Assembly (NCBI RefSeq): GCF_025153525.1
Contig: NZ_JANZNR010000008.1
Coordinates: 1-64,000 of the forward strand
Origin: Psychroserpens sp. SPM9
GTDB taxonomy: Bacteria > Bacteroidota > Bacteroidia > Flavobacteriales > Flavobacteriaceae
Reading direction: 5' to 3'
DNA: 64,000 nucleotides
Part shown: piece by piece, positions 1 to 64,000 of the stretch
How the letters are laid out: the number at the start of each line of letters is the position of its first letter
How positions within the stretch are numbered: position 1 is the stretch's first letter
The notes under the pieces: model-generated
Seen by the model: only the letters and a program-made list of their open reading frames with translations
Database searches by the model: none
Told to the model about the DNA's origin: nothing
Made by a program: the position numbers and the translations under genes

Positions 1-1600
1 TAGAAGGAGAAGCTATTCCAAATTATACTGAATGTGGAGGAACAATTGCTGTTAGCTGGACATACACTGATAATTGTCAGAGAACAATTACAGCAAGTCA
101 AACAGTTACTGTATTACCAGCACCACAGGCTGAGTTTGAAGAAGTAGAAGACATGACAATTACATGTGAAGAAGCGAATTCATTCGAGCCAGGATCATTA
201 AGTTATACTAATGGTGGCACTGGAGCATGTGAGATTTCAGGATCAGTTGAAGGACAATTAAGTGGTTCTTACACTGAGTGTGGAGGAACACTAGAAGTTG
301 ATTGGACATATACTGATGACTGTGATAGAACAATCACAGCTAAGAAAACAATCACTGTATTACCAGCACCTCAAGCTGAGTTTAATAGTGTACAAGACAT
401 TCAAATCGAATGTGAATTAGCTAGTCAATATATAGTAACTTCATTAGCTTATACTAATGGTGGAACAGGAGCTTGTGAGATATCAGGTTCAGTAGAAGGA
501 CAGTTAAGTGGAACATACGATGAATGTGGAGGAACACTTTATGTAGATTGGACATTTACTGATGAGTGTGATAGAACAATCACAGCTAGAAAAACAATCA
601 CTGTATTACCAGCACCAGCTGCAGAGTTTGAAGAAGTAGAAGATATGACTGTGTCATGTGAAGAAGCGGCATCAATTGAAGCAGGATCATTAGCTTATAC
701 TAATGGTGGCACTGGAGCATGTGAGATTTCAGGATCAGTAGAAGGACAATTAAGTGGATCTTACACTACGTGTGGAGGAACACTAGAGATTGACTGGACG
801 TATACTGATGCTTGTGATAGAACAATCACAGCTAAGAAAACAATCACTGTATTACCAGCACCACAAGCTGAGTTTGAAGAAGTTGAAGACATGACTATTT
901 CATGTGAAGAAGCGAATTCATTCGAAGCAGGATCATTAGCTTATACTAATGGAGGAACTGGCGTATGTGAAATTTCAGGATCAGTAGAAGGAGAAGCTAT
1001 TCCAAATTATACTGAATGTGGAGGAACAATTGCTGTTAGCTGGACATACACTGATGATTGTCAGAGAACAATCACAGCAAGTCAAACAGTTACTGTATTA
1101 CCAGCACCACAGGCTGAGTTTGAAGAAGTGGAAGACATGACAATTACATGTGAAGAAGCCAATGCATTCGAGCCAGGATCATTAAGTTATACTAATGGTG
1201 GCACTGGAGCATGTGAGATTTCAGGATCAGTAGAAGGACAATTAAGTGGCTCTTACACTGAGTGTGGAGGAACACTAGAAGTTGATTGGACATATACTGA
1301 TGACTGTGATAGAACAATCACAGCTAAGAAAACAATCACTGTATTAGCAGCACCACAGGCTGAGTTTGAAGAAGCAAATGACATGGTTATAAAATGTGAT
1401 GAGCTTGATTCATTCGAAGGAGGAACATTAAGTTATACTAATGGTGGAACTGGAGATTGTGAGATTTCTGGATCTGTTGAAGGTGTAGCTGGACCTTTCG
1501 AAGGAAGTTGTGGTAGTTTCGATATCGATTACTCATTCACTGATGAATGTGGTCGTACAATCACTGCGAAGAGAACTATTACAGTAATAGATGATCTTGC
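1..1600 (+). repeat. 246-bp tandem coding repeats (six units plus a partial)
   Basis: Units begin at 132, 378, 624, 870, 1116 and 1362, exactly 246 bp (82 codons) apart, with a partial unit at 1-131. Most are nearly identical at DNA level; the last one (1362 to about 1600) has diverged. Bases 1-385 match 985-1369 almost perfectly, an offset of 984 bp or four units. A four-unit block was therefore duplicated, and the array probably extends upstream of the window. Confidence 0.93.
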
Positions 1601-3710
1601 ACCAGAATCAACTGGAGTATGTGATAATGAAACGATGACTATTGAAGGTTGCCCTGCAACTGCTGAAATATCTCTAGAAGTTGGAGATGAAATTAGCATA
1701 GCAGATAGAGACTGGACAGTAGCTGGAATATCTATCGAAGAGTTGAACGGTACTTTAGCACCTTGTTTCGTAGATAACTGTGCTGATGTAAGTGATTTAA
1801 CATTCAGAGTGATTTCTAAGAATGATGTAAGAACAGCTTGTGAAGCAACACTTACTGTTACATTCGAAGTAGAAGATACTTGTGAAAATGTTTCTGCACC
1901 ATTTACTTGTACATTTATCATTAAGGATACAACAGCGCCTACATTTAATGAAGCGTTACCTCAAGATATGGAACTTGAATGTGGAACTGAAATTCCAGAA
2001 GCACCAGTATTAACTGCTAGTGATGACTGTTCAGATGTTACTGTAGAGTACAATCCAGGTACAAGCAAGAGAGAGTGTAAAGCTGATGATGCTAGTAACC
2101 ATACTTTATGGATAAACAATACTTCTCCATTAGGAGCTAGTAGTAAAAACTGGGTAGCAGTTGACTATACTTCATTTGAGCAATTCTCAAATGGTACAGC
2201 TAAGTTAACTGGTAAAGTGTCTAATGCTAACGATAACACTCAAACATTTGAGTTCGTAGCATGGTTTAAAGATGCTAGTACTTATGAAGAATGGATTGCT
2301 ACACCAATCGAGGGTTCTACGACTGAATTCCGTGAGCCTAAATTAGACGCTGGAACATCAGTTGATATTACAGACGAATATTTAGATTGGACATACTATA
2401 TCATGGATGAGTCTAAAGACAACAAGCTTGTTGGGTCAGGTGCATACGACGGATTAGAATTTGATCTGTCTCACAACCCATCTAACTTGAAGTTTGGATT
2501 ACAATATGGTGAGAAAGCAAGCTTACAAAGTGAAGGATTAGGAGTGTCTACTTGGATTAAGATTTCAGGAGAAATCCATGGAATTCCTTACAACAGTAAT
2601 GGTGACTTTAATGTATCGTTATCAGAATGTGTTGAGGATGCTAACTTCGATCCAACTGGAGAAGATGCTTGTGACGCAACTATTGTACGTACTTGGACTG
2701 CAACTGATGCTTGTGGAAATGTGGCAACACATACACAAACTATCACGATCAGCGATACTACAGCACCAGTAGTTGATTGTCCTGCAGATATGGACTTCGG
2801 TCTTGTAGATGAAGATCCAACAGGTTCATTTGCTGATAAAGCACCTTACACAGATAACTGTAGCGAAGCTGGACATACTCAGGTATATACAGATAGCGAA
2901 ACTACGGTATCAGAAGGTGAGCAAGTACAAGTTGGTTCTGAATTCAGATTTATATTTGAAGCAGGTTATATCTTAACATTTGGAGATTCGCCAGCAGGTT
3001 CTGCTTACGGTGAGCCTTACTATAATGGTTATGTTACCGATTATGCAGGTAATGTATTACCAAACTATGGTACGTTCCAAATGGTATGGAATAGTCAATT
3101 TGCTGAGTTTGATATACTTCAAAACTTCGGAAATGGACCAGACCTAGTAGGATATGGAGGAAACTCTGGAGGAGCTGAAACTTCATGTAACAGTGAAGAT
3201 TGGTTCTTCATTCCACAAAATGGTCATAACAAAGCTATGACTGTTGAATGTGCACAGTTTGAATATACTACTCTGTATTCTAAAACTCGTACATTCTACG
3301 CAACTGATGATTGTGGTAATGTAGGTGAATGTTCTGTGACGTACACTTGGAGTACTGAAGCTCAAAACTTCAGAACAACTCGTGATCCAAACTTTGCTTT
3401 CACTGCAGGTTCTAGACCAGAGCAAGATGTTAAAGAAGATGTAACAGTTGACTTTACAGCTTATCCAGTACCATTTGATAAAGAAGTGAATATTGCATAC
3501 ACATTTGAGTTTGATACTAACGTAACTATTGAGTTATTCGATACTAAAGGCTTATTAGTCTTAACCGAAACTAACACTAGATATGTTAAAGGATCTAATG
3601 GTAAATCAACATTTGATTTATCTAGATACTCAAACCAATTGTTCTATGTGAAGGTAACTACGAACAAAGGTTCTGTTACTAAGAAGATTGTATCTTCTGG
3701 TAAGAAGTAA
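1..3710 (+). CDS. Large T9SS-secreted repeat adhesin, 5' end outside window
   Basis: The frame is open from base 3, so the protein begins upstream of the window; about 1235 residues are visible. The first ~530 residues are tandem 82-residue modules with four cysteines each, of HYR/immunoglobulin-like type. After them come HYR-like modules with the usual DTTAP and TDACGN signatures, two of which are interrupted by long unrelated beta-rich inserts. The last ~85 residues (from FTAYPVPF) form a T9SS type A sorting domain, so the protein should cross the outer membrane and be anchored or released by T9SS. It is probably an adhesin or surface-coat protein; the ligand is unknown. A terminator follows directly. 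I am confident of secretion and repeat structure, less so of adhesion. Confidence 0.88.
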   Translation, partial: EGEAIPNYTECGGTIAVSWTYTDNCQRTITASQTVTVLPAPQAEFEEVEDMTITCEEANSFEPGSLSYTNGGTGACEISGSVEGQLSGSYTECGGTLEVDWTYTDDCDRTITAKKTITVLPAPQAEFNSVQDIQIECELASQYIVTSLAYTNGGTGACEISGSVEGQLSGTYDECGGTLYVDWTFTDECDRTITARKTITVLPAPAAEFEEVEDMTVSCEEAASIEAGSLAYTNGGTGACEISGSVEGQLSGSYTTCGGTLEIDWTYTDACDRTITAKKTITVLPAPQAEFEEVEDMTISCEEANSFEAGSLAYTNGGTGVCEISGSVEGEAIPNYTECGGTIAVSWTYTDDCQRTITASQTVTVLPAPQAEFEEVEDMTITCEEANAFEPGSLSYTNGGTGACEISGSVEGQLSGSYTECGGTLEVDWTYTDDCDRTITAKKTITVLAAPQAEFEEANDMVIKCDELDSFEGGTLSYTNGGTGDCEISGSVEGVAGPFEGSCGSFDIDYSFTDECGRTITAKRTITVIDDLAPESTGVCDNETMTIEGCPATAEISLEVGDEISIADRDWTVAGISIEELNGTLAPCFVDNCADVSDLTFRVISKNDVRTACEATLTVTFEVEDTCENVSAPFTCTFIIKDTTAPTFNEALPQDMELECGTEIPEAPVLTASDDCSDVTVEYNPGTSKRECKADDASNHTLWINNTSPLGASSKNWVAVDYTSFEQFSNGTAKLTGKVSNANDNTQTFEFVAWFKDASTYEEWIATPIEGSTTEFREPKLDAGTSVDITDEYLDWTYYIMDESKDNKLVGSGAYDGLEFDLSHNPSNLKFGLQYGEKASLQSEGLGVSTWIKISGEIHGIPYNSNGDFNVSLSECVEDANFDPTGEDACDATIVRTWTATDACGNVATHTQTITISDTTAPVVDCPADMDFGLVDEDPTGSFADKAPYTDNCSEAGHTQVYTDSETTVSEGEQVQVGSEFRFIFEAGYILTFGDSPAGSAYGEPYYNGYVTDYAGNVLPNYGTFQMVWNSQFAEFDILQNFGNGPDLVGYGGNSGGAETSCNSEDWFFIPQNGHNKAMTVECAQFEYTTLYSKTRTFYATDDCGNVGECSVTYTWSTEAQNFRTTRDPNFAFTAGSRPEQDVKEDVTVDFTAYPVPFDKEVNIAYTFEFDTNVTIELFDTKGLLVLTETNTRYVKGSNGKSTFDLSRYSNQLFYVKVTTNKGSVTKKIVSSGKK

Positions 3711-3750
3711 ACCATAAATAATTAGGGAAATTCCCTAAGGGTATAATTAA

Positions 3751-3780
3751 AGGCAGCTATTTTATAGCTGCCTTTTTTTT
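3751..3780 (+). terminator. Rho-independent terminator of adhesin gene
   Basis: AGGCAGCTA and TAGCTGCCT form a 9-bp stem around a short T loop, followed by a run of eight T. It lies 40 bases after the adhesin stop codon. Confidence 0.85.
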
Positions 3781-3917
3781 ATGGTTATAAATAGATTTTA
3801 TAGATGAATCTAATTTCAAATAAGTTAATACTGATAAAAGGAAAATGGAAGTGGGTTCTAAAAAAAAAACAAGATATGTGGATACTAAGACTTCAAAAGA
3901 TACTATGCAGTAATAAT

Positions 3918-4283
3918 TTACTTTGTGATTGATTTTGCCCAATCAATGGCTTCAGTTAAGGTATCAAAGATTTCAAAAGGCTTATTAAGGAATAATTTTT
4001 CTATCTGAGCAGCACTTTTAGCCATGTAGTTTTTTGATACAACACAAAATCCAATAAGGTTAGGGATTTTTGAAGTTTCTCTATACACTGCTGGATCTAC
4101 AGAATAAGAATTAATACGATGGGTAATATAGATAAATGGCTTTTTCTTAAAATAAGTGTCAGCTACATTTTTTAAAATGGTATTATGTTCTGTAGAAATA
4201 TTAACACCTGTATTTACGGTTACTATCATGTAGTTTTCATAGATATGAATATGGCAAAAATCTAGTGTAATCTTATCTGTCAT
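3918..4283 (-). CDS. STAS/SpoIIAA-like domain protein
   Basis: A 121-residue soluble protein with no signal peptide. The alternating strand/helix pattern and the C-terminal stretch on masked or shared workload (TLTEAIDWA) resemble the small STAS-like (SpoIIAA-type) proteins common in flavobacteria. Such domains often act as protein-interaction or anti-sigma-antagonist modules, but I see no conserved phosphorylatable serine that would prove this. It follows clpC on the same strand, separated by a strong terminator, so it is probably transcribed alone. Function unknown. Confidence 0.6.
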   Translation of the reverse strand: MTDKITLDFCHIHIYENYMIVTVNTGVNISTEHNTILKNVADTYFKKKPFIYITHRINSYSVDPAVYRETSKIPNLIGFCVVSKNYMAKSAAQIEKLFLNKPFEIFDTLTEAIDWAKSITK

Positions 4284-4320
4284 ATCCTAAAGTTAGTCAA
4301 TCTTTAATTTTGAAACAAAA

Positions 4321-4350
4321 AAAAAGCCTCTTTATTTAAAGAGGCTTTTT
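4321..4350 (-). terminator. Terminator after clpC
   Basis: AAAAAGCCTCTTT and AAAGAGGCTTTTT form a 13-bp perfect stem around an ATTT loop between the clpC stop and the downstream minus-strand gene. T runs on both strands could allow it to work in either direction. Confidence 0.85.
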
Positions 4351-4368
4351 ATATTTTGAAGTTACATA

Positions 4369-6918
4369 TTAAGATTCTGTCTGCGTTTCAGACTTTTCTA
4401 TTTTTATGGTTAATTCATCAGATTTAGTATCTAAATCCATAATGATAGTGTCACCTTCATGCAATTGAGAATTGATAATTTCTTCAGCAAGTGCATCTTC
4501 AATATACTTCTGAATAGCTCTTTTTAATGGTCTGGCACCATATTGTTTGTCAAAGCCTTTTTCAGCAATATAATCTTTAGCTTTTTTGCTTAACTTAAGT
4601 TTATAACCTAAATCTTTAATACGCTTTATAAGATGCGCTAATTCAATATCAATTATTTTGTTGATATCTTCTCTTTCTAAGGCATTGAAAACCATAACGT
4701 CGTCAATACGATTTAAAAATTCAGGAGCAAAAGCTTTTTTTAATGCATTTTCAATAATACTTCTTGAATTATCATTGGCTTGAGCCGTCTTAGCAGCTGT
4801 ACCAAAACCAACACCTTGACCAAAATCTTTTAGTTTTCTGGCTCCGATATTAGAGGTCATGATAATGATGGTATTTCTAAAGTCAATTTTACGACCTAAG
4901 CTGTCGGTAAGATACCCATCGTCTAGGACTTGCAAAAGCATATTAAAAACATCAGGATGTGCTTTTTCAATTTCATCTAAAAGAATAACAGCATAAGGCT
5001 TACGACGAACTTTTTCAGTTAATTGTCCGCCCTCTTCATAACCAACATAGCCTGGAGGCGCTCCAATTAATCTGGAAATAGCAAATTTCTCCATGTATTC
5101 ACTCATGTCAATTCTAACCAAAGCTTCTTCACTGTCAAATAGCTCACGCGCCAGTACTTTTGCTAATTGCGTTTTACCTACACCAGTTTGACCTAAAAAG
5201 ATAAATGAACCAATCGGTTTATTAGGATCTTTAAGTCCGGCACGATTTCGCTGAATAGCCTTAACAACCTTTGCGACAGCTTCATCTTGACCAATTACTT
5301 TACCTTTAATAAGCTCTGGTAATTGCGCTAGCTTATTGCTTTCAGTTTGTGCAATTCTATTCACAGGAATACCAGTCATCATCGAAACCACATCTGCCAC
5401 ATTGTCTTCAGTAACAACTTCTCTATGTTGTTTGGTTTCTTCTTCCCATTTTTCCTGAGCAATGGCTAAATCTTTTTCAAGACGTTTTTCATCATCTCTT
5501 AACTTAGCAGCTTCCTCGTATTTTTGTTTTTTAACAACTTTATTTTTGGTTTCCTTGACTTCTTCAAGTTTCTTTTCGAGTTCGAGTATTTGTTTAGGAA
5601 CATCAATATTAGTAATATGAACACGAGATCCAGCTTCATCTAAAGCATCAATAGCTTTGTCTGGAAGGAAACGTTCGGTCATATATCTATTGGTTAATTT
5701 AACACAGGCTTGAATCGCTTCAGGTGTGTAATCAACATTGTGATGTTCTTCGTATTTACCTTTAATATTGTTAAGAATTTCTACGGTTTCTTCAACTGTA
5801 GTAGGTTCTACTATAACTTTTTGAAAACGACGCTCTAAAGCGCCATCTTTTTCAATATATTGACGGTATTCGTCTAATGTTGTTGCTCCAATACATTGAA
5901 TTTCACCTCTTGCTAAAGCGGGCTTAAACATGTTAGAAGCATCCAAACTACCAGTTGCGCCACCTGCACCAACTATAGTGTGAATTTCATCAATAAAAAG
6001 AATAATATCATCATTCTTTTCTAGTTCATTCATAACCGCTTTCATACGTTCTTCAAACTGTCCGCGATATTTAGTTCCAGCAACTAAGCTAGCCAGATCA
6101 AGGGTTACAACACGTTTATTGAAGAGTATTCTTGATACTTTTCGTTTAACGATTCTGAGCGCTAAACCTTCAGCTATAGCCGATTTTCCAACACCTGGCT
6201 CACCAATTAATAAGGGGTTGTTCTTTTTACGTCTGCTTAAAATTTGAGAAACACGTTGTATTTCTTTTTCTCTTCCAACAACGGGGTCTAATTTACCTTC
6301 TTCAGCAAGTACAGTTAAGTCTCTTCCGAAGTTATCTAAAACTGGTGTTTTTGATTTTTTTGCCGATTTAGCCGAAGATTGCCCAAACGGGTTTTCTTTA
6401 GCGCCTTCTTCCTCATTAGGTTCATCATCAGAAAAGGATTCACCTTTAGGAAGGTCTATATAGTCATCATCGTTAGTTATCATAAATTTGAATTGTTCTT
6501 TTACGTTATCATAGTCTACCTTTAACTTGTTGAGAAGTTTGGTGGTAGGATCATTTTCATTTCTTAATATACACAATAATAAATGTGCAGTATTGATAGA
6601 GGTACTTTGAAACAACTTTGCTTCTAGGAAAGTCGTTTTTAAAGCACGTTCTGCTTGTCTTGTAAGATGTAAATTCTTTTTTTCATTAGAAGCTATGCTG
6701 ATATTTGGGTTTGCCGGACTCAAAATTTCGACCTTACGTCTTAAGTGATTTAGGTCGATATCCAACGCATTTAATATATCAATAGCTTTGCCATTACCAT
6801 CACGAAGTAAGCCCAGCATCAAGTGCTCAGTACCTATAAAATCATGACCTAAACGCAAGGCTTCTTCTTTGCTGTATGCAATTACATCTTTAACTCTTGG
6901 GGAAAAATTGTCATCCAT
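4369..6918 (-). CDS. clpC: ATP-dependent Clp protease ATP-binding subunit ClpC
   Basis: A two-ring AAA+ unfoldase that feeds substrates to ClpP. In order: Clp N-domain repeats (residues ~1-145), an acidic linker, AAA-1 with Walker A GEPGVGKSAIAEG and Walker B LFIDEIH, a UVR-containing middle domain with a long coiled coil (~400-480), AAA-2 with Walker A GQTGVGKTQLAKV, and a C-terminal D2-small domain. About 849 residues is normal for flavobacterial ClpC. I start it at the ATG giving MDDNFSPRV, the usual family N-terminus; another ATG lies 18 bases upstream. It is divergent from gyrA. Confidence 0.96.
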   Translation of the reverse strand: MDDNFSPRVKDVIAYSKEEALRLGHDFIGTEHLMLGLLRDGNGKAIDILNALDIDLNHLRRKVEILSPANPNISIASNEKKNLHLTRQAERALKTTFLEAKLFQSTSINTAHLLLCILRNENDPTTKLLNKLKVDYDNVKEQFKFMITNDDDYIDLPKGESFSDDEPNEEEGAKENPFGQSSAKSAKKSKTPVLDNFGRDLTVLAEEGKLDPVVGREKEIQRVSQILSRRKKNNPLLIGEPGVGKSAIAEGLALRIVKRKVSRILFNKRVVTLDLASLVAGTKYRGQFEERMKAVMNELEKNDDIILFIDEIHTIVGAGGATGSLDASNMFKPALARGEIQCIGATTLDEYRQYIEKDGALERRFQKVIVEPTTVEETVEILNNIKGKYEEHHNVDYTPEAIQACVKLTNRYMTERFLPDKAIDALDEAGSRVHITNIDVPKQILELEKKLEEVKETKNKVVKKQKYEEAAKLRDDEKRLEKDLAIAQEKWEEETKQHREVVTEDNVADVVSMMTGIPVNRIAQTESNKLAQLPELIKGKVIGQDEAVAKVVKAIQRNRAGLKDPNKPIGSFIFLGQTGVGKTQLAKVLARELFDSEEALVRIDMSEYMEKFAISRLIGAPPGYVGYEEGGQLTEKVRRKPYAVILLDEIEKAHPDVFNMLLQVLDDGYLTDSLGRKIDFRNTIIIMTSNIGARKLKDFGQGVGFGTAAKTAQANDNSRSIIENALKKAFAPEFLNRIDDVMVFNALEREDINKIIDIELAHLIKRIKDLGYKLKLSKKAKDYIAEKGFDKQYGARPLKRAIQKYIEDALAEEIINSQLHEGDTIIMDLDTKSDELTIKIEKSETQTES

Positions 6919-7174
6919 AGTAATCTCTTTCTGCATTAAAAATAATAAAATCTACCTATAAAAAAGCAAAAACTATACCTTAAATATTGGTCTGATACTA
7001 ATAGAGTGAAAAAACTTTACAAATTCAAAGTATTTAACAAGATACTTATTAAAAAACAGGTCAAATTTTGTTAATAAAAAGTTTTAATTTTGAATAGATA
7101 TAACGCTTAAACACTATGAAAATCGTTATCTTAGCACGATTCTAGAACCTACAAAAAATCTAATTTAATAATAT

Positions 7175-9724
7175 ATGGAAGAAGGAGAGAAATTGATCCC
7201 TATCAACATTGAAGATGAAATGAAATCAGCCTACATTGATTATTCAATGTCGGTCATTGTGTCACGTGCCTTACCCGATGTGAGAGATGGTTTGAAACCT
7301 GTTCACAGACGTGTACTTTACGGAATGCACGAACTTGGAGTTAGATCAAATACTGCTCATAAAAAATCAGCGAGAATCGTTGGTGAAGTTTTAGGAAAGT
7401 ATCATCCTCATGGTGATACATCTGTATACGATGCGATGGTGCGTATGGCCCAAGAATGGAGTTTGCGTTACATGTTAGTTGACGGCCAAGGAAACTTTGG
7501 GTCAATAGATGGTGATAGTCCTGCAGCAATGCGTTATACCGAAGCAAGAATGAAGAAGATTTCGGAAGAAATGCTTGCTGATATTGACAAAGAAACTGTA
7601 GATCACAAACTAAATTTTGATGATACGCTTCAAGAGCCTACGGTACTTCCAACACGAATTCCCGGTTTACTAGTTAATGGTGCATCAGGTATTGCGGTTG
7701 GTATGGCAACAAATATGCCACCTCATAACTTATCGGAAGTGATTGATGGTACCGTCGCTTATATTGAAAATAATGATATTGAAATTGACGAATTAATTCA
7801 ACATGTAAAGGCTCCAGATTTTCCAACTGGTGGAACCATTTACGGTTATGATGGAGTTCGAGAGGCTTTTAAAACTGGACGCGGGCGAATTGTCATGCGT
7901 GGTAAAGCTAGAATAGAAGAAGTACAAGGAAGAGAGTCTATTATCGTGACAGAAATTCCTTATCAGGTTAATAAGGCAGATATGATTAAAAAGACTGCCG
8001 ACTTAATTAATGATAAAAAAATAGATGGGATTTCACTCATTAGAGATGAGTCTGATAGAAACGGAATGCGTATTGTTTACGTGTTAAAGCGTGATGCTAT
8101 CCCTAATATTGTATTAAACATGTTGTATAAGTATACAGCATTACAATCGTCTTTTAGTGTTAATAATATTGCTTTGGTAAATGGCCGTCCGCAGTTATTG
8201 AATCTAAAAGAAATGATTCATTACTTTGTTGAACATAGACATGACGTTGTTGTAAGACGTACCAAATACGAATTACGCAAAGCGGAAGAACGCGCTCATA
8301 TATTAGAAGGTTTAATTATCGCTTCAGATAATATTGACGAAGTTATTGCTCTTATTCGTGCCTCTTCAAATGCAGATGAAGCCAGAGCAAAATTAATTGA
8401 ACGTTTTAAACTTTCAGAAATTCAGGCCAAAGCTATCGTAGAAATGCGATTACGTCAACTTACAGGATTAGAACAAGATAAATTGCGTTCTGAGTATGAA
8501 GAGTTGATGAAAACCATTGAAGATTTAAAAGATATTCTCGAGAAAAAAGAGCGTCGCTACGAAATTATCAAAGAAGAACTTTTGGTCATCAAAGAAAAAT
8601 ATGGTGACGAACGTCGTTCGCAAATCGAATATGCTGGAGGTGATTTAAGCATTGAAGATATGATTCCAGATGAACAAGTCGTTATTACGATTTCTCATGC
8701 TGGTTATATTAAAAGAACATCGCTTACCGAATATAAAACTCAAAATAGAGGTGGTGTTGGTCAAAAAGCATCAACAACGCGAAATGAAGATTTCCTAGAG
8801 CATTTATTTGTAGGAACGAACCACCAGTACATGTTGTTCTTCACTCAAAAAGGAAAATGTTTCTGGATGCGTGTTTATGAAATTCCGGAAGGCAGCAAAA
8901 CCTCAAAAGGAAGAGCCATTCAAAACCTAATTAATATTGAGCAAGATGATAAAGTCATGGCTTTCATCTGTACTCAAGATTTAAAAGACGAAGACTACAT
9001 TAATAGTCACTATGTGATTATGGCTACTAAAAAAGGTCAGGTTAAAAAGACAGCTTTAGAGCAATACTCGAGACCGCGTACAAATGGTATTAATGCCATC
9101 ACCATTAAAGAGGATGATGAGTTATTAGAAGCAAAATTAACAACCGGTAATAGTCAGGTAATGCTAGCCTTGAAGTCTGGTAAAGCCATTCGTTTTGAAG
9201 AAGAGAAGACACGACCAATGGGTAGAAATGCTTCGGGTGTTAGAGGGATTAGATTAGCAAATGATGCTGATGAAGTCATAGGGATGATTGCTGTTGAAAA
9301 TCCTCAAGAAGAATCTGTTTTAGTGGTTTCTGAAAAAGGATATGGAAAACGTAGTTATATAGACGATCCAGAAGATGGAGAAGCAATTTATAGAATTACG
9401 AATCGTGGAGGAAAAGGTGTGAAAACTATTTCTGTTACTGAAAAAACCGGTCATTTAGTAGCGATTAAAACCGTGACCGATGATGATGATTTGATGATTA
9501 TTAACAGGTCTGGTATTGCCATTCGTATGGAAGTTGCAGATTTACGTGTCATGGGAAGAGCTACGCAAGGGGTGAAGCTTATTAACCTGAAAGGAAGTGA
9601 TTCTATTGCTGCGGTTGCAAAAGTGATGAAAGAAGACGATGATGAAGATTTGGATTCTGAAATCACTGACATTCAAGACGTTAATGAGAATGGCACAACT
9701 CTTGATTCTAACGAAGAAGAATAA
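7175..9724 (+). CDS. gyrA: DNA gyrase subunit A
   Basis: The breakage-reunion subunit of gyrase, which introduces negative supercoils with GyrB. The N-terminal winged-helix/tower domain contains the active-site tyrosine in RYTEARM (Tyr121, E. coli Tyr122). The quinolone-resistance region reads [10 protein letters not shown], with Thr at the E. coli Ser83 position and Asp retained at the Asp87 position. The C-terminal half has the six-bladed beta-pinwheel, with the GyrA box near QNRGGVGQ, and ends in a very acidic tail. Length 849 is normal. A TPR protein follows after 27 bases, probably in the same operon. Confidence 0.98.
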
Positions 9725-9751
9725 ATATATTAACACTAAAAATAACTAAAA

Positions 9752-11035
9752 ATGAAAAAACTAATTGTAGTTGCTTTGGCACTTTTAGTAAGTACACTTT
9801 CTTTTGCACAGAAAAACGAACTAAAAGATGCAGAAAAAGCAATTAAATCTGGAAATTATGCTGATGCTAAATCTGCTATCCAATCTGCTGAAGCTTTAAT
9901 AGGAGGTGCAGATGATAAAATGAAAGCAAAGTTTTATTTCCTTAAAGGTAAAGCCTTTTATGCGACTGGTTCAGTTTCAAATGACGATATCGGAACTGCT
10001 GTAGAAAGTTTTGATAAAGCTAAAGCTATTGAAGCGAGTGCTGGTAAATTAAAATATACCAAGGAAATTGACGAAATTAAGACGACTATGCTTAATACGG
10101 TTTTAACAAAAGCACAAGCAGCACTTCAAAATAAAGAGTATATGAAGTCTTCTGCGGGATTTGAAAAAGCGTATAAGATGTCGCCAAAAGATACATTATA
10201 TCTTTACTATGCGGCGTCAACTGCAGTAACAGCTCAGGATTATGTAACGTCTTTGAAGTTTTATGAAGAATTAAGAGACTTAGGATATAATGGAGAAGGT
10301 TACCAGTATTATGCAATGAAAAAGGAAACTGGAGAAGAAGAACTTTTTGATAACATGGTATTGCGTGATGCTGCTGTAAAAACGGGAGAATACATTGTTC
10401 CTAGAAACAAAAAGACACCTTCTAAATATGCTGAAATTGTTAAAAATATTGCTTTGATTCACTTAAGCAATGGTGATAATGAAAAAGCATTAGATGCGAT
10501 GAAAGTTGCAAGAGACCAAAATCCTGATGATTTAGGACTGTTAATTTCTGAAGCTAATGTTCAGCTTAAAATGGGAAATAAAATCCGTTTTAAAGAATTA
10601 ATGGAAGAGGCTACAACTAAAGACCCTAATAATGCTGAGTTACAATACAACCTTGGTGTTATTGCTGCTGAAGGTGGTGAAAATGAAGCCGCTCGTAAAT
10701 ATTACGAAAAAGCAATTGCATTAGATCCTTCTTATGCTGATGCTTACAATAATATGGCCGTTTTGATTTTAGGAACTGAAAAAGAAATCGTTGAAGAAAT
10801 GAACTCTCTTGGGACTTCAAGTGCTGATAACAAACGTTATGACGAGTTAAGAGCAGAACGTACCAAAATATACGAAGCGGCTGTGCCTTATCTTGAAACA
10901 GCTTTAAAATTGAAGCCTAATAGTATTAATGCCGCTCAAACTTTAATGAATATCTATAGCGCGACATCTCAAACCGATAAGTTTAAAGCGATGAAAGCAA
11001 AAGTTGAAGAACTACAAGCCGGAGGCGGAAACTAA
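9752..11035 (+). CDS. Secreted/periplasmic tetratricopeptide repeat protein
   Basis: A 427-residue protein with a cleavable signal peptide (MKKLIVVALALLVSTLSFAQ) followed by TPR helices across most of its length, clearest around residues 290-335 (NAELQYNLG, YADAYNNMA). It lies 27 bases after gyrA and ends at a strong terminator, so the two are probably co-transcribed. A TPR protein behind gyrA is a familiar flavobacterial arrangement, but its partner and role are unknown. Periplasmic scaffold is the likeliest role. Confidence 0.85.
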   Translation: MKKLIVVALALLVSTLSFAQKNELKDAEKAIKSGNYADAKSAIQSAEALIGGADDKMKAKFYFLKGKAFYATGSVSNDDIGTAVESFDKAKAIEASAGKLKYTKEIDEIKTTMLNTVLTKAQAALQNKEYMKSSAGFEKAYKMSPKDTLYLYYAASTAVTAQDYVTSLKFYEELRDLGYNGEGYQYYAMKKETGEEELFDNMVLRDAAVKTGEYIVPRNKKTPSKYAEIVKNIALIHLSNGDNEKALDAMKVARDQNPDDLGLLISEANVQLKMGNKIRFKELMEEATTKDPNNAELQYNLGVIAAEGGENEAARKYYEKAIALDPSYADAYNNMAVLILGTEKEIVEEMNSLGTSSADNKRYDELRAERTKIYEAAVPYLETALKLKPNSINAAQTLMNIYSATSQTDKFKAMKAKVEELQAGGGN

Positions 11036-11055
11036 ACTTTAGAATATACGTATAC

Positions 11056-11090
11056 AAAAAGCGTCTTGATAATTATCGAGACGCTTTTTT
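11056..11090. terminator. Bidirectional terminator between convergent genes
   Basis: AAAAAGCGTCT and AGACGCTTTTTT form a stem that continues through GATAATTATC. It sits between the gyrA/TPR operon and the convergent peptidase gene, and has T runs on both strands. Confidence 0.85.
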
Positions 11091-11839
11091 TATATGATTT
11101 TCTTTATGACTCTTAATTTGTGAGTGTGAATTCCGCGATCGGTATTGTAGATGCCCGAATGATCTAAGCGGTCTATTCTAACTTTTCCGTGGGCATGAAT
11201 GATATAGTTGTCTTCCATAATGATCCCAACATGAGTAATCAACCCTTCCTGGTTATCAAAAAATGCCAAATCACCAGGTTCACTTTCTTCAATGAAACTT
11301 AAAGCCTGCCCTTGAGTAGCTTGTTGCGAAGCATCTCTTAAAATGGTATGGCCGTTAATTTTATAGACCATTTGGGTAAAACCTGAGCAGTCAATGCCAA
11401 AAGGTGTTTTTCCGCCCCAAAGATAAGGTGCATTGAGATACGTGAATGCCGTTTTTAATAAATTGGATTTGTCTTGTTTTGTACTGATAGAATGACCGTC
11501 AAACGTGTGTCCTATAATTTCTAAACCATTTAACGAAGAGCCTATTGGGATGGTATATAATTGGTTGTTATCTCCTTGAACAAATTCAATCAAATCAGTA
11601 GACAGAATAGGATCTTGATCTTTAATAGTTTTGTAAGTGTCTTCCGAAATTTCCAGATATTGTTTATTGTCTATCCAGCCTTCATAGTTATCAAATGCTA
11701 AACGAATTCTACTCCAAGATTTCCGTTGCTCTAACACCTTAAAAATTTCACCATAGAGTACTTGTGAAACTAATTCACTTGGGTCACTTGGTTCAATTCT
11801 AAGAGGAACAATGCTTAGATTACAAATTCCGTATTGCAT
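11090..11839 (-). CDS. NlpC/P60 (C40) cell-wall peptidase with SH3 domain
   Basis: A 249-residue protein. The first ~125 residues look like bacterial SH3 domains. The C-terminal half is an NlpC/P60 papain-like domain with the catalytic cysteine in GIDCSGFTQ, the histidine in THVGIIM and a further His near HAHGK. Such enzymes cleave gamma-D-Glu-diaminopimelate bonds in peptidoglycan stem peptides. No classical signal peptide is visible, as is common in the Bacteroidota branch, so cytoplasmic peptide recycling is an alternative to wall hydrolysis. Thiolase lies upstream on the same strand, 85 bases away. Confidence 0.88.
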   Translation of the reverse strand: MQYGICNLSIVPLRIEPSDPSELVSQVLYGEIFKVLEQRKSWSRIRLAFDNYEGWIDNKQYLEISEDTYKTIKDQDPILSTDLIEFVQGDNNQLYTIPIGSSLNGLEIIGHTFDGHSISTKQDKSNLLKTAFTYLNAPYLWGGKTPFGIDCSGFTQMVYKINGHTILRDASQQATQGQALSFIEESEPGDLAFFDNQEGLITHVGIIMEDNYIIHAHGKVRIDRLDHSGIYNTDRGIHTHKLRVIKKII

Positions 11840-11924
11840 TAAAATTAATTCTTGTTAATTATCTATAAGAAAACTGGCTTATATACTTTTGATAACTGAG
11901 GATTCAAAAAACTTGTATTGCAAA

Positions 11925-13103
11925 TTAAGAGCGTTCAATTACCATTGCTGACGCTCCGCCACCACCATTACAAATTGCAGCAGCACCAATTTTAGCATCA
12001 TTTTGCTCAAGGACACTTAATAAGGTAATCAATATTCGAACACCCGAACACCCTAAAGGATGTCCTAAAGAAACAGCACCACCATTAACGTTAACATTAC
12101 TATCGTTTAAACCTAGAATTTTCATATTGGCTAAACCAACAACAGCAAAGGCTTCATTAAATTCAAAATAATCAACATCATCTAAAGTGATTCCTGCTTT
12201 TGTTATCGCCTTTGGAAGCGCTTTAGCTGGAGCCGTTGTAAACCATTGTGGTTCATGCGCAGCATCAGCATAACTTTTTATCGTGGCTAATGGTTTTAAA
12301 CCTAATTCGATGGCTTTATCTTTACTCATTAAAACCATTGCACCAGCACCATCATTTATCGTTGAAGCATTTGCTGCTGTCACCGTTCCGTCTTTGGTAA
12401 ATGCCGGTCGTAATGCAGGAATTTTTTCCATTCTAACATTAGAATACTCTTCGTCTTTTACAACAATAATCGGTTCACCACGACGCTGAGGTACTTCAAC
12501 AGGAACTACTTCATTGTTAAATTTTCCTGAGTCCCAGGCGGCTGCAGATCGTTTATACGATTGAATAGCGTAAGCATCTTGATCTTCTCTTGAAAATTTA
12601 TATTCGGTTGCACAAGCATCAGCACAAACACCCATTGCATTTTGGTCGTAAGCGTCTACCAATCCATCTTTTTGCATACCATCGATTAAGGTTGCTGGTC
12701 CAAATTTGGTAGCCGACCTTGCGTGTAGGTAGTGCGGAATCATACTCATGTTTTCCATGCCGCCCGCAACAATGATATCAGCATCACCTAAAGCAATAGA
12801 TTGGGTTGCTTGCATCACTGTTTTCATTCCAGAGGCACATACTTTATTAATTGTTGTACAAGGTACTGTATCAGGAATTCCAGCATAAATAGCAGCTTGT
12901 CTGGCAGGCGCTTGACCTGTACCAGCTTGCACAACATTTCCCATTAAAACTTCTTCAACCAGTTCTGGTTTCAGATTAATTTTATCTAAAGCGCCTTTAA
13001 TAGCTATAGCTCCTAATTTTGGTGCTGGGATAGTTGATAATGCTCCTAAAAAACTACCAATTGGAGTTCTTGCAGTTGATACGATAACGACCTCTCTACT
13101 CAT
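11925..13103 (-). CDS. Acetyl-CoA C-acyltransferase (thiolase)
   Basis: A 392-residue type II thiolase that condenses or cleaves acetyl-CoA and acyl-CoA in fatty-acid or acetoacetyl-CoA metabolism. The nucleophilic cysteine is in NKVCASGMK, the catalytic His-containing block is GHPLGCSG, the NEAFA motif is present, and the second cysteine is in [10 protein letters not shown]. Length is typical. Sequence alone does not separate biosynthetic (AtoB-like) from degradative (FadA-like) use. There is no beta-oxidation partner next to it, which slightly favours the stand-alone biosynthetic type. Confidence 0.93.
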
Positions 13104-13258
13104 TTTTATTCTGTTTTATTTTATTGCTGCAAAATTAATCATTTTTAATTAAATACAGGCTTCAATACCATAACATGAATTCTATTATATTTTCTTACTT
13201 TTGAAAGCCTAAGCACATAGGATGATTAGCTTAAAAATGTGCTGTAATAGTTTGTATA

Positions 13259-15304
13259 ATGAATGATTTAATAAATAAGTGGTACCGAAATCATGCACTT
13301 TTGTATAAAGTGCTTTTATTTTTAAGTACGACATTTTTGATTGTTTATTTGTTTCCGAAGAGCGGAAAATTTAGATACGATTTTGATAAAGGAAAGCCTT
13401 GGCAATCTGAAAGCTTGTTAGCGCCTTTCGATTTTGCGATTAAGAAATCTGCAGATGAAATTAAGCAAGAACAAATTGAAGCTTCTAACAAAAGTGCAGT
13501 TTATTTTGATATCAATATTCCTATTAAATCCCTGGTTTTAAAAGAGTATACTGAAAAATTCAAAACTTCTTTTGCGGATAGTATTGTAAGCCAGAATCCT
13601 AAATTATTTGCGGTAGGCGAATCGGCAATTAATGAAATTTATGATTATGGTGTTTTGGATGAAGACTATGAATATGCTGCTGATAAAAATGTGATTTTAC
13701 TGAATGAACGGACACAGTTTGCAGAAACTCAATTTTCTAATTTAACCAAGCTGGATGGCTTCAGAAGCATTATAGAAAGCAAGTTAGCTGCTAATGGCTA
13801 TTCAAACTTTGATGCCACTTTTATCTCTATTTTTTTTAATGTTATTAAGCCCAATTTAACGCTTAATTCGACCTTTACCCAAAATGCTTTAAATGAGAAA
13901 CTAGACGAAATTTCGACAGTTAGAGGAAGTATAGAAAAAGGAACGCTCATCATTTCAAAAGGCGAAATTGTTGAAGGGAATAAGTACGATGTTTTAAATT
14001 CTCTTGAAGCCGAATATGAATCGCAGCTATGGAACGAATCCAATTACAATCTTATCATTTTTGCTTATGCTTTACTAGTTGCATTAGCTTTATTGATGTT
14101 GTTGTTATTTCTTCGGAAATATAGAATGGAAGTCTTTCTGGACAATACAAAAGTCACTTTCATATTTTTCAATATTCTGTTAATGATTTTGTTAACAACG
14201 CTGGTAATTAACTATAATTCACAGTACGTTTATGTGGTGCCATTGTGTATTCTTCCATTAGTGCTCAAAGCTTTTTTCGATGCGCGTTTGGGCTTGTTTG
14301 CGCACGTGCTTACAGTGCTTTTATTGGGTTTTATTGTGCCTAATAGCTATGAGTATATGTTCCTTCAGATTATTGCAGGAATTGTTACAATTTTGACAGT
14401 TTCCGAATTGTATAAACGTGCCAACTTATTTATTTCTGTAGGTCAAATTACATTAATTTATATCATTGCTTATTTTGCATTTTTTGTGATTCAAGAAGGC
14501 GATATTTCGAGTTTAGATCCAACAACTTTCGGACTATTTGTTCTCTGCGGATTAGCAACTTTGTTTGTCCAGCCGCTGATTTATATTTATGAAAAATTAT
14601 TCGGATTAGTATCTGATGTGTCTCTGTTAGAGCTTTCAGATACCAACACAAAATTATTGAAAGAGTTATCTAATAAAGCTCCAGGGACTTTCCATCATTC
14701 ATTAAATGTTGCCAATTTAGCAGAAGCTTCAGCCAATGAGATTGGTGCTAATGCCATGCTCATTAGGGTAGGTGCTTTATATCACGATATAGGCAAAATG
14801 AAGAATCCTACCTACTTCACCGAAAACCAAGCAACAGGGATCAATCCGCATGACGAATTATCGTCCCGTGAAAGTGCGAAGACAATTATAAATCACGTGC
14901 TAGACGGAATAGAAATTGCGAAGAAAAATAATTTACCTGATCGTGTTATTGATTTTATCAGAACACATCATGGTACGAGTTTGGTTTATTATTTCTACAG
15001 AAAAGAAAAAGATATAAACGATGCCACCAATGCAGATGATTTTAGATATCCTGGTCCGCAACCATTCAGTAAAGAAACGGCCATATTAATGATGTGTGAT
15101 AGTGTTGAAGCGGCTTCTAAAAGCTTAAAAGAACCTACGACAACTAAAATTGATAAATTTGTAGAGTCTATTATAAGTAAACAAATGGAAGATGGGCAAT
15201 TTTTAAATGCGAATATTACGTTTAAAGAAATTCAATCCATAAAGAAAGTATTGAAAACCAAGTTGGCAAACATATTTCACTTACGGATTGAGTACCCAGA
15301 ATAA
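13259..15304 (+). CDS. pgpH: 7TM-HD (PgpH-like) cyclic-di-AMP phosphodiesterase
   Basis: A 681-residue membrane protein. In order: N-terminal TM segment (~18-35), a large 7TMR-HDED extracytoplasmic domain to ~260, seven TM helices (~265-455), and a cytoplasmic HD domain. The HD ligands are visible in HHSLNVANLAE and YHDIGKM, and a further His pair in RTHHGTS. Proteins of this architecture hydrolyse c-di-AMP to pApA. The gene stands alone between the divergent thiolase and the tRNAs. A TACTTTTG -7-like box lies at 13196-13203, but no convincing -33 box is present. Confidence 0.9.
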   Translation: MNDLINKWYRNHALLYKVLLFLSTTFLIVYLFPKSGKFRYDFDKGKPWQSESLLAPFDFAIKKSADEIKQEQIEASNKSAVYFDINIPIKSLVLKEYTEKFKTSFADSIVSQNPKLFAVGESAINEIYDYGVLDEDYEYAADKNVILLNERTQFAETQFSNLTKLDGFRSIIESKLAANGYSNFDATFISIFFNVIKPNLTLNSTFTQNALNEKLDEISTVRGSIEKGTLIISKGEIVEGNKYDVLNSLEAEYESQLWNESNYNLIIFAYALLVALALLMLLLFLRKYRMEVFLDNTKVTFIFFNILLMILLTTLVINYNSQYVYVVPLCILPLVLKAFFDARLGLFAHVLTVLLLGFIVPNSYEYMFLQIIAGIVTILTVSELYKRANLFISVGQITLIYIIAYFAFFVIQEGDISSLDPTTFGLFVLCGLATLFVQPLIYIYEKLFGLVSDVSLLELSDTNTKLLKELSNKAPGTFHHSLNVANLAEASANEIGANAMLIRVGALYHDIGKMKNPTYFTENQATGINPHDELSSRESAKTIINHVLDGIEIAKKNNLPDRVIDFIRTHHGTSLVYYFYRKEKDINDATNADDFRYPGPQPFSKETAILMMCDSVEAASKSLKEPTTTKIDKFVESIISKQMEDGQFLNANITFKEIQSIKKVLKTKLANIFHLRIEYPE

Positions 15305-15333
15305 AATTTTTGATAAAAAACTTAAAAAAATAG

Positions 15334-15364
15334 TTGCGTTCTTTGTAATGATAAGTTACATTTG
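15334..15364 (+). promoter_or_regulatory. Bacteroidota-type promoter of tRNA-Ser
   Basis: TTG at 15334-15336 and TACATTTG at 15357-15364 are separated by 20 bases, matching the Bacteroidota sigma-A pattern (TTG, 19-21 bases, TAnnTTTG). Transcription would start near 15371, about 28 bases before the tRNA. Confidence 0.75.
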
Positions 15365-15398
15365 CATCCGCAATTTATTGCAAAGTTCATATACAATC

Positions 15399-15487
15399 GG
15401 AGAGGTGCCTGAGTGGCCGAAAGGAGCGGTTTGCTAAATCGTCGTACCTAGAAATAGGTACCCAGGGTTCGAATCCCTGTCTCTCCG
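15399..15487 (+). tRNA. tRNA-Ser (anticodon GCU)
   Basis: The acceptor stem GGAGAGG pairs with TCTCTCC. The D arm is followed by the anticodon loop TTTGCTAAA with anticodon GCT, a long type-II variable arm (GTACCTAGAAATAGGTAC) and a T arm with GGTTCGAATCC. CCA is not encoded. Confidence 0.95.
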
Positions 15488-15525
15488 CTAATTTCCTAGT
15501 TATTTATTAATACAGATAACCATTT

Positions 15526-15600
15526 CGGGGTGTAGCGTAGCCCGGTTATCGCGCCGCGTTTGGGACGCGGAGGTCGCAGGTTCGAATCCTGCCACCCCGA
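15526..15600 (+). tRNA. tRNA-Pro (anticodon UGG), integration target
   Basis: The acceptor stem CGGGGTG pairs with CACCCCG, with discriminator A. The anticodon loop contains TTGGG with anticodon TGG, and the T arm contains GGTTCGAATCC. The 3' end, from 15586, is duplicated at 43465, so an element has integrated here and left the tRNA intact. Confidence 0.95.
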
Positions 15601-15601
15601 C
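15586..15601 (+). repeat. attL core (16 bp)
   Basis: ATCCTGCCACCCCGAC, the last 15 bases of tRNA-Pro plus one base. It is identical to 43465-43480 in the same orientation. Confidence 0.9.
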
Positions 15602-15624
15602 AAAAATTAATACCAACAGAAACT

Positions 15625-15658
15625 AAAACCTTGTAAATCGTATGATTTACAAGGTTTT
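15625..15658 (+). terminator. Element-borne terminator behind tRNA-Pro
   Basis: AAAACCTTGTAAATC and GATTTACAAGGTTTT form a perfect 15-bp stem around a GTAT loop. It lies just inside attL and would end the tRNA transcript now that the original downstream terminator (43485-43517) has been moved away by the insertion. Confidence 0.75.
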
Positions 15659-15700
15659 ATGGTTTTTGGACTATCATAAGAATTGAATTAATATGACTTA

Positions 15701-15754
15701 ATTCGGTTCACAATTCGGTTCACAGTTTAAAAACACAAAAAGTGTGAACCGAAT
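15701..15754. repeat. Three 12-bp ATTCGGTTCACA sites, left end
   Basis: ATTCGGTTCACA occurs at 15701-15712 and, directly abutting, at 15713-15724; its exact reverse complement is at 15743-15754. A fourth copy is at the right end (43395-43406). The position between attL and the integrase suggests integrase arm-type sites or operators controlling it. Confidence 0.75.
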
Positions 15755-15783
15755 AGATGATTAAAATACTGTAATTGAAATAG

Positions 15784-15799
15784 TTGATTTGACTTTCGT
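15784..15799. promoter_or_regulatory. 16-bp motif before integrase, shared with HTH gene
   Basis: TTGATTTGACTTTCGT ends 9 bases before the integrase ATG. Its exact reverse complement occurs at 27312-27327, upstream of the excisionase-like HTH gene. A shared regulator site is likely. Confidence 0.55.
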
Positions 15800-15808
15800 C
15801 TTGAATGA

Positions 15809-17083
15809 ATGTTTAACAAAAAGACGACAACTATGCAATCACAAACCACCTTTACCCTGTCATTTTGGGTAAACGCAACACGAGCAAAAAATAACCAGGT
15901 TTCTGTTTATGGCAGAATAACAGTTAATGGTAAACGCGCAAATATTAGTTTAAAGCGAAAAGTAGTTTTATCAGAATGGGATTCCAACAAAGGAAGAGCT
16001 AGAGGAAACAAACAGGAATCTCGACTACTCAACAGGTATTTAGACCAGGTTAAAAATAGAATCTATGAAGCTCACGATGAACTGGTAAAAGAGAAAGTTT
16101 TTATTTGTGCTCAATCCATTAAAGCACGTTTTCTTGGAGAAGATAACGAAGAGTACTCTTTGTTGACATTAGTTGATTACCACAATACCCAAATGAGTGA
16201 ATCTTTAAGTTATGGGACTTTAAAGAATTACTTCACAACTCAAAAGTATATCAAGCTTTTTCTGGCTAAAAAGAAAATTCAAGACATCTACTTATCACAA
16301 CTAACATTCAGGTTTTTAGTGGACTTTGAGAAGTTTTTACGTTCCCATGTTCCAGAGGACCATCAAAAGAAAATGGAAAATAATACGGTTATGAAGCATA
16401 TTCAACGACTTCGTAAAATGGTAACATTGGCGTATAAAATGGAATGGATAGATAAGGATCCTTTTATAAAATTCAAACCTACCTATATTAAAAACGAACG
16501 TGAGTTTTTGAGAGAAGACGAGCTAAAATCTATTATCGAAAAAGAATTTGAAATAGAAAGGCTAAACCTTGTCAAAGATTTATTCATTTTCAGTTGTTAT
16601 ACAGGTTTGTCATACATAGATGTAATGAAACTCAACGAAGATAATATTGCTATTGGCATTGATGGTGGACGCTGGCTCATAACTAATCGACAGAAAACAC
16701 ATAATAAAGTAAAAGTCCCATTACTTTCAATAGCTGAAGAATTAATAGAAAAATATAGAGGTCATATCAAAACCAAAAAAACAAAAACCTTATTTCCTAA
16801 TATTTCAAATCAAAAGTTGAATTCTTATTTAAAAGAAATTGCTGATTTATGTGGAATAAACAAGAACCTTACTTTCCATATTGCTAGACATACATTTGCA
16901 ACAACAATAACTTTAAGTAATGGAGTACCAATAGAAACAGTTTCAAAACTATTAGGTCATGCCAAAATTGCAACTACTCAAATTTATGCAAGAGTTATCG
17001 AGCGCAAAGTGAGTGATGATATCAACAAATTAAGGTCTAAACTAAATGAAAAGGCTTCTTTAAATCAAAAGCAAGCAAATTAG
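15809..17083 (+). CDS. Tyrosine recombinase (integrase) of the element
   Basis: A 424-residue integrase of the Bacteroidota type: N-terminal Arm-DNA-binding domain (~1-105), SAM-like core-binding domain (~110-215) and C-terminal catalytic domain. The HIARHTFA box holds His and the second Arg, LLGHAKIATTQIYARV holds the final His and the Tyr nucleophile. The usual first catalytic Arg box reads CYTGLSYIDV, with Ser where most family members have Arg, as known for IntDOT. It should catalyse integration at and excision from tRNA-Pro. Codons and position fit the classic tRNA-adjacent integrase. Confidence 0.95.
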   Translation: MFNKKTTTMQSQTTFTLSFWVNATRAKNNQVSVYGRITVNGKRANISLKRKVVLSEWDSNKGRARGNKQESRLLNRYLDQVKNRIYEAHDELVKEKVFICAQSIKARFLGEDNEEYSLLTLVDYHNTQMSESLSYGTLKNYFTTQKYIKLFLAKKKIQDIYLSQLTFRFLVDFEKFLRSHVPEDHQKKMENNTVMKHIQRLRKMVTLAYKMEWIDKDPFIKFKPTYIKNEREFLREDELKSIIEKEFEIERLNLVKDLFIFSCYTGLSYIDVMKLNEDNIAIGIDGGRWLITNRQKTHNKVKVPLLSIAEELIEKYRGHIKTKKTKTLFPNISNQKLNSYLKEIADLCGINKNLTFHIARHTFATTITLSNGVPIETVSKLLGHAKIATTQIYARVIERKVSDDINKLRSKLNEKASLNQKQAN

Positions 17084-17131
17084 ACTTTATCTATTAAATA
17101 CATATTACTACAATATTTATTAAATTTTCAG

Positions 17132-17145
17132 ATACCAATCGGTAT
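17132..17145. promoter_or_regulatory. TetR operator 1 (autoregulatory)
   Basis: ATACCAATCGGTAT, a near-perfect palindrome immediately upstream of the TATATTTG -7 box (17152-17159) of the TetR gene. It matches two more sites at 17783 and 21217. Binding here would block the promoter. Confidence 0.75.
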
Positions 17146-17151
17146 TTTAAT

Positions 17152-17159
17152 TATATTTG
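17152..17159 (+). promoter_or_regulatory. -7 promoter box of TetR gene
   Basis: TATATTTG fits TAnnTTTG. Transcription would start near 17166, so the ATG at 17179 is used rather than the in-frame TTG at 17170. Confidence 0.6.
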
Positions 17160-17178
17160 TATCGTATTATTGAAATTT

Positions 17179-17763
17179 ATGGAGACAACAAAAGAACATA
17201 TTCTTGAAAAAGTAGCACCTATCTTTAACCAAAAAGGTTATGTGGCTACATCAATGTCTGACATAACTAATGCTACTAATTTAACAAAAGGAGCAATTTA
17301 TTGTAACTTTAAAAACAAAGAGGAATTAGCTCTAGAAGCATTCAGATTAAACCTTAAAAAAGCCATTTATCCTTTACAAGTTAAGTTAAAGGAAGGTAAA
17401 TCTTCTATCGATAAACTATTTATTCTAACAGAGTATTATCGTGGTTATTATGACCTTGCTAAATCAAGAGGTGGTTGTCCAATATTGAATGCAGGTGTTG
17501 ATGCGAAATTCACTAATACTTCTTTATATAATGAATCTAAAAAAAATTGGAATAAGCTAGTTAATGGATTAGCTAAAATAATTGAAGAAGGAAAAGATGC
17601 AGGAGAGATAAAGCAAAATATAATCCCTGATGTATTTGCGCAAAAGATATTTGCCATGATTGAAGGTGGTGTATTTATGTCAATTTTTACCGATGATAAA
17701 AAACATCTAATTAATATTATGGATACTATTGAAGAAATGATAAAAACTCAATTTGTAAAGTAA
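17179..17763 (+). CDS. TetR/AcrR family transcriptional regulator
   Basis: A 194-residue repressor. The N-terminal HTH (residues ~6-50) has the family signature around MSDITNATNLTKGAIYCNFKNK; the C-terminal helical ligand-binding domain contains GGCPILNAGVD. Such proteins release DNA when a small hydrophobic ligand binds. Palindromic sites of the form ATACCRATYGGTAT precede this gene and the two downstream operons starting at 17810 and 21260, so it most likely represses itself and both. The ligand is unknown; the enzymes it controls suggest a toxic or signalling metabolite. Confidence 0.9.
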   Translation: METTKEHILEKVAPIFNQKGYVATSMSDITNATNLTKGAIYCNFKNKEELALEAFRLNLKKAIYPLQVKLKEGKSSIDKLFILTEYYRGYYDLAKSRGGCPILNAGVDAKFTNTSLYNESKKNWNKLVNGLAKIIEEGKDAGEIKQNIIPDVFAQKIFAMIEGGVFMSIFTDDKKHLINIMDTIEEMIKTQFVK

Positions 17764-17782
17764 AAATTTTTTACCCTAACAA

Positions 17783-17796
17783 ATACCGATTGGTAT
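17783..17796. promoter_or_regulatory. TetR operator 2
   Basis: ATACCGATTGGTAT lies 13 bases before the start codon of the cupin gene, first gene of the cupin-PhzF-esterase-amidohydrolase operon. It is the same palindrome as the other two sites, with one base changed in a half. Confidence 0.75.
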
Positions 17797-17809
17797 GTGA
17801 AATGGAATT

Positions 17810-18169
17810 ATGAAAGTGATTAATATAAATCAGAAATTGAACTTGTTTTCAGAGTATTGGAATCCTAAAGTTATTGGGGAATTGAACGGTCAGTTGGTAA
17901 AGTTAGCAAAATTTAAAGACGAATTCGTTTGGCATAAACATGATAATGAAGATGAGTTGTTTTATGTGTTAGAAGGCAAACTAAAAATAGAATTTAGAGA
18001 TAAAGAAGTGTCATTAAATCAAGGAGAGTTTATTATAGTACCCAAAGGAGTCGAGCATAAACCCATAGCAATTGAAGAATGTTCAGTCATGTTGTTTGAA
18101 CCTAAAGATACTGTGAATACAGGTAATGTTAAAAATAAACTAACCCAACAAGAATTAGATAACATATAA
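17810..18169 (+). CDS. Cupin domain protein
   Basis: A 119-residue single-domain cupin. Cupin motif 1 is visible as WHKHDNEDELFYVLEGKL (His, His, Glu metal ligands) and motif 2 around PKGVEHKP (His). A metal-dependent small-molecule enzyme (dioxygenase, isomerase) or a sensor is likely; the substrate cannot be read. It is the first gene after TetR operator 2, and the next gene starts 2 bases after its stop, which indicates tight co-transcription. Confidence 0.85.
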   Translation: MKVININQKLNLFSEYWNPKVIGELNGQLVKLAKFKDEFVWHKHDNEDELFYVLEGKLKIEFRDKEVSLNQGEFIIVPKGVEHKPIAIEECSVMLFEPKDTVNTGNVKNKLTQQELDNI

Positions 18170-18171
18170 AT

Positions 18172-19056
18172 ATGGAAGTTAAAAATAAAATTCAAGTACA
18201 AATATTAAACGCATTTGTAGATAATGATAAAGGTGGTAATCCAGCAGGAGTTGTCCTAAATGCAGATAATTTAACAGATAAACAAATGCTCGAAATAGCT
18301 GGCAAAGTTGGACTTTCAGAAACTGCTTTTGTTTCAAAATCAAACCAAGCAGATTTCAAATTGGACTTCTTTACACCCAATAGAAGAATAGCTCATTGTG
18401 GACACGCAACAGTAGCCACATTCTCTTATTTAAAACAATTAGGATTAGTGAAAAATGACAACACCTCTAAAGAAACAGTTGATGGTAATAGAGATATAAA
18501 ACTAATTGGCGATTTGGCATTTATGGAGCAACTGGAGCCAAAATATGTAGATGTCAGTCATAGAAAAAATGAGATTCTAAAATCATTGAATATTGAAGAA
18601 AAAGATTTGTTGCCAAATGCAGAAATACAACTTGTCAATACTGGAAATTCATTTATTCTAATACCAGTCAAGAGCACAGAAATATTAGAAAACATCATTC
18701 CTAACAACGAAATGATAATCGAGTTGAGCGATGAATTCGATTTAATAGGTTTTTACCCTTTTACAACGAATATTCAAAACAAAAATAGGGATGCCAGTAC
18801 AAGAATGTTCGGTCCACGCTATGAGATTTGGGAAGAAGCAGGAACAGGAATGGCAGCAGGTCCATTAGCATGTTACTTACACGACAAGATGAACATCAAA
18901 AAAGAGAGGTTTCTCATTCAACAAGGCGAGTTTATGAAAGAGCCATCACCAAGTTTGATTATTGTCGATTTAAAAATTAAAAATAATAAGATTTTAGGTT
19001 TAATGGCAGGTGGTAAAGGAACGGTACAAAAACAGTTTAACATTGAAATAAGTTAA
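18172..19056 (+). CDS. PhzF family isomerase
   Basis: A 294-residue protein of the diaminopimelate-epimerase fold. The catalytic glutamate sits in GLSETAFV (about residue 50), and the other family blocks are RIAHCGHATVA and GTGMAAGPLACYL. PhzF itself isomerises trans-2,3-dihydro-3-hydroxyanthranilate in phenazine synthesis, but most homologues have unknown substrates, and no other phenazine gene is present here. It lies in the TetR-controlled operon between the cupin and an esterase. Confidence 0.92.
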   Translation: MEVKNKIQVQILNAFVDNDKGGNPAGVVLNADNLTDKQMLEIAGKVGLSETAFVSKSNQADFKLDFFTPNRRIAHCGHATVATFSYLKQLGLVKNDNTSKETVDGNRDIKLIGDLAFMEQLEPKYVDVSHRKNEILKSLNIEEKDLLPNAEIQLVNTGNSFILIPVKSTEILENIIPNNEMIIELSDEFDLIGFYPFTTNIQNKNRDASTRMFGPRYEIWEEAGTGMAAGPLACYLHDKMNIKKERFLIQQGEFMKEPSPSLIIVDLKIKNNKILGLMAGGKGTVQKQFNIEIS

Positions 19057-19059
19057 GAA

Positions 19060-19884
19060 ATGAGAAAAACAATAATTACATTCATAATTGCATGCGTCAC
19101 TTTTGGAGTTCAATCACAAAACAAACAACCATTTACAATAGGTGAAGTTGTTAAGCTGGATTCTGAAATTCTGAATGAAGAGAGACCTTTAAATATCTAC
19201 TTACCTAAAACATATGGGAAAGAGACAGATAAAAAATACCCAGTCATCTATTTATTAGATGGTTCTGCGGATGAAGATTTTATTCATATTTCAGGTTTAG
19301 TACAGTTCTGCTCATTTTCTTGGATTGATATCATTCCAGAATCCATAGTAGTAGGAATTGCAAATGTTGACAGGCAAAGAGATTTCACTTTTCCAACAAA
19401 TAACGAAGAAGATAAAAAGGATTTTCCAACAACAGGAGGTTCAGAAGCCTTCATAAAGTTTATTGAAAAGGAAGTCCAACCTTACATTAAAAATAATTAT
19501 AGGATTATTCAAGAGAAAACGTTAATAGGTCAATCTTTTGGTGGCTTATTGGCAACAGAGATTTTATTAAAATCACCTCAACTTTTTGATAATTATATAA
19601 TTGTAAGTCCAGCTTTATGGTGGGATGACCGTTCATTATTAGAATTTCCAGTTAATAAAATTACAGCACCTAAAAAGATATATGTAGCTGTTGGAGCAGA
19701 AGGTCCTGCTATGGAAGGAACAGCATTAAAACTTATTTCTAAACTGCAAACACTACGTAAGAGAGAGTTAGAAAAATCACTCGTTATACGTTATGAATTT
19801 TTAGACCAATTTAATCATGGTAACATTTTACACTCGGCTGTTTACAATGCATTTATAAAATTTAAAAAAGCTCAAGATGAATAA
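19060..19884 (+). CDS. Exported alpha/beta-hydrolase esterase
   Basis: A 274-residue protein with a signal peptide (MRKTIITFIIACVTFGVQSQ). It is a putative esterase of the Fes/IroE type: nucleophile elbow GQSFGG (Ser ~155), and C-terminal His in FNHGN. Relatives hydrolyse siderophore or other ester bonds in the periplasm. The gene starts 3 bases after phzF-like and overlaps the next gene by 8 bases, so the exported esterase and exported amidohydrolase are translationally coupled. Confidence 0.88.
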   Translation: MRKTIITFIIACVTFGVQSQNKQPFTIGEVVKLDSEILNEERPLNIYLPKTYGKETDKKYPVIYLLDGSADEDFIHISGLVQFCSFSWIDIIPESIVVGIANVDRQRDFTFPTNNEEDKKDFPTTGGSEAFIKFIEKEVQPYIKNNYRIIQEKTLIGQSFGGLLATEILLKSPQLFDNYIIVSPALWWDDRSLLEFPVNKITAPKKIYVAVGAEGPAMEGTALKLISKLQTLRKRELEKSLVIRYEFLDQFNHGNILHSAVYNAFIKFKKAQDE

Positions 19885-21196
19885 ATTAGGTTATTTAGTT
19901 ATGTCGCTTATTTTTCTCTTTGTACTGCATGGTACTGCTCAACAAAAAGAGGTATTCATAAAAGCGGGTTTACTTTACGATAGCGAACAAAATACTTTAC
20001 TAAAAAATAAAGGTATTCACATCATAGGAAACAAAATTCAATCCATTAAAGATGGTAACGATATTCCTAAAGGTGTTGAGGTTATTGACTTATCAGAATA
20101 CACCGTTCTACCTGGTTTAATAGATGCCCATACCCACGTCCTTTTTTCACAAGAAGCAAGTGAAGACCTTGCGAAACACAGTATGCATACCTTAACTATG
20201 GAAAGTGATGCACTGCGAACTTTACGCGGAGCAAAAAGAGCAAAGTCTTACCTGTTTGAAGGTTTTACAAGTATAAAAGATCTTGGAAATTCTGGTCCAT
20301 TTTTAGACGTGGCACTTCGTGATGCCATAAATGAAGGCACTATTGAGGGACCTCGAATTTTTGCTTCTGGTCAAATAATGAGTTCTACAGGAGGACAAAT
20401 ATATGGTGTGCCTCATAACCATCAGGATATTATCAATTTGGAATATCGAGTCATTAAAAATGTTGAGGATGCTAAAAATGCGGTTAGAGAACACCTTAAT
20501 CAAAATGTCGATGTTATTAAAATATGTTCTGACAACATTCCAAATAATACGAGACTTACAATAGATGAAATGAAAGCTATAGTAGAAACTGCACATTCTT
20601 ATGGACTGTCTGTTACAGCACACGCCATAACCAATCAATCAACTTGGGATGCTGTTCAAGCTGGTGTTGATGGGATAGAGCATGGAGTTATGTTAGAAGA
20701 TTCTACTTTAGTCCTAATGGCAAAAAAGCAGGTGTATTTAGTTCCTACAGAAAACAGTCGAAACTATATGATAGAATATAATAAGCTTGCAGGAAATGCT
20801 TCTGATGATATAGATTGGATTGATGCCTATTTGAACAATATGAAAGATAGACTAACGAAAGCTATCAATTATGGTGTGCCTATTGTAGCAGGTTCAGACA
20901 ATTATACCAAAATGGCAATCACCCGAGGACAATCTTCAAAAGATATGTTTCGAGCCTACTTTGAGGCAGGTATGAAGCCATTAGATATTCTTCAATCGAC
21001 AACATATATATCAGCAAAATATTTAAAAAGAGAAGATAGAATTGGTGTTATTAAACCAAATGCTTATGCAGATATTATTGCAGTCAAAGGGAATTTAAAA
21101 AGCGATTTTGTAAATACAGTGGATAGTATTGTATTTGTAATGAAAGATGGGAAAATTCACCTGAACAGTTTAGAGCAAAACCTAAACACTAATTAG
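19877..21196 (+). CDS. Exported amidohydrolase (imidazolonepropionase-like)
   Basis: A 439-residue metal-dependent hydrolase with an N-terminal signal sequence (LVMSLIFLFVLHGTAQ). The amidohydrolase superfamily ligands are present: DAHTHV (HxH), DVIKIC (bridging Lys), VTAHA, IEHGV and GSDN. Relatives cut cyclic amides, dipeptides (Xaa-Pro, Xaa-Arg) or organophosphates. It is the last gene of the first TetR operon, overlapping the esterase gene, and is followed by TetR operator 3. Confidence 0.9.
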   Translation: MNKLGYLVMSLIFLFVLHGTAQQKEVFIKAGLLYDSEQNTLLKNKGIHIIGNKIQSIKDGNDIPKGVEVIDLSEYTVLPGLIDAHTHVLFSQEASEDLAKHSMHTLTMESDALRTLRGAKRAKSYLFEGFTSIKDLGNSGPFLDVALRDAINEGTIEGPRIFASGQIMSSTGGQIYGVPHNHQDIINLEYRVIKNVEDAKNAVREHLNQNVDVIKICSDNIPNNTRLTIDEMKAIVETAHSYGLSVTAHAITNQSTWDAVQAGVDGIEHGVMLEDSTLVLMAKKQVYLVPTENSRNYMIEYNKLAGNASDDIDWIDAYLNNMKDRLTKAINYGVPIVAGSDNYTKMAITRGQSSKDMFRAYFEAGMKPLDILQSTTYISAKYLKREDRIGVIKPNAYADIIAVKGNLKSDFVNTVDSIVFVMKDGKIHLNSLEQNLNTN

Positions 21197-21216
21197 AAAA
21201 ATTTTTATCCAATCAA

Positions 21217-21230
21217 ATACCAATTGGTAT
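21217..21230. promoter_or_regulatory. TetR operator 3
   Basis: ATACCAATTGGTAT is a perfect 14-bp palindrome 30 bases before the GNAT start codon. It is the consensus of the three sites and would control the second operon from 21260 onward. Confidence 0.78.
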
Positions 21231-21259
21231 TTGCTCAAAAAAAATAAAATTTAATAAAG

Positions 21260-21763
21260 ATGAAAATAGCAGAAACTAAAAGATTAATAATTCGTCAAGC
21301 ATCAACCAAAGATGCTGCTTTCATTAAAAAACTTTTAAACAGCCCAAACTGGATAGAATTCATTGGAGATAGAGGGATTAAAGATGAATCTGGTGCAATT
21401 GATTACATAAATAATTCACTAATCAAAAGCTACAAAATAAATGGCTATGGTTTATTCCTTGTAGAGCTTAAGGAAACTAACAAGCTTATCGGAATGTCAG
21501 GTTTCGTAAAAAGAGATTATTTAAACCATCCTGATATTGGTTTTGCAATGTTGCCAAAATACGAAGGCAAAGGCTATTCCTTTGAAGCAGCAAAGGCAAT
21601 GATGAACCTAGGTGTTAATGTACTTAAGGTATCAAAAATTTATGCCATTACAACCGAAGATAATATTAAATCCCAAAACCTTTTAAAGAAAATAGGTTTA
21701 AAAGATAGTGGTAAAATAACACCGCCTAACAGCGAAGAAGAATTTATGCTATTTGAAAATTAA
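21260..21763 (+). CDS. GNAT N-acetyltransferase (RimJ/RimL type)
   Basis: A 167-residue acetyltransferase of the RimJ/RimL branch (TKRLIIRQ at the N-terminus; acetyl-CoA-binding region around PKYEGKGYSFEAA). It transfers an acetyl group from acetyl-CoA to an amine; the substrate may be a protein N-terminus or a drug-like amine. It is first in the second operon, under TetR operator 3, and 18 bases upstream of the MBL gene. Confidence 0.88.
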   Translation: MKIAETKRLIIRQASTKDAAFIKKLLNSPNWIEFIGDRGIKDESGAIDYINNSLIKSYKINGYGLFLVELKETNKLIGMSGFVKRDYLNHPDIGFAMLPKYEGKGYSFEAAKAMMNLGVNVLKVSKIYAITTEDNIKSQNLLKKIGLKDSGKITPPNSEEEFMLFEN

Positions 21764-21781
21764 CCTATAAAATCAAACATT

Positions 21782-22540
21782 ATGAAATTACAATTAATTA
21801 GAAATGCTACTCTAAAGCTCAATTATGCAGGAAATACCATTTTAGTAGATCCTATGTTTTGTGAAAAAGATTTTTTTAACCCATTCCTTGAAGGGTTGGA
21901 AAGGAATCCTACATGCGATTTAAAAATTCCTGTTGATGAAATAATGAAAGATATTGACAGCGTATTGGTAACCCATTCACATCCCGACCATTTAGATGCT
22001 ATAGCAGCCGAAAAGTTGCCAGAAAATATCAAGATGTTCGGCTCACCAGTAGATAAAGAATTTATAAACAATTACGGTTTTACCAACGTGGAAATAATTG
22101 ATGGCAACACAACTTGGAACAATATAACTATTTCAAGAGTTGAAGCCCAACACGGTAGTGGTGCGGTGTTGCAATATATGGTTGAAGTTTCAGGATTTAT
22201 ACTTCAAGCCGAAAACGAACCAACTGTTTATATAGTCAGTGATAGTATTTTAACCGATAGCGTTATTCAAAATATACAACAGTTTAAACCAGATATCATC
22301 ATTACAAATTCTGGAGGTGGTTTAATACCAGGTTTTGAAAATACACCAGTTATAATGGATGAAGAACAGACCATTGAAGTTTGTAAACTATCTGAAAGCT
22401 CAAAAGTAGTAGCGGTGCATTTAGAATCTATTGATTTTTGTAGAGTAACAAGAAAATCATTACGCGAATATGCTAACGCAAATAATATTTCAAATGAGCA
22501 ATTACTAATTCCTAATGATGGTGATACTATAACTTTCTAA
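21782..22540 (+). CDS. MBL-fold metallohydrolase (UlaG-like)
   Basis: A 252-residue metallo-beta-lactamase-fold hydrolase. The metal motif is THSHPDHLD (HxHxDH, about residues 65-73), with a further His in EAQHG and a final His in VHLES. The type resembles UlaG/L-ascorbate-6-phosphate lactonases rather than true beta-lactamases. There is no signal peptide, so it is cytoplasmic. It is separated from its neighbours by 18 and 2 bases. Confidence 0.88.
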   Translation: MKLQLIRNATLKLNYAGNTILVDPMFCEKDFFNPFLEGLERNPTCDLKIPVDEIMKDIDSVLVTHSHPDHLDAIAAEKLPENIKMFGSPVDKEFINNYGFTNVEIIDGNTTWNNITISRVEAQHGSGAVLQYMVEVSGFILQAENEPTVYIVSDSILTDSVIQNIQQFKPDIIITNSGGGLIPGFENTPVIMDEEQTIEVCKLSESSKVVAVHLESIDFCRVTRKSLREYANANNISNEQLLIPNDGDTITF

Positions 22541-22542
22541 AA

Positions 22543-22962
22543 ATGAAAATAGATAGTGCAAAATCTTTACAAGAAATTGATGTACTGGTTTCAGAATTCT
22601 TCAAGGTATTCACAAATGCAAATGGTCAAACAGAAAATGTAAAATCCTTAAAAAAATTAATGATACCAGAAGTAATTATTATAAATAATACGAATAGTAG
22701 TTCAGAAGTGTATTCATTGGGAGAATTCATAATCAGCAGAGAAAAAATCTTAAATGATGGAAGTCTAAAAGAGTTTAGCGAAAAGGAAACATTTAGTAAT
22801 ACAGATGTAAATGGCAATATCGCTTATAGATATTCTCACTATAAAAAATTGGGAGTAAAAAATAGTAAGCATTTTGAAGTTGAAGGTGTAAAGAGTTTCC
22901 AATTTATTGAGAATAACAAAGGTTGGTTAATTGCTTCAGTTGTATGGTGTGATAAAATATAA
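22543..22962 (+). CDS. NTF2-like (DUF4440/SnoaL-type) protein
   Basis: A 139-residue protein with the length and strand pattern of the NTF2-like fold (SLQEIDVLVSEFFKVF, later a YRYSHYKKLG strand and a final VVWCDK strand). This fold hosts small isomerases, dehydratases and cyclases as well as non-enzymes, so the reaction is unknown. It is inside the second TetR operon, 2 bases after the MBL gene. Confidence 0.7.
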   Translation: MKIDSAKSLQEIDVLVSEFFKVFTNANGQTENVKSLKKLMIPEVIIINNTNSSSEVYSLGEFIISREKILNDGSLKEFSEKETFSNTDVNGNIAYRYSHYKKLGVKNSKHFEVEGVKSFQFIENNKGWLIASVVWCDKI

Positions 22963-22967
22963 TAGTT

Positions 22968-23279
22968 ATGGTGGTTGTCCTTTTTGAAGTGAAATTACAT
23001 TCAAATGCTAAATCGAAATATTTAGAAATAGCAAAAAGCTTAAATACTGAATTGAATAAGCAGAAAGGCTTTATCTCATTAGAAAGGTTTGAAAGTATCG
23101 AAGAAGAGAGTAAACTATTGTCTTTACAAATTTGGAAAAATGAAGAAGCAATTATCAAATGGAAAAATAATAAAAAACATCAATCAGTAATGCCTCTAGG
23201 CTATAACGAATTGTTTAAAGATTATAGTATTAAAATACTAGCACCTATTAGGAGTTACACAAAATACAGTAGTCAATAA
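22968..23279 (+). CDS. Antibiotic biosynthesis monooxygenase (ABM) domain protein
   Basis: A 103-residue dimeric ferredoxin-like ABM protein (KQKGFISLERFES, LLSLQIWKNEEAI, and the QSVMPLGY region). Family members oxidise polyketide or quinol-like substrates without cofactor, or degrade haem; small ones are often quinol monooxygenases. The conserved N and W around SLQIWKNEEA support the call. It lies between two other small-fold enzymes in the TetR operon. Confidence 0.82.
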   Translation: MVVVLFEVKLHSNAKSKYLEIAKSLNTELNKQKGFISLERFESIEEESKLLSLQIWKNEEAIIKWKNNKKHQSVMPLGYNELFKDYSIKILAPIRSYTKYSSQ

Positions 23280-23291
23280 AACTAAAATATT

Positions 23292-23816
23292 ATGGAATAT
23301 AATTTAGAACAAGCCAAACAAATACTTGAAAGAACACCAGAGCTTTTAAAATTACAGCTTTCTGGATTATCTAGCAGTTGGATTATAAAAAATGAAGGAG
23401 AGAATACATGGAGTCCTTATGATGTTGTTGGCCATTTCATCCACGGAGAAAAAACAGATTGGATGCAACGAGCAGAAATAATTATCAATCAAGGCACATC
23501 TCAACCCTTCAAACCTTTTGACCGTTTTGCACAATTTGAGGAAAGCAAAAGGAAATCATTAGATGAGCTTTTAAATGAATTTGAAAATTTGAGAAAATCC
23601 AATCTAAAAAAATTAGAGCAATTAAACATCACAGAAGAAACACTAAAGCTTAAAGGCATACATCCCGATTTTGGTGAAGTTACTTTAAAGCAATTACTAT
23701 CAACATGGGTAGTTCACGATTTTAACCATTTAGCTCAAATAAATCGAGTGATGGCAAAACAGTACCAAAAACAAGTTGGTCCTTGGATAGCATATTTAAG
23801 CATTTTAAAAAAGTAA
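23292..23816 (+). CDS. DinB family protein
   Basis: A 174-residue four-helix-bundle protein of the DinB/YfiT superfamily. The metal-ligand histidines are visible in VVGHFIHGEK and in the pair of VVHDFNHLAQI. Family members include bacillithiol and mycothiol S-transferases and glutathione-independent thiol transferases, so a detoxifying thiol transfer is plausible. It sits in the second TetR operon. Confidence 0.88.
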   Translation: MEYNLEQAKQILERTPELLKLQLSGLSSSWIIKNEGENTWSPYDVVGHFIHGEKTDWMQRAEIIINQGTSQPFKPFDRFAQFEESKRKSLDELLNEFENLRKSNLKKLEQLNITEETLKLKGIHPDFGEVTLKQLLSTWVVHDFNHLAQINRVMAKQYQKQVGPWIAYLSILKK

Positions 23817-23820
23817 TATC

Positions 23821-24252
23821 ATGAAAAATAAAACACCAAAACAATTAGTAAACGAATTTTTCAATAACGTATGGCATGAGCCACATAACTTGGATGCAAT
23901 AGACAACTTAATGACCGAAGATTATAAAATCACCACAGCAGGAAGTGTAATTGATGGTAGAGAGAATTTTAAGAACTGGGTAAAAGGTTTTCAAGAATTA
24001 TTATTAGAAGCCAAAACAGAAAGCGTTGATGCTTTTTATGATAAAGAAGCTAATAAAGTCGTGTCGCGTTGGATATGTTCCGGGAAAAATAATGGCTTAT
24101 TTGGTTTAGACGCAGATAATAAGTTTGTGTCTTTCTCTGGTATTGCTATTTGGACAGTTAGAGATAATAAACTTTCAGAATGTTGGGTAGAACGAAGTGC
24201 TTACGAGTTATTTCAAGAATTAAAGAACAATTCTAAAAATCAATTTGTATAA
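23821..24252 (+). CDS. SnoaL-like NTF2-fold protein
   Basis: A 143-residue SnoaL-like protein: LVNEFFNNVWHEPHNLDAIDNLM at the start, a GRENFKNWVKGFQEL helix, and closing strands VSRWICSG and WTVRDNKLSECWVE. The type matches ester-cyclase or aldol-cyclase-like SnoaL proteins, with no proof of catalysis. A second NTF2-fold protein in the same operon suggests a multi-step conversion. Confidence 0.8.
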   Translation: MKNKTPKQLVNEFFNNVWHEPHNLDAIDNLMTEDYKITTAGSVIDGRENFKNWVKGFQELLLEAKTESVDAFYDKEANKVVSRWICSGKNNGLFGLDADNKFVSFSGIAIWTVRDNKLSECWVERSAYELFQELKNNSKNQFV

Positions 24253-24259
24253 AAATGTA

Positions 24260-24742
24260 ATGGAAAAATCATTAGAAAATAAAGTTAAAATCATTCCTTT
24301 TAGAGAGGACATACAACATCATTTCAAGAAAATTAATTATGAATGGATTGATAATTATTTTGAAATCATAGACCACGACAAATTAGTATTGGAAAACCCC
24401 AAAGAAGAAATAATTGATAAAGGAGGCTATATCTATTTTGCGAAATACAATAATGAAATTGTGGGTTGTGTCGCATTAGAAAAAGTAAGTGATACGATTT
24501 TCGAATTATCCAAAATGGGTGTTAAACCAAATTATCAAGGACTAAAAATCGGAAAATTATTAATGCTAAAAGCCATAGAGAAATCAAAACAATTAAGCAT
24601 TGAGAGTTTAGTTCTATACACTAACCCAAAACTTATAAGCGCTATAAAACTATATAAGAGAAATGGGTTTTATGAAGTGCCAAACGACCAAAAGCTAATT
24701 AAAAGAGCAACTTTAAAAATGAAATTAAACTTCTCAAGCTAA
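24260..24742 (+). CDS. GNAT family N-acetyltransferase
   Basis: A 160-residue GNAT. The acetyl-CoA loop region is around NYQGLKIGKLLM (Q/R-x-x-G-x-G/A type) and the C-terminal helix ends with KLYKRNGF. I start it at the ATG 7 bases after the previous stop; an in-frame TTG at 24245 lies inside the upstream gene. It is the second acetyltransferase in the operon, of a different branch from the one at 21260. Confidence 0.87.
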   Translation: MEKSLENKVKIIPFREDIQHHFKKINYEWIDNYFEIIDHDKLVLENPKEEIIDKGGYIYFAKYNNEIVGCVALEKVSDTIFELSKMGVKPNYQGLKIGKLLMLKAIEKSKQLSIESLVLYTNPKLISAIKLYKRNGFYEVPNDQKLIKRATLKMKLNFSS

Positions 24743-24759
24743 AATAAAAACAAAAAATT

Positions 24760-25521
24760 ATGACAGACTTACATTTTAAAAAGCAAGGAAAAGGAGAACC
24801 TGTAGTATTAATTCACGGTGGTGGAACCGACAGTCGAGACTGGAATTTAATAGCTTCAAATCTGGAACAAAAATTTAGTGTAATAACTTATGATTTAAGA
24901 GGAATGGGTAAATCACCAGTACCAAAAGAAAAGACAAATCATGTAGCAGATTTAGAAATACTTCTAGATTCACTATCAATAAATAAAGCAATACTCGTAG
25001 GACATTCTCTAGGTGGTCAGATTGCAACGGACTTTGCATTAACAAAACCTGAAAAGGTCAAAAAGTTAATCTTGATAGCACCAGGCTTAACTGGTTTTGA
25101 ATTTGACGCATCATATCAAGAAATGATTAATAAGATTTGGAATGTCGTACCAGACAGTTCAAAAATGTTAGACATTATGCTCAATTCCCCAAATAATTAT
25201 GCTGTTCAAGAAAGCTTAAAAAGTTCTCATAAAGAAACAATCGTTCAAATCCACCGTGAAAACATTGAAAAATCTTTGTCTTGGAAAAACTTTGAACAAG
25301 AATGGCCAGAACCATCTAGCATAAATCAACTCACCGACCTAAAAACTGAAGCACTATTCATTCTAGGAAATGAAGATAAAAAGGACTTATTCGAGATAAA
25401 AAATAAGTTTAAAAAAGCGAAAAATATAGAGTTTGAAATCATTAAAAAGGCAGACCATTTAATTATTTGGACACATCCTCAACAGATATCAGAACTGATA
25501 GTAAAGTTTTCAAGAAAGTAA
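24760..25521 (+). CDS. Alpha/beta hydrolase
   Basis: A 253-residue cytoplasmic alpha/beta hydrolase: oxyanion region LIHGGGTDS, nucleophile elbow GHSLGG (Ser ~87), acid region LGNEDKKD and catalytic His in KADHLIIW. It resembles 3-oxoadipate enol-lactone or ester hydrolases. It is last in the dense part of the second TetR operon; a 69-base gap with an AT-rich sequence follows before the VOC gene. Confidence 0.9.
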   Translation: MTDLHFKKQGKGEPVVLIHGGGTDSRDWNLIASNLEQKFSVITYDLRGMGKSPVPKEKTNHVADLEILLDSLSINKAILVGHSLGGQIATDFALTKPEKVKKLILIAPGLTGFEFDASYQEMINKIWNVVPDSSKMLDIMLNSPNNYAVQESLKSSHKETIVQIHRENIEKSLSWKNFEQEWPEPSSINQLTDLKTEALFILGNEDKKDLFEIKNKFKKAKNIEFEIIKKADHLIIWTHPQQISELIVKFSRK

Positions 25522-25590
25522 GTTTTATCAATGGTTATTAATATGAATAATTTTAATCATTGATGGATCTAAAAAAAATACTAATATAAA

Positions 25591-26166
25591 ATGAGAATAA
25601 CCCAAAAACGCATTTCCATAGGTGTAGCAATAGCTTATGGAATAGCTGTGATTATAACATTCATAACGAGCTGTAATACCAACAATAAGCAAAACGCTCA
25701 AAAGGTCACTAGCACTAATATAAATGCAATCAATTTTAAAAGAGATTCATCGTTCAAAAATCAAATAAAAATGAAAGAATTAAGAATAATATTAACCGTT
25801 GAGAATCTGGATGAGGTTATAAAGTTCTATCGAGATGAAATGGGACTTAAAACATCAAAAGAATGGCACGAAGCTACAGGTAACGGAATTATTTTAGAAG
25901 CAGGAAAAGCATCATTAGAGTTAATAGATATAGACCATGCCAAAACAATAGACTCAATTGAAGTAGGAAAAAATATTGCAGGTCCTGTACGATTAGCATT
26001 TAATATAGGTGATAATATTAAAGAAGTCGGAGAAAGTTTAGAACTAGCTGGAGCAAAAAAAATAGCAGAAGTCAAACAAGCACCCTGGAGCAAAGTTCAA
26101 CGTATGCAAGATCCAAGTGGAATGCAATTTACATTATTTGAAACCTCAACACTATTTGAGGAATAA
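25591..26166 (+). CDS. VOC (glyoxalase-like) protein with lipoprotein-like leader
   Basis: A 191-residue protein. Residues ~61-191 are a complete vicinal-oxygen-chelate domain (MKELRIILTVENLDEVIKFY, EAGKASLELID, QDPSGMQFTLFE). Residues 1-60 add a membrane/lipoprotein leader (IAYGIAVIITFITSC) and a polar linker. A nearly identical leader precedes the RidA gene at 36346. Translation could also start at the internal ATG (25771), giving a normal cytoplasmic VOC enzyme such as a glyoxalase or resistance protein. Confidence 0.83.
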   Translation: MRITQKRISIGVAIAYGIAVIITFITSCNTNNKQNAQKVTSTNINAINFKRDSSFKNQIKMKELRIILTVENLDEVIKFYRDEMGLKTSKEWHEATGNGIILEAGKASLELIDIDHAKTIDSIEVGKNIAGPVRLAFNIGDNIKEVGESLELAGAKKIAEVKQAPWSKVQRMQDPSGMQFTLFETSTLFEE

Positions 26167-26283
26167 GTAAAACGGATAAAACTCAAAAACCTAATTATTA
26201 TACCATACCACGTCCCCAAACGAAATACTTATTAACCTATCACTACCAATTAAACAATAAGTAGTATTCAATCATTCACATTT

Positions 26284-27126
26284 TTGGAAAAATGCGCCCC
26301 TATAATTACCAAACTTGAAGAAAAATTAGAAGAGCTCGAAAATAATAATGAAAACATAATCGAATATGCAGAGTCTGCAATTATTCTAATTAAACTAGCA
26401 CTAGAAGAAACTAGAGCAATTGTAACCTCTACAGGATTTTCTAGTAAAGCTGATGAAATTCTATTTTTCAAAAAAATAAAACCTCAAATCTATAGTAAGC
26501 TTATTTACTATGTTAAGTTGTTCAGTATAGAGAGTAAACGCCCAAGAAGTAGCAATAAATCTCAAGTAAAATATTTAAATGGACATATAGATATTCTGCA
26601 GAGGTATTTCAATGAGAATTTAGAGTTCTATCACTATTATCGAAGTGAAGCAACTTTTTTGGACAAACTATATTTTTTGAGAGGTAAAATTGATATTCGT
26701 TTGCATCCAGACTCGTTGCATTCTTTTACCGATAAACAATTCTCTACAAGTCATGATGCAACAGTAGCAAATATTATTGCTTACGATTTATTAATTGTGT
26801 ATTTAAAGAAAGAAGTAGATAAATTAGAAAATCACAACATGGAATTAAGTGTAGGAGGATTTCAAAATCAATCTAAATTATTTTGGACAGGAAACAAAAC
26901 AGATCTCATCGAGCTTATTTATGCTCTACACAGTTCTGGTGTTGTAAATAGCGGAACTGCTGATATTAAAGAAGTAGCTTCTACTTGTGAGCAAATGTTT
27001 AATATAAATCTAGGTGACTACTATCGAACGTTTTTAGAAATACGCTTAAGAAAAATAAATCAAACAAAATTCATTGATAAATTGAAAGAATCACTTGTAA
27101 ATAAAATGCTTGAATCAGATGAATAA
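26284..27126 (+). CDS. rteC: RteC domain protein
   Basis: A 280-residue protein of the RteC family, which in CTnDOT-like elements activates excision genes in response to RteA/RteB. The family is recognised from EILFFKKIKPQIYSKLIYYVK near residue 60 and the C-terminal winged-helix-like part (LIYALHSSGVVN). The start appears to be TTG. It begins the backbone block together with the HTH gene at 27408. No RteA/B pair is seen here, so it probably responds to something else. Confidence 0.88.
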   Translation: MEKCAPIITKLEEKLEELENNNENIIEYAESAIILIKLALEETRAIVTSTGFSSKADEILFFKKIKPQIYSKLIYYVKLFSIESKRPRSSNKSQVKYLNGHIDILQRYFNENLEFYHYYRSEATFLDKLYFLRGKIDIRLHPDSLHSFTDKQFSTSHDATVANIIAYDLLIVYLKKEVDKLENHNMELSVGGFQNQSKLFWTGNKTDLIELIYALHSSGVVNSGTADIKEVASTCEQMFNINLGDYYRTFLEIRLRKINQTKFIDKLKESLVNKMLESDE

Positions 27127-27146
27127 ACACCCAACTTGGGTGTTTT
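27126..27146 (+). terminator. Hairpin after rteC
   Basis: ACACCCAA and TTGGGTGT form an 8-bp stem followed by TTTT, overlapping the rteC stop. A weaker, degenerate copy (ACGCCCAACTTGGTGTT) follows at about 27251. Confidence 0.6.
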
Positions 27147-27311
27147 GAAATACAAGTACCTGTAATAAAATTTGCTCTTTTTTAGTAATACTACTTTAAA
27201 TTCAATATATCATACTAAAATAATGTAACTCATTAAAAATGAACATATAAAAACGCCCAACTTGGTGTTAACTTGTGAATATACATCAATAAATCACTAC
27301 ATATTTGCCAA

Positions 27312-27327
27312 ACGAAAGTCAAATCAA
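27312..27327. promoter_or_regulatory. 16-bp motif shared with integrase promoter
   Basis: ACGAAAGTCAAATCAA is the exact reverse complement of 15784-15799. It lies upstream of the HTH/excisionase-like gene, just before two hairpins (27328-27347 and 27353-27368). Confidence 0.55.
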
Positions 27328-27352
27328 GACAAAAGAAATCTTTTGTCGCAGT

Positions 27353-27368
27353 CCCCACGAAAGTGGGG
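27353..27368 (+). repeat. GAAA-loop hairpin, copy 1
   Basis: CCCCAC-GAAA-GTGGGG followed by ATC, 39 bases before the HTH start codon. It is the first of three related hairpins, each in front of a gene. Another perfect 8-bp hairpin (GACAAAAG with AAAT loop, 27328-27347) lies just before it. Confidence 0.7.
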
Positions 27369-27407
27369 ATCTTTTGATTTTAATTTATTAATCTAAAATC
27401 GTTTACT

Positions 27408-27686
27408 ATGGCAGCAACAATTATTACTACAGAAGATCTTCGAGAGTTCAAATTAGAATTGTTAGAAGATATCAAAGCAATCATTAACCATCAATCAGGT
27501 TTTGCACCAAAAAAGTGGCTAAAGTCACCAGAAGTTCGCGACTTATTAAGTATCTCACCAGGAACCTTACAAAATCTTCGTATCAATGGCACTTTACCTT
27601 ATACAAAAGTAGGTGGTGTTATCTATTACGACTACGAAGAAATTCTAAAAGTAATGGAAGAAAATCGCATTCATAACAAATTCTAG
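27408..27686 (+). CDS. Helix-turn-helix, excisionase-like protein
   Basis: A 92-residue protein with a short N-terminal coiled helix and an AlpA/MerR-type winged HTH (WLKSPEVRDLLSISPGTLQNLRINGTLPYTKVGG). Small proteins of this type in Bacteroidota integrative elements act as excisionase or control protein. The upstream region shares a 16-bp motif with the integrase promoter, which supports co-control of excision. Confidence 0.85.
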   Translation: MAATIITTEDLREFKLELLEDIKAIINHQSGFAPKKWLKSPEVRDLLSISPGTLQNLRINGTLPYTKVGGVIYYDYEEILKVMEENRIHNKF

Positions 27687-27704
27687 TTCCCACGAAAGTG
27701 GGAA
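27687..27704 (+). repeat. GAAA-loop hairpin, copy 2
   Basis: TTCCCAC-GAAA-GTGGGAA, starting directly after the HTH stop codon and ending 9 bases before the next ATG. The stem differs from copy 1 by changes that keep pairing. Confidence 0.7.
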
Positions 27705-27713
27705 TCTTTCCAT

Positions 27714-28403
27714 ATGCAAAAAGTGAATTACATATTACACCTAAAAGGTGTGTTTATTCAATTCTCTAAAGACAACCGTTTAAACCCAACGCATATAAGT
27801 CTATATATGGCATTGTTTCAAATCTGGAATAACAACCGGTTTTTAGATGAATTCTATATCAATCGTGAAGAGGTAATGAGCTTTTCAAAAATAGGCTCTA
27901 AATCAACGTATCATAAATGTATTAAGGACTTGAATCATTGGAAATACATCATCTATTATCCATCACACAATCCATTCAAAGGAAGTAAAATTAAGATGTT
28001 CAATTTTGAGACAAGTTCTAAACAAGTTGTGGACTTATACAGTCCCAAAAATGGACAAGCATTGGTATCTATTAATAAACATATACAAACAAATAAAAAC
28101 AGTAATAAACTAGACAAGCCAAAAAATGAAAAAGAAATTATTGATTTTTTCAAAAAGGAAAATTGGCCTATAGTTGAAGCTCAAAAATTCTTTAATCATT
28201 ATCAGGGTATTGGTTGGAAGGTTGGTGGTAAAACAAAAATTGTTAATTGGCAAGCAACCGCTCGCAATTGGATGCTAAAAGCAGAAGAAATTAAAACAGA
28301 AAAAACACAAAAAGGAGTTAGCCAAAACTCTGTATCGAGCTTGTCGAGAGGTCAAGACAACCTTAAGACTGTGAAAAATAAAAACTACAATGAACCTCTA
28401 TAA
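27714..28403 (+). CDS. Winged-helix, replication-initiator-like protein
   Basis: A 229-residue protein. The N-terminal ~110 residues read like a winged helix (SLYMALFQIWNN, SKSTYHKCIKDLNHWKYI), and the C-terminal region has DnaD/DnaT-like character (IVEAQKFFNHYQGIGWKVGGK, WQATARNWM). Such proteins sit beside DnaC-like loaders in integrative elements and phages and are thought to recruit the helicase. The next gene is exactly such an ATPase. Function is inferred from fold and neighbour. Confidence 0.7.
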   Translation: MQKVNYILHLKGVFIQFSKDNRLNPTHISLYMALFQIWNNNRFLDEFYINREEVMSFSKIGSKSTYHKCIKDLNHWKYIIYYPSHNPFKGSKIKMFNFETSSKQVVDLYSPKNGQALVSINKHIQTNKNSNKLDKPKNEKEIIDFFKKENWPIVEAQKFFNHYQGIGWKVGGKTKIVNWQATARNWMLKAEEIKTEKTQKGVSQNSVSSLSRGQDNLKTVKNKNYNEPL

Positions 28404-28413
28404 TAAATTTGTC

Positions 28414-28433
28414 ATTCCTGCGAAGGCAGGAAT
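28414..28433 (+). repeat. GAAG-loop hairpin, copy 3
   Basis: ATTCCTGC-GAAG-GCAGGAAT followed by C, 12 bases before the next start codon. The same layout as copies 1 and 2, with compensated stem changes. Confidence 0.7.
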
Positions 28434-28445
28434 CTACTTTAAAAA

Positions 28446-29108
28446 ATGAGTAAAATTAAACCACATATTATAACAGAAGGTAGTGTCCAATATCAACTGG
28501 GGGAGTTAAATGACAATAATATTTCATACGATTTCAAGAAGATTTTAATTTACCTAGATGCAAAAGGAAAACTACTGTTTGGTAAAAACTTCAAGATTTA
28601 TGAAGAAGATGAGGTGGTGCTTTACAAACTGTGTATTTATTTCATTCGTGATATTGATGCGTGTGCAAAACTAAATATAGATCCGAACAAAGGTATTCTG
28701 TTATCTGGTCCTGTTGGTTGCGGTAAAACTAGTTTAATGAAACTGTTAAGGCACATTGTACCACATCAAAAATCTTACGAACTAATTCCAGCAAGAAACA
28801 TCACTTTTGCTTTTAATAACATTGGCTACAAAACCATTCAAGAATACGGAAACAGTAATTTCTATTGTTTTGACGATTTAGGCGTAGAAACTACCGGAAG
28901 ACATTTTGGTAAAGACTGTAATGTAATGGGCGAAATCCTCTTATCTCGCTACGATTTATTTCTTCAACGAAAAATTAGAACTCATGCCACCACAAATTTA
29001 AATGCACAGGAATTGGAGGAAAGATACGGTAGTCGAGTCCGTTCTAGGATGCGCCAATTGTTTAATTTAATAGCTTTTGACAAGGAAACTATTGATAAAA
29101 GACAATAA
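28446..29108 (+). CDS. DnaC-like ATPase (helicase-loader type)
   Basis: A 220-residue P-loop ATPase: Walker A GPVGCGKTSLM (about residues 88-98), Walker B FYCFDDLG, sensor-1-like THATTNLN, and an arginine-finger region RYGSRVRSRMRQ. The architecture matches IstB/DnaC helicase loaders in mobile elements. It forms a pair with the preceding winged-helix protein, so the element may have its own replication step after excision. A transposase-helper (IstB) role is unlikely since no IstA is present. Confidence 0.85.
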   Translation: MSKIKPHIITEGSVQYQLGELNDNNISYDFKKILIYLDAKGKLLFGKNFKIYEEDEVVLYKLCIYFIRDIDACAKLNIDPNKGILLSGPVGCGKTSLMKLLRHIVPHQKSYELIPARNITFAFNNIGYKTIQEYGNSNFYCFDDLGVETTGRHFGKDCNVMGEILLSRYDLFLQRKIRTHATTNLNAQELEERYGSRVRSRMRQLFNLIAFDKETIDKRQ

Positions 29109-29146
29109 ATCAGGTGTTTAATAATCTCAATTTAACGTAAAACGTA

Positions 29147-30502
29147 TTGTTAAAATTCTTATCTTTTCAGATTAAAAAATCATCCATAAGCGTGATATCG
29201 AGCCTACAAATAAAAAGACAATTAAATTCCATCAGTACATCGGTATTGAACGGTGACAGTTTTGATAGAAATGATTATGCAAGAAAAATCTTGAATTATC
29301 CAGCTATGATGGTTCCAAGTGTTCAAGAGCCAATTATTAAAACATTAATTGACGCTTTACCTGAAAATTCTACAATGATAGATCCTTTTATGGGTGCTTC
29401 TAATACCATCATTACTTCAATGCGTTATGGGATCAATTCATTTGGTCAAGATATAAACCCATTATCGCTATTAATAAGTCAAGTAAAAACGCATATTTAT
29501 TCAGAAGATCTAAAAATTAGTTTTTCTAATTTTAAAAAACGTTTAAGTAGAGCAAGGTCAGAAAAAATAGACGTTAGCTTTAAAAATATTGATAAATGGT
29601 TTAAAAGTGAAGTTCAGATTGAATTGTCACAGATAAGAAGACTAATAATTCAAGAAGAAGATTTATTTATAAGGAAATTTTATTGGGTTACACTAGCGGA
29701 AGTAATACGCCTAACAAATAACGATAGAACTTCGACTTTTAAAATGCACGTTAGAACCCAGGAGGAAATTGATAATAGAAATTTGTCGCCAAAGGAATAC
29801 TTTGAAAAAATATGTAAAAGAAGTATCAATGATATTTTTGAGGTGAAAAAAAAATTAATTGAAAACGACCTTCTCGAAAATGATAAATATAAATATAATG
29901 TTGAAGTTACATGGGGAGATTCTAAAGAGAAATTAAATACTGATAAAAAGTTTAATCTTCTTGTAACATCACCGCCGTACGGTGACAATCATACCACAGT
30001 TACTTATGGTCAATTTTCATATTTACCGTTACAATGGATCCCTGTAGAAGATATTGATGAAAACATATCAATGAACTATTTAGATGTTATCCAAGAAATT
30101 GATTCAAGAAGTCTAGGAGGAAAGAATATTTCTGATTATTCGACAATAGAAAAGGAATTGTTTAGAAAATCCAAAACGTTAAAAAGGTTTTTCAAAAACT
30201 TTAATTCTGAAGAAAGACTTAAAGCAAGGAAAGTCGTTAGTTTTATTTATGATTTAGACACTACAATTGATAATGTTTTGGAAAAGATGATGCCTAATTC
30301 GTTTTATGCTTGGACTGTCGGTAATAGAAATGTCAATAATAAAGAAGTTGAGAATGATAAAATATTAACCGAATTATTGGCTACAAAAGGTATAAAAAAT
30401 TTTACGGATTTAGAAAGGGAAATTCTATCTAAAAGAATGCCAGATAAAAACAATTTTTCTAAAACTATGAGTAAAGAAAAAATCCTAATCTACAATAGCT
30501 AA
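29147..30502 (+). CDS. DNA methyltransferase (N4/N6 type)
   Basis: About 451 residues from a TTG start; no ATG occurs earlier than ~residue 53. The S-adenosylmethionine motif I is MIDPFMGAS (Asp ~79) and the catalytic motif IV is TSPPYGD (Ser275-Tyr278), placing it among amino-methyltransferases that modify adenine N6 or cytosine N4. Motif I precedes motif IV by ~195 residues, long enough for a target-recognition domain in between. It is 6 bases upstream of the GHKL gene, which suggests one operon. No restriction endonuclease is adjacent, so it may act within a non-classical defence system. Confidence 0.85.
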   Translation: MLKFLSFQIKKSSISVISSLQIKRQLNSISTSVLNGDSFDRNDYARKILNYPAMMVPSVQEPIIKTLIDALPENSTMIDPFMGASNTIITSMRYGINSFGQDINPLSLLISQVKTHIYSEDLKISFSNFKKRLSRARSEKIDVSFKNIDKWFKSEVQIELSQIRRLIIQEEDLFIRKFYWVTLAEVIRLTNNDRTSTFKMHVRTQEEIDNRNLSPKEYFEKICKRSINDIFEVKKKLIENDLLENDKYKYNVEVTWGDSKEKLNTDKKFNLLVTSPPYGDNHTTVTYGQFSYLPLQWIPVEDIDENISMNYLDVIQEIDSRSLGGKNISDYSTIEKELFRKSKTLKRFFKNFNSEERLKARKVVSFIYDLDTTIDNVLEKMMPNSFYAWTVGNRNVNNKEVENDKILTELLATKGIKNFTDLEREILSKRMPDKNNFSKTMSKEKILIYNS

Positions 30503-30508
30503 TAACTA

Positions 30509-32965
30509 ATGAGTGATGATTACCATTTTGATATAACCCCTCATATCGTAAAACAATTAGGGGAGCAATTAGTTTCTGATGAAGTTACAGCGCTACTTGA
30601 GTTAATAAAAAATTCTTACGATGCTGATGCTAACTATGTTTCGATTGACATAAATACCAAAGGTCAATATACCAATGAAAATTTAATATTTCCAAAGCAT
30701 AAAGGTTACATAGCTGTAGAAGATGATGGTTTTGGTATGAATGAAGAAACCATACTTAAGTCATGGTTGTTGATTTCATACTCAAAAAAGCGTGAGCAAA
30801 AAGCAAAAAACATAAAAACACCAGGAGGGAGAACGCCATTAGGGGAAAAAGGTTTAGGAAGATTAAGTACTCAACGACTGGCTGATATATGTGAAATTCT
30901 TACAAACACCAACAAAAAGGATGGGACACATTTAGCTTTTAATTGGAAAGATTTTGAAAAAGAAGAAAGGCTTTCCGATGTTGAAATACAATCAAAAGAG
31001 TATCATCCCCAAATAAAAAACGGCACAAAGTTAATTCTAACAAACCTTAATCACGCTGAAGTATGGGAAGGTAAAAATCTAGAAAGGTTTAAAGGGTTTG
31101 TATCTCAAATAATTTCGCCTTACAAAGAAAATAGACCATTTGATGTTTACCTTACTGTTAATAACGAAGTCATTGATTTAGAAAAAATTAATGATGATTT
31201 AAGAGATTTAGCGATTTCTAAATTTGAATTTTATTTTGATGATAAAAGAGTTAAAATTAGTGGTAAAACCAAACTAACAAAATTTATAGGGAATAAGAAA
31301 AATGACTTTGAAAACTTCTTACAATCAGATAACGGGAAAAAATTTTATGAATTCTTAAAAAAGAGTGAATATGATGATATTATTCTGTCAAAAAATAAAA
31401 ACTTCTTTATCGAATTAGATAATGTATTTACACTAGATGAAATTTCTGGTCTAGAAGTCTTTGATGGTGAAATAGCTAATCCAGGAAGTTTTGAAGGTGT
31501 TATAGATGAATTTAGTTTCGATAACTGGTTAACTTATGATGAAAGAGTAAATGATATTTTCAATAGCTTATCCAATTATAGAACTTTTGCGCAAAGTCAA
31601 TCAGGTATTAAATTGTTTAGAAATGGCTTTGCTATAAAGCCTTTTGGTATAAATGGTCAAGACTGGCTCAAACTAGCAGATTCACAAACTAATGCATCAT
31701 CGTATTACCCATTAAGACCTAAAAATGTTATTGGATATTTTGCTATTGATGAAGGGGTTAATAAAAATCTAAAGGATAAAACTGATAGAGAAGGTTTAAT
31801 TTCAAATCCTTATTCAAGGAATTTTTTCGTTTTAGCTTTTTTTATAGTTAGACAAATAAATAGTTATCAAGAAAGAATAAGAAGAGCTTACGTTGATTTT
31901 CTAAAGGTTTACAAGACAAAAAATAGTGGTATAACTACTGTTACACAGTCTTTTAACCATATAAGTGCTATCGTTGATTCTTCAACAACATTATCTGATG
32001 AATTAAAAGATACTGAATCTGTAATTGATGAATTGGTTAATGAGCAAACAACTATAGTTAGTGATGTAAAGGATAATCCACTTTTTGCTTCAGAAGAAAA
32101 TAAAGCAAATATTAAAAAGGCACAAAAATTATTAGATAAATTAAAGCGTATTCAAGCAGCTTTTTCTAAAGTTGAAAAAGTAATAAAGAAAACTGAAAAC
32201 TTAAATGAAGTAATTGATATACTAGAACCCAAAATACAAACATTAGAAGAACAACTAAATAACTTTTCAGAATTGGCAGGTTTAGGTATAACGGCAGAAT
32301 CAATTAGTCATGAATTTTTTAATATAGCTGACAACTTAAATGAAAGAGCTTTATTTTATAAACAAAAACTAAAGGACAAGCAATTAAAAGAATCGGATAG
32401 TTTTATTTTGTTGGAATATATTAACGAAACCGTAAATGGGTTAAAGATTCAATTACGACATCTTGACCCAGCATTAAAATACCAAAGAGAAAAGAAAAGT
32501 CAATTTAGTTTATCGAAATACTTTTTAGAGGAAAAACAGTACTATAATAAAAGGTTTATGTCTAAAGGTATCCTTATTGATATTGAGACAAAAGATGACT
32601 TCTCTTTAAATATAAACAAGGGTAAGCTAACACAAATTATAGATAATATCTTGATTAATTCCGAATACTGGCTTAATGAGAAAAAACTTAAAGAAAAACA
32701 ATTTGAACCAAAAATAAATATTGTTATCGAACAGCCTTGGCTCTATATATCAGATAACGGATTTGGCATCCCTAAAAATATTGAAAAACAAATATTTGAA
32801 CCTTTTGTATCTACAAAGCCAAAGGGTGAAGGAAGAGGGTTAGGCCTTTTTATAGTAATGCAACTATTAGACTCAATGGGTTGTGCAATTTCACTCGAAC
32901 CTAAAAGAAATGAGTATGACAAAAAGTTCATTCTTGCTATTAACTTAAGTAACGTAATGATTTAG
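30509..32965 (+). CDS. Double-GHKL ATPase / histidine-kinase-like protein
   Basis: An 818-residue protein with two ATP-binding GHKL modules. The N-terminal one is MORC/Hsp90-like: [11 protein letters not shown] (31-41), EDDGFGM (71-77), GEKGLGRLS (112-120). The C-terminal one is histidine-kinase-like: H-box-like AESISHEFF (His601), N-box [10 protein letters not shown] (~708), ISDNGFGIP (~745), [19 protein letters not shown] (~760-780). A coiled-coil region (470-585) links them. It lacks TM segments. The stop is 1 base before the next gene, whose product is receiver-like, which suggests signalling between the two. Confidence 0.85.
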
Positions 32966-32966
32966 T

Positions 32967-34775
32967 ATGAGTGAAAAGATTACAATAAGTTTAAAGGACG
33001 AAAATCTTTGTATAATTCCCAAAGACGACCCTAATTTAACAAGTACAGCTGTAAACGCTATAAATACTTTATTAGAGAAAGAAGGAATTGAAAAGGTATT
33101 ATATATTGATGACAAGTTTGATATTGAAGCTCAAAAAGGGTTTTTCATTGGAATGATGAAACAAGTCAAAAGTTCTGGAGATTTTCCCAATGAAAATATT
33201 TTTGAAGAAGATGTTAATTGGAATTTGCCGGATGCTGCTTTTGATAAAATAATATTGAAATTATGGGAAGAAGCAGATTCCAAAAAAGATTTAATACACG
33301 CGGTTTCTAATATTATCGGAGATAATGAAAGTTCTAATATAATTCCTGCACTAGAGTTTAAAGATTATTTTTCGGGTGACAATGTAATTTTATTGACACC
33401 TGAAGAATGGATTGAAAAAAAGAAAGAGATTTTAGATGCTGTATCTGGAGATAGTAAGGTCTTATGCCTATTTGACTTTGAATTAGAAAACTTTACTGGC
33501 CCAAATAATGAAAAAAATGGAATTCATCTTATTAAAGAACTTATAGAAAGTGGTTATTCTGAAAAAGTCATTTGTGGAATTTTTTCGCATAAATACACGG
33601 AAGAGCAAGAAGATACATTCAGAAAAGAATATCGTAAAGAATTTGACTTAAAGAAAAAATATTTTTGTACTATTTCTAAAAGTAGATTTGCTCATGACCC
33701 GCAATTAAGTGGTTTTGCTGAAGGAATTAAGTATATTTTGATAACTAGATATATTGAAGACCTAAAATCTAAATCAATAAAAATACTTAAAGAAAGTAAC
33801 GAAAAATCTATTAAGGATTTTAAAAAAATATCACCTAAAACATTTAATCAAATTATTCAAAAATCATCATATAAAGAAGGTGTTTGGGAGGTTGAATCAC
33901 TTTTTCGCTTAAATACCATTTTGAATTCGGATGCTAATTTGTCATCTTTATTAGATGAAGAAGTGAGAAAAAGCTTTGACAGTTCAGTATTAAGTGTTAG
34001 AGGAATTGATAGTGTTGAAACTGGCTATAGTAGAAAGAAAAAAAGCCCTGAATCCTTAAATATTAGAGAAAAAGAATTATATATAAATCAACAATATTTA
34101 AACAATCTCAATTTACCTATTGCTAATGGTGATATTTTTGAAATTGGGACAAAAAAATATATTTTAGCTGTACAACCTTGTAATCTTGCTTTGAGAAGCA
34201 ATGGTACAAGAACAAGATCTTATAACAAAGGTATATTAATTCCATTAATTGATATTGATATAAAAAGGTTCAATTCTAATACTTCCTATAAATTATATCG
34301 CACAGACAGTCATGATAAAATTTTATGTGCTCTTTTTTCAGAGTATCAAAATATTAATCTTGATATACTCGATTTGACAGTCTTTAATTCAGAGAGTTCA
34401 GCAATTATGGACATGAAAAATAACAATGTTGATAGTAATAATGTTATCCAAGAATCATGGAAAAAAAGATATAAAGCAATTCACAAGAACTTTAAAAGTG
34501 AGGAGAAAGTTTATCAGGCTTACAATACTATCAAACAAAAACTAGAAGGTAAATTCACCAGTGAATTCAATTTATTAAATTCCTTTTTTGATAATCCACT
34601 TACAATTAAGAAGTTTAAATTAAAAGATATTGAAGTTTATGATTATGAAAATAGAATTTTTAACTTTCAATTAAAACGCATAAAAAGATATAAAGACCCT
34701 TACTCTACTGATTTATTACATAGTTTCATGTCTTATCTTTCTAGAAACGGTTTTGATATTGATTTTACTTCTTAA
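32967..34775 (+). CDS. Receiver-like protein with unknown C-terminal domain
   Basis: A 602-residue protein. Residues ~40-250 contain the elements of a response-regulator receiver: VLYIDDKF (Asp48/Asp49), LFDFEL (Asp170), FSHK (Ser207) and ISKSR (Lys238). The spacing is stretched by inserts of more than 100 residues. The rest (250-602) is unlike anything I recognise, with helical segments and a basic stretch, and could be the effector. It is the third gene of the methyltransferase-GHKL cassette; its end overlaps the convergent LysR gene by 4 bases. Confidence 0.65.
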   Translation: MSEKITISLKDENLCIIPKDDPNLTSTAVNAINTLLEKEGIEKVLYIDDKFDIEAQKGFFIGMMKQVKSSGDFPNENIFEEDVNWNLPDAAFDKIILKLWEEADSKKDLIHAVSNIIGDNESSNIIPALEFKDYFSGDNVILLTPEEWIEKKKEILDAVSGDSKVLCLFDFELENFTGPNNEKNGIHLIKELIESGYSEKVICGIFSHKYTEEQEDTFRKEYRKEFDLKKKYFCTISKSRFAHDPQLSGFAEGIKYILITRYIEDLKSKSIKILKESNEKSIKDFKKISPKTFNQIIQKSSYKEGVWEVESLFRLNTILNSDANLSSLLDEEVRKSFDSSVLSVRGIDSVETGYSRKKKSPESLNIREKELYINQQYLNNLNLPIANGDIFEIGTKKYILAVQPCNLALRSNGTRTRSYNKGILIPLIDIDIKRFNSNTSYKLYRTDSHDKILCALFSEYQNINLDILDLTVFNSESSAIMDMKNNNVDSNNVIQESWKKRYKAIHKNFKSEEKVYQAYNTIKQKLEGKFTSEFNLLNSFFDNPLTIKKFKLKDIEVYDYENRIFNFQLKRIKRYKDPYSTDLLHSFMSYLSRNGFDIDFTS

Positions 34776-35662
34776 CTATCTATAACTAAATTTTCAATCT
34801 GTTCAATCTCATTTTGTAGCTTACTATTAAGTTTAGTAGCAAAATGGAAAGTGTTGTATAAAGGCTTTTTACCTTCCCATAGTAGTTCAAGTTCGTTTTT
34901 CTCTAATGCCTCTTGACATAAAAAATCAGGTACCAAAGCAATTCCTTCATTCATTTTTAAGCATCTAATGATAGAAATAATATTTGGCACTAAATAATTA
35001 GGCTTATATAGTTGTTTCTTCTTAAAGTTTTGATACCAAAACTTTTTAGAAAACCCTAAAACATTACTAGAGCCATACCATACTTGAGCTTTTAATTCTT
35101 TTTCCAAATCATCCCACTGCTTACCTTTAATATAGGCTTCCAGTACCGAAGTATCTGTAGTAGGGTTAGAAACAAGCAAAATTTGCTCTTTAAAAAAGGG
35201 TGTGTAAATTAATGTTGGATTCTCAATCTGTTCAGGAGTAATGACTAAATCTAAAATGCCTTCATTTAGTTCCTTTAGCATCTGTGGATATTCACCAAAG
35301 TGTGCAATAATATCAAATTCTAATTTGCCAATATGTGGCTCAAAGAAAGTTTGAAAAACTTCCGAACACATCCCAATGCTTAAAGTTTTTCTTTTATTCG
35401 TCTTACTCGTTCTAAAATACTGTTCGGTGTGTTCTAGCTTTTTTAAGGCATCAATAATATAATCATATAAAATAATTGCGCGTTCAGTAGGTATCATTTT
35501 TCTTGAGGTGCGTTCAAACAATTTGTAGCCTACATAAGCTTCTAAATTACTAATATGTAAGCTCACACCTGGTTGAGATGAAAATAATGCTTCAGAGGCA
35601 CTTGTTAAATTTCCTTCTTCATATACAGCCTTAAAAGTGCGATACCATTCTAAATTTATCAT
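34772..35662 (-). CDS. LysR family transcriptional regulator
   Basis: A 296-residue LysR regulator: N-terminal winged HTH (WYRTFKAVYEEGNLTSASEALF, SSQPGVSLHISNLE) and a C-terminal periplasmic-binding-like effector domain. I start it at the ATG giving MINLEW, as is normal for the family. It is divergent from the quinone-reductase gene mdaB-like, with a T-N11-A type palindrome in the gap, so it probably activates that gene in response to a quinone or oxidant. Confidence 0.9.
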   Translation of the reverse strand: MINLEWYRTFKAVYEEGNLTSASEALFSSQPGVSLHISNLEAYVGYKLFERTSRKMIPTERAIILYDYIIDALKKLEHTEQYFRTSKTNKRKTLSIGMCSEVFQTFFEPHIGKLEFDIIAHFGEYPQMLKELNEGILDLVITPEQIENPTLIYTPFFKEQILLVSNPTTDTSVLEAYIKGKQWDDLEKELKAQVWYGSSNVLGFSKKFWYQNFKKKQLYKPNYLVPNIISIIRCLKMNEGIALVPDFLCQEALEKNELELLWEGKKPLYNTFHFATKLNSKLQNEIEQIENLVIDS

Positions 35663-35676
35663 GCTATTATAATTAT

Positions 35677-35713
35677 AATACAAATGTATAAAATGTATTA
35701 TTTATATAATACA
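35677..35713. promoter_or_regulatory. LysR-type operator and MdaB promoter region
   Basis: AATACA, 11 bases, TGTATT (35677-35699) is the T-N11-A half-site layout of LysR regulators. An overlapping inverted repeat TGTATTA, 6 bases, TAATACA spans 35694-35713. A TATCTTTG -7 box for mdaB follows at 35725-35732, with no clear -33 box, which fits an activated promoter. Confidence 0.6.
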
Positions 35714-35756
35714 TAAACTGAACATATCTTTGTTGCTTAATGAATAAAAAACAAAA

Positions 35757-36344
35757 ATGAAAAACATATTTATAATAAACGGATGGCATGAATTTGCAAT
35801 TTCAAAAGGCACTTTTAACAAGTCTTTATTTGATATTTCTAAAATGTATTTTACAGAAAAACCAGACTACACCATTAAAACTACAGAAATAAACAAAGGG
35901 TATCATGTTCAAGATGAAGTAGAGAAATTTATATGGTCAGATTTAATTATTTATCATACACCAATTTGGTGGTTTTCAGTACCATTTAATTTCAAAAAGT
36001 ATTTAGATGAGGTATTAACAGCAGGCTATAATAATGGCATGTGGACAAGTGATGGCAGAAATTCGGAGAATCCAGAAATCAATTATGGTACTGGTGGTTT
36101 ATTACATGGAAAACAATACATGCTCACAACCAGTTGGAATGCACCTGAAGGCGCATTTACCTTACCCGATGAATTCTTTAATCAGATAAGCGTAGATAAC
36201 GGTCCATTATCTGGCTTTCATGGTATGAAAAAATATTTAGGCATAGAACTACATACCTCATTAAAGTTCCATGATGTAGAAAAAAATGCAGATACATCAA
36301 GACTGTTAAAAGGCTATAAAGAATTTTTAGAAGATAATTTTTAA
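35757..36344 (+). CDS. mdaB: NAD(P)H:quinone oxidoreductase, MdaB type
   Basis: A 195-residue flavodoxin-like FAD enzyme of the MdaB family, which reduces quinones by two electrons and so avoids semiquinone radicals. Recognised from IFIINGWHEF at the start, the YHTPIWWFSVPF loop, FKKYLDEV and the GGLLHGKQYMLTTSWNAP region. Divergent from the LysR gene and 1 base before RidA-like, so the two are co-transcribed. Confidence 0.9.
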   Translation: MKNIFIINGWHEFAISKGTFNKSLFDISKMYFTEKPDYTIKTTEINKGYHVQDEVEKFIWSDLIIYHTPIWWFSVPFNFKKYLDEVLTAGYNNGMWTSDGRNSENPEINYGTGGLLHGKQYMLTTSWNAPEGAFTLPDEFFNQISVDNGPLSGFHGMKKYLGIELHTSLKFHDVEKNADTSRLLKGYKEFLEDNF

Positions 36345-36345
36345 A

Positions 36346-36939
36346 ATGAAATCAAATAAGAAAGTAATTATAACAATAGCTTCAATTATATATGGAATTT
36401 CTGTAATAATGACTATTACAACAAGTTGTAATAACAATTGTAGCAACAGTAATGAAGTAAAAACCAATTTAAATAAATTCAGTAGTGCTCAAGCATACGC
36501 ACATTATTTAGAAACCAATAAAACAGAGAAAATGAAAAAAGTAGAACAGATTAAAATCAATCCAGATCCATACAAACCATACAATTTAGCTCAAGGTTAT
36601 AAAGTAGATAATATGCTCTACATATCTGGTCAAGCAGCCTATGGTGCAGACGGAAATTTAGTAGGTATTAACAATTTTGATTTACAAGCAGAACAAACAT
36701 TCAAAAATTTAAAAAGAGTTTTGGAAGCAGGTGGTTCAAGTTTAGAAAATGTAATTAAAGTAACCATCTTCTTAAAAGATATGGGTAATTTCGATAAGAT
36801 TGTGGCATTAAGGGAAAAATATTTCACACCACCATACCCAGCAGATACAATCGTAGAAATTAGTTCATTGTACTCACCGGATGCATTAATTGAAATTGAA
36901 GCAATCGCAATTGAGAATATCACAATACAAAAAAAATAA
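36346..36939 (+). CDS. RidA family protein with lipoprotein-like leader
   Basis: A 197-residue protein. Residues ~63-197 are a RidA/YjgF domain (LYISGQAAYG, VIKVTIFLKDMGNF, IEIEAIAIE). The RidA catalytic arginine (Arg105 of E. coli, in PARSCVE) is replaced: here the block reads PADTIVE. Imine deaminase activity is therefore doubtful. The leader (IIYGISVIMTITTSC) closely matches the one on the VOC protein at 25591. An internal ATG at 36532 would give a leaderless RidA. Confidence 0.85.
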   Translation: MKSNKKVIITIASIIYGISVIMTITTSCNNNCSNSNEVKTNLNKFSSAQAYAHYLETNKTEKMKKVEQIKINPDPYKPYNLAQGYKVDNMLYISGQAAYGADGNLVGINNFDLQAEQTFKNLKRVLEAGGSSLENVIKVTIFLKDMGNFDKIVALREKYFTPPYPADTIVEISSLYSPDALIEIEAIAIENITIQKK

Positions 36940-37034
36940 TGTATTCACCTAAAGTAAACTTTCTTAATAACCATCTATCAAATTAATTTATTTAAATTGT
37001 TCATCATATTTTAAGTATCAATTTAAATGGGTTT

Positions 37035-39107
37035 ATGAGTTTTAAATTATTAGCAATTAGGCCACTTGAAAGGTGTGGTATAAAGTTTTTAAAAAACTTA
37101 CAAAAGAATAGAATCTATAAAATGTATAATGACTATACATTCTATTCAAATGGTAGCGTTATTGATGATTTTAATACAGAAATACCAGAATATTTATCAA
37201 TTGATAAAATAGAATCCAACAATACACTACCCAAAGATTTTTTTGGATCTAAAGTCAACGTATCTGCGATTATAGGGAAAAACGGGAGTGGAAAAAGTAG
37301 TCTTATCAATTTGTTTGTGGCTGCAATTAACCAGATGTCCATTAAGCTTCAATCTCAAGAAATGTTGGAAACCACTGCTAATCTTATTCCAACAGGAAAA
37401 GATGATGATAGCAAAATACATTGTGAATTTTATTACCAATTAGAAAACGGATATTATATTGTTAAAATAGAAGATGGAGATTTTGAATTCAAAACTTTAC
37501 AAGATGAAGTTAACAACTTTGATTTCGAGAAATTCTTTTACTCAAACGTCATAAATTATTCTATATATGGTTTCAATTCATGGGAGCTAGGAGATTGGAT
37601 AGATAATTTATTTCATAAAAATGACTCATATCAAATACCGATAGTAATAAATCCAAAAAGAGAAAGGAAGGATGAAGGAAAAGCAGGTATTATAGATATC
37701 AATAATGAAAACTATTTGTTACAACAACGCCTTTTATCTGTTGTTCTAATGAATAAAGATTTCGAAGTAACTCAAAACCTTACTGTTAATTCTTTAAAGC
37801 TTGATTATAAAAAATCAAAATCATTTTTTTCATATTCTAATGACATTTATCAAGATGGTAATGACTTTACAGAGGAAGAGGATATAAGAAATAATTTTTA
37901 TAGTATTCTACAATCTAAAAAAGGAATAAGCTTTAGGCCAAATAATAATAACCATCCATCTGCACTTTATTTTGATTTAGATGAAGTGCTATTAGTTTTT
38001 AAAGAAAGGTTAGACATAAATAGGACTTCTATTCCGAAAGATATTTTGTGTAGATTAGATATTTATATTCTATATAAGATAATAAGTATTTGCGAAAAGT
38101 ATGTTAGCTATAATAATTTTAGAATAGATGATGGTGGTGAGAAATATAAACGCTATTATATAAATATTAACGGTTTTATCGATAAGTTAATAGATAGTCG
38201 TAGTCATATTATTTTAAAGCTAAAACAAGTTGTCAATTTTATTAAAAACTACGAATCTACTTGGAAAGAGTTTCTCAATCAAAATTCAACTACAAAAATC
38301 TCAATAAAAGAATTGTCAAATGAATTAATTGATAAATCAAATTCCAATTTGCCACTTATAGAATTGTTACCACCTGCTATTTTTGAAACAAGATTATTTT
38401 CAAAGAATAATATTGATTTGCTAGACAGTATTAGTTCTGGTGAAATGCAATTGGTACATTCTACGAGTTCTGTCATATACCATTTAAGCAATTTAAATTC
38501 AGTAGAAAAAGATGATATGTTAGTCAAGTATCAGTATGTAAATCTTGTATTAGATGAAATTGAACTCTACTTTCATCCAGAGTATCAAAGAAAGTTTTTA
38601 AAAAGATTATTAGACGATATTAACAGAGCGAAATTAAAAGCAATTAAAGGAATAAATATTCTAATAATTTCACATTCACCATTTGTTTTATCAGATATTC
38701 CAAGTCAAAATGTGCTTTTTCTAGAAGTAAATGAATCCAAAGAATCAATCCCTAAAAAATATGGCTCTGATAATACCTTTGCTGAAAATGTGCACGAAAT
38801 TTTATCAAATGGCTTTTTCTTAAATAATACAATGGGTGAATTTGCAAGATCAAAGATTCAAGATTTTTTAGCTTTTGAGAAAGAAGGCAATTTGGATTCA
38901 AAAAAATTAAAATATAATGAGAAAAGAACTGATTTTGTTAAGCTTATTGATCTTGTTGGTGAAAAGTATATTAGTAATATTCTCAAAAATCATCTAGAAG
39001 TTTTAGATAAAAAATATTTAACAGGTTATAATCGTATTGAAAAAATTCAACAAGAAATTGAAAAGCTTCAATCAGAAAAGAGGAGATTAGAGGATGAGGA
39101 AAATTAA
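37035..39107 (+). CDS. AAA/ABC-type ATPase, Septu PtuA-like
   Basis: A 690-residue ATPase of the AAA_21/overcoming-lysogenization-defect style: Walker A GKNGSGKSS (81-89), ABC signature SSGEMQ (~467), Walker B LVLDEIELYFHP (~503-514), H-loop ISHSP (~545). The middle is long and helical. It overlaps the HNH gene by 14 bases. A pair of ATPase plus HNH nuclease is the hallmark of Septu (PtuA-PtuB) phage defence, in which the ATPase senses and licenses the nuclease. Confidence 0.85.
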   Translation: MSFKLLAIRPLERCGIKFLKNLQKNRIYKMYNDYTFYSNGSVIDDFNTEIPEYLSIDKIESNNTLPKDFFGSKVNVSAIIGKNGSGKSSLINLFVAAINQMSIKLQSQEMLETTANLIPTGKDDDSKIHCEFYYQLENGYYIVKIEDGDFEFKTLQDEVNNFDFEKFFYSNVINYSIYGFNSWELGDWIDNLFHKNDSYQIPIVINPKRERKDEGKAGIIDINNENYLLQQRLLSVVLMNKDFEVTQNLTVNSLKLDYKKSKSFFSYSNDIYQDGNDFTEEEDIRNNFYSILQSKKGISFRPNNNNHPSALYFDLDEVLLVFKERLDINRTSIPKDILCRLDIYILYKIISICEKYVSYNNFRIDDGGEKYKRYYININGFIDKLIDSRSHIILKLKQVVNFIKNYESTWKEFLNQNSTTKISIKELSNELIDKSNSNLPLIELLPPAIFETRLFSKNNIDLLDSISSGEMQLVHSTSSVIYHLSNLNSVEKDDMLVKYQYVNLVLDEIELYFHPEYQRKFLKRLLDDINRAKLKAIKGINILIISHSPFVLSDIPSQNVLFLEVNESKESIPKKYGSDNTFAENVHEILSNGFFLNNTMGEFARSKIQDFLAFEKEGNLDSKKLKYNEKRTDFVKLIDLVGEKYISNILKNHLEVLDKKYLTGYNRIEKIQQEIEKLQSEKRRLEDEEN

Positions 39108-40260
39108 ATACTATAAAGATTTCAAAATTTTTGATGCGTTTAAAGAAGAATACAAAAAATCCATATTAGACAGTAGTTTACTTAATAAAGCTGAAGCACA
39201 AAAGCTTTTAAAAGATATTGGAGTTAAATATTCTTTACAGGAAATCTTGGTGCTACCAATTGAAGAACTTATAAAATTACCAGAATTAAGTTCTTTAAAT
39301 GTATTTAAAGGTTTAGATAAAAAAGCGACACAATTAGAAAAGAAAAGGATTAAAGATATATTCAACTATAAAGAATATCAGACTAACATTTTATCAAATT
39401 TCTTTATGAAGCATGGTAAAGAGCTAGAGATTAAAACATGCTGTTATTGTAATATAGATTTTGTAAACCCTTATATCCCTTTTTCAAACGATTATATGGA
39501 TTTTTACCATTTTATCAATAGTTGTACAAAAGCTGATCTATTAAAAATAAATAATATTGGTTCTAACCGAGCAGATATTATTATAAGTAAGTATCAAGGA
39601 AAGATTAAGAAATATGAAGATATTGAAAATTTAATTGATGATACCAGGATTAAAAACATCTTAAAAAATCTCACAGATAAATCCGGTAATTTAAAAATCG
39701 ATAATTCTTTAATAAAAAACAAAAATCACTTCACATTAGATCATGTTTTGCCTCAAAGTCTTTACCCATATCTTTCACTATGCTTGTTCAATCTAACACC
39801 AAGTTGTTATTCTTGTAACTCAAAATTAAAAAGAGATGCTAAAATATACAGTAGTATTTCAGAAATAAAATCTATTTCGCCAACAGGTGTGGATGGTGTG
39901 TTTGATTTGAATTTCAAACTTTATTTTAAAGATGGTTTTGGCAAAAACAATCTTCCAGATTCAGCTAATGAATACTCAATCAAAATCGATAGTACACATA
40001 AAGAGTATATAGAAAGATTAAATCTTCAAGGAAGATATAATTTCCATAAGGACATTTCCTTTGAATTAATTGATAAACGTAAAACATACTCTGATTCACA
40101 GATTCAAGAAATTGTAACTTTATTTGGTGAAAAAAATATTGAAATTAATGAGATAGAATTGAAGAAACAGATTTTTGGTTCAGTAATTTTTGAAGAAGAT
40201 TCAAATGCTCAATTTGAAAAATACAAGAAAGATATTGCAAAGCAGTTAGATATAATTTAA
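39094..40260 (+). CDS. HNH nuclease with HhH-like insert, Septu PtuB-like
   Basis: A 388-residue HNH endonuclease. Zinc cysteines are CCYCN (116-120) and CYSCN (238-242), with the catalytic block LDHVLPQSLYP (His217) between them. About 95 residues separate the first zinc knuckle and the HNH block. This insert reads LLKINNIGSNRADIIISKY followed by YEDIENLI, which resembles a helix-hairpin-helix DNA-binding motif. The gene is translationally coupled to the ATPase. Probable nuclease effector of the pair. Confidence 0.82.
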   Translation: MRKIKYYKDFKIFDAFKEEYKKSILDSSLLNKAEAQKLLKDIGVKYSLQEILVLPIEELIKLPELSSLNVFKGLDKKATQLEKKRIKDIFNYKEYQTNILSNFFMKHGKELEIKTCCYCNIDFVNPYIPFSNDYMDFYHFINSCTKADLLKINNIGSNRADIIISKYQGKIKKYEDIENLIDDTRIKNILKNLTDKSGNLKIDNSLIKNKNHFTLDHVLPQSLYPYLSLCLFNLTPSCYSCNSKLKRDAKIYSSISEIKSISPTGVDGVFDLNFKLYFKDGFGKNNLPDSANEYSIKIDSTHKEYIERLNLQGRYNFHKDISFELIDKRKTYSDSQIQEIVTLFGEKNIEINEIELKKQIFGSVIFEEDSNAQFEKYKKDIAKQLDII

Positions 40261-40496
40261 CTTAAGTCTATTTCAATATCCCCACAAACCAAAACCCAGT
40301 TTTCTCACTTATCCTCACTTGAGCCTATCGAAAGCTCAAAATCCTCTGTCTTTTGGTTTGTTCCGCTATCCAACGCGCATGTAGTTTTTAGTTTCCAACG
40401 CTCACACAGCACATTGTTTGTTTTGTTTAAAGGAATTATTTGTTGAAAATAGGTAAAACAAAAAAGCAAAGAGCTGTTCCCAACCCTCACACCAAA

Positions 40497-40577
40497 AACT
40501 ACCCAAAGCTATGTTTACATAACGGGTAGTTATAGTAGCATTCATTCACTTTCTGTACTATAACGCCATTATGTAAA
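40497..40577. repeat. Overlapping inverted repeats
   Basis: AACTACCC (40497-40504) pairs with GGGTAGTT (40524-40531). The same region also pairs differently: TTTACATAA...TTATAGTA (40514-40537) with TACTATAA...TTATGTAAA (40556-40577), an 18-base loop between. The two folds exclude each other. Confidence 0.55.
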
Positions 40578-40785
40578 ATATCCGACATTCCCCACGCTCA
40601 ATTCAGAACTGGCATTGAAATTTAGAACAAACAAGGTTGCCACTTTTCCCCACCACCCATTTCAACGGTGTAGGTTACAGCAATTATTAATGTTTTGCCT
40701 TGTGTCTGCGGTAGGTGCATTACATTCTCTCAATCCCTTATCAGGGTATCGCTCTTTTCATTTACCCACCTCAACACCGCGCATA

Positions 40786-40818
40786 AAAAAAGAGCATTTT
40801 TTAGAAAATGCCCTTTAT
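40786..40818 (-). terminator. Terminator of minus-strand right-end module
   Basis: On the minus strand AAAGGGCATTTT and AAAATGCTCTTT pair with one mismatch, followed by a T run. It lies 80 bases after the YegP stop codon. Confidence 0.6.
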
Positions 40819-40899
40819 TTATCTTTCCAACCGCTTAACATCAATAATTACTTCCACCTACGACACTTTGCCCCGAGAAAAGCGGTAGTCAATGTATAT

Positions 40900-41226
40900 T
40901 TAAACTTCTTCGACTGGTGCGCTCGGAGCGTTTGTTTTAACGGATTCAATACCATTTTCCATTCCGGAAGATCCCTCGTACATTTCGCTTGTGCCAATTA
41001 TCTGGCCGTTACTTGCTTTTAGATTAAAATAATGTTTACCGTTACTGGAAACCTTTCGGTCAAATTTACTATCATCTTGTGAGTTGGTTCTAACGGATTC
41101 TATGCCGTTCATACAACCTGCTTTTGCAGAATATCCTTCACTTGCTAAAATTTTTTGACCATTGCTTGCTTTTAATCTAAAACGGTATTCAGATCTTGCG
41201 TCTTGATAAACTTCGAATTTTCCCAT
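40900..41226 (-). CDS. YegP family (DUF1508) protein
   Basis: A 108-residue protein of two tandem DUF1508 repeats: YRFRLKASNGQKILASEGY...GIESVRTNS and HYFNLKASNGQIIGTSEMY...GIESVKTNA. The small beta fold is common in bacteria; biochemical role unknown. It is the last gene of the minus-strand module, 66 bases after the small membrane protein, and may be transcribed separately. Confidence 0.9.
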   Translation of the reverse strand: MGKFEVYQDARSEYRFRLKASNGQKILASEGYSAKAGCMNGIESVRTNSQDDSKFDRKVSSNGKHYFNLKASNGQIIGTSEMYEGSSGMENGIESVKTNAPSAPVEEV

Positions 41227-41291
41227 AATAATATTTGATATAATTTGTATCTAAATATACTAAAAAAGTGCTTCAAATGAAACACTTTAGA

Positions 41292-41474
41292 TTATGGTTT
41301 TCCTCTTTTTCGAATCCTTTGATGAATCCACTTAATTAAAATGGAAACTATGTAACTAACGATAGCACCAACAATAGCCAAAACAATGGTAGTAATCAAA
41401 TCCTCAACCCCAATATTAACGATTGATGAAAAGAAAGTACCGCCAATAATGGCAGATTTGGTGTTATAATCCAT
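41292..41474 (-). CDS. Small membrane protein, holin-like layout
   Basis: About 60 residues from the ATG giving MDYNTKSAIIGG (earlier in-frame Met codons exist up to 41507). It has a hydrophobic stretch TTIVLAIVGAIVSYIVSILI then a basic C-terminus (HQRIRKRGKP). The size and charge pattern are like a phage holin, but there is no family match I can name. The start overlaps the stop of the preceding gene, so the two are coupled. Confidence 0.6.
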   Translation of the reverse strand: MDYNTKSAIIGGTFFSSIVNIGVEDLITTIVLAIVGAIVSYIVSILIKWIHQRIRKRGKP

Positions 41475-41706
41475 CGTCATTCTCATCAGTTTCAGTGTTT
41501 TCTTCATCAGTAACTACTGCTTGACTTACTGCGGTGGCCACAGTTCCGGCAACGGTCATATAAGTGGCGATGGTAACTACAATAGTAGGCATTGAGATTG
41601 GAGCTGCAATTATAGCACCACCTGCAGTAGCCAATGCAATACCTATGTTTCTTAAGGTCTTGAAAAATTTAGGAGTTGGTTTTTTATAACGTTCTACAAT
41701 GTTCAT
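41464..41706 (-). CDS. Small membrane protein, function unknown
   Basis: An 80-residue protein with a basic N-terminus, two hydrophobic segments (IGIALATAGGAIIAAPI and IVVTIATYMTVAGTVATAV) and an acidic tail (DEENTETDENDD). It overlaps DUF5675 by 23 bases and the next small gene by 11 bases. Two-TM topology and operon place suggest a membrane partner or holin-like role; this is inference only. Confidence 0.65.
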   Translation of the reverse strand: MNIVERYKKPTPKFFKTLRNIGIALATAGGAIIAAPISMPTIVVTIATYMTVAGTVATAVSQAVVTDEENTETDENDDGL

Positions 41707-42106
41707 AATTCTGTGATTTAATAGTTAATAAAATGGTTTCTTTTCGGTCTTTAGCTTGGTACACCAAAGGCAACAGTTTTTGCATAGCATCCCTTGAGTA
41801 AATGCCCTTTCCTATACCATTCAAATAAGTTACTGGAGCAATACACCCTTGAAGCTCTTTTAAGGCATCATTCGCAGGGTGAAACAAAATGAAACTTCTA
41901 CCTTTTACATCCTTTAAGATTAAATGATGCTTAAACCGTTTGGAAAAACGTGGTTCAATTTCATAAACACCTTCAGGAATGCAGGAAATATTTCGCTTGT
42001 TATCGTTCCAGGGCAATTCGATGGTGTGACAAAGAAACTTATCAGAATTAAAGAGAGCACCATTGGTGCCCTCTTCAAAATAGGCTCTATGCAGCACTAA
42101 TTCCAT
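41684..42106 (-). CDS. DUF5675 family protein
   Basis: A 140-residue soluble protein recognised as DUF5675 from FLCHTIELPWNDNKRNISCIPEGVYEI, the ILFHPANDA block and LQGCIAPV. The His/Cys-containing blocks look catalytic. The family is often next to phage-like genes; its activity is not established to my knowledge. It starts 2 bases after the upstream 251-residue protein. Confidence 0.85.
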   Translation of the reverse strand: MELVLHRAYFEEGTNGALFNSDKFLCHTIELPWNDNKRNISCIPEGVYEIEPRFSKRFKHHLILKDVKGRSFILFHPANDALKELQGCIAPVTYLNGIGKGIYSRDAMQKLLPLVYQAKDRKETILLTIKSQNYEHCRTL

Positions 42107-42108
42107 AC

Positions 42109-42864
42109 TTACGGCGTATCTACAATAACAATTGCCAAAGCGTTGTAGGCACCGTTCTTAAGCTCGTACATTTGTCCGTTTACCTCTTGGTAAAACTCAA
42201 TACCCAACACCTGAATAACAGGTAAGGTTGAGTTAGCGCTCACTGTAGCTGTTAAAGCTATAGCAGCAGTATCAGCAGCTGTGTAAGGAAGAATAGCAGT
42301 CTCATCATTTTCAAATGTTGAGGTTTCATTCTCAAAATCTAATTCAGAAGCACCCATTACCACCTTAAAATGGGTTGTTCCCGTTGGAGCTGCAATCCTA
42401 ACCGTTGGAGAAAAAGCATCAAGGTTAACTGTTGCATCCCCAGAAACACGGTCAAAGGCATTTGTAAACGGAGCAAAAAGTGTTGTGCCTAACTTTCCAC
42501 CCAAATTGAATTCAAAGCTATTTAATAAGCTTAAATCGCCATCCTGTAAGGTTCTTAAACCTCTCTCATTGGTTGTGTCAGTTTTGGTAACCGCTACAAG
42601 TGTTTTGGTCAAACGAGAAACCACACGTTTGTCCTTTGCATTCTGCAAAAGAATACGAATCGCATTTCGTAAGAGCTTACCACCTTTACCAGCACGCCCA
42701 AATTCAGAGCCATTTTCTCGCGTTCTCTGAAACGCTGGGTCGTTTGCAATTCGATTGCCATCAACACCGCCTTTTTCACGAGCCAGATGTCCGTCAGTCG
42801 TTTTGTAAAAGGAAATACCACCGATAGTTCCTTTCAGTTTAATAATACCAGTTTGTTTTGCCAT
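42109..42864 (-). CDS. Conserved element protein of unknown function
   Basis: A 251-residue protein from the ATG giving MAKQTGIIKLKG (an upstream in-frame codon at 42894 is less likely). The N-terminal half has a Gly-rich start and basic helices (GKLLRNAIRILLQNAKDKRV); the C-terminal half is beta-rich and acidic, like a tail or fibre subunit. No family can be named. It is first in the five-gene minus-strand module at the right end. Confidence 0.65.
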   Translation of the reverse strand: MAKQTGIIKLKGTIGGISFYKTTDGHLAREKGGVDGNRIANDPAFQRTRENGSEFGRAGKGGKLLRNAIRILLQNAKDKRVVSRLTKTLVAVTKTDTTNERGLRTLQDGDLSLLNSFEFNLGGKLGTTLFAPFTNAFDRVSGDATVNLDAFSPTVRIAAPTGTTHFKVVMGASELDFENETSTFENDETAILPYTAADTAAIALTATVSANSTLPVIQVLGIEFYQEVNGQMYELKNGAYNALAIVIVDTP

Positions 42865-43088
42865 AATAATTCGTTTTTTGATTAATGAAACCAAATCACG
42901 TAATTTTATGGCACGTTGTTAAAAAAGCAATTCCGTTTTCGGTCATCCATTCCGATACAACCAAAAACGTCATTAAAATATTGAAAACCCTATCGGGATT
43001 TTCAACATTTTAACAACGCATCATCATCACCATAATCATAAAACAATAAATTATGGATGATGTACGGATAAAGCATAGATAAAGTATT

Positions 43089-43286
43089 ATGACCCCAAAA
43101 AGAGCTTGCATATACCCAAAAGATATCCAGCGTATCACAGGACGTAGTGAACGCTATGGGCGTAAGCTTTTAAACGATATTAGAAACTACTTTGGAAAGG
43201 AATCTTACCAATTTGTTACAATCAAAGAATTTGTTGAATACAGCGGAATAGAAGAGGAAATTGTCAATAAATATTTAATAGATTAA
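43089..43286 (+). CDS. Small putative DNA-binding protein
   Basis: A 65-residue protein with helix-turn-helix appearance: YPKDIQRITGRSERYGRKLLNDIRNYFGKE followed by FVTIKEFVEYSGIEEE. It sits alone at the right end, divergent from the minus-strand module, and may control it or assist recombination at attR. I do not recognise a named family. Confidence 0.65.
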   Translation: MTPKRACIYPKDIQRITGRSERYGRKLLNDIRNYFGKESYQFVTIKEFVEYSGIEEEIVNKYLID

Positions 43287-43394
43287 TCATAATATTTGAT
43301 ACAAATTGACTGGTTTTAATGGAGTTAAAATTGTAAATTTGTAGTAAGACGTTCAGATAAATAATACTATTTCAAACTAACAGATAGGTCTACA

Positions 43395-43406
43395 ATTCGG
43401 TTCACA
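43395..43406 (+). repeat. 12-bp ATTCGGTTCACA site, right end
   Basis: An exact copy of the three left-end sites, 58 bases inside attR. Confidence 0.75.
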
Positions 43407-43464
43407 CTGTTTTAGTCTACTTCTGAAAGTATTGATTTTACTGCATAGTGGCGGTTTAGTTATC

Positions 43465-43480
43465 ATCCTGCCACCCCGAC
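43465..43480 (+). repeat. attR core (16 bp)
   Basis: ATCCTGCCACCCCGAC, identical to the end of tRNA-Pro at 15586-15601 and in the same orientation. The rest of the tRNA is absent here. Confidence 0.9.
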
Positions 43481-43484
43481 CATT

Positions 43485-43517
43485 AAAGCCTAAAAAATCA
43501 AAGATTTTTTAGGCTTT
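43485..43517 (+). terminator. Original tRNA-Pro terminator
   Basis: AAAGCCTAAAAAATC and GATTTTTTAGGCTTT form a perfect 15-bp stem with an AAA loop, then T run. It starts 5 bases after attR, where it would follow tRNA-Pro in the uninterrupted chromosome. Confidence 0.8.
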
Positions 43518-43620
43518 TTTCTTTTAAGGCAGCCAATGCACTACTTTTCGTAGATTTGACTTTTATAGGCTACTTACTATTTAGAGAGATACGAGGAGTA
43601 ACCTCGCCACACAGAATCAA

Positions 43621-43655
43621 AAAAAGCTGAACAATAAATAATTGTTCAGCTTTTT
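43621..43655. terminator. Bidirectional terminator
   Basis: AAAAAGCTGAACAAT and ATTGTTCAGCTTTTT form a 15-bp stem. It ends the minus-strand lipoprotein gene at 43686 and blocks read-through from the element. Confidence 0.85.
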
Positions 43656-43685
43656 TTGATGTATGTTTTCAATATTTATAGTTGT

Positions 43686-44162
43686 CTATTCTATGCGTTT
43701 ATAGTTTTCAGCATAGATTCTATTGCCATCTTCGTCAATTTCAATTTGGCTAAATGAATTACCATTTATAATAAGTTCGTGTTTAAACTCTTTTTTCTCT
43801 TCTATTATTTTACTCATCATTTCAGATCCGTATTCTAGAACTTCTACTAACTCGGTTCCGTTTACTTTATAAGTTCCATAACCAAACCATTCGGAAGAAT
43901 CTGTAGGTACATACTTACTCCACATCACCTTTGATGGGGTGTACATTTTTACTTGCCTGTAGCCTTCGCTAGTTCTAAATGAATCTATGACTTTATTATC
44001 TAGATAATTATAATAACCCACTAATTCCCAAGCGCCTTCTAACGGATTGGAATTAATGGTTTTAGAGACATCTATGTCAGTTTCTGAAATTTGATCTTTA
44101 GGTTTTTCATTACAAGAAAAAATCAAAAGCATAGTTAGTAGTAATGACATTGTAGCTTTCAT
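43686..44162 (-). CDS. Lipocalin-like lipoprotein
   Basis: A 158-residue lipoprotein: signal peptide with lipobox LIFSC at residues 13-17, then a beta-rich domain beginning LEGAWELVGYYNY and ending YAENYKRIE. The opening LxGxWxL pattern is typical of lipocalin-like (DUF4488-type) proteins of Bacteroidota. Ligand unknown. Monocistronic between a terminator and the small membrane gene. Confidence 0.75.
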   Translation of the reverse strand: MKATMSLLLTMLLIFSCNEKPKDQISETDIDVSKTINSNPLEGAWELVGYYNYLDNKVIDSFRTSEGYRQVKMYTPSKVMWSKYVPTDSSEWFGYGTYKVNGTELVEVLEYGSEMMSKIIEEKKEFKHELIINGNSFSQIEIDEDGNRIYAENYKRIE

Positions 44163-44249
44163 AATGAGAGGATTTTATGGTGTGAGTTACATTAAATTTA
44201 CGAAAAAACTGTCACTTTAACTAATAATGCCTCGTTTCATAATTTAAAA

Positions 44250-44405
44250 TTAAAACGCGATAAAATAGATGCCAGATATTATAACAGCAATTACTAATAC
44301 TACCAAAATTATAATCACAACGGCAGATGTCTTTTTTGTAGTTTCATCTTTTTGAAAAATATAGTCTCTTCTTTTGTCGTCTTCGTCTTCTTTTATAAAT
44401 TTCAT
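44250..44405 (-). CDS. 51-residue single-TM protein
   Basis: A short gene reading MKFIKEDEDDKRRDYIF, a charged N-terminus, then one TM helix (VVIIILVVLVIAVIISGIYF). It follows the aldehyde dehydrogenase by 11 bases on the same strand. Function unknown; probably a small inner-membrane protein co-expressed with the dehydrogenase. Confidence 0.6.
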   Translation of the reverse strand: MKFIKEDEDDKRRDYIFQKDETTKKTSAVVIIILVVLVIAVIISGIYFIAF

Positions 44406-44416
44406 CTTTACTAATT

Positions 44417-45778
44417 TTATTTGTTAATATATACGGTTTTCTTATTTACAAATTCTAAGATCCCTTCTCTTGATAATTCTCTTCCATAACCCGATGATTT
44501 AGTGCCACCAAAGGGTAATCTCGGATCTGATTTAACCATTTCGTTGATAAAAAAGGCACCATCTTCAATAGTTGAAATTCTTTTTACAGCATCATCTGTA
44601 GCTTCAGTAAAGAGCATTGTACCTAAACCAAAGCGCGATTTGGAAGCCATTTGATAAGCATCATTTTTAGTTTTAACTTTAATAATAGCTGCCACAGGAC
44701 CAAATGTTTCTTCATCAAAAACCGGCATTCCTGGAGTAACATTTGTAAGTACCGTAGGTTGGTAGTAGGTACTGTTTTTGTAATTTCCAAATACCACTTT
44801 TGCTCCAGATGATACAGATGTTTTTATTTGTTTTTCTAAGATATCTGCTAAATCTTCTCTTGCTAAAACACCAATGCTAGTGTCTTTTTTCGAAGGATCA
44901 CCAGACTTTAATTCTTTGATTTTATCTACAAAACGTTCTAAGAATTCGTCATAAATGGTATCCTGTACTATAAATCGCTTAGCTGCAATACAACTTTGAC
45001 CTGTATTTTGCATTCTAGCCTTTACCATGATGTCTAAATACTGGTCTAAATCGGCATCATTAAGTATGATACAAGCATTATTACCACCTAATTCTAAGAC
45101 AGTTTTTTTTAGATGCTTACCTGCTATTGCGGCAATTTTTTTACCAGCTTTTTCACTTCCAGTGAGTGATACTGCTTTAATACTGTCACTTTCGATGATA
45201 GTTTCTATTTGCTCATGTGTAACGAGTAAGGTTTGAAAACATGCTTCAGGATATCCCGAATTATCAAAAAGCTCTTGAAGTGCTAAGGCGCATCCTGATA
45301 CATTACTAGCGTGTTTCAAAAGAGCAGTATTACCTGCGGTTAAAGTAGGAATTGCAAATCTTAGAGCTTGCCAGAACGGATAATTCCATGGCATGATAGC
45401 TAATATGGTACCTAGAGGATCATAACTTATAAAGCTTTCGGTGGCATCGGTTTTAATAATGTCATCAGCTAATAAATCTTCAGCATTTTTTTTATAAAAA
45501 TCACACAAGAAGATGCATTTTTCAATTTCTGCTCTACTTTCAGATATAGGCTTTCCCATTTCATTGGTTATAAGCAGGCTGTAACGTTCAATATTTTGAT
45601 ACAGTGTATTGGCTACTTGATCTAATAATTGAGCACGATCACTAACACTTTCTAGTTTCCATGTACTATAGGTCTTTTCCGCAGCTTTTATGACATTTTT
45701 GACTTTTGTGTCAGAGAATGTTTGGTACTTATCAAGGATCTCATTGGTGTAAGGATTTAATGTTATTATATCTGCCAT
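44417..45778 (-). CDS. NAD(P)-dependent aldehyde dehydrogenase (SSADH-like)
   Basis: A 453-residue ALDH superfamily enzyme. The catalytic Cys is in NTGQSCIAAKRF, the general base Glu in LELGGNNACI, and nucleotide-binding contacts in SLTGSEKAGK. The length and the start (ITLNPYTNEI) fit the short bacterial succinate-semialdehyde dehydrogenase group; substrate not proven. It is divergent from the YtxH cluster, in a region of stress-type genes, so removal of reactive aldehydes is also plausible. Confidence 0.9.
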   Translation of the reverse strand: MADIITLNPYTNEILDKYQTFSDTKVKNVIKAAEKTYSTWKLESVSDRAQLLDQVANTLYQNIERYSLLITNEMGKPISESRAEIEKCIFLCDFYKKNAEDLLADDIIKTDATESFISYDPLGTILAIMPWNYPFWQALRFAIPTLTAGNTALLKHASNVSGCALALQELFDNSGYPEACFQTLLVTHEQIETIIESDSIKAVSLTGSEKAGKKIAAIAGKHLKKTVLELGGNNACIILNDADLDQYLDIMVKARMQNTGQSCIAAKRFIVQDTIYDEFLERFVDKIKELKSGDPSKKDTSIGVLAREDLADILEKQIKTSVSSGAKVVFGNYKNSTYYQPTVLTNVTPGMPVFDEETFGPVAAIIKVKTKNDAYQMASKSRFGLGTMLFTEATDDAVKRISTIEDGAFFINEMVKSDPRLPFGGTKSSGYGRELSREGILEFVNKKTVYINK

Positions 45779-45948
45779 TTTTATTTGCTAAATTAAAAGG
45801 AGTCACCTTTGCGAGTTTGCTCATAAGAAAAAAGTATTAGCGGTAATGATATTACTGTTTACGGCAATAATTAAATCAATTACGTCAATGATTACGCTTA
45901 AAATGAGCAATATTTGTTACAACAATTAAAACAAACAATAAAAATATT

Positions 45949-46281
45949 ATGGGAAAAGATAGTAACACAATTTTAGGAATATTAGCAGGAACAGCAATTG
46001 GTGCAACATTAGGAATTTTGTTTGCGCCAGATAAAGGAAGTGCGACGAGACAACGAATTGCAGACGAGGCGATTCACACTAAAGATAAATTAGCTGAGCG
46101 CGCAACATCACTTAAAGATAGCGTTGTAAGTACCGTTTCAACTCGAAAGGAAACTTTAGATGATCAAATTGAAACGATTGTCTCAGACGCCAGCCACAAA
46201 GCTGATGATTTGATTAACACTCTGGAAAAGAAATTAGCCGATTTAAAAGCTAAAAATAAGAAACTACAAAAGACGTCGTAA
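45949..46281 (+). CDS. YtxH domain protein
   Basis: A 110-residue YtxH-type protein: short N-terminal TM segment with the usual motif GILAGTAIGATLGILFAPDKG, then a long charged helix. YtxH-like proteins are general-stress envelope proteins, often misnamed gas-vesicle proteins. It is the first of three tightly spaced genes (gaps of 3 and 5 bases). Confidence 0.88.
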   Translation: MGKDSNTILGILAGTAIGATLGILFAPDKGSATRQRIADEAIHTKDKLAERATSLKDSVVSTVSTRKETLDDQIETIVSDASHKADDLINTLEKKLADLKAKNKKLQKTS

Positions 46282-46284
46282 TAT

Positions 46285-46632
46285 ATGACCGTATTTGAAT
46301 CATTAAATAACACAACAGATAAAGCTACAGATACCGCTGAGAAGTATGTAAAGACCTCTCAGCAGTATTTTAAGTTGAAAGTATTTCAGCAATTAACCAT
46401 ATCATTAAGTTTAATCATTAAACTTTCAATAATTGGAGGTTTAATCACTTTAGCTTTGATATTCATGGCTGTTGCTGGCGCTATTGAAATAGGTAAAGCA
46501 TTAGATAGTTTGCCTTTGGGGTATGCGATTGTCGGACTCGTATTTATTGTATTCGCCGTCCTAGTCTATTACTCCAGAAAGGCTATAGATCAAAAAATCA
46601 TTAAAGTTTTATCTGATAAATTCTTTGATTAG
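46285..46632 (+). CDS. Holin-X-like two-TM membrane protein
   Basis: A 115-residue protein with an amphipathic N-terminus and two TM helices (~40-65 and ~76-98). It matches the Actinobacterial holin-X/DUF1469 layout (phage holin family by name), which in chromosomes accompanies YtxH and is not a phage gene. Probable inner-membrane stress protein. Second gene of the trio. Confidence 0.8.
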   Translation: MTVFESLNNTTDKATDTAEKYVKTSQQYFKLKVFQQLTISLSLIIKLSIIGGLITLALIFMAVAGAIEIGKALDSLPLGYAIVGLVFIVFAVLVYYSRKAIDQKIIKVLSDKFFD

Positions 46633-46637
46633 TACTT

Positions 46638-46838
46638 ATGAAAAATTACACCACATTTGAAGACATTGAATACGATTTAAAGCGCTTAAACTTAGAGCGC
46701 CAAATTGCGCTGGAAGAACTCAAAGGAGTTAAGGGCGAATTAAAAGAAGATTTAAAGCCTATACATTGGATGCAAACAGTATTTAAGTACGCGTCTAAAT
46801 ATGGCTCTTTATTGCTTTTGAAAAAGATTATTAAATAA
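46638..46838 (+). CDS. DUF6327 family protein
   Basis: A 66-residue protein recognised by YTTFEDIEYDLKRLNLERQI and a C-terminal hydrophobic/basic end (YGSLLLLKKIIK). It is regularly third behind YtxH and holin-X in flavobacteria. Function unknown. A strong terminator follows. Confidence 0.8.
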   Translation: MKNYTTFEDIEYDLKRLNLERQIALEELKGVKGELKEDLKPIHWMQTVFKYASKYGSLLLLKKIIK

Positions 46839-46862
46839 CTATCTAATAGAATATTAACAATG

Positions 46863-46889
46863 AAGCACAGATTTTATCTGTGCTTTTTT
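46863..46889. terminator. Bidirectional terminator
   Basis: AAGCACAGAT and ATCTGTGCTT form a 10-bp stem with a TTT loop and T run, between the convergent YtxH trio and the AraC gene. Confidence 0.85.
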
Positions 46890-47932
46890 TATGCAGCAGA
46901 TTCTTCGATAACCAAATTATTTAAGACGTTTTTTCTGTATTCATTAGGGGTTACATCGTATTTTTCTTTAAAGATTTTAGAAAAATAACTCCTGCTTGTA
47001 AACCCAATACTATACACCACTTGCGACACGTTTAAATCGGCATTACTCATTAAATCACGTGCAGCTTCGAGCCTGATATGTCTCACAAATTCGGTGACAG
47101 TTCTAGAGTATAAAAATTTAAATCCGTCCTGTAACTTAGCTTGCGATAATCCAGATTCCATAGATAAATGTTCTAAAGAATAGCTAAACGAAGGATCTTT
47201 AATTATTTTATTGCCTAGTTTTCTAATGAGTTTTAATTCTGTTTTAGTTAAAGAAGTAGGTAATTGTACTCCTTTTTGAAATTTGTTGTGACGTTGAATA
47301 TGAAGTGATAAAATTTCGTAAACTAAGGCTTCAATCTTTAAAACTTTGACCATGCCTTTCGACTTTATTTTTTTCATCTTTTTGATGTAGTCGGCCATTT
47401 TTAGATTTAGGGCTCCGTAATGTGCAAACCGATTATCGTGATCGGTATCTACAAAAACTTCGTATAAGCGCTCATTTAATAAGGACGCATTGGTCGTTCT
47501 TTTTTTAAGGAAATTTTTACGAATAATCTGGATGATACTAATCTCTAATTTTTTGTCTTTAGGAAAATGAATGTAATTATAACCACCAGTTTTATTGGTG
47601 AAAATTAAAGAATGAAACTGTTCTACTAATTTTTCATCATTATTAATTCCAAAGCGGTGTTTAAAATCGCCATTATAATTATAAATAAAACGAATCGGAT
47701 TAAAGCTACTTGCTTTGACCTTCAAGGTGACTTCTTCAGAAAAAGTGATATCAAAATCTAAGAAGTTTACGCCCCAGTCAAAAGGTAAATATTTAATGGT
47801 GCCTCTTGCATTTTCATTGTCAAATGTCAGGCTGTATTCGTTCCATTTTTCATCGATTTTTCCACCAAGAACATCTTTAATTTGATGTAATAAATCTTTT
47901 GGGCTTTCAGCAATTATTTCGATTTCAGTCAT
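46889..47932 (-). CDS. AraC family transcriptional regulator
   Basis: A 347-residue regulator. The C-terminal AraC HTH pair occupies ~235-340 (LEHLSMESGLSQAKLQDGFK, SNADLNVSQVVYSIGFTSRSYFSKIFKEKY). The N-terminal 230 residues are an uncharacterised sensing domain. I start it at ATG 47932; an in-frame TTG exists 12 bases upstream. It lies between the YtxH and hemerythrin groups and may control one or both. Confidence 0.9.
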   Translation of the reverse strand: MTEIEIIAESPKDLLHQIKDVLGGKIDEKWNEYSLTFDNENARGTIKYLPFDWGVNFLDFDITFSEEVTLKVKASSFNPIRFIYNYNGDFKHRFGINNDEKLVEQFHSLIFTNKTGGYNYIHFPKDKKLEISIIQIIRKNFLKKRTTNASLLNERLYEVFVDTDHDNRFAHYGALNLKMADYIKKMKKIKSKGMVKVLKIEALVYEILSLHIQRHNKFQKGVQLPTSLTKTELKLIRKLGNKIIKDPSFSYSLEHLSMESGLSQAKLQDGFKFLYSRTVTEFVRHIRLEAARDLMSNADLNVSQVVYSIGFTSRSYFSKIFKEKYDVTPNEYRKNVLNNLVIEESAA

Positions 47933-48286
47933 AAATTCAATCAAATTGGTTAATGTGATACTACAATTAAGTAGTTAATAGATATACGTTGAATAATCTT
48001 TAATAGATAGTTTAATCTCACAATTTAAGCCTTTTTTAACTGAAAGTAATAAGGAAATGTTAAAAAAACAACAGGTTTTTCGCTAAGATCTTAAATCTAG
48101 CTATTGATTATTATTTGCGTTAAGATCTCAATAGATACAGCACCTGTGTTTACTAAGCATATAGTATATTTAAGTATTATCATGTTAAGTTGATGAATGA
48201 CATGTTAAGTAGATTGGTTAGTAAGCCTCAGTATTAATTTACTGAGGTTTTTACCTAAAATAATATTAACAATTAAAACACGCATT
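47933..48286. other. Intergenic stretch with repeats and a terminator
   Basis: No gene is visible. It holds two CATGTTAAGT direct repeats (48181-48190 and 48201-48210, 20 bases apart) and an intrinsic terminator (48226-48252) placed before the hemerythrin gene. Confidence 0.6.
48226..48252 (+). terminator. Terminator before hemerythrin gene
   Basis: CCTCAGTA and TACTGAGG with TTAATT loop, followed by TTTTT. No plus-strand gene precedes it, so it may end a small RNA or act as an attenuator. Confidence 0.65.
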
Positions 48287-48721
48287 ATGAACATTTTTGA
48301 AGCCATTAGAAAAGACCACGATATCCAAAGAGAATTATTAGATCGTTTAGTAGAAACCTCGGGAGATACAAAAAAAAGAGATGAACTATTTCAGTCTCTT
48401 AAAAACGAACTTCAGGTACATGCTGATGCCGAAGAGCGTCATTATTATAAACCACTTATAGATTCTGATATGATGCAAGAGAAAGCGCGACATGGTATTG
48501 CAGAGCACCATGAGATTGATGAACTTGTTGAAAAGTTAGAAGACACCGATTACGATTCTTCAGCGTGGTTAAAAATTGCAAAAGATTTAAAACATAAGGT
48601 AGAACATCATTTAGAAGATGAAGAACATAAGTTTTTTCAACTTTCAGGAAAAGTGCTAAGTGACAATCAAAAAGCCAGCTTAGCTAAATCTTATAACAAT
48701 TACATGGACTCCAATAGGTGA
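48287..48721 (+). CDS. Hemerythrin HHE-domain protein
   Basis: A 144-residue HHE-cation-binding protein. Di-iron ligands can be followed: AIRKDHDIQ (His), HADAEERHYY, GIAEHHEIDE, VEHHLEDEEH. Such proteins bind O2, NO or store iron transiently. Between two intrinsic terminators, so expressed alone. Confidence 0.9.
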   Translation: MNIFEAIRKDHDIQRELLDRLVETSGDTKKRDELFQSLKNELQVHADAEERHYYKPLIDSDMMQEKARHGIAEHHEIDELVEKLEDTDYDSSAWLKIAKDLKHKVEHHLEDEEHKFFQLSGKVLSDNQKASLAKSYNNYMDSNR

Positions 48722-48750
48722 TTAAAAAATGCTAAAACCTATAAATAATA

Positions 48751-48799
48751 TTGACGCAAATCCTAAATAATAAATCATTTAGGATTTGCGTCAATTTTT
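48751..48799 (+). terminator. Strong 18-bp stem terminator
   Basis: TTGACGCAAATCCTAAAT pairs perfectly with ATTTAGGATTTGCGTCAA (18 bp, 8-base loop), then TTTTT. Ends the hemerythrin transcript. Confidence 0.85.
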
Positions 48800-48925
48800 G
48801 ATTTAATACCATCAAATACTTATAGCAGTTTGTAGTAGTTTGATATCAAACGTTAACAATTAACGATGATGTAAATCGGTAGACATCAATAAAGAAAACT
48901 ATCGTTTAACTAAAATATATATAAC

Positions 48926-49375
48926 ATGAGTACTTACACAGAAGAAGTAGGATCAAAATTAAACGATTTACTAGAAAAAACATATGATGCTGAAAAAGGA
49001 TATACAAAGGCTGCAGAAAATATAGAACATGCTGCTTTGAAATCTTATTTTAAAAATAAAGCACAGGAGCGTTATAATTTCGGACATGAATTAAAGTCTG
49101 AAATCAAAGCATACAACCAAGAAGTTGATAAAGGCGGAAGTCTTACAGGAAAAGCACATCGAGCCTGGATGGATGTGAAGTCGTTGTTTTCTTCAGATAA
49201 TGAAGAATCGATGCTTGAAGAAGCTATAAGAGGAGAAAAAGCTGCTATTGATGAATATCAAGACGTATTAAGCGAAACAAGTTTACCATCTTCAACAAAA
49301 TCAATTTTAGAATCTCAAAAAAACACGATTCAAAATGGATTAACAAATATCAAAACTTTAGAAGATTTGAGGTAA
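48926..49375 (+). CDS. PA2169/DUF2383 four-helix-bundle protein
   Basis: A 149-residue ferritin-like protein of the PA2169/DUF2383 family: LNDLLEKTYDAEKGYTKAAE, KAQERYNFGHELKSEI, KGGSLTGKAHRAWMDVKS, EEAIRGEKAAIDEYQDVL. Metal binding is possible but not shown. It belongs with the nearby hemerythrin and YtxH genes to a stress-like group. Confidence 0.9.
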   Translation: MSTYTEEVGSKLNDLLEKTYDAEKGYTKAAENIEHAALKSYFKNKAQERYNFGHELKSEIKAYNQEVDKGGSLTGKAHRAWMDVKSLFSSDNEESMLEEAIRGEKAAIDEYQDVLSETSLPSSTKSILESQKNTIQNGLTNIKTLEDLR

Positions 49376-49401
49376 TCGAAATTATTGATTCATAGAAATT
49401 A

Positions 49402-49428
49402 AAGGCACCCAAGTGGTGTCTTTTTTTT
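49402..49428 (+). terminator. Terminator after PA2169 gene
   Basis: GGCACC and GGTGTC pair (one G-T) around CAAGT, followed by eight T. Confidence 0.7.
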
Positions 49429-49497
49429 ATTTGAAGACACTTTTATCGCATACGAGTTAAGCCTTGTTTTTAAATTTGACGTTCTTTAAAATAAAAA

Positions 49498-50208
49498 ATG
49501 TTCTACAAGTTATGCAACACGTCGAGTTTATATGATGTTGAAAGCGAACTTAATACAAAGTTTCGATATCCAAAACTGTATGAGCAAAAGGCTATCATAA
49601 ATGGTAAGTACGAGTCTAATTTACCTGTCATTACAAGTGAAGCTCCTAATACTATTGACTTTGCTATTTGGGGATTACTACCTCCAGGTTATGATGGTGA
49701 TTGGGAAGACTTTCAAGAGATTACCAATACCTTAAACACTTCTGCAAATGATAATTTGTTAAACGAAGAAATATATGCCGATTCTTTAGATACACGTCGT
49801 TGTTTAATTGTTGTTAATGGGTTTTTTACAGCAAAACTTCACAAGGGAAGATTATATCCGCATCATGTTCATCTCAAACAACATAAACCTTTTTGCATCG
49901 CAGGCGTTTATAATAAAATAGACGATGGCTTTTTAACCTGTACTTTATTGGTTACGAATTCTGTGGTAGGAAGTAAACACCTTCCTAATATGGGCATTCA
50001 AAAACCTCTTATTTTTAAGAAAAAAGATTATAATTCCTGGCTGGATAGGTCTCATACATTTAAAGAATTAAAACCAATAATAGATGATCATGATCGCTAT
50101 GAATTTATAGCGCATCCAATTGAGCAAGATTTTTATAAGAATCCAAAGGTGTTTAAGCAAATTATCGAAAGTCAGCACTACAAGTCGGTTTTAAGGATAG
50201 CACATTGA
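49498..50208 (+). CDS. SRAP-like protein with altered active site
   Basis: A 236-residue relative of SOS-response-associated peptidases (YedK/HMCES), which crosslink to abasic sites. The fold is visible from TRRCLIVVNGFF, PFCIAGVY and TCTLLVTNSVV. But the N-terminus is MFYKLCNT, so the catalytic Cys2 is absent. The glutamate of FYEW is replaced (GFFTAK); the late histidine (SKHLPNM) is kept. DNA-protein crosslinking by the usual chemistry is unlikely. It may bind DNA only. Confidence 0.8.
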   Translation: MFYKLCNTSSLYDVESELNTKFRYPKLYEQKAIINGKYESNLPVITSEAPNTIDFAIWGLLPPGYDGDWEDFQEITNTLNTSANDNLLNEEIYADSLDTRRCLIVVNGFFTAKLHKGRLYPHHVHLKQHKPFCIAGVYNKIDDGFLTCTLLVTNSVVGSKHLPNMGIQKPLIFKKKDYNSWLDRSHTFKELKPIIDDHDRYEFIAHPIEQDFYKNPKVFKQIIESQHYKSVLRIAH

Positions 50209-50322
50209 TAGTGAAAACGTTAATGTTAGCTGTAAATGAGCTAATAGAACCAAAGTGTTTGTGCGATATTTGTATTATAAGAAGCTGAAAATCAGTTTGT
50301 AATTAACTTAAAACTTAAACAT

Positions 50323-50484
50323 ATGTTACGTTGGACAATCACATTTATTATAATCGCCATTATAGCTGGAGTCTTAGGATTTGGAGGCATTGCAGGAGGC
50401 GCTGCTTCAATAGCTAAAATATTATTCTTTATCTTCATTGTTTTATTCATCCTTTCACTTTTAAAAGGGGTCATAAAAAAATAA
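50323..50484 (+). CDS. DUF1328-type small membrane protein
   Basis: A 53-residue protein beginning [20 protein letters not shown], with [16 protein letters not shown] in the middle; this is the YtjA/DUF1328 signature. Two TM segments. Often stress-induced. The opposite-strand frame over it is a shadow. Confidence 0.88.
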
Positions 50485-50538
50485 GCTAAGAATGGAATCA
50501 ACCACAATTTAATATTAACCAATAATAACTATATAATT

Positions 50539-50676
50539 ATGAAAAAATTAGCAAAAATATTTTTAATCGTATTTACGATATCTACAGTGTTTACGAGCTG
50601 TAGGGAAACGACTGGAGATAAAGTTGAAGATGCAGTAGAAGATGTTGCAGATGATGTTGAAGATGCAGTAGATTAA
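50539..50676 (+). CDS. 45-residue lipoprotein with acidic repeats
   Basis: MKKLAKIFLIVFTISTVFTSC gives a signal peptide with lipobox FTSC. The mature ~25 residues are an acidic amphipathic VEDAVEDVADDVEDAVD repeat, reminiscent of small entericidin-like lipoproteins. It lies 54 bases after DUF1328, and a terminator follows. Confidence 0.75.
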   Translation: MKKLAKIFLIVFTISTVFTSCRETTGDKVEDAVEDVADDVEDAVD

Positions 50677-50695
50677 TTTCAGAATATAAATCATT

Positions 50696-50728
50696 AAAAA
50701 AGCCTCAGAAATGAGGCTTTTTTTTTGA
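50696..50728. terminator. Bidirectional terminator
   Basis: AAAAAGCCTCA and TGAGGCTTTTT with GAAA loop, between the small lipoprotein gene and the convergent ArsC-like gene. Confidence 0.85.
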
Positions 50729-50749
50729 CATATTGGTTAAAACAGAATT

Positions 50750-51133
50750 TTAAAGATGTTTCTTTTCATCAATACCCTTGCTGTTTGGGTCTAACTTTTT
50801 CTCAATGTCGGAAGGATTTTTAATCTGAATATATCTTGTACCTAAAATCACAACAGGATAATTTAAAATCTCAGGACTCTTTTGTAATAATTTAATCCAA
50901 TCTTCTTCGTCAAGCTTTGTGTCTTTATCATAATTTTCAACAAAAATAGGATGCTCCTTATCGATAAGATCACCAATTTTAATATGGAGATGTTCAGCTA
51001 GTTCTTTCCATTGTGTTCCAGTAACATTTGTTTTGGTTACATCAATAGCTAACAAATCTTTAAAGGATGCATTGAGATATCCATAAGTTTGTTTTCCTAT
51101 TGACGACTCCGAGCTGTAGTATATTTTATTCAT
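50750..51133 (-). CDS. ArsC/Spx-fold protein lacking the catalytic cysteine
   Basis: A 127-residue protein from ATG 51133 (an ATG at 51160 is possible). The thioredoxin-like ArsC/Spx fold is suggested by IYYSSESSIGKQTYGYL, TGTQWKELAEHL, EEDWIKLLQKSPEILNYPVV. The CxxC/Cys position reads SSESS, so arsenate reduction is not expected. A regulatory or structural role is likelier. Confidence 0.7.
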   Translation of the reverse strand: MNKIYYSSESSIGKQTYGYLNASFKDLLAIDVTKTNVTGTQWKELAEHLHIKIGDLIDKEHPIFVENYDKDTKLDEEDWIKLLQKSPEILNYPVVILGTRYIQIKNPSDIEKKLDPNSKGIDEKKHL

Positions 51134-51293
51134 GTCGTTATGTGTTGATATTATAGTCATCGTTTGTGTTTTGAATTTCTAAAGTAATTGTATTTGGGAA
51201 GTCTGTTTAACTCAAATCCAATAATGATTAACCCGATAGCCTTGATCATTCAGTATAGAAAAACCCAATAAGACTATTTTAACTGTTAATAAC

Positions 51294-51329
51294 TTTGACG
51301 TAAGTTTTTAATCAAAAATCCTACTTTTG
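51294..51329 (+). promoter_or_regulatory. Probable trxB promoter
   Basis: TTTG (51294-51297) and TACTTTTG (51322-51329). The 24-base spacer is slightly longer than usual. Expected start of transcription near 51336. Confidence 0.5.
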
Positions 51330-51353
51330 CTGTATCAATTTGAAACAAAACAT

Positions 51354-52331
51354 ATGTCTGATACAATAGAAAAAGTAAAGTGCCTAATTATAGGTTCAGG
51401 ACCTGCAGGATATACTGCAGCTATATACGCTTCAAGGGCTAATATGCATCCTGTACTTTATCAAGGAACACAACCTGGAGGTCAATTAACGACCACTAAT
51501 GATGTCGAAAATTTCCCTGGATATCCTGACGGAATTACTGGTCCGGAAATGATGATCGAATTACAAAATCAAGCCACACGTTTCGGTACAGATGTACGTG
51601 ATGGTTGGGTGACCAAAGTTGATTTTTCTGGAGATATACATAAAGTTTGGGTAAATGATACTAAAGAAATTCATTGCCAAACAGTGATTATATCTACTGG
51701 AGCTTCGGCTAAATATTTAGGATTAGAATCTGAACAAAAATACTTGAAACTTGGTGGCGGCGTTTCGGCTTGTGCTGTTTGTGATGGATTTTTCTACAGA
51801 AACCAAGAAGTGGTAATTGTTGGAGCAGGCGATAGTGCTGCCGAAGAAGCCCACTACTTGTCAAAACTTTGTAAAAAAGTAACCATGTTAGTGAGACGTG
51901 ATGAGTTTAGAGCTTCAAAAATTATGGCAAATCGTGTGATTAACACGCCTAATATTGAAATTCTTTACAATACTGAAACCGAAGAAGTTTTAGGTGATGG
52001 TCAAGTTGTTACTGGCGTTAGAGCTATTAATAATAAAACCAATGAGACTTTTGAAATTCCTGCCACAGGATTTTTCGTTGCAATTGGTCATAAACCTAAT
52101 ACCGATATTTTCAAAGAGTTTTTAGAACTTGATGAGACGGGATATATTATTAATGTTCCTGGTACAGCAAAAACCAATATAGAAGGTGTGTTTGTATCTG
52201 GTGATGCTGCCGATCATGTATATCGTCAAGCAGTTACTGCAGCAGGAACAGGATGTATGGCAGCTTTAGATGCTGAGCGTTATTTAGCCGCTAAAGAATC
52301 TGATTTTGAAGTGTCAACACCTGTCTATTAA
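51354..52331 (+). CDS. trxB: Thioredoxin reductase
   Basis: A 325-residue FAD enzyme that reduces thioredoxin with NADPH. FAD site GSGPAGYTAA, redox pair CAVC (ACAVCDG), NADPH site GAGDSAAEEA, second FAD site GVFVSGDAAD. The usual ATG (MSDTIEK) is chosen; an in-frame TTG at 51327 lies within a TACTTTTG -7 box (51322-51329), so it cannot be the start. Confidence 0.96.
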   Translation: MSDTIEKVKCLIIGSGPAGYTAAIYASRANMHPVLYQGTQPGGQLTTTNDVENFPGYPDGITGPEMMIELQNQATRFGTDVRDGWVTKVDFSGDIHKVWVNDTKEIHCQTVIISTGASAKYLGLESEQKYLKLGGGVSACAVCDGFFYRNQEVVIVGAGDSAAEEAHYLSKLCKKVTMLVRRDEFRASKIMANRVINTPNIEILYNTETEEVLGDGQVVTGVRAINNKTNETFEIPATGFFVAIGHKPNTDIFKEFLELDETGYIINVPGTAKTNIEGVFVSGDAADHVYRQAVTAAGTGCMAALDAERYLAAKESDFEVSTPVY

Positions 52332-52351
52332 GTAGAACAAATTATATATAG

Positions 52352-52388
52352 AAAATCCGAAGTTATATAGATAGCTTCGGATTTTTTT
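52352..52388. terminator. Terminator after trxB
   Basis: AAAATCCGAAG and CTTCGGATTTT around a 12-base loop, with T run; between convergent genes. Confidence 0.85.
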
Positions 52389-52409
52389 ATGCGGTTATTT
52401 GATGAAGGT

Positions 52410-53243
52410 TTACTTCTCTTTCTTCTGAAGTTTAGCCGTATCAATAAATTTGTTGATTGTAATTTTTGGTGTCCCGTAAAGGTAAATTTCACTAGACCCT
52501 GAAGCATCAATAGTAATCGTTTCGAGGGTTTCAACATATACATCGCTTTCCATTTCGGCAAGTACATTTGAGGTGTTCGCGGTAAAGTTCTTTCCGTTGA
52601 ATTGCGAGTTATTATCGGTTCTTAAATTCAGGATTTTTGTTGTACCTTCAATATCAGCACTTGCACGCTGGTATAGGTCTATTTTAGCTTCCGTAGTATT
52701 AATTAAAGCATCCATTTTGGTATTGTCACTTATTTCTACAGAAACATTAGTTGCCGTAATATTGAGCTTTACTTTGGTTTTTTCGGTACTAACAAAGCTG
52801 AAATTTTTGGCTTTAATATTTAAATAAGCTCTGGCAGAACCACTGGTTTTTAACGACGCATTGTTTAATTCTAATGACGTTAATGAACGCACTTCGCCAT
52901 CGTCTTTCACTTCAATATCAGAAAAGGCATCACCATAATTAACCTTTACATTCAGTTTTTTAGCTCGCATGTCTCGTGTTGTCGTAATGGTCAATACACT
53001 ATCAACAACACTCACGTTAATATATTCATGAAGATTACTATCTGTTTCAATTTCTACGGAAGGCTTTTTATTGTAAAACAATTCGACCTTAAAATCTTCA
53101 CCAACTACAATCTTCTTAAACCCATCAATATAGGTTTGCTCTATGGTTAGGTTTCTATCTCCTTTAACTTTTTCGAGATCTTGTGCATTTATTGTAGTGC
53201 TTAGACCAAAAACAAGTAACAGAAATATTGTAATGTTTTTCAT
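52410..53243 (-). CDS. Exported GIN-domain (DUF2807) protein
   Basis: A 277-residue protein with a signal peptide (MKNITIFLLLVFGLSTTINAQ) and a DUF2807 right-handed beta-helix domain (DGFKKIVVGEDFKVEL, VSVEISDNTKMDALI, ITIDASGSSEIYLYG). Likely periplasmic or surface; role unknown. It is the last of a minus-strand group including a second DUF2807 protein. Confidence 0.85.
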   Translation of the reverse strand: MKNITIFLLLVFGLSTTINAQDLEKVKGDRNLTIEQTYIDGFKKIVVGEDFKVELFYNKKPSVEIETDSNLHEYINVSVVDSVLTITTTRDMRAKKLNVKVNYGDAFSDIEVKDDGEVRSLTSLELNNASLKTSGSARAYLNIKAKNFSFVSTEKTKVKLNITATNVSVEISDNTKMDALINTTEAKIDLYQRASADIEGTTKILNLRTDNNSQFNGKNFTANTSNVLAEMESDVYVETLETITIDASGSSEIYLYGTPKITINKFIDTAKLQKKEK

Positions 53244-53363
53244 TCTAATTTAATTAAGTATTAGGGCAAATATAAAACAAAAACCATCCCAAACTCGTTT
53301 TGAGCCTGAAATGGTTTAAATACTTGGTTGATTAGTTGGTTGTTTTGCCTTATTTACAGCGTG

Positions 53364-54092
53364 TTACATTTTTCGGATATCTCCAGAAACACCATCGCTT
53401 TTTTGAACAGATTCCGGATTCCCATAATATTTAATATCGCCACCGCTTGAAGCATTGGCACGCAGTTTTACTTCGCTGTAGACAACAATATCAGCACCAC
53501 TTGAAGCCTCAGCTACGCAATTTTGAGCTTTGAGTTTTCCGGCTTTAATGTCGCTTCCACTTGAGGCTTCTGCACTAAGATCGTTTGTTGTGCCAGAGAC
53601 TTTTAAATCGCTTCCACTTTCAGAAATACAAGTCGCAGTATTTACCTCTATGTTGAGGTCCATATCTGCACCACTTGTTGTTACCAGCTTTAAATTGTCA
53701 GCAAGAATTGTATTAGTACTGTACACATCACTACCACTTTCTGATAGGATATAGTTAAGGTCTTTTACATTAACCATTACTTTTTGAGCTTCAGAACGGC
53801 TAATGTTTTCACTCGCATAAATTTTTAGGACTTCGTTATCAATTTCTGTAATGATAATGTCGTGTAAATTTTCATCTGCTTGTACTTTTAATAAAGGCGT
53901 GTCACTTTGAGTTAAATACACGTCTAGACCTCTGCTGACTTCAATTTGATTGAAATCACCATCTAGGTTTCGTTCTACGGTAGATACATTGCCGTTTCCT
54001 TTAACGCCTGTATTAAAGTTGACGTCGAAGTTACAAGACATAAACAGTAAACTTAAGATTACTGCGACTGTAAATTTTGTTAGTGTTGTCAT
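53364..54092 (-). CDS. DUF2807 lipoprotein
   Basis: A 242-residue lipoprotein (lipobox FMSC) with a head GIN/DUF2807 domain. The repeated phrases SGSDLKVSG, SGSDIKAGK, SGADIVVYS and SGGDIKYYG are rungs of a beta-helix. Next to PspC genes, this domain is part of a common Bacteroidota envelope-stress cluster. Confidence 0.9.
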   Translation of the reverse strand: MTTLTKFTVAVILSLLFMSCNFDVNFNTGVKGNGNVSTVERNLDGDFNQIEVSRGLDVYLTQSDTPLLKVQADENLHDIIITEIDNEVLKIYASENISRSEAQKVMVNVKDLNYILSESGSDVYSTNTILADNLKLVTTSGADMDLNIEVNTATCISESGSDLKVSGTTNDLSAEASSGSDIKAGKLKAQNCVAEASSGADIVVYSEVKLRANASSGGDIKYYGNPESVQKSDGVSGDIRKM

Positions 54093-54128
54093 GATTTTGA
54101 ATGTTTAATTGATGATTGATTTTTTATA

Positions 54129-54614
54129 TTATTGATGGTCGTAACTAATAACTCGTTTTAAATACCAGGTGTCTTGCTCTAAAATCCATAAATGCGAAAA
54201 TTTAGCAATGCTTCCTTCGACCTCAATGGTATTGGTGGTTTCATAAAATTTATGAATTCCTTTTTGTAAGGCTCCATATAATTTTCCGTTATTATATAGA
54301 GGAAATACTTCTAATTTTCCAACAAGCTCTCGTCGGGACTTGGTGGTGTTATCCGGATTACAAATACCATTTTGCATCACTTTTATAAAGGCAGCTTTTG
54401 ATTCGATTGTACCTGCCTTATCGTGATAGAACTCAAAGTCTTCAGCTATAAATTGCTTAAAATATTGAATTTCACAATGGTTGAATCCACGATCAAATAA
54501 TAGGCTATCATTACTTTTTAGTGTATCATAAATTTCAGAATAACTACCAGATTGTGCATTGACACTCCACTGCATTCCGAAGAAAAATAAAAGGCAATAC
54601 ACTATTTTTTTCAT
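54129..54614 (-). CDS. Exported NTF2-like (DUF4440) protein
   Basis: A 161-residue protein with a signal peptide (MKKIVYCLLFFFGMQWSVNAQ) and an NTF2-fold domain (FKQFIAEDFEFYHDKAG, KFSHLWILEQDTWYLKRVISYDHQ). It is 36 bases from the DUF2807 lipoprotein. Function unknown. Confidence 0.78.
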   Translation of the reverse strand: MKKIVYCLLFFFGMQWSVNAQSGSYSEIYDTLKSNDSLLFDRGFNHCEIQYFKQFIAEDFEFYHDKAGTIESKAAFIKVMQNGICNPDNTTKSRRELVGKLEVFPLYNNGKLYGALQKGIHKFYETTNTIEVEGSIAKFSHLWILEQDTWYLKRVISYDHQ

Positions 54615-54737
54615 TAGTTTAATTTTTTAACTCAAGGTTTGAACCACGTTCGAGCTTGTTAAAGGTTCAAATATTTAAAAAATGGTTGGTTAGTAAAATT
54701 CTAAATATCTGAACCGTTGATTGCTTAGGTTGAATTG

Positions 54738-56597
54738 TTAATTATCGTTGTCTTCTGTTGTAATTTTAATACCGCCTTTTTCGTCGATATTAACTTTAAC
54801 ATCATCCATATTTGCTTTTACGCCGTCACTATCAATTTTTAAACTGCTACTGTCAGACGTAGCTTTAAGTCCGTCATTATTAATCTCCAGACCATTTTCG
54901 TCATCATCGATATCGACTTCAGTTTTAAATTCTTCATCTTCCGGACAATCGAGACATTCAACACCATTAGTGATAATTTTAAGATGATATTCTTCCATTT
55001 TATGGTCTAGGATATCGTTATAATGGTAATTATTACTGTGGTAGTTATACGTGTTTTCATCAGGATAAAGCACAGAGCCTTCAGGTAAATAGACCGTTAC
55101 GGTGACTTCTTGACCTTTTCTAGCTTCATTTAAATCAATAGTGAAGTAGCTATCTAATAGCAATTCATTATTATTCAACTGGTACTTGTAATTGATTCTT
55201 TCAGCTCGGTTTTTGGCATTTAAATAATCTGTTCCTCGGGCACTTTGTTCAATTCTAATTTTCGCGATACTATCTTTGGTCGATTTTACAATTAATCGCA
55301 CACCACGAGAATAAAGTACTTTGTTATCATTTTCATCATAAGCGGTGTCAAAGCCGTAACTTCGGTAATAACCATGACTCGTAAACAAATCGTTGTTATT
55401 CATACGCAATGTGATAGTGTCATTAGCAGTAATAGCTGCTAATTTTTCAGTTTTGATATAAGAACCTTCTTCTCTAAAGCTTAGTCCAAATTTGGCTGAT
55501 AAGATGATTAATGATATAAAGGACACAAACCAAAGACCAAGTAAGGTGTATTTTGCCACATTACCGATAGATTTTAGGTTATTGATCAATATTTTCAGAC
55601 CTAAGTAAAAAATAAAGAAGGCAATAATTCCTATAAAGAAAAACACCAGTAATGACATGACCCAAACAGGGACATTGGTTGCATCGGCCACATCAAAGAA
55701 ATTGGTTCCCGGAATGTGAACACTTTCTAAAAGGTTAAGGCTGAATAGACTCACGATGAGTGAAATAATGGTGACTGCACCAACAATCATTAATATGAGT
55801 CCGAAAAACTTCGCAAACAACTTAAAAAAGAACATGATAATATCACCAATGGTCTCAAAAAAAGATGTTGAACTAGATTTAATACGTTCCCCTTGACGAG
55901 GTAAATCGGCTTTTTTTACACTTTCGGAAATAGAATCAGAAACATGTTCAAAGCCTTCCTTAATTTTTTCGCCATGTTTTTTTAAATCTACATTTTGAAC
56001 AGCGTTTGAAACGCTATCAAATCCGTCTTTGATTTTTTTTTCGATGTTGCTAATATTAACAGGTTGCCCTTTCATCATTAGCTTTTCTGTTGTCGTTGTG
56101 GCTTCAGGAACGAAAATCCAAAGTAAAATGTATAGTAATACACCAGTTCCAGCACCAAAGAAAAGTAAGAACCAGATAAGGCGAATCCATATCACATCGA
56201 TTCCAAAATAGTGCGCTAATCCAGACGATACACCACCAACATAGGAGTTGTCGGTATCTCTAAAAAGCTTTTTTGAAGGTGACGAACTTGATTTTGTATA
56301 CTTTTGTTTAGGCTCATCTTCAAAGATTTCGTCATCGACTAGGTAATCTTCAGGTTGCCCCATAATAGTAATTACCTCGTCTACTTCTTTATTTCCTATA
56401 ACTTGTCTTTCGTTTTGTACACGCTCGCTAAACAATTCGGCAATACGTGCCTCAATATCAGATATGATTTCTGATCGACCTTGAGAGTCTGTAAATGAAC
56501 GTTTTATAGCCTCAAGATAGCGCTGTAATTTTAAGTATGCATCTTCATCTATGTGGAAGAATATACCTGCTAAATTTATGTTGACTGTTTTATTCAT
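54738..56597 (-). CDS. PspC domain membrane protein
   Basis: A 619-residue protein. N-terminal ~100 residues are cytoplasmic; the PspC domain (~110-170) has FRDTDNSYVGGVSSGLAHYFG and a TM segment; further TM helices follow at ~255-380, then a C-terminal DUF2807-like/beta domain with an Asp-rich tail. PspC-like proteins sense membrane stress. Overlaps PadR by 1 base (stop/start), so the two are coupled. Confidence 0.9.
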   Translation of the reverse strand: MNKTVNINLAGIFFHIDEDAYLKLQRYLEAIKRSFTDSQGRSEIISDIEARIAELFSERVQNERQVIGNKEVDEVITIMGQPEDYLVDDEIFEDEPKQKYTKSSSSPSKKLFRDTDNSYVGGVSSGLAHYFGIDVIWIRLIWFLLFFGAGTGVLLYILLWIFVPEATTTTEKLMMKGQPVNISNIEKKIKDGFDSVSNAVQNVDLKKHGEKIKEGFEHVSDSISESVKKADLPRQGERIKSSSTSFFETIGDIIMFFFKLFAKFFGLILMIVGAVTIISLIVSLFSLNLLESVHIPGTNFFDVADATNVPVWVMSLLVFFFIGIIAFFIFYLGLKILINNLKSIGNVAKYTLLGLWFVSFISLIILSAKFGLSFREEGSYIKTEKLAAITANDTITLRMNNNDLFTSHGYYRSYGFDTAYDENDNKVLYSRGVRLIVKSTKDSIAKIRIEQSARGTDYLNAKNRAERINYKYQLNNNELLLDSYFTIDLNEARKGQEVTVTVYLPEGSVLYPDENTYNYHSNNYHYNDILDHKMEEYHLKIITNGVECLDCPEDEEFKTEVDIDDDENGLEINNDGLKATSDSSSLKIDSDGVKANMDDVKVNIDEKGGIKITTEDNDN

Positions 56598-56935
56598 TAT
56601 TTTTTTGTTTTTTCTCTGGTTACTATGTTAACTGCGTTTTGTAATTCGTTCCAGGTTAGAGTTAATTCTTTTAAAAATAACTGACCTGTTTCTGTAAGAC
56701 CATAATACTTTCTTGGTGGTCCTGATGTGGATTCTTCCCAGCGATAATTGAGTAATCCAGCATTTTTGAGTCTTGTGAGCAGCGGATAAATGGTGCCTTC
56801 AACTACAAGCAGTTTTGCGTCTTTTAGTGTGCCTAAAATTTCTGCAACATAAGCATCATCGTCTTTTAAGACCGATAATATGCAGTATTCTAATACACCT
56901 TTACGCATTTGTGCTTTTGTGTTTTCTATTTTCAT
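56597..56935 (-). CDS. PadR family transcriptional regulator
   Basis: A 112-residue PadR protein: winged HTH (GVLEYCILSVLKDDDAYVAEILGTL, EGTIYPLLTRLKNAGLL, GPPRKYYGLTETG). It should repress its operon (PspC and DUF2807 genes). The region upstream contains three 11-bp repeats (57067-57099). Confidence 0.92.
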   Translation of the reverse strand: MKIENTKAQMRKGVLEYCILSVLKDDDAYVAEILGTLKDAKLLVVEGTIYPLLTRLKNAGLLNYRWEESTSGPPRKYYGLTETGQLFLKELTLTWNELQNAVNIVTREKTKK

Positions 56936-57066
56936 AAGTGTCTTCTAATGTTTTTCAAAAGTCTTTTGCATAAGCGCATTTGAGACATTTTGATAATTCA
57001 ACAATAACTGATAGGATACTCGTGTCATGTTAGAATTCGATTAAATTTTGTTAAACTGTTCATTTT

Positions 57067-57099
57067 TTGATTGATGATTGATTGATGATTAATTGATAA
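57067..57099. repeat. Three 11-bp tandem repeats
   Basis: TTGATTGATGA twice, then TTAATTGATAA, in the gap between PadR and DUF4870. One helical turn apart, possibly a regulator site. Confidence 0.4.
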
Positions 57100-57103
57100 A
57101 CTA

Positions 57104-57550
57104 TTATTTTAAAAAGTTGATGGTTAACGGATAATCATATAATTCGCCATCGCGCGCTTTTAAACTTGCAATCACAATGAGAACAAGCTCTAGAATAAAT
57201 CCAATTATGGCTAAAAAACCTAATCCGCCTGTGATGAATAGTAAAGGAGAAGGCTCACCTATATTAATATGGAAATCATGAAATCCGTGAAAATCAATAA
57301 AATCCAAACCATTAAAAAATTTGAAGATGAAAAATGGAATGGTTAGCGTCCCAATTATTAGCGTATATAATAATATGCTAATCTGAAAATTGATGGCTTG
57401 CTTCCCATGGCGATCTACAAATTCTGATTTGTCTTTATTAACCATCCACAATACGATAGGACCAATGTAATTTCCTAAAGGAATTATAAACCTGCTAAAG
57501 GTTGATAAGTGAATGAATGTTGCGATGTTTTTTTGGTGATTATCTGGCAT
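57104..57550 (-). CDS. DUF4870 membrane protein
   Basis: A 148-residue protein with the DUF4870 pattern (FIHLSTFSRFIIPLGNYIGPIVLW, FVDRHGKQAINFQISILLY, LELVLIVIASLKARDGE). Three to four TM helices. It heads the minus-strand envelope-stress group. Confidence 0.88.
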   Translation of the reverse strand: MPDNHQKNIATFIHLSTFSRFIIPLGNYIGPIVLWMVNKDKSEFVDRHGKQAINFQISILLYTLIIGTLTIPFFIFKFFNGLDFIDFHGFHDFHINIGEPSPLLFITGGLGFLAIIGFILELVLIVIASLKARDGELYDYPLTINFLK

Positions 57551-57694
57551 GATTTTAAAACATATAGTAATTTCTTATACAAATATATGTCTAAAAGAAG
57601 GTATTATGTTACGCATAGTACTAAAAATTAACATAATATTAACAAATTGAAATCTCGTTTATTTTCAATATTTTAGCTGAAACTTCTAGTAAAT

Positions 57695-58150
57695 ATGACT
57701 ATTTCGCCCAGAAAGCTCAATGCTTTTTTAATATTTAAATTACCCTCAGCATACTTTTGTGGTGTGCGTACAAAATCCATAACAGAGACCACTTGTGTGG
57801 TTTCGGTAAAGCACAGATGGATCAATCAAAATCCGTTTAGTTCAATGTTTTGGGCTGTTCAGGGGATGGCTGCAGAGTTAACTACAGGTGCATTGGTCAT
57901 GTCTAAAATTAAAGCAAGTGGCAAACGAATTTCTATGTTAGTAGCTGCCAATAATGCTGCTTTTACCAAGAAAGCCACTGGAAGAATTACATTTACCTGT
58001 GATCAAGGACAAATCATTGATGACGCTATTAACAAAGCAATAGAAACAGGTGAAGGACAAATCGTGACCTTAAATTCTAAAGGTATTAATAAAGAAGGTG
58101 TACAGGTCTCTGAGTTTAATTTTGAATGGACAATTAAAGTGAAATCCTGA
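57695..58150 (+). CDS. DUF4442 (hotdog-fold) protein
   Basis: A 151-residue DUF4442 protein related to hotdog thioesterases (FLIFKLPSAYFCGVRTKSI, NPFSSMFWAVQGMAAELTTG). Acyl-CoA thioesterase activity is possible. It is 88 bases before the AIM24-like gene. Confidence 0.85.
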   Translation: MTISPRKLNAFLIFKLPSAYFCGVRTKSITETTCVVSVKHRWINQNPFSSMFWAVQGMAAELTTGALVMSKIKASGKRISMLVAANNAAFTKKATGRITFTCDQGQIIDDAINKAIETGEGQIVTLNSKGINKEGVQVSEFNFEWTIKVKS

Positions 58151-58238
58151 TAGGAAAGATCAAGTTTTGTTTTCATCGTTTTGTAACAAATACGATTATA
58201 TTAAAACATATAAGTAATCAATTAAAAAACATAATAAC

Positions 58239-59036
58239 ATGACATCACACGAAATCGATTACAGAATTTACGGAGAAGAAATGCAATACGTCGAGATAGA
58301 ACTCGACCCACAAGAAGGCGTTATTGCAGAATCGGGAAGCTTTATGATGATGGACAATGGCATCAAAATGGAAACTATTTTTGGTGACGGTTCTCAAAAA
58401 GATACCGGTTTCTTCGGAAAAATATTAGGTGCCGGAAAGCGTATTCTTACGGGAGAAAGCTTATTTATGACGGCATTTTATAATGATCTTACCGGAAAAC
58501 GAAATGTCTCATTTGCATCTCCTTATCCTGGAAAAATTATACCTATAGATCTTACCGAATATAAAGGGAAGTTTATTTGTCAAAAAGACGCCTTCCTTTG
58601 TGCAGCAAAAGGCGTAAGTGTTGGTATTGAATTTTCTAAGAAGTTAGGCCGCGGACTCTTTGGTGGTGAAGGATTTATCATGCAAAAGTTAGAAGGTGAT
58701 GGGATGGCCTTTGTACACGCAGGAGGTACCATGGCTAGAAAAGTACTACAACCAGGAGAAGTTTTAAAAGTTGATACGGGTTGTATTATCGGGTTTACAC
58801 AAGATGTAGATTACGATATAGAGTTTGTTGGAGGTATTAAAAATACAGTGTTTGGAGGCGAAGGTTTATTTTTTGCTAAATTACAAGGTCCGGGAATTGT
58901 ATATATACAATCTTTACCTTTTAGTCGATTGGCTGGCCGAATTGTTTCTTCTTTACCAAAAGGCGGAAACAGTAAAGGAGAAGGCAGTATACTTGGTGGT
59001 TTAGGAGATTTATTGGATGGCGATAATCGCTTTTAA
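58239..59036 (+). CDS. AIM24/TIGR00266 family protein
   Basis: A 265-residue soluble beta-roll protein with DPQEGVIAESGSFMMMDNGI, GKIIPIDL, GEGFIMQKLEGDG and GEGLFFAKLQGPG, all markers of the TIGR00266/AIM24 family. It may assist membrane integrity; molecular role unknown. Confidence 0.9.
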   Translation: MTSHEIDYRIYGEEMQYVEIELDPQEGVIAESGSFMMMDNGIKMETIFGDGSQKDTGFFGKILGAGKRILTGESLFMTAFYNDLTGKRNVSFASPYPGKIIPIDLTEYKGKFICQKDAFLCAAKGVSVGIEFSKKLGRGLFGGEGFIMQKLEGDGMAFVHAGGTMARKVLQPGEVLKVDTGCIIGFTQDVDYDIEFVGGIKNTVFGGEGLFFAKLQGPGIVYIQSLPFSRLAGRIVSSLPKGGNSKGEGSILGGLGDLLDGDNRF

Positions 59037-59168
59037 CATATAATTAGCTGTTAAAATTTGAACCTACTCGTTCAACGAATTGTTTTTTTTACTACATTTA
59101 GAATGAATTAAAATAAAACAATTGCCTATAAAACAAATCTACTTTAAACCCTAAACCCAATTAAAAAA

Positions 59169-59366
59169 ATGGCAAGAGCAATGTTTGAGTACACTAAAAC
59201 TGTACTTAATAAAGTTAGTTTCGATGCTAATTTGTTCTGTAAAGAATTACAAAAAGCACTTCAACGCTTATTACCTTACGAAATTGAAGAGCTTAAGATT
59301 TATATTAAATCTTTAATCTTACAGAACCCAGAACTAGATCAATGTTTAATCTTATTAAAACAATAA
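59169..59366 (+). CDS. Small conserved protein of unknown function
   Basis: A 65-residue protein, helical (VSFDANLFCKELQKALQRLL, EIEELKIYIKSLI), with a tight terminator. No named family. Its conserved look in flavobacteria makes it a likely real gene. Confidence 0.65.
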   Translation: MARAMFEYTKTVLNKVSFDANLFCKELQKALQRLLPYEIEELKIYIKSLILQNPELDQCLILLKQ

Positions 59367-59369
59367 ATA

Positions 59370-59396
59370 AAAGCGACTTAACGGTCGCTTTTTTAG
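59370..59396 (+). terminator. Terminator
   Basis: AAAGCGAC and GTCGCTTT around TTAACG, followed by TTTT, 4 bases after the small gene. Confidence 0.85.
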
Positions 59397-59526
59397 TGTA
59401 TTCAATCGTCCTTCTTTTCTTTTTAAAAACGTATAGGCTTCTAGTTATATAGGTGAATTTTCCAATTTTTTATAATAATGCGTATAAAACGCGTAGTCAT
59501 TTTTTAGGTGCAATCTAGATATGGAT

Positions 59527-59534
59527 TACTTTTG
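59527..59534 (+). promoter_or_regulatory. Probable -7 box before TPR/LuxR regulator
   Basis: TACTTTTG matches TAnnTTTG; the -33 region is poor (TTTTTAGG). Would give a leader of ~120 bases before the gene at 59665. Confidence 0.4.
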
Positions 59535-59664
59535 CATTTTAATTAATACTTTTACTTTCAACTAGTATCAATTGGAGGTTATTGCAAATAGTCTATGTAT
59601 ATAATAAGTGTTGCAATTATTTAATCGGTGAACATTAATATTGTAACTATAAAGAAACTGTTGG

Positions 59665-61278
59665 ATGAACATTAACATACATTTAAGTACCTTATGTCAC
59701 CTAAGTAAAAGCTGCCGGAAAACAAGTCTTAACTTATTAATCTTGCTAAGTATATCAATTGTTGGGTTTGCTCAAGAGACCTCAAAATATTTGAGATATC
59801 TTGATTCGGCAGATGTTAAGGTAAATAATGATCCTGATTTGGCAATGCAATATCTAGACACTATTCCCTTGCCGCTTGAAAAACACATTAGTGGTCATTT
59901 AGCCGAATATTATAATAGCAAGGCATTGATTTACGAAACTAAGAACCAACAAACGGAACTCTTTCAGAATTTTTTATTGGCGCTTCAGTATGCTGAAAAA
60001 GAAGAAAACCATTACATAGCTGGATTTGCTAGCCATGAACTGTTCTATAATCTATATATTACTAAAAAGGATACTGTTGCCTTTGAATATTTGGAAAAGG
60101 CAAAATATCATTACGAAAAAGCAAATCACAAGTATGGTCTACTGGATGTTATGCAAAGTCCAGCTTTTGTACAATTTCACGATGGGAACTATCAGAAAAG
60201 CAATGAGCTTATTATGCCAAAGCTGGATTATTACAAATCGATAAAAGAAGATGGATATTACTATATGAATCCTTTGTTCATGCTTACTTCAAATTATTTA
60301 CATTTAGAAGATAGTACGAATGCCAGAAAATATTTTAAGCGGTTCAAGTCGCTTGAAAATGACAGTACCATTCCCACAAGTTTGCATAATAGATATAAGA
60401 TTACATTACTTGTCTGTTCAGCAAAATATTACAATAAAACCAAACAGTTGGATTCTGCTAGGTATTACTTTTCCAAGGCTCGTGAATTAAGAACGTATAT
60501 GAATTCTTCTGATGTGAAAAATTATTATAATAGCCTTATTGATTATTACGGACAGTTAAATGATAAAGAAGCGCAACAACATTACGTTGATTCTTTAGAT
60601 GCGTATCAGAGCGAATTGTTTGATAAGGCAATGAACGTCAATTTTAAGGTCAGTAAATCTTTAGTGCAAAGTAATGAAGGACTCATGGCAGAATCTGAAA
60701 AAAAAGAAAAGAATCGGATCTGGATCATAGTTTTAGGGTCACTATTGATTGGCTTGATTATATTTATTACGGTAAAATATAAGCAGATTAAGGAAAAATT
60801 CATTGAGCTTACTCAACGTAAAAACGAATACAGCTATCTTCAGAAGAACCACGAAAAATTAAAAGTAAAGGTTCAAGGTCTTGAAAAATTTATTAGCGAA
60901 TCGAAAAAGGACATTAAAAGAATATCCAATATAGATGATGCTAAAAAACAAAAAGAACAAATCAAGGAGTTGTATAGAAACATTCATTTACATTCCTCGA
61001 CGCTTATTGATAATGGCGAAAATCACCTCAAGCTTATTAACGAACTCAATGTCGATTTCTTTAATAAAATTTCGACCAAGCATCCACAGTTAAATCATTC
61101 GGAAATCATTATTTGTTATTACATATACACGGGTTTTAAAAACAAAGACATTGCCGCTTTTCTCAATACTTCGGTTCGAGCCGTCGAAAGTAAGCGTTAC
61201 CGAATAACAAAAAAGATTAATTTGAATTCAAAAAACACGACTCTTCATCAATACCTTTTAGGTGCTTTAAATAACTGA
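59665..61278 (+). CDS. TPR/LuxR-type HTH transcriptional regulator
   Basis: A 537-residue protein. N-terminal signal/TM-like segment (LNLLILLSISIVGFAQ), TPR repeats to ~330, a TM helix (IWIIVLGSLLIGLIIFITV, ~352-370), a coiled coil and a C-terminal LuxR-type HTH (LNHSEIIICYYIYTGFKNKDIAAFLNTSVRAVESKRYRI). These proteins couple a periplasmic TPR domain to a cytoplasmic DNA-binding domain. It may regulate the adjacent T9SS gene. Confidence 0.88.
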   Translation: MNINIHLSTLCHLSKSCRKTSLNLLILLSISIVGFAQETSKYLRYLDSADVKVNNDPDLAMQYLDTIPLPLEKHISGHLAEYYNSKALIYETKNQQTELFQNFLLALQYAEKEENHYIAGFASHELFYNLYITKKDTVAFEYLEKAKYHYEKANHKYGLLDVMQSPAFVQFHDGNYQKSNELIMPKLDYYKSIKEDGYYYMNPLFMLTSNYLHLEDSTNARKYFKRFKSLENDSTIPTSLHNRYKITLLVCSAKYYNKTKQLDSARYYFSKARELRTYMNSSDVKNYYNSLIDYYGQLNDKEAQQHYVDSLDAYQSELFDKAMNVNFKVSKSLVQSNEGLMAESEKKEKNRIWIIVLGSLLIGLIIFITVKYKQIKEKFIELTQRKNEYSYLQKNHEKLKVKVQGLEKFISESKKDIKRISNIDDAKKQKEQIKELYRNIHLHSSTLIDNGENHLKLINELNVDFFNKISTKHPQLNHSEIIICYYIYTGFKNKDIAAFLNTSVRAVESKRYRITKKINLNSKNTTLHQYLLGALNN

Positions 61279-61386
61279 TAATCTGTTTTTTTACTCGTGC
61301 GTAGTAGGTGCGTAGTTGATTATGGTGCAACTCTAAAATAGTTAAAGATATTTGTTTTGGTTATTAATCAATTAAATGTTTTTACT

Positions 61387-63945
61387 ATGAAAAAAATTTA
61401 CACTTTCATCTTATGTTTATGTTTTTCAGTAGGTTTTTCACAATCTCTGGAATACAAAAAGGCTCCAGCTAAAACAGGGAGTAATTACTATCAGATTGTT
61501 TCTGAAATGCGCCAGGATTTTGCTGCTAGGAAAGCTGAAGGCATGTCTAAGGCCGAAATCAAGGCAGAAAAGCAATTTGAGCGTTGGGCTTATTATTGGC
61601 GAGATCGAGTTGATGCACAGGGAAACTTTCCAAGTGCACTCTTAGGATGGTATAATGCAGGTCTTATTAATGCAGATGGTCGCTTAAATACGAGAGTCCA
61701 TAGGTCTGCTCAAAGCTTGCAAAACTGGACAAATGTTGGTCCGCAAGTAGTACCTGACGCTAATGGATATCCAAATTATCCGCAAATGGGGCGCTTGACC
61801 AACTTTTTGAGGTTTGTAAAAGTACCTTCCAATGAAAACGTACTTTTTGTTAGTGCTCCAGATGGCGGCATTTGGAAATCTACAGACAATGGGAACACTT
61901 GGGCACCTAAACTGGATTTTATTGCAGGCATTGGTGTTACCGATATGCGAAGTGCTTCTAACGATGCTAATAATCCAGGAACGATTTATGTATCTACGGG
62001 AGATTATGATGCCGATCATATCAAATCCATTGGCGTCTTAAAATCAACCGATTTTGGAGAAACGTATCAATCTACCGGACTTTCTTTTAGCCTAGCCGAC
62101 AGAGAATCGACTTCTAACCTTATAGTAATAAATGACAATACGGTCATTGTAGGTACCAATCAATATATTAAAAGAACGACCGATGGTGGCGCTACTTGGA
62201 CCAATGTATTCACACATAACTATCCCGATGCTCAAATTGGAAAGTTTCATAAACAAGGATCAAATATCATGTGTGCCGATAGTTGGGGAGGATTGTTTTT
62301 TTCTTCTGATAATGGTGTTACTTGGTCTACGGTCAAATCTGAAGGAAACGCTTACGAAAGACATTCAGTTACTGCAGATGCGGCTACAGGTATATTTTAT
62401 GTTCAGGCAAAATCGGGACAAGTATCAACGTATAATCCAGGTGCTATCACACCAACATTGACTACTTTAGGGAGTCCAACCACCAACTATAATCCTCAAG
62501 GAGCATATAATATGGCTTTAGTGGTTAAAGACGGTTTAATAATTAGTGGAGGAGTTGATGCTATTAATTCTGAAGATAACGGATCCATTTGGTATACGAC
62601 CTTAAACAATGCCTGGGAAGATAATAGCTCGGAAGGATCTTATGGTCATGCAGATATTCACGAAATGGGGTATCTGGATTCTGGATATTCGTTCTGGGCA
62701 GTAAATGATGGTGGATTAATTTATTTTGATTATCCTACAAGATCAGAGGAAAAACCAGCGGTCGATTATATTTCAGATGGCGTATTAATCACACAACTGT
62801 ATTCGGTAGCCATTTCTCCACAAAGTGAAGATCATAAAATCATGGGAAATCAGGATAATGACGGCTATAGTTTAGAGATGAAAGATGGATCTTTAAAATG
62901 GGTGGCTGCCTTAGCTGGAGATGGCACATGTACAGCAATAGATTACAATAATCCTAATATAAGATATTTAGGTTCACAAAATGGCGGATTAATAAGAACA
63001 GATAGTGGTTTTGCTAATAATTATGATGGCGATGCTTATCCAGAGACATCAACTTTTGGAGCGCCTTTTGTTTGGACTTTAAAAATGAATTCTACTGTTT
63101 CGACAACGTTATATGGTGGTTTCGGTGACGTTTATAAAACAACAAATAAAGGTGATGATTGGACCAACTTAAACTCAGGAGCTGGTCAAATAGAATATAT
63201 CGAGACCTTTGGCAATAACGTATTCGTAATAGGTGCTAATGGTGGTAGGAAATCATTAAATGACGGTGGCGCATGGTCAAATTTAGTAGAACCTGAAGCA
63301 TTAGCGAGAATGAATTCAATATCGTTTGATCAAAACAACACAAATATTGTCTATGCAACTGTTAGAGGTTATATTGATGGTTCAAAAGTATTTAAATCAA
63401 CTGATGGCGGAACAACTTGGTCAAATATTTCAGCAGGATTGCCAAATATTCTGGCAAAACAGGTGGTTTTAAAACAAAATCAAGGTCAGGAAATTTTATT
63501 TTTAGGGACAGAATTAGGTGTATACTATAAAACGACTGGCAGTAATTGGCAACCATTAGGGCAAGGCTTACCTAACGTAATTATCAATGATATAGAAATA
63601 AATTATACGGTTGAAAAGTTAGTGGTTGCTACCTATGGTCGTGGGCTATGGGAAATTAGTATTGACAATAATACTCTTGGTGTCAATGAAGAAACTATTT
63701 CTAATGATTTGGCGCCATTAATTTATCCTAACCCTGTTTTAGATGGCTCTTTAAATATAAAATTAAAAAGCGATAGTGATGACTTTAACTACATCATGTA
63801 TAATGTCATTGGAGGTATTGTTAAAAAAGGGACTCTAAATGCTGGCGTCAATACCATTGATGTGAAAAATGTTTCAGCAGGAATTTATGTGATTCGCATG
63901 AATAGCGGAAATTATATCGCTTCACAAAAAATAGTAATTAAATAA
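61387..63945 (+). CDS. T9SS-secreted BNR/Asp-box beta-propeller protein
   Basis: An 852-residue protein from the ATG giving MKKIYTFIL, with a signal peptide ending GFSQ. Asp-box repeats are numerous (STDNGNTW, TTDGGATW, SSDNGVTW, STDGGTTW), giving a sortilin/VPS10-like beta-propeller. The last ~75 residues (from LAPLIYPNPV) are a T9SS type A sorting domain. Glycosidase or protein-binding function cannot be decided. Likely co-expressed with or regulated by the gene before it. Confidence 0.9.
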   Translation: MKKIYTFILCLCFSVGFSQSLEYKKAPAKTGSNYYQIVSEMRQDFAARKAEGMSKAEIKAEKQFERWAYYWRDRVDAQGNFPSALLGWYNAGLINADGRLNTRVHRSAQSLQNWTNVGPQVVPDANGYPNYPQMGRLTNFLRFVKVPSNENVLFVSAPDGGIWKSTDNGNTWAPKLDFIAGIGVTDMRSASNDANNPGTIYVSTGDYDADHIKSIGVLKSTDFGETYQSTGLSFSLADRESTSNLIVINDNTVIVGTNQYIKRTTDGGATWTNVFTHNYPDAQIGKFHKQGSNIMCADSWGGLFFSSDNGVTWSTVKSEGNAYERHSVTADAATGIFYVQAKSGQVSTYNPGAITPTLTTLGSPTTNYNPQGAYNMALVVKDGLIISGGVDAINSEDNGSIWYTTLNNAWEDNSSEGSYGHADIHEMGYLDSGYSFWAVNDGGLIYFDYPTRSEEKPAVDYISDGVLITQLYSVAISPQSEDHKIMGNQDNDGYSLEMKDGSLKWVAALAGDGTCTAIDYNNPNIRYLGSQNGGLIRTDSGFANNYDGDAYPETSTFGAPFVWTLKMNSTVSTTLYGGFGDVYKTTNKGDDWTNLNSGAGQIEYIETFGNNVFVIGANGGRKSLNDGGAWSNLVEPEALARMNSISFDQNNTNIVYATVRGYIDGSKVFKSTDGGTTWSNISAGLPNILAKQVVLKQNQGQEILFLGTELGVYYKTTGSNWQPLGQGLPNVIINDIEINYTVEKLVVATYGRGLWEISIDNNTLGVNEETISNDLAPLIYPNPVLDGSLNIKLKSDSDDFNYIMYNVIGGIVKKGTLNAGVNTIDVKNVSAGIYVIRMNSGNYIASQKIVIK

Positions 63946-64000
63946 AAGTGTAATAACTTTCTTGTCACATTAAAATGTAAAAGCCTAGATTGTATTTTCT

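What the first reader, a model, noticed from the sequence alone, without database searches (positions are those of the whole stretch)
29147..34775. Methyltransferase, double-GHKL ATPase and receiver-like protein: candidate new defence/signalling system
Three genes with gaps of 6 and 1 bases sit in a mobile element next to a Septu-like pair. The middle protein combines a MORC/Hsp90-like GHKL module with a histidine-kinase-like GHKL module and a His601 H-box. The third has receiver-like residues Asp48/49, Asp170, Ser207, Lys238, plus ~350 unexplained residues. A phosphorelay that is coupled to DNA modification would differ from classical restriction-modification and from Detocs, which uses DtcA/B/C proteins and no methyltransferase. 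This is inference from domains and position.
Basis: partly seen in the sequence, partly recalled or inferred. Interest (0 to 1): 0.85.

Follow-up and report, generated by a model that had tools for sequence, protein, structure and literature searches.

The report
Methylase-linked phosphorelay with toxin-fold output
Three neighbouring bacterial genes encode a DNA-marking enzyme, a sensor kinase and a responder whose tail is predicted to look like a toxin; the same trio recurs across many bacterial phyla and is probably an anti-virus alarm, a divergent branch of a little-studied family first described in 2021.

Summary
In detail: genes, gaps and residues are as described. Profile scans found 50 relatives. 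The kinase gene adjoins the receiver gene in 46 of 50 (3 of the other 4 start at a contig edge), and the methyltransferase is adjacent in 42 of the 43 with room to tell. His601, Asp170 and Lys238 are invariant in 41 of 41 aligned proteins, and AlphaFold2 gives a receiver fold.

Novelty needs correcting. A linked double-GHKL kinase / receiver-like pair beside restriction-modification genes was published in 2021 (PMC8011034; PF19191/PF19192). This is a divergent branch of it: PF19192 is not among the matches shown for 41 receivers, while the kinases align by profile (100%, E 4e-47).

The new lead is the "unexplained" C-terminus. It models confidently (pLDDT 89) and 46 of the 50 listed solved-structure matches are MazF/CcdB-type toxin folds (best probability 0.96, but no E-value under 0.07). 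Sequence profiles give no MazF relationship. Best reading: a methylation-linked phosphorelay controlling a toxin-fold effector, i.e. abortive-infection defence. Signal, phosphotransfer, toxicity and defence are inferred.

The parts
29147..30502 (+). DNA methyltransferase gene (probable true start GTG 29192)
   Evidence: PADLOC type II methyltransferase model PDLC03360, E 1.2e-88; conserved DPFMG and SPPY motifs in 30 aligned relatives; start codon from relatives
29381..29395 (+). motif DPFMG (residues 79-83)
   Evidence: D79, P80, G83 invariant in 30 of 30
29969..29980 (+). motif SPPY (residues 275-278)
   Evidence: S275, P277, Y278 invariant in 30 of 30; that SPPY points to N4-cytosine or N6-adenine methylation is recalled
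30509..32965 (+). double-GHKL histidine-kinase-like gene (818 aa)
   Evidence: HATPase_c_3 and HATPase_c; both in 41 of 41 relatives
30587..31012 (+). N-terminal MORC/Hsp90-like GHKL ATPase domain (residues 27-168)
   Evidence: PF13589 E 1.9e-17; NCBIfam BbrUII/HgiDII restriction enzyme model matches residues 5-188, E 5.1e-26, far under its cut-off
32309..32311 (+). codon of His601 (H-box)
   Evidence: invariant in 41 of 41, followed by E in 40 and D in 1
32624..32908 (+). C-terminal HATPase_c kinase domain (residues 706-800)
   Evidence: PF02518 E 5.1e-16
32967..34775 (+). receiver-like gene (602 aa)
   Evidence: open frame; AlphaFold2 pLDDT 86.0, pTM 0.79
33084..33701 (+). receiver (REC-like) domain, residues about 40-245, with a helical insertion after strand 1
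   Evidence: secondary structure order and residue positions; Foldseek receivers with probability 0.84-0.98 but E 0.11-0.30
33108..33113 (+). codons of Asp48 and Asp49
   Evidence: D in 40 and 39 of 41
33474..33476 (+). codon of Asp170, expected phospho-acceptor
   Evidence: invariant in 41 of 41; end of strand 3 in the model
34113..34412 (+). C-terminal barrel, residues about 383-482, MazF/CcdB-like fold predicted
   Evidence: AlphaFold2 pLDDT 88.9 for the C-terminus; 46 of 50 listed Foldseek hits are this toxin fold, E 0.073 and up
34656..34754 (+). final strand and helix of the C-terminal domain (residues 564-596)
   Evidence: model; R571 and R593 invariant in 41 of 41

Best explanation
A mobile three-gene, methylation-linked phosphorelay, most likely for anti-phage defence. 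SHOWN: a conserved, tightly packed trio (methyltransferase, double-GHKL kinase, receiver protein) with complete kinase and receiver signatures, and no constant partner nuclease gene. PREDICTED: the receiver carries a C-terminal barrel of MazF/CcdB-like toxin fold. INFERRED: the methyltransferase marks host DNA; the kinase's N-terminal MORC-like ATPase senses unmodified foreign DNA or another infection cue; the kinase autophosphorylates on His601 and passes the phosphate to Asp170; this arms the C-terminal domain, which stops growth or phage production (abortive infection). It would work like a restriction-modification system whose nuclease has been replaced by a phosphorelay and a toxin-like effector.
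For: Trio recurrence with median gaps of -1 and -4 bases. Correlated divergence of the three proteins, r 0.81, 0.91, 0.81, 0 of 999 permutations as high, 29 loci. Invariant His601, Asp170, Lys238 and ATPase residues. Receiver topology. Toxin-fold matches for 46 of 50 listed hits. The barrel is the best-conserved segment of the receiver protein (0.348 against 0.255 for the receiver core). No flanking gene family recurs in more than 4 of 54 neighbourhoods, so no dedicated nuclease. Integrases in 6 and HNH_2 in 4 of 77 flanking ORFs, with single GajA, BrxL and DrmD matches. Precedent: VcSduA, a GHKL ATPase joined to a nuclease, protects against phage (passages of PMC12137116).
Against: No Foldseek match reaches E 0.001 for either model. 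Barrel against 26 PemK proteins is at noise (0.8%), below its reversed control (2.1%); MazF catalytic residues are not shown. No phage assay, no phosphotransfer data. No random-gene control for the defence-island tally. One locus (L053) has no adjacent methyltransferase and three have it on the other strand, so coupling to methylation is not absolute.
Confidence: 0.4

Rival explanations
1. A regulatory two-component system that controls the expression or activity of a restriction-modification system, as proposed in 2021; the C-terminal barrel is a binding output, not a toxin.
For: This is the published proposal for the related family (PMC8011034); methyltransferase adjacent in 42 of 43.
Against: No constant nuclease to regulate (HNH_2 in 4 of 77 flanking ORFs); no DNA-binding domain found in the receiver; best structural matches of the C-terminus are toxins.
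Confidence: 0.25
2. A true restriction complex: the kinase-like protein is a MORC-type clamp and the kinase or receiver carries an unrecognised nuclease that cuts unmethylated DNA, with phosphorylation as a switch.
For: The N-terminus matches the BbrUII/HgiDII restriction enzyme model (E 5.1e-26, but 91 bits against a cut-off of 550) and PADLOC REase_II models (E 5.6e-16, residues 1-183); GHKL proteins are known in R-M operons (PMC2292703, passages).
Against: The restriction-enzyme match covers only the ATPase part; no nuclease domain found in any of the three proteins or by fold search of the receiver. The kinase was not folded.
Confidence: 0.2
3. An addiction (toxin-antitoxin-like) module of mobile elements: loss of the cassette lets a toxin act, stabilising the element; phage defence is secondary.
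For: Mobile genes beside it here, integrases in 6 of 77 flanking ORFs, two plasmid copies.
Against: No small antitoxin-like gene recurs beside it. The same anatomy is expected under the defence reading, so sequence separates the two poorly.
Confidence: 0.15

Closest known systems
HEF_HK / Response_reg_2 two-component-like elements (PF19191/PF19192; Bellieny-Rabelo et al. 2021, PMC8011034)
   Same: Methylase, double-GHKL soluble kinase and receiver-like protein in a row; His followed by an acidic residue; REC residues; kinase profiles align (100%, E 3.9e-47); the C-terminal barrel motif aligns (69.7%, controls 0.1-0.2%, 9 PF19192 proteins).
   Different: PF19192 not among the matches shown for 41 receivers and absent from the window's genome at E 0.001; PF19191 reaches E 0.1 in only 12 of 41 kinases. 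Methyltransferase of SPPY type here, whereas the four PF19192 regions I read have a C5 methylase by eye; the paper's figure legend lists N6/N4 methylases too.
MORC/paraMORC GHKL proteins of restriction-modification operons (Iyer et al. 2008, PMC2292703)
   Same: N-terminal GHKL ATPase beside DNA methylases.
   Different: Here a second, kinase-type GHKL with an H-box and a receiver partner; the paper does not use the words receiver, two-component or response regulator.
BbrUII/HgiDII family restriction enzymes (NF050001)
   Same: N-terminal ATPase, residues 5-188, E 5.1e-26.
   Different: 91 bits against a cut-off of 550; only the first 175 of 659 model positions match.
MazF/PemK/CcdB toxin fold
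   Same: Predicted fold of the receiver's C-terminus.
   Different: No detectable sequence relationship to PemK; fused to a receiver; no antitoxin-like gene recurs beside it.
Detocs
   Same: Phosphorelay to a defence effector (recalled, not from a call).
   Different: Detocs is recalled to have DtcA/B/C and no methyltransferase; homology not tested here.

Membership tests
HEF_HK / Response_reg_2 two-component-like system | Kinase matches PF19191 (HEF_HK) | tested here: not met
   Window kinase 13.4 bits against a cut-off of 24.1, E 0.11, and the stretch 545-589 does not include His601; 12 of 41 relatives at E 0.1 or better, best 9.8e-5
HEF_HK / Response_reg_2 two-component-like system | Receiver matches PF19192 (Response_reg_2) | tested here: not met
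   Not in the window protein; not among the 25 of 35 families shown for 41 members, and the families not shown have at most one member each by the table's order
HEF_HK / Response_reg_2 two-component-like system | HATPase_c_3 and HATPase_c in one kinase | tested here: met
   41 of 41
HEF_HK / Response_reg_2 two-component-like system | Conserved His followed by an acidic residue | tested here: met
   H601 41 of 41; next residue E in 40, D in 1
HEF_HK / Response_reg_2 two-component-like system | Receiver residues: acidic pair, phospho-acceptor Asp, Thr/Ser, Lys | tested here: met
   D48 40, D49 39, D170 41, S/T207 41, K238 41 of 41
HEF_HK / Response_reg_2 two-component-like system | Kinase and receiver genes linked, methylase upstream | tested here: met
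   46 of 50 linked; methyltransferase adjacent in 42 of 43 (39 upstream, 3 convergent downstream)
Classical type II restriction-modification | Cognate restriction endonuclease gene | tested here: not met
   No nuclease domain in the trio (REase_II hits cover only the ATPase part); no flanking family in more than 4 of 54 neighbourhoods
Two-component response regulator | (beta/alpha)5 receiver fold with catalytic residues at strand ends | tested here: met
   AlphaFold2 strands 41-47, 140-143, 164-170, 201-207, 233-237; Foldseek receivers probability up to 0.98 but E 0.11 or worse
Two-component response regulator | Match to Pfam Response_reg (PF00072) | tested here: not met
   No such match for the window protein at E 1
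MazF/PemK toxin | MazF-type barrel fold | tested here: inconclusive
   46 of 50 listed hits, best probability 0.96, but best E 0.073
MazF/PemK toxin | Sequence relationship to PemK (PF02452) | tested here: not met
   No Pfam match in the window protein; profile alignment 0.8%, reversed control 2.1%
MazF/PemK toxin | Toxic ribonuclease activity | not testable with these tools
   Needs the bench
Detocs | DtcA/DtcB/DtcC homologues | not tested
   No such label among the PADLOC hits shown for the trio, but whether that library holds Detocs models was not checked

The most novel reading that the evidence does not exclude
The receiver is a phosphorylation-gated toxin. A methyltransferase-guarded kinase keeps a MazF/CcdB-fold effector silent and arms it by phosphorelay when unmethylated (phage) DNA appears: abortive infection driven by a two-component system. 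The same output domain seems to be present in the published PF19192 proteins and in a compact third form in genome G020, so it would give a function to a whole unassigned family.
Probability: 0.3. Interest if true: 0.87.

Novelty: new variant of a known kind. Interest (0 to 1): 0.6.

Why it matters
The 2021 paper counted 664 receiver-like proteins, no tested function, and no other known domain in them (PMC8011034). A predicted toxin-type output domain, conserved more strongly than the receiver itself, turns 'some link to R-M' into a testable claim: a two-component system whose output is a toxin and whose safety catch may be DNA methylation. If true it would join phosphorelay signalling and restriction-modification in one immune device and explain why no nuclease accompanies the methyltransferase.

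Tried and rejected
Rejected: chance proximity; a constant fourth-gene nuclease (no flanking family in more than 4 of 54 neighbourhoods); simple membership in PF19192; sequence homology of the barrel to PemK (real 0.8%, reversed control 2.1%, unrelated families 0.3-0.5%, all noise). L036, a 1266-aa kinase-receiver fusion, was considered as proof of partnership, but the kinase profile ends at position 703 of 830, so HATPase_c is missing; it may be an in-frame deletion or assembly fault and is not used.

Led nowhere: PDB sequence searches with the receiver; viral-protein structure library; viral contigs with the PF19192 profile; phages; repeat search for element ends; promoter-like sites at background (59 found, 52.3 expected). 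A first script failed on a file name. The first PemK set was wrongly picked (10 ORFs, some not PemK), the second held 8 of 30 loci, the third 26 of 30. The first comparison with PF19192 receivers used 7 of 9 loci picked by a motif that lies in the compared region, a bias; repeated with all 9 and no motif filter it was stronger.

Rows left out: A2 (receivers) and A3 (kinases) each hold the window plus 40 of 50 scan loci; truncated, split, fused, remnant or near-duplicate ones were dropped (A2: L014, L015, L025, L036, L038, L040, L041, L043, L052, L056; A3: the same but with L015 in and L031 out). A7 holds the window and 29 of 42 methyltransferases of the scan loci. A9 holds 39 of 41 barrels. 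The flank tally used 77 of 180 listed ORFs and had no random control; its tables show 25 of 127 and 25 of 92 families. The Mantel test used 29 rows. ORF starts in scripts are the longest possible.
Full report
Observation. The three ORFs lie at 29147-30502, 30509-32965 and 32967-34775, with gaps of 6 and 1 bases. The first is a DNA methyltransferase (PADLOC type II model, E 1.2e-88; only a sub-threshold Pfam N6_N4_Mtase match, E 0.023). DPFMG and SPPY motifs are conserved in 30 aligned relatives; by recalled rules SPPY suggests N4-cytosine or N6-adenine methylation. Relatives suggest the start is GTG 29192. The second has an N-terminal HATPase_c_3 and a C-terminal HATPase_c. The third has no meaningful match in Pfam (best E 0.035, a phage protein, under cut-off), NCBIfam, PADLOC or PHROGs.

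Recurrence. The receiver gene occurs in 3 of 395 sampled genomes of the phylum, the window's own included: rare and patchy. Profile scans found 49 loci in the genome collection and 1 in viral contigs; the scan relies on two short motifs, so this is a lower bound. Titles name Bacteroidota, Alpha-, Beta-, Gamma- and Deltaproteobacteria, Planctomycetota, Armatimonadetes, Gemmatimonadetes, Lentisphaerae, Acidobacteria, Aminicenantes, actinobacteria and one archaeal bin; many are metagenome bins. Of these 50 loci, 46 have the kinase adjacent (one fused); 3 begin at a contig edge and 1 (L056) is a remnant. Of the 46, 39 have the methyltransferase upstream on the same strand, 3 actinobacterial ones have it convergent just downstream, 3 run off the contig and 1 (L053) has none adjacent. 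Median gaps are -1 and -4 bases. A Hymenobacter plasmid, an R. etli plasmid and genome G167 carry the same trio. Pairwise distances of the three proteins correlate (r 0.81, 0.91, 0.81; 0 of 999 permutations as high; 29 rows).

Anatomy. In 41 kinases the H-box His601 is invariant, followed by E in 40 and D in 1; N713, N717, D749, G753, G775, G777 and G779 are invariant; the N-terminal ATPase keeps E31 and N35 in 40 (the other row has a gap there) and D72, G74, G76 in 41. In 41 receivers D170 and K238 are invariant, D48 is in 40, D49 in 39 and S/T207 in 41. AlphaFold2 of the receiver protein (41-row alignment; pLDDT 86.0, pTM 0.79) puts these residues at the ends of strands 1, 3, 4 and 5 of a (beta/alpha)5 receiver with a helical insertion after strand 1. 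Foldseek ranks unrelated folds first by E-value (0.034), but the four highest probabilities among the 50 listed are receivers: 4ja2 0.98, 1m5t 0.92, 3cnb 0.84, 1zes 0.84, with E 0.11-0.30. I read this as a receiver, resting more on topology plus residues than on the search score.

The C-terminus. Modelled alone it is confident (pLDDT 88.9, pTM 0.87). Of the 50 listed PDB matches, 46 are toxins of the MazF/PemK, CcdB or ToxN kind (that these share one fold is recalled); the others are ranks 24, 43, 44 and 48. Best: B. subtilis MazF 4me7, probability 0.96, E 0.073, TM 0.51 by target. None reaches E 0.001. Profile alignment to 26 PemK proteins from the same phylum was at noise, below its reversed control. 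So the fold is suggested; relationship and catalysis are not. The barrel is the best-conserved segment (mean pairwise identity 0.348; receiver core 0.255; linker 0.258; insertion 0.164; tail 0.234), with invariant P384, G388, D389, F391, L400, Q403, C405, R410 and D469.

What is known. Bellieny-Rabelo et al. 2021 (PMC8011034; outline and parts 1-5 of 7 read) described kinase-like (PF19191) and receiver-like (PF19192) genes, 91.6% linked in 644 regions, with methylases upstream and HATPase_c_3 + HEF_HK + HATPase_c in 174 of 222 kinases. They proposed a two-component-like system tied to R-M and found no other known domain in the receivers. N6/N4 methylases are in their network legend, so the enzyme type here is not unprecedented. 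I read four PF19192 regions: each has a C5 methylase (by eye), a kinase and the receiver in a row, with Vsr- or HNH-like genes (by eye) near some. Kinase profiles of the two branches align over most of their length (100%, E 3.9e-47). Receiver profiles do not align over their full length (13.9% with 4 rows), but with 9 rows the barrel aligns at the shared GDIF...CD motif (69.7%, P 4e-5; 67.6% when the whole receiver is the query), against 0.1-0.2% for reversed and unrelated controls. With 7 rows the last helix was also picked out (21.6-33.6%). I take the branches as related; the aligned stretches are short (33-35 columns), so this is support, not proof.

A third form. A barrel-only search of 395 genomes found, besides the 3 known, one weak hit in G020 (E 1.5e-4): a C5 methylase (by eye), a 720-aa GHKL kinase, a 362-aa protein and a Vsr gene (Pfam E 2.5e-33) in a row. 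By eye the N-terminus of the 362-aa protein reads like an ordinary receiver, but Pfam gave no match at E 0.01 and the PDB none.

Surroundings. Here: RteC, excisionase-like and DnaC-like genes upstream, an integrase beside tRNA genes 12 kb away, and a PDC-M62/Septu-like pair downstream. Elsewhere, 77 flanking ORFs (of 180 listed) gave 6 integrases, 4 HNH_2, 3 DUF4238, 2 DUF499, 2 HmaC and single GajA, BrxL, DrmD and BsuBI matches. No fourth gene is constant. There was no random-gene control.

Mechanism. Best supported: a methylation-linked phosphorelay ending in a toxin-fold effector (0.40). Anatomy and recurrence are shown; sensing, phosphotransfer, toxicity and defence are inferred. Rivals: regulation of R-M (0.25), a true restriction complex with an unrecognised nuclease (0.20), an addiction module (0.15).

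Literature limits. Searches and 112 of an open-access library listed no experimental study of PF19191/PF19192 systems and no toxin-fold output for them; I judged by the listings, and most subscription papers and preprints are not held. PMC2292703 and PMC12137116 were read as passages only.

Noticed in passing
window 37035-40260: AAA ATPase plus HNH-type pair, best PADLOC models PDC-M62A (E 1.4e-41) and PDC-M62B (E 3.3e-30), weaker PtuA/PtuB matches; a second candidate defence system.
   Followed up: partly
L114:3793-8762 (genome G020): Compact form: C5 methylase (by eye), 720-aa GHKL kinase, 362-aa short receiver with the same barrel motif, Vsr.
   Followed up: partly
L036:5688-9488: 1266-aa ORF joining kinase and receiver, lacking the kinase's HATPase_c part; natural hybrid, deletion or assembly fault.
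   Followed up: partly
L026 (Kordia algicida) against window 29147-34775: Methyltransferase 82% identical, kinase 63%, receiver 43%: either the methyltransferase was exchanged or the receiver evolves fast.
   Followed up: no
window 27350-27374 and 27685-27709: Two 92% identical 25-base hairpin repeats flanking the small HTH_17 gene; the first also scores as a terminator-like site.
   Followed up: no
L004:8034-9830 (Hymenobacter monticola plasmid): The receiver protein is annotated 'cytochrome P450' in the public record, apparently a wrong name.
   Followed up: no
L052 and L056 (Hyphomicrobiales bins): C-terminal part of a receiver followed by the same downstream genes in both; in L056 the ORF has only 330 aa and no kinase beside it, so probably a remnant.
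   Followed up: partly
L014:1776-2801, L015:9846-10871, L026:9914-10975: A related 341-353 aa ORF follows the receiver gene in three loci; Pfam DUF4238 matches 3 of the 77 flanking ORFs, presumably these. Possible accessory gene.
   Followed up: no
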